Virus record (IMG/VR): IMGVR_UViG_3300037189_007278
Coordinates: 1 to 27,224 of that record
DNA: 27,224 nucleotides
Origin: a virus
Strand: one strand, 5' to 3'
Program-made: the position numbers and the translations under genes
Shown: piece after piece, positions 1 through 27,224 of the stretch
Layout of the letters: the number at the start of each line of letters is the position of its first letter
Position numbering within the stretch: position 1 is the stretch's first letter
The notes under the pieces: generated by a model
Databases searched by the model: none
What the model saw: the letters and a program-made list of their open reading frames with translations, nothing else
What the model was told of the DNA's origin: nothing

Positions 1-109
1 GAGCCTCAATGGCAGCGGCTACTTTGTTCGCCAGCTCGTTAGCCCAATTCTTAGCTTCATTCGCTGTGTTAGTCGGAAGCGGCTTGCGTGTTTTGAGTGA
101 AGTAAGCAT
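1..109 (-). CDS. 5' part of a leftward early gene, product not recognised (runs off the window)
   Basis: The minus strand has an ATG at 107-109 and stays open to base 1 (36 complete codons). The visible N-terminus begins MLTSLKTRKPLP and continues with an Ala/Asn/Glu-rich, probably helical stretch. An AGGGGA ribosome binding site lies five bases upstream, and a near-consensus promoter (137-165) directs transcription into it. I do not recognise the family. As the first gene under the leftward repressor-controlled promoter it sits where lambdoid phages keep an antiterminator or recombination/excision genes, but that is position only. The start is well supported; the function is unknown. Confidence 0.6.
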   Translation of the reverse strand, partial: MLTSLKTRKPLPTNTANEAKNWANELANKVAAAIEA

Positions 110-136
110 AAAATCCCCTGTTGTCTTGATAGGGGT

Positions 137-165
137 AATGTATCCACTTCGGAAACTTCTGTCAA
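137..165 (-). promoter_or_regulatory. Leftward early promoter (P_L-like)
   Basis: On the minus strand a perfect -35 box TTGACA (160-165) is followed by a 17-bp spacer and the -10 box TACATT (137-142). The predicted transcript start, about base 130, is roughly 20 bases before the ATG at 109. The spacer is almost entirely filled by an operator-like 20-bp element (141-160), and a second copy (174-193) lies just upstream of the -35, the classic layout of a repressor-controlled promoter. Promoter activity is inferred from sequence only. Confidence 0.75.
141..160 (+). promoter_or_regulatory. Operator-like element, copy 1 (O_L pair)
   Basis: The sequence TATCCACTTCGGAAACTTCT matches copy 2 at 174-193 in 17 of 20 positions, starting 33 bp away. 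It fills the spacer of the leftward promoter and overlaps the -10 box by two bases and the -35 box by one, so a bound protein would block RNA polymerase. The best candidate ligands are the S24 repressor (1423-2004) and the Cro-like protein (2099-2338), because the same element recurs between those two genes. Confidence 0.65.
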
Positions 166-173
166 CAACAAAA

Positions 174-193
174 TATCCATTTCGGATACTTTT
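174..193 (+). promoter_or_regulatory. Operator-like element, copy 2 (O_L pair)
   Basis: The sequence TATCCATTTCGGATACTTTT contains a perfect dyad, TATCC-ATTTC-GGATA, typical of an operator for a dimeric helix-turn-helix protein. It is the copy closest to consensus and lies about 9 bp upstream of the -35 box of the leftward promoter. Its second half, GGATACTTTT, is identical to the element at 2074-2093 in the repressor/Cro intergenic region. Confidence 0.65.
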
Positions 194-232
194 TATTTAC
201 GCAAGCATTTGCGCGGTGTATAAAGGCAAAAG

Positions 233-264
233 AAAAGGCAGCCAGTGTTACCTGACCGCCTTTT
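233..264 (-). terminator. Strong leftward intrinsic terminator
   Basis: Read leftward, this forms a 13-bp hairpin: arms AAAAGGCG-GTCAG and CTGGC-TGCCTTTT, loop GTAACA, two G-U wobbles. Two runs of four T follow, separated by one C. It lies downstream of the repressor operon and upstream of the leftward early promoter, so it would keep lysogenic transcription out of the P_L operon. Read rightward the inner stem has C-A mismatches, so it should work mainly leftward. Confidence 0.7.
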
Positions 265-378
265 CCGCCTAATGATAGAGTTTTGCAATTGCAAGGATAA
301 CCGAAGCTACCCCGTACAAGCTGAGTTCTACCTTCAGCTTCTTGAATGAAATGCGGAACATATGATGCTCTGAATGAC

Positions 379-398
379 ACTCAAGTGGCCACCTGAGT
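379..398. other. 20-bp near-perfect dyad, possible protein-binding site
   Basis: ACTCAAGTGG is followed directly by CCACCTGAGT, giving 9 of 10 complementary pairs and no loop. The absence of a loop favours a site bound as DNA by a symmetric protein over an RNA hairpin. The dyad differs from the four repressor-type elements, so a different ligand is implied. It lies in the geneless block between the immunity operon and the leftward promoter. Confidence 0.4.
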
Positions 399-441
399 TG
401 GATTTCAGGGGTTTCGGCTGTAACGCGCCGTTGCTAACGCG

Positions 442-472
442 CCCATTGCCTTACCTAGGATAGGGCAATGGG
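442..472. other. Stem-loop, 9-bp perfect stem with 13-base loop
   Basis: CCCATTGCC (442-450) pairs perfectly with GGCAATGGG (464-472). There is no T-run on either side, so this is not a standard intrinsic terminator. The loop contains CCTAGG. It probably belongs to the same structured region as the larger stem at 583-632. Confidence 0.45.
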
Positions 473-582
473 ATGCGAACTAAAGCACTGCAAAACAGGT
501 AATGACGTCCCCGTCTATTATCCTGCCAGCGTGTGCAATAGCCCATCAGCCGCCTGTCTGGGCGACCGCGAGGGCTGACAGC

Positions 583-632
583 CCCCTAGCCTTTGCCGTA
601 TTCCTACCGGATGGTACGGCTTGGGTTAGGGG
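583..632. ncRNA. Long compound stem-loop, candidate structured RNA element
   Basis: CCCCTAGCC (583-591) pairs with GGGTTAGGGG (623-632), with one G/T-side irregularity. GCCGTA (595-600) then pairs with TACGGC (615-620), followed by two more C-G pairs and an 8-base loop. No U-run follows, so it is not an ordinary terminator. A small hairpin (572-584) abuts it on the left and a strongly bound start codon (ATG at 700) lies 68 bases to the right. It could be a regulatory leader, a small RNA or an antitermination site. The strand of expression is undetermined. Confidence 0.35.
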
Positions 633-699
633 TAAAATAGCAGGCCATGTTTGAAATACACGCGGAAATATTCCGCTCTAACCGGATAAAGGGGGATTT

Positions 700-873
700 A
701 TGAGTGATTTCGATATAAAAAAAGACTCGTTAGAGCCTTGGGCGCAATTTTTTTATTCACTTTACAGCGTGAATAGGCCAAAGAAAGGGAATGGCTTTAT
801 CAAGCCTTTCTTTATCCGAATCCGTAAATCCGTTGCGCTCGTCATCGGAAAAGCTTTTAAACGCGGCAATTAA
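700..873 (+). CDS. Small rightward ORF of unknown function, antisense to its neighbour
   Basis: This 57-aa ORF starts at ATG 700 with a strong ribosome binding site (GGGGGA, five bases upstream). The product begins MSDFDIKKDS, has an aromatic segment (WAQFFYSLY, residues 14-22) and a basic C-terminal half ending FKRGN. Bases 757-873 overlap the 3' part of the minus-strand gene at 757-960. The opposing gene looks at least as protein-like, so this may be spurious. In its favour are the strong Shine-Dalgarno sequence and the 57 bases outside the overlap. No family is recognised. Confidence 0.35.
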   Translation: MSDFDIKKDSLEPWAQFFYSLYSVNRPKKGNGFIKPFFIRIRKSVALVIGKAFKRGN

Positions 874-960
874 TTCATCGCGTGTTGCCAGGCCGTTTTT
901 CTCTACAACAGACATAAGAACCGCAAACATCATTGCTGTGACTTTTGTATTAAAATCCAT
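757..960 (-). CDS. Small soluble protein of the repressor operon, unknown function
   Basis: This encodes a 67-aa acidic, probably all-helical protein starting MDFNTKVTAMMF, with a charged middle (FKSFSDDERNGFTDSDKERLDKA). An AGGGG ribosome binding site lies eight bases before the ATG. It is the last gene of the leftward series repressor, membrane protein, secreted protein, this gene, with 18 bases separating it from the preceding stop. I know no family for it. Its position suggests expression in the lysogen, so it may be an accessory immunity or host-modifying gene. Its 3' half is antisense to the ORF at 700-873. Confidence 0.6.
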   Translation of the reverse strand: MDFNTKVTAMMFAVLMSVVEKNGLATRDELIAAFKSFSDDERNGFTDSDKERLDKAIPFLWPIHAVK

Positions 961-978
961 ATCCCATTCCCCTGCGGG

Positions 979-1188
979 TTAGTTGCTGTTCTTAGTGCCA
1001 GCTTTGCCAGTATAAGGGTTCACATTGCCTTTAGTGCTGTAATTATCTCGCTTGGTATGGTTAGGGGATGTTTTATTGTAGGGTGCAACATAATGACCTG
1101 ATTTAGTCACATGGCCGCGCACATGTACACTTTTTGCCAATACAGGTGCGGAAAACAAACAAATAATCAGCGTAAAAATGTATTTCAT
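979..1188 (-). CDS. Small exported protein of the repressor operon
   Basis: This is a 69-aa protein with a clear signal peptide: MKYIF, a hydrophobic core (TLIICLFSAPVLA) and a probable cleavage after Ala-18. The mature part is about 51 residues, rich in Lys, Asn, Thr, Tyr and Gly, and contains VRGHVTKSGHYVAPY and STKGNVNPYTGKAGTKN. I recall a similar pattern in small exported proteins of unknown function from diverse Proteobacteria. I chose the ATG at 1188 because it overlaps the upstream stop as ATGA and has GGAA six bases upstream; a start at 1200 would have no ribosome binding site. The product probably acts in the periplasm or at the envelope of the lysogen. Confidence 0.7.
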   Translation of the reverse strand: MKYIFTLIICLFSAPVLAKSVHVRGHVTKSGHYVAPYNKTSPNHTKRDNYSTKGNVNPYTGKAGTKNSN

Positions 1189-1421
1189 AATTGTTTCCAT
1201 CCAAAATGAAGTATGCCTAAAATACCGCCGCCAATGTAAATTATTATGACTAAAACAATTACAACTAGGAACAGCGAAAACAGAATAGTAATTATTGATG
1301 CGGCGATTTTATCAATTACAAAGGTTAAGTTCTTAAAGAAGCTATTGATGGGTTTTTTATATAGCTTGTATAAAATAATAATACCTATCCAAACCGCAGT
1401 TATGCTAACTAATGCCCCCAT
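1185..1421 (-). CDS. Small two-span membrane protein of the repressor operon
   Basis: This 78-aa protein has one hydrophobic segment near the N-terminus (about residues 4-19) and a longer one at about 40-72 (SIITILFSLFLVVIVLVIIIY, then GGGILGIL), separated by a basic, Phe-rich linker. The Shine-Dalgarno sequence GAGGTGAT directly precedes the ATG and lies in the last codons and stop of the repressor gene, so translation is probably coupled. The stop overlaps the next start as ATGA. A small inner-membrane protein co-expressed with a repressor is the usual setting for superinfection-exclusion or lysogenic-conversion functions, but no family is recognised and this role is inferred. Confidence 0.75.
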   Translation of the reverse strand: MGALVSITAVWIGIIILYKLYKKPINSFFKNLTFVIDKIAASIITILFSLFLVVIVLVIIIYIGGGILGILHFGWKQL

Positions 1422-1422
1422 A

Positions 1423-2004
1423 TCACCTCGGTCTAATGTCTAATACTTTAGCAGCCCACTTCAAAGGCACGTTTTCCATAATAGGCGCATTATGGCTTAT
1501 TAGGTTATAACAACCCTTTTTAGAGCCTTTTGACAGTTCCTTGACATAACACCTGCCGTCTGCTGTTTCAGCTACACACAGCGCCCCTATGCAGTCATTA
1601 GGTACAGTTAAAAACTCACGCCTGTAAAACAATATCCATCCATCACGCAACATGGGGTACATTGAATCACCGCGTACCCTTACGGCAACAACTGATTCGT
1701 CACAATGTGCTGGTAAATCTACTTCCTCTAATCCAGCACCCTTTGCATGGTCATCATAAGGTATAATTATCGCCCCAGCTCCTACTTCACCAACGATGTG
1801 TGTGGTTCTTCTTTCGTTTGTTTCAATTAGCTGAGTAATAGGGCAATTTAATCCTTTAGCAAGGCGCAGCATCCAATCCGTAGTTAGTTTCATAACTCCG
1901 GTTTCAAGTTTCATAATAGTTGCTTTTGTAGTTCCCGCCTTATCGGCAAGAGCCTCCATAGACATACCTGCATTTTTTCTAAGTAATTTGATGCGGTTTT
2001 GCAT
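1423..2004 (-). CDS. CI/LexA-like phage repressor (XRE helix-turn-helix plus S24 peptidase)
   Basis: The 193-aa product has an XRE-type helix-turn-helix at about residues 1-55 (MQNRIKLLRKNAGMSMEALA, KATIMKLETG) and a C-terminal S24/LexA-like domain. The nucleophile Ser-114 lies in RGDSMYPMLRDG and the general-base Lys-155 in YVKEL. An Ala-Gly pair in GEVGAGA (about 76-77) is the likely self-cleavage site. Both catalytic residues are present, so RecA-stimulated cleavage and induction by DNA damage are expected. The open frame extends upstream to 2181 but there runs through the operators and promoters, so I take the ATG at 2004. It faces the Cro-like gene and leads the four-gene leftward operon. 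Confidence 0.93.
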   Translation of the reverse strand: MQNRIKLLRKNAGMSMEALADKAGTTKATIMKLETGVMKLTTDWMLRLAKGLNCPITQLIETNERRTTHIVGEVGAGAIIIPYDDHAKGAGLEEVDLPAHCDESVVAVRVRGDSMYPMLRDGWILFYRREFLTVPNDCIGALCVAETADGRCYVKELSKGSKKGCYNLISHNAPIMENVPLKWAAKVLDIRPR

Positions 2005-2035
2005 TGCTGGATTATGCCTAGAGCCATTTTCCAGT

Positions 2036-2064
2036 ACAGTACCCAATAACGATACTTTTGTACT
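2036..2064 (-). promoter_or_regulatory. Candidate repressor promoter (P_RM-like)
   Basis: On the minus strand, -10 TACTGT (2036-2041) and a weak -35 AGTACA (2059-2064) are separated by 17 bp. The operator-like element 2040-2059 fits between them with exactly the geometry seen at the leftward early promoter (two bases of -10 overlap, one base of -35 overlap). Transcription would start near 2029, about 25 bases before the repressor ATG. The poor -35 suggests a weak promoter, and the overlap suggests autorepression. Confidence 0.45.
2040..2059 (+). promoter_or_regulatory. Operator-like element, copy 3 (O_R pair)
   Basis: The sequence TACCCAATAACGATACTTTT matches copy 2 (174-193) in 15 of 20 positions, including the entire GATACTTTT end. 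It is the most diverged copy and sits within the candidate repressor promoter. Its start is 34 bp from copy 4, close to the 33-bp spacing of the left pair. Confidence 0.5.
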
Positions 2065-2090
2065 TGCAAAAGGTTTCCAGTTAGGATACT
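2064..2090 (+). promoter_or_regulatory. Candidate rightward early promoter (P_R-like)
   Basis: A -35 TTGCAA (2064-2069) is followed by -10 GATACT (2085-2090, 15-bp spacer) or TACTTT (2087-2092, 17-bp spacer). The -10 lies inside operator copy 4. Either choice puts the transcript start at about 2096-2099, at or next to the Cro ATG (2099), so the message would be leaderless or nearly so. The match to consensus is modest. Confidence 0.4.
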
Positions 2091-2093
2091 TTT
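2074..2093 (+). promoter_or_regulatory. Operator-like element, copy 4 (O_R pair)
   Basis: The sequence TTTCCAGTTAGGATACTTTT matches copy 2 (174-193) in 17 of 20 positions and shares the block GGATACTTTT exactly. It ends six bases before the Cro-like start codon and covers the -10 of the rightward promoter. Its presence at both ends of the immunity region is the main evidence for a two-site operator system. Confidence 0.6.
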
Positions 2094-2098
2094 GCAAT

Positions 2099-2338
2099 AT
2101 GAAATTATCTGAATATCTCAAAACCAAGTCTATTACCGCTGCTGAATTTGCCCGACAGATAGGCGCAAAAAGCCGCGCCACAGTTCACAGATATACTGAT
2201 GAGTTTAGCTGCCGTGTACCGCACCCAGAAATGATGCGGAAGATTTTTGAAGTAACTGGTGGCGCTGTCTCACCTAGTGATTTTTACAACATTCCCACTA
2301 CAACCTCCAAGCGAAAAGTAAAGGAAAAATCCGCCTAA
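2099..2338 (+). CDS. Cro-like helix-turn-helix regulator
   Basis: The 79-aa product MKLSEYLKTKSITAAEFARQ... has a compact XRE/YdaS-like helix-turn-helix at about residues 8-45 (AAEFARQIGAKSRATVHRY) and a basic tail (SKRKVKEKSA). The reading frame is open upstream to 1988, but the operators occupy that stretch, so I choose the ATG at 2099. The only Shine-Dalgarno candidate (AGGA at 2083-2086) is 12 bases away, fitting a leaderless message. It is divergent from the S24 repressor and first on the rightward transcript, the standard Cro position. Its role in countering the repressor is inferred. Confidence 0.85.
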   Translation: MKLSEYLKTKSITAAEFARQIGAKSRATVHRYTDEFSCRVPHPEMMRKIFEVTGGAVSPSDFYNIPTTTSKRKVKEKSA

Positions 2339-2339
2339 C

Positions 2340-2360
2340 ACCGCAGTTTTATGCGGTTTT
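2340..2360 (+). terminator. Small intrinsic terminator after the Cro-like gene
   Basis: ACCGCA (2340-2345) pairs with TGCGGT (2352-2357) around the loop GTTTTA, followed by three more T residues. It begins just past the Cro stop. The stem is short, so it is probably leaky, comparable in position to lambda tR1. Confidence 0.5.
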
Positions 2361-2388
2361 GTCACTTTGCACGTCTACTCGTTATATT
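2359..2388 (+). promoter_or_regulatory. Rightward promoter for the replication operon
   Basis: A -35 TTGTCA (2359-2364, 5 of 6 consensus bases) and -10 TATATT (2383-2388, 5 of 6) are separated by 18 bp. The promoter directly follows the small terminator and lies about 90 bases before the first gene of the operon. None of the four operator-like elements overlaps it, so the operon may not depend solely on the repressor-controlled promoter. Confidence 0.55.
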
Positions 2389-2478
2389 AGTAGATATTAA
2401 TAACCGATTAACCACAATATGTAGCATTAAGGTAACACATAAATTTTGATTTTAACAACCAACCAAGGAGAAGTGCCT

Positions 2479-2799
2479 ATGAACACCATAATCACAAATG
2501 ACCGTCTTGATGAGTTACTCGCAGTTTCACCGGCTGAACGTGTAACGCCTGAATATATGAAGTCGCGCATCACGGACACCAAATTTACCCGCCTTACCGA
2601 TACCGTGACGCATTGCCGCATCACTTTGGATAATGGCTACGGCGTAAGCGCAGAAAGCGCGTGTGTAAACGTAGCAAATTACAATCAGGAAATTGGCGAG
2701 AAGATTGCTTACGACAACGCATTCCGCCAGCTCTGGCCGCTTTTTGGCTTCCTGCTTGCTGAGAAAAACAAGCCCAACGCAGAAAAGGTGGCGGCATAG
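2479..2799 (+). CDS. Gp49/66-family phage protein (N4 Gp49 / Sf6 gene 66 type)
   Basis: The 106-aa protein has the pattern of the N4 Gp49/Sf6 gene 66 family: VTPEYMKSRITDTKF (about 22-36), CRITLDNGYGVSAESACVN (about 46-64), then NQEIGEKIAYDNAFRQLWP and GFLLAEKN. The family is widespread in early regions of phages of Gram-negative bacteria; its molecular role is not established to my knowledge. The start is chosen at ATG 2479 because AAGGAG lies eight bases upstream; an ATG at 2446 has no such site. It is the first gene of the rightward early operon. Confidence 0.85.
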   Translation: MNTIITNDRLDELLAVSPAERVTPEYMKSRITDTKFTRLTDTVTHCRITLDNGYGVSAESACVNVANYNQEIGEKIAYDNAFRQLWPLFGFLLAEKNKPNAEKVAA

Positions 2800-2988
2800 C
2801 GAATACCTGCAAGCCCGCAGTAAGTGCAGAAATGCACCCAAGGTAAAGAGCGGCTCGTAAACGTCAGCGGTATGGAAGCAACGCATAAGGGGCTTCAAGG
2901 CGTGACAGCTTGGAGAGACAGCACAAAAACAGAACCCTCAAGGGTCAGACTAGCTCGCCAGAACAGAGCAACAAACGGGAGAAGTCCA

Positions 2989-3276
2989 ATGCGTAAAGTC
3001 ACTGTAGCTGACTTGCAGGAAACGGCAGATGTACATTTGGGGCGTATCAACGACCTGATTCGCCGTGTTGCTAAATTGGAAGCCAGCGACAAGGCCAGTA
3101 AGGCAGAAATAGCCATCCTAAAGACTGCTGTTGCGTCACTGAAGGAATCCCACAAAGACGCTATTACACTGCTTATCGCCCTGCATACGATAGTAGCGCG
3201 GATGAAGAAACAACGCGCACCCAAGCCCCGCAAACCCATTGCAATTGAGTGGGCAAAGTCGAGGGGTATGGAATGA
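2989..3276 (+). CDS. Small coiled-coil protein of the early operon, unknown function
   Basis: The 95-aa protein MRKVTVADLQETADVHLG... has heptad-like spacing of Leu/Ile/Val through about residues 15-70 (RINDLIRRVAKLEASDKASK, IAILKTAVASLKESH), suggesting a coiled coil, and a basic tail (MKKQRAPKPRKP). ATG 2989 is chosen because GGGAGA lies eight bases upstream; the frame is open back to 2824 without a comparable site. The stop overlaps the resolvase start as ATGA. It may be a DNA-binding or scaffold-type accessory to replication or recombination, but nothing in the sequence proves this. Confidence 0.65.
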   Translation: MRKVTVADLQETADVHLGRINDLIRRVAKLEASDKASKAEIAILKTAVASLKESHKDAITLLIALHTIVARMKKQRAPKPRKPIAIEWAKSRGME

Positions 3277-3620
3277 TAATTGTTACTATCCCAAATTGGC
3301 ATCCAGCAACTACCAATCAACTTTTGCAAGGGCATTGGAGCAAGGGCGCAAAGCTTAAAAAGAATGATGCGGCGATTATTGCCGGATATTTCACCATATC
3401 GCCAAAAGCAAAGCAGAAACGCCTTTTAAAGCTATCAATCGGCCTTGGCTACAAGCAGCGGGGTTGTGACCCTGATGCATACTTTAAGAGCCTGCTAGAC
3501 GCTCTAGTGAAAGCCGGAATGCTAGTGGATGACTCCCCCAAATGGGTTGAGCTTGCCCCCGTTGAATATTACCGCACAGACGCATTGCCAGAAACCAGAA
3601 TAACGCTGGAGGACATATGA
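3273..3620 (+). CDS. rusA: RusA-type Holliday junction resolvase
   Basis: The 115-aa protein is the size of RusA nucleases. The acidic active-site pattern is visible: Asp-66 and Asp-68 (GCDPDAYFK), Lys-72, Asp-76 (SLLDAL) and Asp-86/87 (LVDDS), matching the family's D-x-D...K...D...DD spacing. RusA-family enzymes act as dimers that cut four-way DNA junctions, processing recombining or replicating phage DNA before packaging. It overlaps both neighbours by ATGA, so translation is probably coupled. RusA genes are typical of lambdoid early/replication operons. Confidence 0.88.
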   Translation: MIIVTIPNWHPATTNQLLQGHWSKGAKLKKNDAAIIAGYFTISPKAKQKRLLKLSIGLGYKQRGCDPDAYFKSLLDALVKAGMLVDDSPKWVELAPVEYYRTDALPETRITLEDI

Positions 3621-3823
3621 TTGAAGCAGCCCTAGCAGTAAACGTTATATCATCTCTGGCAGCCCTTGTACTGGCACTACGCAAGCAACGGCCAATGCAT
3701 ATCCATTTCACAAACAAGATAGAGCGCGACCTCATAACGGCGCAACTCTACGTGCTGAAACGTGACGCAGCAAAACGCCAGAAACGCGATAAACACGGAA
3801 GATTTACGAGGGCAAAGCAATGA
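3617..3823 (+). CDS. Small protein with hydrophobic N-terminus and basic tail
   Basis: The 68-aa product MIEAALAVNVISSLAALVLA... has a hydrophobic first 21 residues that could span a membrane or form an amphipathic helix, then a long charged helix-like segment ending KRQKRDKHGRFTRAKQ. It is joined to both neighbours by ATGA overlaps, which supports it as a real gene. No family is recognised. Confidence 0.6.
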   Translation: MIEAALAVNVISSLAALVLALRKQRPMHIHFTNKIERDLITAQLYVLKRDAAKRQKRDKHGRFTRAKQ

Positions 3824-4338
3824 ACGTAGTACAAAAAACAAACCAGCCATGCACCGTATGTGGAACGCTGTATATCTATATCAAAAGCAAGCTTTGCAAG
3901 CGGTGCAATGACAAGGAAGCTCGCGTTAGGAGTAACCGCAGGAACCCGCTTCGGATTAAGGTTAATGAACTGCATGTGCAGGGCTATAAAGCAAAGGAAA
4001 TACGCGACATCTTAGCGGAACAAAAGGTGCGCGGAGCACAGAATAATATAATAACCCTCCATTGTGTTAACCATTATCTAAAAAACATTGATGAGATAAT
4101 GGGCAACGACAAGGTGTGTAAATATGAAGTTACTACCTTGCCGTATTCGTTTAAGCCAAAACCCATACAATGGTCAGATACAAAGTGGTTTCAGGTCATG
4201 GGAAACCCTGCCACTACACCAGGGCTATACCATGATGATGAGAAGGCCATAGAAGACACCGGAAGCTATGGCAAGCCCATCTACAGCAACCGCCCCTCCA
4301 TAAGCCTATACGGCGCACAAGGGGGAGAGTTGATATGA
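3820..4338 (+). CDS. Zinc-ribbon protein with possible helix-turn-helix, unknown role
   Basis: The 172-aa protein has a four-cysteine zinc-ribbon near the N-terminus (CTVC at about 11-14, CKRC at about 26-29) and then a basic segment resembling a helix-turn-helix (KVNELHVQGYKAKEIRDIL, about 47-65). The C-terminal half is Pro- and aromatic-rich with no recognisable domain. The start overlaps the previous stop as ATGA. It lies directly upstream of the initiator module. A nucleic-acid-binding role is likely from the cysteine pairs; anything more specific would be a guess. Confidence 0.7.
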   Translation: MNVVQKTNQPCTVCGTLYIYIKSKLCKRCNDKEARVRSNRRNPLRIKVNELHVQGYKAKEIRDILAEQKVRGAQNNIITLHCVNHYLKNIDEIMGNDKVCKYEVTTLPYSFKPKPIQWSDTKWFQVMGNPATTPGLYHDDEKAIEDTGSYGKPIYSNRPSISLYGAQGGELI

Positions 4339-4436
4339 AAATCTCCGAGGCTCTCAAGCGTTTATACGACAAGATGCTCAGTGAGGGTGCAATTACCCGT
4401 GAGCAGCATAAGAAGTTGTTGGAGGCGATACGGTGA
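4335..4436 (+). CDS. Very small ORF (33 aa) coupled between early genes
   Basis: The ORF translates as a short amphipathic helix beginning MKISEALKRLYDKML, with an acidic/basic C-terminus (REQHKKLLEAIR). Its start overlaps the upstream stop and its stop overlaps the downstream GTG start (GTGA). A GGGGGAGAG ribosome binding site lies at 4320-4328. The tight coupling on both sides argues that it is translated. Function is unknown; another possibility is that it only passes ribosomes on to the initiator gene. Confidence 0.55.
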   Translation: MKISEALKRLYDKMLSEGAITREQHKKLLEAIR

Positions 4437-5062
4437 ACATTCTGGATTTTATACGCTCATTAGAAGCTGCAAAAGTGTCACCAGAAAAGATTGTTTTGGC
4501 GCTCAAAGAGCATGAACTTCTGAAAAAAGAGGCAACACGCCAGAGAGTAAAAAAACATAGAGAAAACAACAAGCCTGTAACAAAATCTGTGTTACATGAA
4601 AATAGCACTATAAAAAACGATTTATCCTTAAATATCAACGAAACTGTAACAAAAGCGGTGTTACATGATGGCGATGGGGAAAAACCCTTAAATAACAACG
4701 ACGCTGTAACAGAATCCGCGTTACAACCATCTATATCTATTACTTACTTAAGTAAGAAAGAAGAAAGTAAGAAAGAAGAAAGTAAGAAAGAAAGTAAGAT
4801 TACAGCGACAAGGTTCTTTCTCACAACATGTCCACCCGAATGGATTCTTCACTGCAAGCAAAAAAGACCTGACCTAGAACCGTTAGAAACTTTTGATGCT
4901 TTCCGAGACTGGTGGATAGCTCAACCCGGTTCCAAGGGTTTGAAGCTTGATTGGTTCGCTACATGGCGAACATGGGTACGGAATCAGAAAACAAATTCTC
5001 AATCCCGTTATGCCAAGCCAATTCCCCAAGCACCAAAACGCGCAGGAGTAACCGTTCTATGA
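4433..5062 (+). CDS. Replication initiator / helicase-loader (O- or P22 gp18-like, DnaT-like C-terminus)
   Basis: The 209-aa protein starts at GTG 4433 with GGAGG seven bases upstream. It has a short basic N-terminal region, a low-complexity centre of repeated VTKSVLH / VTKAVLH / VTESALQ units and a KKEESKKEESKK run, and a C-terminal domain (about 124-195: CPPEWILHCKQKRPDL, FRDWWIAQPGSKG, DWFATWRTWVRNQ) resembling the single-stranded-DNA-binding domain of DnaT and related phage primosome proteins. The centre encodes DNA iterons and a purine tract that look like the origin. The gene overlaps the helicase gene by ATGA. The order initiator-then-DnaB-helicase matches P22 genes 18 and 12. The N-terminus is too short for a typical winged helix, so how the origin is recognised is unclear. 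Confidence 0.75.
   Translation: MNILDFIRSLEAAKVSPEKIVLALKEHELLKKEATRQRVKKHRENNKPVTKSVLHENSTIKNDLSLNINETVTKAVLHDGDGEKPLNNNDAVTESALQPSISITYLSKKEESKKEESKKESKITATRFFLTTCPPEWILHCKQKRPDLEPLETFDAFRDWWIAQPGSKGLKLDWFATWRTWVRNQKTNSQSRYAKPIPQAPKRAGVTVL
4576..4725 (+). repeat. Three inverted-repeat iterons, candidate replication origin
   Basis: Three 21-bp sites of the form TGTAAC-N9-GTTACA lie at 4576-4596, 4645-4665 and 4705-4725, with starts 69 and 60 bp apart (about six helical turns). The second and third also share the upstream block CTTAAATAWCAACGA. All lie within the initiator gene, as iterons do within lambda O, and are followed by a palindrome and an A/G-rich tract. Binding by the gene's own product is inferred from the lambda parallel. 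Confidence 0.7.
4743..4798 (+). repeat. Palindrome plus purine-rich tandem tract (candidate unwinding element)
   Basis: The perfect 14-bp palindrome CTTACTTAAGTAAG (4743-4756) leads into two exact copies of GTAAGAAAGAAGAAA (4752-4766, 4767-4781), a shortened copy (4782-4793) and a GTAAG remnant (4794-4798). Nearly all bases on this strand are purines. Strand-asymmetric A-rich DNA beside iterons is what lambda-type origins use for initial melting. It encodes the Lys/Glu/Ser run in the initiator protein. Confidence 0.6.
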
Positions 5063-6324
5063 AAAACTTAGCAGTTGAAATGCCATACGACCTAGACCTT
5101 GAAGCTGGAATCCTTGGCGCATTGATGCACCATAACGAACTGCATGAAAGGCTTTCTTTTCTGGTTCCTGATAGTTTCTATTCCCCCCACCATGCGGAAC
5201 TTTATCGCATGATTATTGCACGCATTCAGGATGGAAAGTTGGCTAATCCGCTAACTTTGCCAGAAACTATGCAAGACGACCCAGAGATGCAGCGCATGGG
5301 GGGAAGCAAGAAATACTTGGGCAGGTGTTTTGCTATGGCAACCAGTTTTCCAGTGGAGGAAGCACGTTCACTGGTGGAAATCCATCAAACCCGCGAGTTG
5401 TTGGAATTTGCAGCCAAGATTCAAGCTAGGTTGCCGGAGCGCACATGTAGCCCTGTAGATTTTGCCTTTGAGATGATTGGCGAATGCGAAAAGTTCATAG
5501 ATGGCTCACGTGATTTTCAAATGGTCAACGGTGATGATGTAATGAAAAACATCATAGCTGGATTGACTAAAACCAAAGCCCCCACAACTACTGGATTGAA
5601 GCAGCTTGATGATGCAATGGGGGGTGGTTTGTATGCTGGAAAATCTTATGGCTTCGCGGCTCGCAAGAAGGTTGGAAAGACAATTTTGGCCGGTACTATC
5701 TCGCATAACCTTGCCCGTAAGGGGGTAAAGCATTTATTTATTTGCGGTGAAATGTCGCCTGAAGAAATCCACCAGCGCACCCTTGCCCGTGTTGGTAATT
5801 TCTTTCCATCGGCCTTCCGCAGCGCCTATGGTGAAGCACCCCATTTCAAAGAGCAGTTAAAACGCTTGCAGGAAACTGATTGGGGGCAGAAAAATATTAT
5901 CTACCGTAACGCTCCAGGGTTAACATTTGAAAAGCTCAAGCGCACGTTTAAGCAAGCGGTAATGCAATATGGCGTGAAGGGCATAATCCTCGATTATTGG
6001 CAGCTTGTAGGTGGCAAGGATGGCAGGAAGTCTCAAGCTGAGCACTTGGAAGAAGTAGCGCAATGGATAGCTGATTTTGGTCGCAAGCATGGCGTATGGT
6101 CAATCACAATGGCTCAGATTAACCAAGAAGGAAACACTCGCGGCGGTGAAGGTATGCGCCTAGCTTTTGACCAAGTTTACAAGCTTGAAGCGGATGACAT
6201 CACCATGCCACACCGCTGGCTTGAGATGATGGATACTCGCTACACCGCTTGGCTTGATGTTGGTAGCAAAGAATGTCCGGGGCTTACGCTAAACATGCAC
6301 GGCCCGTATTTTGAGGGAATGTAG
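5059..6324 (+). CDS. DnaB-like replicative helicase
   Basis: The 421-aa protein has a DnaB-type N-terminal domain (about 10-110: LEAGILGALMHHNELHERL, FYSPHHAELYRMI) and a RecA-fold helicase domain (about 170-421). The Walker A-like loop is AARKKVGKT (200-208), the Walker B is IILDYWQLV (309-317), equivalent to the DYLQL motif of DnaB, and a sensor-like MAQINQEG follows (351-358). It should unwind the fork as a hexamer. It is translationally coupled to the initiator by ATGA, like P22 gene 12 after gene 18. The phosphate-binding loop departs from the usual G-x-x-G-x-GKT (Ala-Arg-Lys-Lys before Val-Gly-Lys-Thr). The start at 5059 was chosen over an upstream in-frame ATG at 4951 because of the overlap. 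Confidence 0.9.
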   Translation: MKNLAVEMPYDLDLEAGILGALMHHNELHERLSFLVPDSFYSPHHAELYRMIIARIQDGKLANPLTLPETMQDDPEMQRMGGSKKYLGRCFAMATSFPVEEARSLVEIHQTRELLEFAAKIQARLPERTCSPVDFAFEMIGECEKFIDGSRDFQMVNGDDVMKNIIAGLTKTKAPTTTGLKQLDDAMGGGLYAGKSYGFAARKKVGKTILAGTISHNLARKGVKHLFICGEMSPEEIHQRTLARVGNFFPSAFRSAYGEAPHFKEQLKRLQETDWGQKNIIYRNAPGLTFEKLKRTFKQAVMQYGVKGIILDYWQLVGGKDGRKSQAEHLEEVAQWIADFGRKHGVWSITMAQINQEGNTRGGEGMRLAFDQVYKLEADDITMPHRWLEMMDTRYTAWLDVGSKECPGLTLNMHGPYFEGM

Positions 6325-6390
6325 ATGACACCCTCCCCCCAGAATTACACCAACAAATCCCGCTTATGTGCAGAAATGGGGATGCAATGA
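6325..6390 (+). CDS. Possible 21-aa ORF between helicase and the next gene
   Basis: MTPSPQNYTNKSRLCAEMGMQ is preceded by GAGG nine bases upstream and stops at 6388-6390, overlapping the next ATG (6387) as ATGA. The coupling repeats the style of the operon. It may be a short leader peptide or may not be conserved; composition gives no help at this length. Confidence 0.3.
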   Translation: MTPSPQNYTNKSRLCAEMGMQ

Positions 6391-6938
6391 ATACATCCCT
6401 GCAACTCGTTTACAAAGGATATAAAATGGAAGACGGCATAGACAAAACACAATGGTTGCCAAAGGTTTTTAACCGTGTTTCTGGCATTATGGAGCGGGTT
6501 CCACCGGTTAATCCATTCAGGGCGCGGCAAGGTATGGTTGTGTGGAAGGGTGAGGAAATCAAAGCTTTGGTATGGATGCCAGACATTCTCAACGCTATAC
6601 GCAATGGGAATGGTGACCCTATCCACCTGACTGACGATGAGGTTCATACCTGCAAGCGTGTGGAGCGTGCAGCACTGAGCGCAATGGCGGCCTTAAAACT
6701 ATCCAATATCCGAACATTTATGTCAGGTGATATGAACACTGATAAACTACCCAAAAACGACCCATTCAAAGAATTGCTATGCGGTATGCCTCGTAAATAT
6801 TCACATGCCCTCATGTGGATTATTTGCGATGAAAGAAACGGCGGCAATACTGAGCTGGCATTGAAAATAATAACCACAATTCGCACAGCAATCGAACATG
6901 CAAAAAATATACTTGAACATTTGGAAAAAGAGTGCTAG
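6387..6938 (+). CDS. Unrecognised protein at the late-regulator position
   Basis: This 183-aa protein shows no motif I can assign. It contains tryptophan-rich patches (KTQWLPKVF, GMVVWKGEEIKALVWMPD), a helical middle (DDEVHTCKRVERAALSAMAA, about 90-109) and a helical C-terminus (LALKIITTIRTAIEHAKNIL). The start at 6387 overlaps the preceding small ORF; an alternative ATG at 6426 with AAAGGA upstream would give 170 aa. It is the last gene of the early operon, and a terminator (6999-7032) separates it from the terminase genes. In lambdoid phages that position belongs to a late antiterminator or activator, so that is the leading hypothesis. Confidence 0.7.
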   Translation: MNTSLQLVYKGYKMEDGIDKTQWLPKVFNRVSGIMERVPPVNPFRARQGMVVWKGEEIKALVWMPDILNAIRNGNGDPIHLTDDEVHTCKRVERAALSAMAALKLSNIRTFMSGDMNTDKLPKNDPFKELLCGMPRKYSHALMWIICDERNGGNTELALKIITTIRTAIEHAKNILEHLEKEC

Positions 6939-6946
6939 TGTCCTGA

Positions 6947-6976
6947 TTGTCGCGTTAGGAGTTTTGCGCTCTAAAT
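6947..6976 (+). promoter_or_regulatory. Weak candidate late promoter
   Basis: TTGTCG (6947-6952) and TCTAAA (6970-6975, 17-bp spacer) or CTAAAT (6971-6976) could form a weak sigma70 promoter upstream of the terminase operon. An inverted repeat TGTCGC (6948-6953) / GCGACA (6980-6985) brackets it. Any transcript would immediately meet the terminator at 6999-7032. The match to consensus is poor. Confidence 0.25.
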
Positions 6977-6998
6977 TTGGCGACATAATAATTAAATC

Positions 6999-7032
6999 AA
7001 CCTCCGTTTGAGTATTCTCACGGGGGTTTTTT
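6999..7032 (+). terminator. Intrinsic terminator before the late operon
   Basis: CCTCCG pairs with CGGGGG (one wobble), with an inner TGAG-TATT-CTCA stem, followed by six T residues. It stands between the early operon and the packaging genes. No promoter fits between it and the first late ORF (7045), so late transcripts probably come from upstream and read through. Confidence 0.75.
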
Positions 7033-7044
7033 ATTGTTCAGAAA

Positions 7045-7212
7045 ATGGCTCAAAAACACGGGGAAGACGCTGCAAAGGTTTTAGGCACAAGGGTACTTAT
7101 CGACCCCAGATTTGATAAAGTTACCTACGACGATGTTAAGCCAAAACTGACTGCAAATGACTTCGACGAATATTTACCCCGCCCCGATAAAATCAGGGAA
7201 CTGAGGTTCTAA
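7045..7212 (+). CDS. Small ORF upstream of terminase, unknown function
   Basis: The 55-aa product MAQKHGEDAAKVLGTRVLID... is acidic/basic mixed and ends YLPRPDKIRELRF. No clear ribosome binding site precedes the ATG, and the terminator stem ends only 13-18 bases upstream. The stop shares its last base with the next start (TAATG), supporting a translated cistron. No family is recognised. Confidence 0.5.
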   Translation: MAQKHGEDAAKVLGTRVLIDPRFDKVTYDDVKPKLTANDFDEYLPRPDKIRELRF

Positions 7213-7391
7213 TGGTAAATTATGACCCAATAAAGCTTGCGGCCTACAATTACCTATGGCGCAGAGAGATGCGTAACAGCATTGATGTATTTGTAGCCAA
7301 CTGCTGCACTACTGATGAAGTTTACAGCGCAACCAAAGAAGCCAAGAAACAAGCTAAAGATAAAGCATACAAAGAAATATTTAACCAATGA
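7212..7391 (+). CDS. Small protein upstream of terminase, unknown function
   Basis: The 59-aa product MVNYDPIKLAAYNYLWRREM... has an aromatic N-terminal half and a Lys/Ala-rich helical C-terminus (TKEAKKQAKDKAYKEIF). It overlaps both neighbours by TAATG and ATGA. No ribosome binding site of its own is obvious, so it is probably translated by coupling. Small ORFs of this kind are common just before terminase genes. Confidence 0.55.
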   Translation: MVNYDPIKLAAYNYLWRREMRNSIDVFVANCCTTDEVYSATKEAKKQAKDKAYKEIFNQ

Positions 7392-7825
7392 CCATAGACT
7401 TTACAGAACAGCTCATTGATGAAATCTGCGGATATATCTCTGAAGGAAAGAGCCTGCGCCAGATTGAGGCAATAGATGGAATGCCTAGTAAGGCTTCGAT
7501 ATTGAGGAGATTGGCAAAGGATGAAGACTTTGATACCAAGTGCGCACGCGCGAGACGTGTTCAGGGTGAATTAGCCGCTGATGAACATAACGATATTATA
7601 AACGAATTACGCGCTGGAACTATGCCATCTGATATTGGCAGGGCTGTGTTATCCGGACTTGAATGGCGAGCAAAGAAGCTAGAACCAAAGAAATACGGCG
7701 ACAAGGTAGATTTTACCACCGCAGGAAAGCCCATAAATGACATTAAAACAATTGACGCTAAACTCGCTCAGTTATGCGGAAAAGCTGGAATTGATTTCTC
7801 TGCTGGAGATGAGGGAGAAGTTTAA
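7388..7825 (+). CDS. terS: Terminase small subunit
   Basis: The 145-aa protein matches the Sf6 gp1-like small terminase pattern: an N-terminal helix-turn-helix (YISEGKSLRQIEAIDGMPSK, about 16-35, then ASILRRLAKDEDF), the segment CARARRVQGELAADEHNDI (about 52-70), and WRAKKLEPKKYGDKVDF (about 94-110). Small subunits form rings that recognise the packaging site and regulate the large subunit. In P22 and Sf6 the packaging site lies in this gene, which may hold here but is not visible. The 3' end overlaps the large-subunit gene by 89 bases. Confidence 0.88.
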   Translation: MTIDFTEQLIDEICGYISEGKSLRQIEAIDGMPSKASILRRLAKDEDFDTKCARARRVQGELAADEHNDIINELRAGTMPSDIGRAVLSGLEWRAKKLEPKKYGDKVDFTTAGKPINDIKTIDAKLAQLCGKAGIDFSAGDEGEV

Positions 7826-9179
7826 AAGCGAGAATAGGCTTTTAGACTACAAGCCATACGCAAAGCAGAGAGAGTTTCACGCGGCGGGTAAAAGATACCG
7901 TGAGCGGTGTTTAATGGCTGGTAACCAGCTAGGGAAGACATATAGCGCGGCTTCAGAGGTGGCTTATCACTTAACGGGACAATACCCTGATTGGTGGGAT
8001 GGTTACAGATATGACCGCCCTACAAACTGGCTGGCGGGTTCTGAGTCTGGTGAATTAACTAAAAAGGGCGTTCAAAGGTTATTATTTGGGCGCGATATTA
8101 AAAACGCTCTGGGAACGGGGCAGATTCCGGCAAAAGCAATCAACAGTATATCCCCTGCCCGTGGTGTACCTGATTTGATTGATTCGGCTCGTATTGAGCA
8201 TGTGTCGGGTGGGTTTAGTACCATAGCCCTTAAGTCATACGAACAGGGGCGTGGTAAGTGGCAGGCCGATACGGTTGATGGCATCTGGTTTGACGAAGAA
8301 TGCGCCATGGACATTTACACCGAGGGCTTGACTCGTACCAATGTTGTGATGGGTTTGATAATCCTAACCGAGACTCCCCTTTTGGGTATGAGTGACACGG
8401 TTATGCGGTTTATCGGTGAGCATCCTGCTCCTAATACGCATTGCACAATTATGACTATTGATGATGTGGAACATTATACCGCTGAACAGAAAGCGGCAAT
8501 TATATCTTCCTATCCCGCGCATGAGAGAGAAGCCCGAATTAAAGGCATTCCAATGCTTGGCAGTGGTAAGGTGTTCTCGGTACCCGAACAATCTCTGTAT
8601 GAAGGCCGTATTGAGATTCCGGCGCATTGGCCGCGTATCATTGGTATGGACTTTGGCGCAGACCATCCTACAGCGGCTGTGTGGATTGCATGGGATAGGG
8701 ACAGGGACACGGTTCACATATATGACACCTATCGGCGCTCTGACAATGAAAGCGATGTTCGTGGTGTTGCTTTGCATGCTCCGGCCATAATTGCAAAAGG
8801 CGGGAATAAGATACCTATTGCATGGCCTCACGATGGATTGCAGCACGATAAGGGTAGCGGTGAGCAGCTTGCGGCACAGTTTAGAGCGCAGGGGCTTAAT
8901 ATGCTTCCAGAACGCGCTACGTTTGTGGATGGCGGCAATGGTGTTGAAGCTGGTGTGATGGATATGCAGACTCGCATGGAAACCTGCCGTTTCTATGTGG
9001 CTGAGCATTTGAAGGATTGGTTTGAAGAATATCGGATGTATCACCGCAAGGATGGTAAGTTGGTTAAGCTTCGGGATGATATTCTCAGCGCAACCCGTTA
9101 CGGCATAATGATGCTTCGGTTTGCTGAGACAGAACGCAAGGCACAGCCTTTAAAATATAAACGATTAGGAACAATATAA
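7737..9179 (+). CDS. terL: Terminase large subunit (ATPase/nuclease packaging motor)
   Basis: The 480-aa protein has the adenine-binding/Walker A region PYAKQREFH and MAGNQLGKT (about 60-68), a Walker B WFDEE (184-188), and a C-terminal RNase H-like nuclease beginning IIGMDFGADHPTA (first acidic residue Asp-305), with DGGNG further on. It drives ATP-dependent DNA packaging into the prohead and cuts the concatemer, and is related to headful-packaging terminases of podoviruses such as P22 and Sf6. I prefer the start at 7737: AGGAAAG lies about ten bases upstream and the N-terminal LSYAEKLELISLLE looks native. An in-frame ATG at 7809 would shorten the overlap with the small subunit. Confidence 0.95.
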   Translation: MTLKQLTLNSLSYAEKLELISLLEMREKFKSENRLLDYKPYAKQREFHAAGKRYRERCLMAGNQLGKTYSAASEVAYHLTGQYPDWWDGYRYDRPTNWLAGSESGELTKKGVQRLLFGRDIKNALGTGQIPAKAINSISPARGVPDLIDSARIEHVSGGFSTIALKSYEQGRGKWQADTVDGIWFDEECAMDIYTEGLTRTNVVMGLIILTETPLLGMSDTVMRFIGEHPAPNTHCTIMTIDDVEHYTAEQKAAIISSYPAHEREARIKGIPMLGSGKVFSVPEQSLYEGRIEIPAHWPRIIGMDFGADHPTAAVWIAWDRDRDTVHIYDTYRRSDNESDVRGVALHAPAIIAKGGNKIPIAWPHDGLQHDKGSGEQLAAQFRAQGLNMLPERATFVDGGNGVEAGVMDMQTRMETCRFYVAEHLKDWFEEYRMYHRKDGKLVKLRDDILSATRYGIMMLRFAETERKAQPLKYKRLGTI

Positions 9180-9183
9180 ATTC

Positions 9184-11301
9184 ATGGAAATGTTGCGCAC
9201 ACAGAAGCAGGAAACCGCTTCTGGCAGCACAGCTACGCCTATGGATGAGAACCAGCTCATTGCTGTAGTTGACGGTGAGATTAATAACTCGCTAGGCCGA
9301 TACGACACGCTTTTATCCTCTGCGCGTCTTAAGGCAATGCAGTATTACAACGGTGATAAAGTAGGTGCGTTACAGCCTCCTGAGTCAGAAGGCCGTTCGA
9401 CTGTTGTTTCGATGGATGTTTCTGACACTATCGAATGGATAATGCCTAGCCTGATTCGCATATTCACCAGCGGTGATAAAGCGGTAGAGTTTCAGCCTCG
9501 TGGCATGGAAGATGTGCTGGCGGCGACTCAGGCAACTGAATGGTGCAATTATGTTTTTTACAGCCAAAATGAAGGATTTATAATTCTTCATGATTGGTTC
9601 AAAGATGCTCTATTACAGAAGCTTGGCATTGTTAAAACATGGTGGGACACTTCCACCGATATAACACTTGAAGATTACAATAACGTCACGCTGGATGAAT
9701 TGGCTCTAGTTGCTCACGATGACAGCGTACAGATTGCCGATAAGACCGATAATGGCGATGGCACTTTTAACGTAAAGCTGCGGAAAACGTCTAAATCCTC
9801 GCATGTGTGCATTGAAAATGTACCACCTGAAGAATTTTTAGTATCGCGCAAGGCTCGCAGTTCGCAGCGTTTGTTTAGTTGTACGCACCGAGTACAGAAA
9901 ACCGTCTCTGAGCTTCGTCAGATGGGCTACAGCAATGTAGATGACCTGATGAGCGATGAGGGTGGCGCTGAGTTCTCTCAGGAGTCCATAGAACGTGAGA
10001 GTGACACTAACGAGTATGTAAATCAGGCAACGGCTACGCAGTCGCTAGATAAGACAATGCGCTTTGTGTGGGTTACCGAGACTTACTTGCAAGTGGATTT
10101 TAACGGCGATGGCATAGCTGAATGGCGCAAGGTTGTTAAGTGCGGCAAGGTGATGCTGCTCAACGAAGAAGTTGACGGACATCCCTTTGACCTTCTGACT
10201 CCGATTAAAATACCCCACAAGCTTATCGGTAAATCCGTTGCTGACTTGGTGATGGACTTGCAGGAGATTAAAACCGCCCTTACCCGGCAGATTATTGACA
10301 ACATGTACCTGCAAAACAATGGTAGGGTTTATGTCAATGAATCCGCAGGGGTTAACATTGATGACCTGCTGGATAACCGTGTGGGTGGAATTGTCCGTGG
10401 TAAGAGTGCAAATGGCATTGAGCCAATTGTAACGCCTCCGCTATCTCCTATGAGTCTTGCGCTGCTTAACTATGTTGACCAAGTGAAGCAAGGCCGCACT
10501 GGTGTTTCTGGTACATTCCAAGGATTGGATGCAAACGAGATTAATAAAACCGCAACGGGCGTAAATGCCCTGATGAATGCTGCGCAAGCTCGCATTGAAT
10601 TGATAGCTCGTATCTTTGCCGAGACTGGTGTAAAGGGGCTGTTTAAAAAGATTCTGAAGCTTTCCGCTCAGTATCAAGACGAACAGCAGGTAATGCGCTT
10701 AACCAATAAGTTTGTGCCTGTAGACCCTCGCGCATGGAAAACCCAATTTGATATGACGGTAAACGTTGGTATTGGAACGGGTAACAAAGACCAGATTGCC
10801 TCTCATGTAATGGGTTTGATGCAGATACAGGAAAAAGCCATGCAGAACGGTATTCCTATTGTATCGCCCAAGCAGGTTTATAACGCTGCGGCTAAGTATG
10901 CAATAAACGTGGGCTTCCGTAATCCTGAAGAATTCTTTATCGACCCTGACAGTGAACAAGGCCAGCAAATGGCGCAACAATCTGCACAGGCTAAACCTGA
11001 CCCCAAAATGATGGAAGTGCAGACAAAGGCACAGATTGAAGGCCAGAAGATAGCCTCTGACCAGCAGATTGCGGCAGGCGACCAGCAGTTAAAGAAATAT
11101 GAGATTGATACAGGCGCACAGGTTGAGCTTGTAAAGCACCACGCCAATTTACAACAGGAATTGCATCTATCCGGCACAGCGCAGCAGGAAATGCAGCAAA
11201 TGACACGGTTTATTAACGGGCTTGCCGAGCATGTCCAGCAGCAGGGTGAACATCTTGCCCAAATAACGGCCTTAATCCAACAGGCAACACAACAAGGATA
11301 A
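9184..11301 (+). CDS. Portal protein (podovirus type)
   Basis: The 705-aa product has the length and layout of podovirus portals. Landmarks are YDTLLSSARLKAMQYYNGDK near the N-terminus, a central block (KLIGKSVADLVMDLQEIKTA, NMYLQNNGRVYVN, DLLDNRVGGIVR), and RTGVSGTFQGLDANEINKTA followed by LIARIFAETGVKGLFKKI. The C-terminal approximately 120 residues are Gln/Ala-rich and helical, as in the barrel of P22-like portals. It forms the dodecameric channel for DNA at the capsid vertex. It follows terminase by four bases. No good ribosome binding site precedes the ATG at 9184; another in-frame ATG lies at 9241, so the exact start is uncertain. Confidence 0.88.
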   Translation: MEMLRTQKQETASGSTATPMDENQLIAVVDGEINNSLGRYDTLLSSARLKAMQYYNGDKVGALQPPESEGRSTVVSMDVSDTIEWIMPSLIRIFTSGDKAVEFQPRGMEDVLAATQATEWCNYVFYSQNEGFIILHDWFKDALLQKLGIVKTWWDTSTDITLEDYNNVTLDELALVAHDDSVQIADKTDNGDGTFNVKLRKTSKSSHVCIENVPPEEFLVSRKARSSQRLFSCTHRVQKTVSELRQMGYSNVDDLMSDEGGAEFSQESIERESDTNEYVNQATATQSLDKTMRFVWVTETYLQVDFNGDGIAEWRKVVKCGKVMLLNEEVDGHPFDLLTPIKIPHKLIGKSVADLVMDLQEIKTALTRQIIDNMYLQNNGRVYVNESAGVNIDDLLDNRVGGIVRGKSANGIEPIVTPPLSPMSLALLNYVDQVKQGRTGVSGTFQGLDANEINKTATGVNALMNAAQARIELIARIFAETGVKGLFKKILKLSAQYQDEQQVMRLTNKFVPVDPRAWKTQFDMTVNVGIGTGNKDQIASHVMGLMQIQEKAMQNGIPIVSPKQVYNAAAKYAINVGFRNPEEFFIDPDSEQGQQMAQQSAQAKPDPKMMEVQTKAQIEGQKIASDQQIAAGDQQLKKYEIDTGAQVELVKHHANLQQELHLSGTAQQEMQQMTRFINGLAEHVQQQGEHLAQITALIQQATQQG

Positions 11302-11304
11302 TCT

Positions 11305-13332
11305 ATGAGCGCAGAAATTGTACTGACCGCAGCAATTGCGGCAAACGCTACTTCTATGACTATTTCCGATGCAAGCGCACTTCCTACGCTTGGCACATAC
11401 ACGGTTAGTGTCGAGGGAGAGGTTTTTAACGTTAGCTCTGTGACGGGTAAAACCCTAACAGTCTCCTCGCAGGGAAATTCCCGCGCACACGGTCAGAATG
11501 CCATTGTTAATATTAATTCATTACCGACATCTTTTTTACCTAGTTTGATTAATCAAGCTGAAACATTACAAATAGACGCGCGAAACTACGGAGCTTATGG
11601 CAACACGCTTGAGTTTTCTAACTTTACGACTAACTCCGGCAGTGCTGTTGTTTCAACTCCATCATACTCATTTACTAACGCAGATATTGGCAAGTTAATT
11701 GCTATTAACGGCGCGGGCGCTGCGGGTGCAATGTTTGCCTCGACCATTATCAGCGTTTCAGGTGGAAATGCCACTTGTGCAGCAACGGCAGGAACAAACA
11801 AGGCAGGTAATGGCCTTGGTGTATTTGGCAACGATGACTATGCAGGTGTGCAGGCTGCCATTAATGCGGCTCAGGCTACAGATTATAAACAGGGTATAGT
11901 TTACCTTCCCCCTGGGAATTACATTTTCAGCGCGGGTATTACCATCGACCCGATGATGATTTCATTCAACGGTGTTGCGACTTATCTGCATTTTGAATGC
12001 ATGACATCTGGCGCGGCAATCAGCATCAATCAAGCCAATACTAAGCGTGTAGGGGTATGGTGTACTAATGCCTTACGTGGTGTGCAGCTTGTCGGCCCCG
12101 GACTTGCATCAAATGTTGACGGCATCAGCTTTGCCAATAGTAACGCAGCATTTAGCGTGGCAGGTTATGGCATCTATGATGTTTCAGTGTATAACTTCCG
12201 TTATGGAGAGTATTTCAGCAACCAGACTTACCTTATTCACCATTTCAACTTTAAGGTTCGCAGTTGCACCACTGGCTTGTATATGCCTGGCGGCCAGTCG
12301 AACTATGGTGAAAACATCGCATACCACGGCGGCATTATTGCGGAATGCTCTGTGGGTGTGGAAGATGCGGAAAATGCCTACTCAAACAACTTTAATTTCT
12401 TTGGCACTTCATTCGACTTTAATGGTATATATATCAAAGTCACTGCTGGTCAGGTAAATTGCTATGGATGCCATTTTGAGAGCCAAGGAAGCACAACTAC
12501 TGACTCGGTATTCCAAGTCGCTAACTCCAATGGTGCGAAGCTTCAGCTTATTGGCGGTGACTTCTTTTTTGACAGTACAAACGTATCGGGTTTTGCGCCC
12601 TTCCGCGTAGGTGCATCTGGCACTATTGTAGTCCGAAACATGTTGCTCCAGAATATGACTAATGGCACCAACGCACTTTGCGAAGGTGTGGGTCGGTTTA
12701 TTATAGATGGGACACATGGGTATGGGACAGCTTTAGGAACTAGCGCGTCTCAAGTACCTGTTTTTGCTGCTAGCAAAAATACCACAAATGCAAATGCAAT
12801 GGTAGACCCTAGCTTTGAGGGTGGCATAACAGCCGATTTAATAAGTATCAGTGCGGATACAGTGGCGGTTATTGACCGAGTAACTGGCACTAATATTTCT
12901 CTTGCTCAATCCGGCGCACAGCACAATTCAGGTTCTTTCTCGCTCCGCGCGACGAAGGTTGGTGCTGCTGGTACGGCTGCAAGGTTTGCTATTTATGTGC
13001 CAATCCCGAAACAGTCTATGGTTGTTGGCTCTTTCTATTATACCAAGCCAGGAGCAGAAACAGGCTCGTTTGCAATAGAAACGTATTTCGGAGTGGTAGC
13101 AGGTTTTGATGGCAACGGCATTCCTGTCAGAAGTTCTCTTAATGAGTTGCTGCTTAGTTCTAACACAGTGAACTGTACTGCTTCGGTGATTAACTGGACA
13201 AGGATAGGATACTCCCAGACGGAAACCAGCCAAGCTCCAGGATGGGCAACTCATTTTGTTATCCGTATTAATATGGATAGCATGAATGCCTGCAACCTGT
13301 ATTTCGACGATGTTGTAGTTAATACGCTTTAG
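11305..13332 (+). CDS. Beta-helix tailspike-like protein (pectate-lyase fold) with C-terminal carbohydrate-binding-like domain
   Basis: The 675-aa protein has an N-terminal beta-rich module (TAAIAANATSMTISDASALP, SVEGEVFNVSSV), then a pectate-lyase-like start (IDARNYGAYGN, DYAGVQAAINAA, IVYLPPGNYIFSAGI) and about 300 residues of the short repetitive strands expected of a right-handed beta-helix. The C-terminus (about 495-675) begins MVDPSFEGG and ends LYFDDVVVNTL, the shape of a jelly-roll carbohydrate-binding module. Such proteins bind or cut surface polysaccharides. AAGGA lies seven bases before the ATG. Its place between portal and scaffold is unusual, since tailspike genes normally follow the tail genes. 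Confidence 0.75.
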   Translation: MSAEIVLTAAIAANATSMTISDASALPTLGTYTVSVEGEVFNVSSVTGKTLTVSSQGNSRAHGQNAIVNINSLPTSFLPSLINQAETLQIDARNYGAYGNTLEFSNFTTNSGSAVVSTPSYSFTNADIGKLIAINGAGAAGAMFASTIISVSGGNATCAATAGTNKAGNGLGVFGNDDYAGVQAAINAAQATDYKQGIVYLPPGNYIFSAGITIDPMMISFNGVATYLHFECMTSGAAISINQANTKRVGVWCTNALRGVQLVGPGLASNVDGISFANSNAAFSVAGYGIYDVSVYNFRYGEYFSNQTYLIHHFNFKVRSCTTGLYMPGGQSNYGENIAYHGGIIAECSVGVEDAENAYSNNFNFFGTSFDFNGIYIKVTAGQVNCYGCHFESQGSTTTDSVFQVANSNGAKLQLIGGDFFFDSTNVSGFAPFRVGASGTIVVRNMLLQNMTNGTNALCEGVGRFIIDGTHGYGTALGTSASQVPVFAASKNTTNANAMVDPSFEGGITADLISISADTVAVIDRVTGTNISLAQSGAQHNSGSFSLRATKVGAAGTAARFAIYVPIPKQSMVVGSFYYTKPGAETGSFAIETYFGVVAGFDGNGIPVRSSLNELLLSSNTVNCTASVINWTRIGYSQTETSQAPGWATHFVIRINMDSMNACNLYFDDVVVNTL

Positions 13333-13346
13333 GGCAATCAACCATT

Positions 13347-13616
13347 ATGACCGATTTTACCAAAGACCTGACCCGTGGGGTACAGGCGGCGGAGCTATTG
13401 GAAAATCCAATACTCAAAGAAGCTTTTTTAACCATCGAACAGGAGATTATTAATTTATGGCAAGAATCAAGGAGCAATCAAACCGAACTCCGAGAGGAAG
13501 CATATCTAACTTTGTGGGGGATGCGGAAGTTCAAGAAGTATCTGGAAACGGTAATAACGGGAGGGAAAATAGCCCAAGCGGAATTACAGAGATTGAACCA
13601 GAAGGAATCAAGCTAA
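13347..13616 (+). CDS. Small phage protein of unknown function (near scaffold)
   Basis: The 89-aa helical protein MTDFTKDLTRGVQAAELLEN... contains LLENPILKEAFLTIEQEIINL (about 17-37) and FKKYLETVITGGKIAQAEL (about 62-80). This resembles a small protein I recall from structural modules of other phages: LLENP, an acidic helix, W, then a K/E-rich helix with an ETxxxxGKxA motif. Its role is not established. The last 160 bases are shared in another frame with the next gene. Confidence 0.7.
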   Translation: MTDFTKDLTRGVQAAELLENPILKEAFLTIEQEIINLWQESRSNQTELREEAYLTLWGMRKFKKYLETVITGGKIAQAELQRLNQKESS

Positions 13617-13861
13617 TCCAGCCTAAGGATAATCCTGTCGTATGGCCTCATTTCATGAAGGCGCTTTCTGCTACTCAGCATCAATTGGCACGTTCAAAGA
13701 ATATTGACGTTGAAAAGCTGAGGATAGTTCGTGGTTACGTTCCTGCACATGGTTTGCCGGAGGATTACGACACTGGACATGGCGGAATTATTATTAAGCA
13801 ATCAGATGAATTTGCAGCCCTCCTTAGTGATGGGCGTATTCTCTCAGCGGTAGAGGCATAA
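13457..13861 (+). CDS. Small head-module protein of unknown function, overlapping its upstream neighbour
   Basis: The 134-aa product has a hydrophilic, probably disordered N-terminus (residues 1-53, the part sharing DNA with the preceding gene) and a more conserved-looking rest (GIKLIQPKDNPVVWPHFMKA, VRGYVPAHGLPEDYDTGHGG, IKQSDEFAALLSDGRIL). AGGAG lies at 13441-13445, 11 bases before the ATG. The next in-frame ATG is at 13655, inside the part that looks structured, so the long form is likely despite the overlap. No family is recognised. Confidence 0.6.
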   Translation: MARIKEQSNRTPRGSISNFVGDAEVQEVSGNGNNGRENSPSGITEIEPEGIKLIQPKDNPVVWPHFMKALSATQHQLARSKNIDVEKLRIVRGYVPAHGLPEDYDTGHGGIIIKQSDEFAALLSDGRILSAVEA

Positions 13862-13862
13862 T

Positions 13863-14744
13863 ATGGATACCGAAGCACAGGAAGTTGAAAACGAAGGCAA
13901 GATTGCAGCTTTATTTGATGGTGACTTGCCGGATATTGGCACAGAGGAAGAAGATGAAGGCGATGCACCCGCCGCGCCTGCTAATGAATCAGAAGAAAAG
14001 CATGAAGAAGAAACCAATGAGTCCACGCCTAAATATGTCGTTAAGGTTCAGGGGCAGGAATCTGAAGTTACCATTGATGAGCTTTTAGCGGGTTACCAGC
14101 GTCAGGCTGACTACACCAAGAAATCACAGGAACTAGCTGCACAACGCAAAGAAATAGAATCCAAGCCTATTCCTGAAGCGTTTAAACAGCAGCTTTCCAA
14201 GTATGAACAGTTGCTAGGTGATGCAGTCAATGCAGACCGAAACACAGACTGGATGAGATTAGCGAAGGAAGACCCCGCGCTATATGTCCAGAAGCGTGCG
14301 GAAGCAGAAGAACGCGATAACGCACTAAAAGAAATTCAGACCCGCAGGCAGGCTGAAGAATCCGAGAAGTTAAACGAAATCAAATCCAAGCAGATGGAGC
14401 AATTGCTAGACAAACTCCCCACTTGGAAAGATGAGGCCGTCTTCAAGGAAGAAACGCAGAAAATAGGCCAATACCTCCAATCCTTAGGTGCTACACCGGA
14501 AGAAGTAAATGGCATTATTGACCATCGTTTGATTGTGCTTGCAGACAAGGCTCGTCGTTTTGACGAACTGCAAAAAACCAAAACAGAAATTTCACAAAAG
14601 CTAGATAAAGCGCCTGCAAAAGTTGTCCGTTCCAATACGACACAAGGCAGCGAAGGCCAAGCCGTTAAGGCAGCCATAGCCAAAGCCTCAAAGTCTCAGG
14701 ATGATGACGACATTGCTAACGCTATTTCGATGCTTCTCAATTAG
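13863..14744 (+). CDS. Scaffolding protein
   Basis: The 293-aa protein has a very acidic N-terminus (EEEDEGDAPAAPANESEEK), a short conserved-looking element (YVVKVQGQESEVTIDELLAG, about 58-77, then YQRQADYTKKSQEL) and long charged helices to the C-terminus. This is the usual make-up of podovirus scaffolds in the P22 gp8/SU10 style. It lies directly upstream of the major capsid gene, as scaffolds do, and would guide prohead assembly and then exit. GAGG lies six bases before the ATG. Confidence 0.82.
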   Translation: MDTEAQEVENEGKIAALFDGDLPDIGTEEEDEGDAPAAPANESEEKHEEETNESTPKYVVKVQGQESEVTIDELLAGYQRQADYTKKSQELAAQRKEIESKPIPEAFKQQLSKYEQLLGDAVNADRNTDWMRLAKEDPALYVQKRAEAEERDNALKEIQTRRQAEESEKLNEIKSKQMEQLLDKLPTWKDEAVFKEETQKIGQYLQSLGATPEEVNGIIDHRLIVLADKARRFDELQKTKTEISQKLDKAPAKVVRSNTTQGSEGQAVKAAIAKASKSQDDDDIANAISMLLN

Positions 14745-14755
14745 GAGTATTTACC

Positions 14756-15691
14756 ATGGCTGCAATTACCAATACCTTTACGACTTCTTCGCAGATCGGC
14801 ATCCGCGAACAGTTGAACGACCTCATCAATAACATTTCCCCTGTTGACGTTCCTTTTCAGAACTCTATCCGCAAGGGTAAGGTTATGAACACCAAGTTTG
14901 AATGGCAGACTGACTCATTGGCTTCTGCGGCTAATAACAAGGTGAACGAAGGCGACGACTATACCAGCACTGCAACCGCAGTAACGGTGACTTCCCGCCT
15001 TAATAACTATTGCCAGATTTCCAAGAAGGACTTTACCATTTCGGCAACCTCTCAGGCTGTTAAAGTGGCTGGTCGTTCTAGTGAAGCTGCTTACCAGATT
15101 ACCAAAAAGACTAAAGAGCTTAAGCGTGATATCGAATTTGCTATCATGCAGAATGGTACGCTGTCCACTTCCGACCCTCGCCAGACTCGCGGCTTGGCTG
15201 GTTGGGTAGCAACTAACTGCTCTGTAGGTGCTGGTGCTGGTGCAGCTCCTGTACCGGGTTCTAACACTGCTCCAGTAGCTGGTACGGCTCGCTCCTTTAC
15301 TGAAGCTTTGCTTAAAACCCAGTGCCAGAATGCATTTACTCAGGGCGGTAACCCTACCCTGTTATTTGTAGGCGCTGCACAGAAGCAGGTTGTTTCTACC
15401 TTTACGGGTAACTCAACCCGCATGGATGATTCTTCCGATAAGACTGTCTACGCTTCGGTTGACGTTTATGTGAGCGACTTTGGTAAACTGAAGGTTGTAC
15501 CTAACCGCTTTCAGGAAACCACTACTGCATTTGGTATTGATACGAACTACTGGAGGCTTAACTTCCTCCGTCCTGTTCAGGCTACCCAGCTTGCAAAAAC
15601 GGGTGACGGTGTTCGCTATCTCATCAATTGCGAGTATGGTCTTGAAGCTGGTCAGGAAGCATCTTCCTTCCAGATTCGTGACATCAGCTAA
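14756..15691 (+). CDS. Major capsid protein (SU10 / DUF5309 family)
   Basis: The 311-aa protein matches the DUF5309/SU10-type capsid family: REQLNDLINNISPVDVPFQN (about 18-37), FEWQTDSLASAA, VNEGDDYTS, NNYCQISKKDFTISAT and KKTKELKRDIEFAI (about 116-129). It is expected to have the HK97 fold and build the icosahedral shell. AGGAG lies eight bases upstream of the ATG. A terminator follows 26 bases after the stop. Codons are those of a highly expressed gene, and neighbours (scaffold before, decoration-like protein after) agree. Confidence 0.92.
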   Translation: MAAITNTFTTSSQIGIREQLNDLINNISPVDVPFQNSIRKGKVMNTKFEWQTDSLASAANNKVNEGDDYTSTATAVTVTSRLNNYCQISKKDFTISATSQAVKVAGRSSEAAYQITKKTKELKRDIEFAIMQNGTLSTSDPRQTRGLAGWVATNCSVGAGAGAAPVPGSNTAPVAGTARSFTEALLKTQCQNAFTQGGNPTLLFVGAAQKQVVSTFTGNSTRMDDSSDKTVYASVDVYVSDFGKLKVVPNRFQETTTAFGIDTNYWRLNFLRPVQATQLAKTGDGVRYLINCEYGLEAGQEASSFQIRDIS

Positions 15692-15717
15692 TCTTAATTA
15701 GCGTACTTCCACAACTA

Positions 15718-15745
15718 GGGGCGGCTTCGGCTGCCCCTTTTTTTT
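15718..15745 (+). terminator. UUCG-loop terminator after the capsid gene
   Basis: GGGGCGGC and GCTGCCCC form an 8-bp stem (one G-U pair) around a TTCG tetraloop, followed by eight T residues. Downstream late genes have no obvious promoter of their own, so it probably reduces rather than stops transcription, or is overridden by late antitermination. Confidence 0.85.
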
Positions 15746-15757
15746 AAGGATAATTTT

Positions 15758-16174
15758 ATGGGTATGAATCTCAGGCAGCGTGCAGAGGGTGGGCTTGATT
15801 TTGTAAGCGACACCACTGGTACGCCTTCGTTTAGCATTTATGGCGGTTCCACACAGGTTCCTATGTTGGCCGCTGCAACTGCAATTACTGCCTTTGCGGG
15901 TGGTGGTCAGACTAACGCTACACAGCTTTCGGCTGGGTATAATCGTGTTACTACCGTTGTTACTGCGGCAGATAGCGTAAAGCTTCCTGTTTCTGTGGCG
16001 GGTATGATGGTGGCTGTAACCAATAGCTCTGCAAACTCAATGCAGGTTTTTGGGACTAACCCAGACACTATTAACGCAGTCGCAACGGCTACGGGTGTAG
16101 CTCTGGCGGCTGGTAAAACAGGGCTTTATTTCTGCCCCGTTGCTGGTGCATGGCATTTGCTTCTTTCGGCATAA
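15758..16174 (+). CDS. Probable capsid decoration / head-stabilising protein
   Basis: The 138-aa, beta-rich protein contains TNATQLSAGYNRVTTVVTAA (about 52-71), DSVKLPVSVAGMMVAVTNSS (about 72-91) and GVALAAGKTGLYFCP near the C-terminus. This arrangement is common in small phage head-surface proteins, but I cannot name a family. AAGGA lies eight bases before the ATG, in the tail of the upstream terminator. Position directly after the capsid gene and between two terminators suggests a virion protein made in large amounts. Confidence 0.6.
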   Translation: MGMNLRQRAEGGLDFVSDTTGTPSFSIYGGSTQVPMLAAATAITAFAGGGQTNATQLSAGYNRVTTVVTAADSVKLPVSVAGMMVAVTNSSANSMQVFGTNPDTINAVATATGVALAAGKTGLYFCPVAGAWHLLLSA

Positions 16175-16179
16175 CTGAG

Positions 16180-16206
16180 TGGGGGCTTCGGCTCCCATTC
16201 TTTTTT
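16180..16206 (+). terminator. Second UUCG-loop terminator
   Basis: TGGGGGC and GCTCCCA pair (one G-U) around TTCG, followed by TTC and six T residues. It directly follows the decoration-like gene, about 460 bp after the first UUCG terminator. Confidence 0.75.
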
Positions 16207-16217
16207 ACAGGTAATTT

Positions 16218-16526
16218 ATGGATGATGTTTTATTCCTCGGTGCAGTAGGTACTAATATCTCTGCCCCTAACGGTTCAAGCTCGGCTGCTACGGCTATTCC
16301 TGTTGCAAGTGATGGCAATGCCCCAAAGGTAATACGTGTATCAGTTGCCACTGGTGCGGTTTATTTCGCAATAGGCAAATCTGGTATTGCCGCAACTACA
16401 GGCCATACGTTGATTGCTGTTTCCGATTCTCAATTGGTTCAGGTTGGCTCAAATACTCATGTTGCTGTGTGGGGAATTGGTGCAGTTATTCCAGTTGTAG
16501 TTACTCCGCTGGAGAATCAGCGTTAA
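16218..16526 (+). CDS. Small beta-rich structural protein, unknown role
   Basis: The 102-aa product MDDVLFLGAVGTNISAPNGS... is Ala/Val/Gly-rich, with segments VIRVSVATGAVYFAIGKSG (about 38-56) and HVAVWGIGAVIPVVVTPLE near the end, suggesting a small beta-sandwich. It may be a second head-surface or head-completion protein. The start has no strong ribosome binding site beyond the ACAGGTAA at 16207-16214. The stop shares its last base with the next start (TAATG). Confidence 0.6.
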   Translation: MDDVLFLGAVGTNISAPNGSSSAATAIPVASDGNAPKVIRVSVATGAVYFAIGKSGIAATTGHTLIAVSDSQLVQVGSNTHVAVWGIGAVIPVVVTPLENQR

Positions 16527-16843
16527 TGAAACACCTCATAGACCATGCCCATACGGGAATTACTACAATCCTGCATGATGATGGTGAGCGTTTGGCAATT
16601 GAACGTGTGGCAGATGTTGAGCCTGTTTTAAATGAAATAGCAGATATTAAAAAATCAACTGGCGGGATGAGTTCAACCAGTGAACTCGCGCACGTTGGTA
16701 GAATACCGGCTATTGTCATTGAGCAATACTGCAATGAGCATGGGATAGATTTCTACACGTTCATGAATGAGGATGTGCATGTAACCCGCCTTTTGACGGA
16801 TAGTAATTACTCCAAACTGCGAATTTGGGAAGGTGCGTTATGA
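16526..16843 (+). CDS. Small structural-module protein, unknown function
   Basis: The 105-aa product MKHLIDHAHTGITTILHDDG... reads as a short beta hairpin, a helical segment (DVEPVLNEIADIKKSTGG) and a C-terminal alpha/beta part (IPAIVIEQYCNEHGIDFYTF). It begins at the TAATG junction with the previous gene and ends in an ATGA overlap with the adaptor. I recall similar small proteins near the head-tail junction genes of podoviruses; the function is not known to me. Confidence 0.6.
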   Translation: MKHLIDHAHTGITTILHDDGERLAIERVADVEPVLNEIADIKKSTGGMSSTSELAHVGRIPAIVIEQYCNEHGIDFYTFMNEDVHVTRLLTDSNYSKLRIWEGAL

Positions 16844-17472
16844 GTTTAGACACATACACCAACCTGAAAACTTCTATTGCTGACTGGTTAAAGCGGGATA
16901 ATCTGACCTCATACATTCCTGATTTTATCACGCTTTGCGAAACGCAGATGCAGCGGGATTTCATTAATATGAATCCCCCGCCCCGTCAGATGGAATTAAC
17001 CGCCACAGGAACAACCTCAGCAGGGCAAAACACTATCGCCCTACCTACAGGCTATAAAGGCACAAAACGCTTCCAGTTGCAGATTTCAGGCTCCTACAGG
17101 GCTTTGAAATATAAAACCCCAGAACAGATGGCGGTTTACCAGTTTACTGGAACTACAGAATATTACACCACAAATGGCGACAACCTCGAAATAGGCGCTG
17201 GTACAAGCTCGACCTATAACTACGCATGGACGTATTACAAAGCATTTGATGCCTTGAGTGGTTCGGTTGCTTCCAATTGGGTGCTTACGGCCAATCCTGA
17301 CCTATATCTTTATGGTTCTCTGGCTCAGGCCGCTCCCTATCTCAAGAATGATGAGCGCATACCTGTATGGGCTTCACTATATGGAAACGCTTTAAAATCC
17401 TTTGAAATGGCTAATGTAAAGGATAGGCAGTCAGGCTCTACCTTGCAGATGCGCTCTGATGTGGCGTTCTAA
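16840..17472 (+). CDS. Head-to-tail adaptor protein
   Basis: The 210-aa protein follows the pattern of podovirus/siphovirus adaptors: TYTNLKTSIADWLKRDNLTS and FITLCETQMQRDF near the N-terminus, the beta-rich ELTATGTTSAGQNTIALPTG, then NWVLTANPDLYLYGSLAQAA (about 152-171) and PYLKNDERIPVWASLYG. It should dock under the portal ring and connect it to the tail nozzle. The start at 16840 forms an ATGA overlap with the upstream stop; the in-frame ATG at 16825 is less likely. The next gene starts at the last base of its stop. Confidence 0.8.
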   Translation: MSLDTYTNLKTSIADWLKRDNLTSYIPDFITLCETQMQRDFINMNPPPRQMELTATGTTSAGQNTIALPTGYKGTKRFQLQISGSYRALKYKTPEQMAVYQFTGTTEYYTTNGDNLEIGAGTSSTYNYAWTYYKAFDALSGSVASNWVLTANPDLYLYGSLAQAAPYLKNDERIPVWASLYGNALKSFEMANVKDRQSGSTLQMRSDVAF

Positions 17473-18971
17473 TGACGCAGGAAATCAAACACCTTCAACT
17501 TGAATATGCCCCAGATAATAACCCTGAAACTGATGGCGTAATTCTGGATTGTACTAATCTGGTAGCTGGGACTAACGGTTATCGCGGTGCAATGGCGGGA
17601 AATGCAGTTACAGCAGCCTTGGCGGCATTACCAGTGGGTGCGGCGTATGTGCGGTTATTAGATGACAGTACACGTATATTCGCGGCTACAGCAACAAAGA
17701 TATATGAACTTACAAGTGGGTATAGTTGGACGGATGTAAGCAAGGGGGCTGGTAGTTATTCAAGCTCTACCAATTGGCGTTTTGCTCAGTTCGGCAACGA
17801 TACGATAGCCACAAACAGACTAGATGCGGTTCAGGTTTCCGCTACTTCCGGCGCATTTGCTGATTTAGGCGGGACACCTCCTAAAGCTGCTATTGTAGAG
17901 GTATGTAACGGGTTTGTTTTTCTGCTCGATTACAATGACGGAGTTAATGATTATGGTGATGGCTGGTGGTGCTCTGCTTTAAGGAATGATGCAAGCTGGT
18001 CACCTAGTATTGCCACACAGGCGGCAAATGGGCGTTTAGTAGATTCAACAGGAAGAATCAGGGGCGGGAAAGCTCTTGGCAATCTGATGATTATCTACAA
18101 GGAAAAATCCATGTATGTGGGTTTTTATGACGGCGCTCCGGTTATTTGGCGTTGGGAATTATTACCGGGTCAGATTGGTGCAATCTCTCAGGAAGCTATA
18201 GTAAACACTGGAACTATGCATATTTTCGCTGGTTATGATGATTTCTATATCATGGATGGCTCACGGCCTGTTTCTATTGGAATTGGTAAGGTACGTGATT
18301 TCTGGAATGATGATTGCAGCCAGACCTATAAATATAAAACCGTAGCCCAGCATGATTTAGTAAATGGGATTGTGTATTTCCGCTATGTTTCTTCTTCCTC
18401 TGCCACTGGAAAGCTAGACCGCTGCTTAGCTTATAATTACAAAGTGGGCAAATGGGGGCGTGATGATAAAGACGTTTCTGTATGTGTGGAATATATCAAC
18501 GGTGGCGTGACTTATAATAACCTAGGAAGCCAATATAATACTTACGACAGTTTACCTGCTATAGCTTATGATTCTCCATTCTGGGCATCTGGTAATCAAA
18601 GTATAGCCTATTTTTCAACTACCACTTACGCGCTTAATGTGTTGGCCTCTGGGTACACTAATAGCAGCTCTGTTTCTATGGGGTGGATTGGTGATGAGCA
18701 TAAATATACTACTCTTACGCAGGCAAGGCTTAGATTAAGCTCTGACACACAGAGTGCGCTTACTGCGGCAATAGCCAAACATTACACCACTGAGACTATA
18801 GGCACGAATAATCCCACATTACGAGAAACAGTTACAAGTGACTCCACTAAGCGCAAGTTTGACTTTGATAAGTCATCATTATGGCATCAGGTGGTGTTCA
18901 ATTTTACGTGGAATAATGATTTTGAATTTACGGGTGTAACTTATTATTACGAACCGGACGGTGAGCAATGA
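17472..18971 (+). CDS. Tail nozzle / packaged-DNA stabilisation protein (P22 gp10-like)
   Basis: The 499-aa, beta-rich protein contains propeller-like repeats with NWRFAQFGNDTIATNRLDAV (about 101-120), GGTPPKAAIVEVCNGFVFLL and LMIIYKEKSMYVGFYDGAPV, typical of the P22 gp10-like family that forms the tail hub and closes the DNA channel. Length is close to P22 gp10 (472 aa). It begins at a TAATG junction with the adaptor and ends in an ATGA overlap with the next gene, fitting the podovirus order portal, adaptor, nozzle. Confidence 0.82.
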   Translation: MTQEIKHLQLEYAPDNNPETDGVILDCTNLVAGTNGYRGAMAGNAVTAALAALPVGAAYVRLLDDSTRIFAATATKIYELTSGYSWTDVSKGAGSYSSSTNWRFAQFGNDTIATNRLDAVQVSATSGAFADLGGTPPKAAIVEVCNGFVFLLDYNDGVNDYGDGWWCSALRNDASWSPSIATQAANGRLVDSTGRIRGGKALGNLMIIYKEKSMYVGFYDGAPVIWRWELLPGQIGAISQEAIVNTGTMHIFAGYDDFYIMDGSRPVSIGIGKVRDFWNDDCSQTYKYKTVAQHDLVNGIVYFRYVSSSSATGKLDRCLAYNYKVGKWGRDDKDVSVCVEYINGGVTYNNLGSQYNTYDSLPAIAYDSPFWASGNQSIAYFSTTTYALNVLASGYTNSSSVSMGWIGDEHKYTTLTQARLRLSSDTQSALTAAIAKHYTTETIGTNNPTLRETVTSDSTKRKFDFDKSSLWHQVVFNFTWNNDFEFTGVTYYYEPDGEQ

Positions 18972-19276
18972 GAGTACAGGGCAATCTAAGGGTTACGGAT
19001 GCTAATAACCCAAACTTCTACCCGCAGCTTATCAAGGTTATATCGGATATTACCAAGCAATTAAACACACTTTCTGAAGGGTTTATTGCTGCTTCGACAA
19101 GCGCGTCGACTGCGGCTCCAACAGCGGGAAGTTATAACCAAGGCGATAGGATTTTGAACACCGCCCCTATTGAGGCTGGTGGTGTTGGTTCAAAATATGT
19201 AATAACGCAATGGATATGTGTCGCTTCGGGGTCACCCGGTACTTGGGTTGCTTGCCGCTCTCTTACTGGTAATTAA
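18968..19276 (+). CDS. Small tail-associated protein, unknown function
   Basis: The 102-aa product MRVQGNLRVTDANNPNFYPQ... has a helical N-terminal half (LIKVISDITKQLNTLSEGF) and a beta-rich C-terminal module (AAPTAGSYNQGDRILNTAP, then VITQWICVASGSPGTWVAC) of a kind frequent at the ends of phage tail proteins. It overlaps the nozzle gene by ATGA. Its last 45 bases are antisense to the 3' end of the HNH-like gene inserted just downstream. Confidence 0.65.
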   Translation: MRVQGNLRVTDANNPNFYPQLIKVISDITKQLNTLSEGFIAASTSASTAAPTAGSYNQGDRILNTAPIEAGGVGSKYVITQWICVASGSPGTWVACRSLTGN

Positions 19277-19885
19277 CGATATTTTATCTAATACATTTTC
19301 GTAACTTAACCTTTGACGAATAAACCAATCATACAACGTATAGTATGACCAGTTTAATTGTTGTGACAAAGTTTTTAAATGGATTTCGCCAAAAGGTGTT
19401 TGAATTAAGATTGCACACTTGCGATTGAGGGTTTGTTGTAACGGCGTAGCCCATCTGCAATTATTAAGAGTGTAATCACCATTACAATTTATTCTATCAA
19501 TCGAATGTTTTGGGCTTGGCATTTCCCCCATATCGGAAATGAATTGCTCAAAATCATTTATCCATTCTGGCGCCATTTTTATTCCGCGCGCACCATAATA
19601 TGGATACATGGATGATTTTTTGTTGTAGCAACGTTTCTTTATGCCCGCCCAAATTTGATACTCACGAGTTCCGCTTCTGGCGTGAGTTCTAACGGAGTTT
19701 CCGGCTGTTTCTTTTTTCCAGCAACCGCAAGATTTAGTGTTGCCTCGTTTGAGATTAGATGGATAGGCTATAATTTTGTTGCCGCAATCACATATGCAGA
19801 AATATTTTTTAAATCGCTGACCGTTCCAAATTAACGGTTCAGCTTCTGCAATAACTATTAGTCTATGGAAACGCTCGCCTATCAT
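19232..19885 (-). CDS. HNH-like homing endonuclease, minus-strand insertion in the tail operon
   Basis: The 217-aa protein opposes all surrounding genes. It has an N-terminal zinc-ribbon-type region (CICDCG and CGCWKK, about 30-57), the segment YQIWAGIKKRCYNKKSSMYP and YYGARGIKMAPEW (about 97-109), and HSIDRINCNGDYTLNNCRWA (about 126-145). The last is the degenerate HNH-type core of a phage-encoded endonuclease family I recognise by pattern. Such proteins spread themselves by cutting alleles that lack them. There is no clear ribosome binding site. The DNA is visibly more AT-rich than the flanking tail genes. Nuclease activity is inferred. Confidence 0.72.
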   Translation of the reverse strand: MIGERFHRLIVIAEAEPLIWNGQRFKKYFCICDCGNKIIAYPSNLKRGNTKSCGCWKKETAGNSVRTHARSGTREYQIWAGIKKRCYNKKSSMYPYYGARGIKMAPEWINDFEQFISDMGEMPSPKHSIDRINCNGDYTLNNCRWATPLQQTLNRKCAILIQTPFGEIHLKTLSQQLNWSYYTLYDWFIRQRLSYENVLDKISLITSKRAASNPSTG

Positions 19886-19914
19886 AAAAGCAGTTTACAT
19901 AATAATATACTTAC

Positions 19915-20322
19915 ATGCAAATTAAAATATTCAAATACGCGCCAAGTAACTTTGGTGAGGTGTGGCCTATTGTCACGCCTTGGCTGGAAAAGACATTAGA
20001 AGTCGCCCCCCCGTATTGGGCATTAAGTGACCTTGAGAGAATGTGCGCCAATGGAAATTATATCCTCTGGCTGGTGGCAATAGATAACAAGCCCGTGGGC
20101 ATATTGCTCACTGAAATAATTAAATTCGATACCTGCTTGATTGTCTCCGTTCCTTGGATGGGGGGCAGCAAGATGCGTGCATGGATAGGCCGCGCTCAGG
20201 AAGTCATTGAACAATGGGGCAAAGCCGCTGGGGCTAAATACCTCGCAGGCGGTGGCCGTGAAGGTTGGGGGCGTGTTGCCTCAATGAAAAATTACGGAAG
20301 TTTACTGGCAAAGGAATTATAA
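19915..20322 (+). CDS. GNAT-like acetyltransferase-fold phage protein
   Basis: The 135-aa protein has the layout seen in short phage GNAT-like proteins: FGEVWPIVTPWLEKTLE at the N-terminus, NGNYILWLVAIDNKPVGILL (about 47-66, two antiparallel strands), AWIGRAQEVIEQWGKAAGAK (helix) and GGGREGWGRVASMKNYGSLL (about 112-131). Proteins of this type often sit beside tail and ejection genes of podoviruses; acetyl-CoA binding is unproven. The ATG has no Shine-Dalgarno sequence, perhaps because the HNH insertion detached it from its original upstream region. Confidence 0.6.
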   Translation: MQIKIFKYAPSNFGEVWPIVTPWLEKTLEVAPPYWALSDLERMCANGNYILWLVAIDNKPVGILLTEIIKFDTCLIVSVPWMGGSKMRAWIGRAQEVIEQWGKAAGAKYLAGGGREGWGRVASMKNYGSLLAKEL

Positions 20323-20323
20323 T

Positions 20324-21700
20324 ATGGGCAGTGGAAAAGGCGGCGGTTCGCAAACCGTAACACAGCAAAGCGACCCTTGGAGTGGTCAACAGCCATATCT
20401 TAAACAGCTTTTAGGCGCGGCTGGTTCACTTTTTAACAACACGGGTTTACCCGGCGCTACTGGCAATACGACAACTGCTGCTCCCCCTGCGTCTTCTGCA
20501 ATGGGTGGGTTTACTGACAGAAACGGCCTACCTATGGGGGCCAATCTCAAAAAAGAATACGACCAGTTAATGGGTAATGGGAACTCCGCTGGGGCGCAGG
20601 ATTTACTCAGTACATGGGGTTATTCATCCCCACAGGCGGCTACTGCCCCCGCAGGTGCAAACTCTACTCCTGTAAATGGCGCGAGTTTATTGCAGAAATA
20701 TTATCCAGACAGCACTATTGCTAACCAGTCCCCCCAGACACAGCAAGCTATCGGGCTTTTGACTAATAGGGCAACGAATGGCTCTCCTATTACCTCGGCT
20801 TATCAAACCCAAGTTGCTGATACGCTGAATGGAAAATACCTCGACCCGCAAAGCAACCCTTATTTTAAAGGGGCTTTGAATAACATCGCGGATGCATATG
20901 CACGCGGAACTGGCGCACAGACCGCAAGCGCGTTTAATAAAGCGGGTGCTTATGGTGGCAGTGCCATGCAGGAAACACAGGCTGCTAATAATCAAGCCTT
21001 TGCAAACTCATTAAACGACCTAGGAAACACGCAATACCAGCAAGGCAGGCAGCAGCAGCTTCAGGCCGGATTGATGGCTCCTGATGCAGCTAATGCAGAT
21101 TATAAGGACATTGCACAACTTGCCAACGCAGGGGGAACAGTAGACCAGCGCAATCAGGATTTGCTTAACTCCAACATCAGCAGGTTTAACTTTAACCAGC
21201 AAGCCCCTATTGATGCGCTTAAGCAGTATCAGGGGCTTATTAGTGGCAATTATGGAAGCAGCGGCTCGCAAACTACCCCGTATTACACCAATACAGGCGC
21301 AAATGCTTTAGGTGGGGCAATTTCGGGTGGATTACTCGGCAGTAGTTTGGGAACAAGCGGCGCTTTGGGGAGTGCGCTTGGTGGCTCGTTTATGCCTTGG
21401 GCATCGGGTGGATTACTTGGTGGAGGATTAGGCGCGGTTGGTGGTGGGCTTCTTGGTTTACTGTCCGATATTCGCCTCAAGGATAATATTGTTATGGTGG
21501 ATATGCTGCATGGCATCCCGCTGTACCATTTCACTTACAAAGGCGACCATACCAATACGATTTACGAAGGGGTGATGGCGCAAGACTTACTCCATACACA
21601 CCCTGATGCAGTAGTGACCACGCCGAGCGGATTCTATGCTGTTGATTACGGTAAAATCGGCGTTGCTATGCGCGTAGTTTCAAGCCCAACAATTCACTAA
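20324..21700 (+). CDS. DNA-ejection / internal virion protein 1 with C-terminal S74-type domain
   Basis: The 458-aa protein has a Gly/Ser/Gln-rich N-terminus (GSGKGGGSQTVTQQSDPWSG), a helical central part (YARGTGAQTASAFNKAGAYG, about 189-208), a Gly-rich hydrophobic stretch (about 325-378, GGAISGGLLGSSLG) that could insert in membrane, and a C-terminal S74-like chaperone/self-cleavage domain. In the latter, SDIRLK carries the Ser-381/Lys-386 pair, followed by YEGVMAQDLL and YAVDYGKIG. It is first of three genes at the position of the T7 gp14/15/16 or P22 gp7/20/16 ejection proteins. AAGGA lies eight bases before the ATG. Confidence 0.72.
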   Translation: MGSGKGGGSQTVTQQSDPWSGQQPYLKQLLGAAGSLFNNTGLPGATGNTTTAAPPASSAMGGFTDRNGLPMGANLKKEYDQLMGNGNSAGAQDLLSTWGYSSPQAATAPAGANSTPVNGASLLQKYYPDSTIANQSPQTQQAIGLLTNRATNGSPITSAYQTQVADTLNGKYLDPQSNPYFKGALNNIADAYARGTGAQTASAFNKAGAYGGSAMQETQAANNQAFANSLNDLGNTQYQQGRQQQLQAGLMAPDAANADYKDIAQLANAGGTVDQRNQDLLNSNISRFNFNQQAPIDALKQYQGLISGNYGSSGSQTTPYYTNTGANALGGAISGGLLGSSLGTSGALGSALGGSFMPWASGGLLGGGLGAVGGGLLGLLSDIRLKDNIVMVDMLHGIPLYHFTYKGDHTNTIYEGVMAQDLLHTHPDAVVTTPSGFYAVDYGKIGVAMRVVSSPTIH

Positions 21701-21711
21701 AAGAGGAAAAA

Positions 21712-23001
21712 ATGGGTATAATACAAACTCCCGCAGATAGCGGCGGGTTACTTGGTAGCTTTGCCAATATGTCACCGTGGCAACAGGGTTTGCTTGCGCT
21801 TAGTAATGGCTTGATTAAAGCAGGGCAGCCCTCTCCTTATAAAATGAATCTGGGGCAGGCTTTCACGGGTGCGCTTCCTGCTATGACTGATACGGTCAGG
21901 AATGCTTCATCTAGGCAACAAATTAATGACATGCTGCAAAAAGGCGACATTAAAGGATTCACAGCAGCGGCAATACAAAGCCCAGACCCTGAAATGCAGA
22001 AACTTGGAATGCAAACCAAATTGCAGGCATTCATCCCTCAGTGGGGCGAGACTAAGGATGCAATGGGCAATCCTATTGCTTATAACAAGGCAGACCCTTC
22101 ACAGGTGCAACCTATCGGCGGTAATCCTATGGGGTTAAGTACTGGCGCAGGCGGTGGGCAAGCTGATACCACTCTTAAGGGTGATGACTACCTAAAGCAA
22201 TTGCCCCCGCAGATTGGCACGCAGGTTAAGGCTCTTGCAGAAGGCCGTATGCAATTCCCCGGTGGTTTTGCCCTTAAATCCCCTTATTGGCAGCAGATGA
22301 TTTCTCATGTCAGCAATTATGACCCTAACTTCGATGCAGTGAATTATAACGCACGTGCAAAAACCCGTGCGGATTATACCAGTGGCAAGACCTCTCAGAA
22401 CATCAAAAGTATTGAAACCGCATTAAACACATTGGCGCAGGCCAAGGACGCTAGCGATTCAATTGGCGGGGTAGATAATGCCAGCGTGTTAAATACCCCT
22501 TTAAATTTGGCTTATAGTAAGTTTTTAGGGGCAGAAGGCAGTCCTGAGTTAAATACCTATAACACCTTAGCAAAGACAGCAGCAGATGAAACTACCCGCG
22601 CTGTAGTAGGCGCTGGCGGTACGGGTGCAGACCGTCAAACACGCGAAGAACAGTTTGGTGTAGGTCAGGCTCCTAAAGCTAGAAATGCTTCCCTAACCAC
22701 AGCGGCACAGGAATTAGCTGCTCGCCTTGACCCTGTAGCCAATATGTATAATCAAGGCATGGGAACGACTAAGGGAGGGATTGATTTGCTTTCCCCACAA
22801 GCTCAGGCGGCTTATTATAAACTCACAGGACAGCCCCCTGCCAATGCAACGGCAGCAGGACAGAAGCCCTTACAGCAAACACCAGTTAAGGCTGTAATGC
22901 CCCCTGCTGGTGCAATCGCTCACCTAAAAGCAAACCCAGCATTAGCCAAAGATTTTGAGGCTAAATACGGCGTTTCCGCTAAGACATATTTAGGGCAATA
23001 G
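21712..23001 (+). CDS. DNA-ejection / internal virion protein 2
   Basis: The 429-aa protein MGIIQTPADSGGLLGSFANM... is Ala/Gln/Gly-rich and mainly helical, with a conserved-looking N-terminus (SPWQQGLLALSNGLIKAGQP, about 21-40, NLGQAFTGALP) and a helical core (ARAKTRADYTSGKTSQNIKS). GAGG lies seven bases before the ATG. It lies between the S74-containing protein and the transglycosylase-containing protein. By order and composition it is the middle ejection protein, which with its partners would form the conduit across the envelope. No catalytic motif is seen. Confidence 0.68.
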   Translation: MGIIQTPADSGGLLGSFANMSPWQQGLLALSNGLIKAGQPSPYKMNLGQAFTGALPAMTDTVRNASSRQQINDMLQKGDIKGFTAAAIQSPDPEMQKLGMQTKLQAFIPQWGETKDAMGNPIAYNKADPSQVQPIGGNPMGLSTGAGGGQADTTLKGDDYLKQLPPQIGTQVKALAEGRMQFPGGFALKSPYWQQMISHVSNYDPNFDAVNYNARAKTRADYTSGKTSQNIKSIETALNTLAQAKDASDSIGGVDNASVLNTPLNLAYSKFLGAEGSPELNTYNTLAKTAADETTRAVVGAGGTGADRQTREEQFGVGQAPKARNASLTTAAQELAARLDPVANMYNQGMGTTKGGIDLLSPQAQAAYYKLTGQPPANATAAGQKPLQQTPVKAVMPPAGAIAHLKANPALAKDFEAKYGVSAKTYLGQ

Positions 23002-23002
23002 C

Positions 23003-25852
23003 ATGAATCCTTTTGACCAGTTCGACGCGCAGCAGGGCGCGAGTGGCGGAGGTGCGTCTAATCCTTTTGACCAGTTTGATGCGCCTAAAGCCACCGCAAA
23101 GGGCTATCTTGAATCAATCCGTGACGCTGGTGGCTCATCTATCGCTAAGCGTGGTATTGGCTTATTCCAGACGGCGGAAGATATTGGTTTGCCTGTTCAC
23201 AAACTGTTCGGCGTGGATAAGGCGGCATTCGATAAAGCCACAAGTGACGCAACTCGTAATGAGAATCAAGCAGCGCAGGGAACGGGAATTACAGGCGCTA
23301 TTTCGGGTGCAGTTTTAGACCCGATTAACTTCATGCTACCAAGCATGGGCGCTGCTAAAGGTGCTGGAATGCTTGCCAAGATAGGCGCAGGCGCAAAAGC
23401 TGGCGCCCTCTACGGCGCTGCGGCTGGTGGTACGGGCGCAATTACAGAAGACCAAAGCCGCATAGGTGAAGCAGCAAAAGGCGGTGTATTTGGTGCTGGC
23501 GTTGGCGCTGCTATTCCTATTGCTGGCGCTGCAATTTCGAAAGCTTCTAACGCAGTGGGCGGGGTATATAACCGCCTTGCTTCCCTGCTTGGCAATGAGA
23601 ACGCGCAGGGCAACATTGCGGATAATATTATAGCTAAGAAGCTTGTTTCCGAAGGATTCACCCAGCAGGAAGTTGAATCTGCTCTACAGGATGCAAGACA
23701 AAGCGGCCTTATGCCTACGCTTGGTGAGGCTACGGGTTCCAGCGGTGTGCAGCAGGTTGAGAAATCTATCATCCGTGGACAGGGCGAAGGCGCTAATACC
23801 ATGCGTGACACCCTCTTTGACCGGAATAAGAATATTGTTCCATCTACCTTGCAGGATTTTGCAGGCGGATTAAAACAAAAGGCGGGTAATGTATCAGATG
23901 CTTATAAGGCGGCGGCTGACGAAGCGGCTCAACGTTCAGAGATTCCTTTTACAGCGCAGGAGGCGGCAAGGCTTCCAATAGCAAATGACGCAATTCAAGC
24001 AGGCGACAATGGCCTGACTAATTTCTATCAGGCAAAGCTTGATGAATTAAATGGCAAATTCGGTGCTGGTGATTCAAGTAAAAAACCGATTCTAAGCTGG
24101 ATTAAGGAAAGCGGTGGAATATCTACAGAATCCAAAGCCGCGCAAGAGCTAAATTCAATGGGAATCAATAGCTCCACCTATCCCGCACTATTCAGAAAAC
24201 AGGGCGGTATTGGTGATTTAGACAATATTCCGCTTAGTGAGTTTAACAAACGCTTTGGCCTTACTGCAAAAGATGGCGGCAACGGCTATGTTGATAGGGA
24301 TTGGTTACTCAATACCCTTAAAAACGAAAAGTTTAAGGCTGGCAATGCTCCGGCTACCGATACAGGGTTCATCAATGCATTGAATGATGCGGGGATTGAT
24401 TATCGCACTGCGAAGGGAAGCGATGTGTTTAATGCGCTGCACCCTGATGAAGCTGAGCGCTTGGCAATACAATCGGAATCATTGACAAAGCCTAATCCTA
24501 TTCAATCGGTAAATGATTCAATCAGGACGCGGCTTAGTCAGCTTGGCGGTGTCAATAACATTGAAAGCAAAGCACTAAAGCAGGCACAGGCGATACTTGA
24601 TAACGCCAAGGCTCGCGGCAACTCATTCGATGCGCTTTTGGATGCTAAAAAGCAACTGGATGACCTTTTCATTGAGGGCGCGGATGCGAACGCACAAAAG
24701 AATGCTTCCCGCTATGTGGCACAATATTCCAAGCAAATTACAGACACGCTAAATGAGTTGGCTCCAACTAAGTACGGCATGGCGACTCAAGCGGCAAAAA
24801 CTAACATGGCCGCAAATGATATTCTTGATGCGGTAAATAGCACTAACCAAAGCTCTCTCGCTGCGCTTTATAACAAGGTATGGGCTAAACCTGAATTGCA
24901 GGCTGATTTCCTTCGTAAGCTGCCGGATGATGCTACACGCCAGCAGGCTATTACCCTGTTTAGCAACCTAGAAAAGATTAAACGCGGTTTTGGTGGCTCC
25001 GATACGGCCTTTAACCTACCTGCAAATAACCAGCTTGCAAATGAAGCTGGTATAGGTTTCGACCCACGCGCATTCAATTCGGTTGAAGCACCACAAACTT
25101 TACTCAATAAAATCGGCAGCGCTGCTCAGGCGGGTGTTTACAAGCAAATAGCCAGGCAATCTGTCAATCCTGATGTGCAACGGCTTATACAGGCAATGCA
25201 GAAAGCCTCCGGCCAGTCCCTAATGAAGGACGTAACGCCCTATGTTACCAATGGGGCGCTTATCACTGGTGAACATGCTTTAGAGGCTCCAGCATCAAAG
25301 GTTATGCTTCCGGCTCCTGTTATGCAGCCTATGGAGAATAACCAGTATTCCCCGCAATCCTCAAACGACCCCATAGGCAACGCAGCTCAGGCCACAGGTA
25401 TTAACCCGCAACTCCTACAGCTTATGGCTCAACGTGAAAGCGGCGGCAATCCTAACGCTCGAGCAAAGACTTCCAGCGCAAAGGGATTGTTTCAGTTCAC
25501 CACGTCGACATGGAATGAAATGGTGCAGAAATACGGCCAGCAATTTGGTATTACCAAGGCCGGAATATTTGACCCTTCCCAGAATGCTATGGCAGCGGCT
25601 TTATATGCAAAGGATAACGCTCAATATCTAGCGGAGAAAATAGGCCGCGCTCCTACGGATGCAGAAATATACATGGCGCATTTCCTCGGTGCAAAAGGTG
25701 CTGCAAAGCTTCTCAATAGTACAGGGCAGGAAAACGCTGTTGCACTGTTTCCACAGGCTGCACAGGCTAACCGTTCAATATTCTATGACGGAATGAAGCC
25801 CCGCACCACAGCTCAAGTCTACCAAATAATAGCAAACAAATTAGAGGCATAA
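23003..25852 (+). CDS. Large ejection protein with C-terminal lytic transglycosylase domain
   Basis: This 949-aa protein begins with two NPFDQFDA motifs (residues 2-9 and 20-27), followed by a long Ala/Gly-rich helical region (about 30-180) with membrane-active character (GAGMLAKIGAGAKAGALYGA). A helical body of about 600 residues follows. The C-terminus (about 790-925) is a soluble-lytic-transglycosylase-like domain: ATGINPQLLQLMAQRESGGN with the probable catalytic Glu-812, then SSAKGLFQFTTSTWNEM and YMAHFLGAKGAAKLL. It would enter the host with the DNA and cut peptidoglycan locally. In T7 gp16 the transglycosylase is N-terminal, so the order here is reversed. It follows ejection protein 2 by one base. 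Confidence 0.82.
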   Translation: MNPFDQFDAQQGASGGGASNPFDQFDAPKATAKGYLESIRDAGGSSIAKRGIGLFQTAEDIGLPVHKLFGVDKAAFDKATSDATRNENQAAQGTGITGAISGAVLDPINFMLPSMGAAKGAGMLAKIGAGAKAGALYGAAAGGTGAITEDQSRIGEAAKGGVFGAGVGAAIPIAGAAISKASNAVGGVYNRLASLLGNENAQGNIADNIIAKKLVSEGFTQQEVESALQDARQSGLMPTLGEATGSSGVQQVEKSIIRGQGEGANTMRDTLFDRNKNIVPSTLQDFAGGLKQKAGNVSDAYKAAADEAAQRSEIPFTAQEAARLPIANDAIQAGDNGLTNFYQAKLDELNGKFGAGDSSKKPILSWIKESGGISTESKAAQELNSMGINSSTYPALFRKQGGIGDLDNIPLSEFNKRFGLTAKDGGNGYVDRDWLLNTLKNEKFKAGNAPATDTGFINALNDAGIDYRTAKGSDVFNALHPDEAERLAIQSESLTKPNPIQSVNDSIRTRLSQLGGVNNIESKALKQAQAILDNAKARGNSFDALLDAKKQLDDLFIEGADANAQKNASRYVAQYSKQITDTLNELAPTKYGMATQAAKTNMAANDILDAVNSTNQSSLAALYNKVWAKPELQADFLRKLPDDATRQQAITLFSNLEKIKRGFGGSDTAFNLPANNQLANEAGIGFDPRAFNSVEAPQTLLNKIGSAAQAGVYKQIARQSVNPDVQRLIQAMQKASGQSLMKDVTPYVTNGALITGEHALEAPASKVMLPAPVMQPMENNQYSPQSSNDPIGNAAQATGINPQLLQLMAQRESGGNPNARAKTSSAKGLFQFTTSTWNEMVQKYGQQFGITKAGIFDPSQNAMAAALYAKDNAQYLAEKIGRAPTDAEIYMAHFLGAKGAAKLLNSTGQENAVALFPQAAQANRSIFYDGMKPRTTAQVYQIIANKLEA

Positions 25853-25853
25853 A

Positions 25854-27182
25854 ATGGCTGTACCTTCAGTAATCACTGATTTAAGCACAACCGCTGCTAG
25901 TAATTCTCCGGCGGGGTCTGACCCTATCGGCACAACGCTGGATGACTTTCTGCGTGCTGATGGCGCTTTTATTCGCCAGTTGTTCGATATTGCATCAATT
26001 TACAGCGCAACGGTAGCTGGTACGGCTAACGCTATTACCCTAACCCCTGCTATAGCTCTCACGGCTTATAAGACAGGCCAGAGAGTGGCATTCAAGGCAA
26101 CGGGCAGTAGTTCAGGTACGGTCACAGTAAATGTGTCTGGTTTAGGCGTTAAAAAGGTTTATTCGACAGACGGGACTACTCAGCTAACTACTGGCGACCT
26201 GACAAATGGTAAATACTACACTTTCATATACGATTCCGCGCTTGATACAGCAGCTGGTGCATTCATGCTTGATGGTTCGGGAAACTTCCTGACCTCAGTT
26301 GCAGCCTCGGCAACTTATGCCCCATTGGCAAGCCCTACATTTACGGGAACACCAACACTCCCCACGGGGACTATTGCAGTAACTCAAGCAAGGGGTGACA
26401 ATAGTACAAATGTTGCCTCTACTGCTTATCTTCTGCAAAACACCGCTGCACTGGCAGGTTCTACCCGTAACGGCCTTATGAGTGTTACGACAGCTTCAGC
26501 AACAGGTACATTCACCGCTGATTCTGTTGTTGTAGCCACGGCTTTAAATGGCTCTTATCAGCTTCTCTCAAGCTATTCTAAGGCTATCAACCTTGCCACT
26601 ACGGGTGCAGGTGGTATGGATACGGGCGCGGCTCCTGTTAGTGGGTTTGTGTCTCTTTATGCTATAGCGAAACCAGACGGAACCGCCTCAGTAATGGCCT
26701 GTAACTCAATTACTTCTACCAATGTGATCTATGCCGGAGTTAACCTTCCCACTGGCTACACTTATAGCGGTTTGATTGGTATCTATCCCACGAACGGTTC
26801 AAGCCAATTTGTAGCTGGGTATATTTTTGACAGGGAATTTTTTTATCAGACTGGCCCCTCTCCTCTTAGCGCGGCTAATGGTCAAAATGCGCTTACATCA
26901 TTGAGTATATCATCTGCCGTGCCTGCTTCTGCCAAGGCATGCAGTGGAAATTTAAACGGCTCGACTGCAACACCTGGAGCCTCGACATACCCTGCTGTGG
27001 CTGCGGATGGTACTGGCACTGGTTTACAGGTAGGATTGGGTTTTCTTGGTTCAATTACCAATTGTCGTCCCTCGGTTAATTTCCGCAATCTTCCTATCAT
27101 TACTTCTCAAACTATTTATTGGCGTACTGCTGACACTACGGCGGCATCTGCCACGCTCGCAATAACAGGTTATACAATCTAG
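25854..27182 (+). CDS. Tail fibre protein
   Basis: The 442-aa Ala/Thr/Ser/Gly-rich protein has an N-terminal part with a virion-attachment look (DPIGTTLDDFLRADGAFIRQ, about 23-42), a beta module (GQRVAFKATGSSSGTVTVNV), the tail-fibre signature YAPLASPTFTGTPTLPTG (about 155-172) followed by TQARGDNSTNVASTAYLLQN, and a long beta-rich C-terminal domain likely to contact the receptor. The gene starts one base after the previous stop, with the AGAGGC stretch near 25844 as ribosome binding site. It ends the structural series, as receptor-binding genes usually do. Confidence 0.78.
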   Translation: MAVPSVITDLSTTAASNSPAGSDPIGTTLDDFLRADGAFIRQLFDIASIYSATVAGTANAITLTPAIALTAYKTGQRVAFKATGSSSGTVTVNVSGLGVKKVYSTDGTTQLTTGDLTNGKYYTFIYDSALDTAAGAFMLDGSGNFLTSVAASATYAPLASPTFTGTPTLPTGTIAVTQARGDNSTNVASTAYLLQNTAALAGSTRNGLMSVTTASATGTFTADSVVVATALNGSYQLLSSYSKAINLATTGAGGMDTGAAPVSGFVSLYAIAKPDGTASVMACNSITSTNVIYAGVNLPTGYTYSGLIGIYPTNGSSQFVAGYIFDREFFYQTGPSPLSAANGQNALTSLSISSAVPASAKACSGNLNGSTATPGASTYPAVAADGTGTGLQVGLGFLGSITNCRPSVNFRNLPIITSQTIYWRTADTTAASATLAITGYTI

Positions 27183-27190
27183 GGGGCTAA

Positions 27191-27224
27191 ATGGCAGTAA
27201 CCAGCTTAGAGATGCACGACATCA
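27191..27224 (+). CDS. Start of another gene, cut off by the window end
   Basis: An AGGGGG ribosome binding site four bases upstream and an ATG at 27191 begin MAVTSLEMHDI, after which the window ends. Only 11 residues are visible, so no function can be given. It is probably part of the same tail/lysis operon. Confidence 0.55.
   Translation, partial: MAVTSLEMHDI

Follow-up and report, generated by a model that had tools for sequence, protein, structure and literature searches.

A phrog_29674 gene behind a phage repressor as part of a very probable envelope-directed lysogeny cargo

In phage lambda, the defence genes rexAB are carried as cargo between cI and OL and are transcribed with the repressor. 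In Vibrio phage K139, the repressor operon cI-orf2-glo runs divergently to a cox/cro-type gene and encodes Glo, a small soluble secreted protein whose annotation gives it a periplasmic location and a part in phage exclusion. The ltp gene of Streptococcus phage TP-J34 belongs to the lysogeny module and is transcribed in the prophage state, and exclusion genes of the Ltp/Sie2009 type sit behind the repressor and specify a product located outside the cytoplasmic membrane (PMC3952083). The locus described here is probably of this known kind, repressor-linked exclusion or conversion cargo, and its slot and layout are like those of K139 and TP-J34.

The window, by which we mean the whole 27,224-base stretch analysed, is IMG/VR virus record IMGVR_UViG_3300037189_007278, and its immunity region lies at the left end (Table 1). 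Since no integrase is encoded inside these 27,224 bases, it is the repressor/cro region that points to a temperate life. Three genes, for a two-span membrane protein, a secreted protein and a small acidic protein, lie downstream of the CI/LexA-like repressor on the same strand and with nearly no gaps, in the positions and order that the earlier note had given. As that note also had it, the Shine-Dalgarno sequence of the two-span gene (GAGGTGA) falls within the end of the repressor gene, overlapping its last codons and stop, the secreted gene starts inside the stop of the two-span gene, and the third product is small and acidic. Its placing of a strong terminator behind the trio needs qualification: the terminator is real, but it lies 490 nt beyond the last gene, and a weaker hairpin closer by had been missed.

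Table 1. Features of the immunity region, in window coordinates
Feature	Position	Strand	Basis or remark
Operator-like repeat D (OL-like)	141..161	+	overlaps -10 of leftward promoter; second-best site outside cI/cro region; TATCCACTTCGGAAACTTCTG
PL-like promoter-like site, leftward	137..165	-	TTGACA-17-TACATT; leads to ORF starting at 110
Operator-like repeat C (OL-like)	174..194	+	best site outside cI/cro region; TATCCATTTCGGATACTTTTT
Intrinsic terminator, strong	231..266	-	15-pair stem and T tract; -29.5 kcal/mol, z -6.8
Terminator-like hairpin, weak	722..739	-	18 nt past acidic-protein gene; -9.7 kcal/mol, z -1.6
Small acidic protein, 67 aa, net charge -2	757..960	-	codon score 0.19, top of set
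Secreted protein, 69 aa (51-aa mature part)	979..1188	-	phrog_29674 family; ATGA overlap with two-span gene
Two-span membrane protein, 78 aa	1185..1421	-	sequence; translational coupling to repressor
CI/LexA-like repressor	1423..2004	-	HTH_3 and Peptidase_S24 (Pfam, PHROGs matches)
Operator-like repeat A (OR-like)	2040..2060	+	between cro and repressor; TACCCAATAACGATACTTTTG
Operator-like repeat B (OR-like)	2074..2094	+	between cro and repressor; TTTCCAGTTAGGATACTTTTG
Cro-like regulator, divergent from repressor	2099..2338	+	phrog_35 E 7.4e-6, HTH_26 E 0.005

Codon usage supports the repressor (score 0.05), the secreted gene (0.07) and the acidic-protein gene, as judged against a null of overlapping ORFs with a mean of -0.22 and a 95th percentile of -0.01. 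The score of the two-span gene is neutral (about 0), and its call therefore rests on the Shine-Dalgarno sequence, the stop-start coupling and the topology. A 57-aa plus-strand ORF at 700-873, which has a strong Shine-Dalgarno sequence (AAAGGGGGATTTATG) and a codon score near zero, runs head-on into the acidic-protein gene and overlaps its end.

The trio lies between two pairs of operator-like repeats. Repeats A and B are direct repeats spaced 34, OR-like in their placement; repeats C and D are of the same kind, spaced 33, and overlap and flank the leftward promoter-like site, which makes them OL-like. When the window was scanned with the pair A and B alone, C and D ranked next with scores of 32 and 30, the four repeats being the top sites of the window; the highest score reached by any of 30 simulated windows was 30. 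The repressor probably binds at these putative operators. Because the two pairs (2040-2094 and 141-194) enclose the trio, the cargo appears to hold the position that rexAB has in lambda; no relative of RexA or RexB was found among the three proteins with PADLOC, Pfam or PHROGs and, unlike in rexAB, one of the products is predicted to be exported. Past the OL-like promoter, a minus-strand ORF from position 110 (MLTSLKTRKPLPTNTANEAKNWANELANKVAAAIEA...) runs off the window and probably opens a leftward operon.

A second phage locus, L110, the nearest relative by its repressor (44% identical), is laid out as repressor, phrog_29674 gene and a gene for a secreted Sel1 protein; its operator motif, which differs from that of the window, occurs twice between its own cro and repressor and once behind the cargo at about 6226. 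The repressor of locus L194 is equally close (44% identical), and the slot there holds two predicted lipoproteins.

The secreted protein carries a signal peptide, MKYIFTLIICLFSAPVLA, followed by a polar mature part of 51 residues, as the earlier note had read it. That note had seen no nameable family with a function in any of the three proteins, which holds for the membrane and acidic proteins, neither of which has relatives; the secreted protein can be assigned to phrog_29674 (E 2.5e-18, residues 7-67 aligned to positions 10-71 of the 74 in the profile). The profile is matched by all 73 of the aligned relatives, whose conserved core reads GYxKKxGTYVxPHxRTxPNxTxxDNYSTKGNxNPYTGKxGT, with G31, N49, N55, N57, P58, Y59, T60, G61 and G64 (numbering of the window protein) invariant. 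Relatives were found on at least 177 viral contigs in the viral scan and on at least 373 bacterial genome contigs in the genome scan, and there were none in 50,697 deposited phages searched with tblastn. Being absent from deposited isolate phages, the family would not have come to light in cultured collections.

The predicted structure shows a small confident unit past the signal peptide (block pLDDT 81-93). Searches by sequence returned no solved-structure relative of this domain, and in the fold search the best PDB match had an E of 2.4 and the viral library gave none better than 0.04, no match suggesting a target. The top two small PDB chains belong to type IV secretion outer-membrane complexes; this likeness is not significant and was rejected. 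Two variations on the family were noted in passing. Several phage copies (L031, L034, L038, L039, L045, L050, L052, L053, L057 and L065) have a C-terminal extension with conserved cysteines, giving 217-276 aa in total, and the one examined (L039) has no Pfam match in this extension; a second small secreted family with a GCCSxHxGxCGC motif recurs beside phrog_29674 genes (L085, L130, L155 and L163).

The position of the secreted gene behind a repressor is not due to chance. We took the best 80 of the viral relatives, those nearest to the window protein (71 of them distinct), and searched all their ORFs with a repressor profile. A regulator was seen in 26 distinct viral loci, and in 19 of these it lies directly upstream of the secreted gene, on the same strand and within 1.5 kb, where 3.8 would be expected from the other genes of the same loci; the count refers to loci nearest the query, with mechanical gene calls and with some regulators hidden by contig ends. 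The linked regulators are diverse, several being less than 45% identical to any other and some having no S24 domain, and the linked copies of the secreted gene are scattered over the tree and form no single clade (21 state changes for 23 linked rows, in a poorly resolved tree from 48 columns). Such diversity of regulators, together with the scatter of the linked copies, suggests repeated capture.

The genes found between regulator and secreted gene are also of a particular sort. Signal peptides or membrane spans are predicted for 9 of these 15 ORFs, compared with 31 of the 190 ORFs in other parts of these loci (Fisher p 4e-4). This was a second test made without a filter; the first, in which a strict Shine-Dalgarno filter left no more than four of the between-genes, was not significant, so the enrichment is exploratory, supportive and not proof. 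Recurrence in the slot bears on the possibility that the three genes are passengers without a selected function, in a place between repressor and OL that tolerates insertions. The membrane and acidic proteins, having no relatives at all, would suit such passengers, yet a single family returns to the slot far above its null, envelope products are enriched there, and the core of the secreted protein is strictly conserved over 73 divergent members; we regard this explanation as highly improbable. The idea that the repressor is followed by linked envelope cargo, put forward before any searches had been made, is strengthened by the recurrence, by the envelope-enriched companions and by the bracketing operator-like pairs, and we consider it very probable that the trio is envelope cargo expressed in lysogeny.

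Looked for elsewhere, the trio returns in part only: the secreted family recurs behind regulators, and neither the two-span protein nor the acidic protein has a family or relative in PADLOC, Pfam, PHROGs, NCBIfam or further relative searches. One viral match to the two-span protein (32%, covering part of a long ORF in the tail region) was judged to be chance. The two-span protein is predicted to be all-helical by a single-sequence model, and it may act in the manner of SieA of phage P22 or gp15 of phage HK97; no sequence relative links it to either. The earlier note had treated the membrane and periplasmic proteins as a pair. A fixed pair is unsupported, since the membrane protein has no relatives and since in 10 of 20 loci the secreted gene comes straight after the regulator; the comparisons support reading the membrane protein as a separate, exchangeable companion. 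In K139, too, the slot of the window's membrane protein is occupied by something else, Orf2 being a predicted cytoplasmic protein.

The variation among companions also weighs on another reading, in which the trio serves the lysis-lysogeny switch or helps to maintain the prophage, for instance by sensing the envelope and relaying a signal to the repressor. Such a role would fit genes that are tightly coupled to the repressor and lie between both operator regions, and repressors of the S24 type are open to regulated cleavage; however, the parts of a switch are usually conserved, whereas these companions differ between relatives, and the secreted protein has no cytoplasmic part. We therefore think a part in the switch unlikely, and return to the probable reading as cargo that is expressed by the prophage and directed at the envelope.

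What such cargo would do can be approached from its described counterparts. The secreted gene, like glo, is placed in the repressor operon (same strand, third in order, coupled starts), and its product, read from its sequence, has a cleavable signal peptide without an anchor. The two proteins are not homologous: no alignment was obtained at E <= 100, the profile match is confined to the signal peptide, and Glo, with 137 aa, has no NPYTG core. Ltp is lipid-anchored, whereas the window protein has no lipobox cysteine at its predicted cleavage site and thus no lipid or N-terminal anchor of that type, and the two share no family. Given the lack of homology to Glo and of an Ltp-type lipid anchor, the window protein would at most work like Glo or Ltp, and is a member of neither group. 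Membership of the trio in known families of defence or exclusion was also considered and set aside, as PADLOC, Pfam and NCBIfam yielded nothing usable; in PADLOC-DB 2.0.0, no family reached E <= 1 for any of the three proteins.

By analogy, superinfection exclusion would be the single most likely purpose, and we propose it tentatively, with slightly less than even confidence; it is favoured because Glo in K139 and Ltp in TP-J34 occupy the same genomic position. The operon would comprise, in order, the repressor, the two-span protein, the secreted phrog_29674 protein and the small acidic protein, and in the prophage state the trio would be read leftward from the repressor promoter, lying as rexAB does between the OR-like and OL-like regions. 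The secreted protein, presumably made in the lysogen, would enter the periplasm and act on the envelope, and the benefit would be that other phages are hindered in adsorbing or in getting their DNA into the cell, as with Glo or Ltp.

The bacterial members of the family make lysogenic conversion apart from exclusion the chief rival, as most of them lie away from phage genes and some carry fused domains of extracellular type. The secreted protein, captured from bacterial genomes, would then alter the envelope of the host in adhesion, biofilm formation, stress or the binding of wall or surface polymers, and the prophage would gain through a fitter lysogen. Single copies span many phyla, from Alphaproteobacteria and Flavobacteria to Patescibacteria and Omnitrophota, mostly outside any phage context; the neighbours are mixed, including Sel1/TPR and other secreted proteins, and only 3 of 78 bacterial genome loci have the gene behind a regulator. 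The distribution is patchy, with the family present in 10 of the 385 genomes sampled in one class, usually as a single copy, and in none of 14 control genomes; this pattern suits general lysogenic conversion about as well as exclusion. Some members are extended by or fused to SH3-, RTX- or NTF2-like parts, which hint at a general envelope or extracellular role. Conversion is thus quite possible, but the phage copies are concentrated behind the repressor with exchangeable envelope companions, which is the usual place of exclusion genes, as in K139 and TP-J34. Among copies on plasmids, one lies near a restriction-modification system and another near an AbiEii gene, numbers too small to carry weight; the two plasmids examined offer no conjugation context.

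Set beside the known systems, two things appear to be new: phrog_29674 is linked to phage repressors, and two phages whose operators differ share the OR-cargo-OL layout. In open-licence papers we found no description of either, nor of the NPYTG string. A broader proposal, which we regard as rather doubtful, is that phrog_29674 proteins form a class of secreted factors, widespread and undescribed, that exclude phages or mask the surface. Temperate phages of many groups would place them between repressor and OL next to small membrane companions that can be exchanged, and the copies in bacteria would be domesticated or donor forms with the same function. Genes located between repressor and OL stand out as those expressed from a prophage in its host, and a common uncharacterised secreted family tied to this slot in many unrelated phages offers a small, testable candidate for a surface change made by prophages; with 69 residues and hundreds of relatives, direct expression and phage challenge are feasible.

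The host is likely to be an alphaproteobacterium, as judged by the distribution of portal relatives and by the repressor relatives found in phages of Ruegeria, Mesorhizobium and Paracoccus. Portal relatives occur in 12 of 385 genomes in the class of G668, compared with 3 of 274 in the class of G001, and reach only 28-42% identity; the same phage was accordingly not found inside these bacterial genomes.

Three further stretches of the window drew attention. Between the acidic-protein gene and the strong terminator, 424 nt (267-690) hold no coding ORF, have a GC content of about 0.54 (0.46 in the window) and fold far better than shuffled sequences (z -4.9 on the minus strand, -4.3 on the plus strand), and may form a long structured RNA; on the minus strand this stretch ends in the strong terminator, and Rfam gave no match for it at the gathering threshold and no convincing one at E <= 5, nor does it have a DNA relative in phages. 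A 217-aa ORF at 19232-19885 on the minus strand opposes the direction of the late genes, and its look recalls homing endonucleases of the HNH type. An A-rich stretch with no obvious gene (2800-2990), with an AT skew of up to 0.48, separates the gp49-like gene from the ORF that follows.
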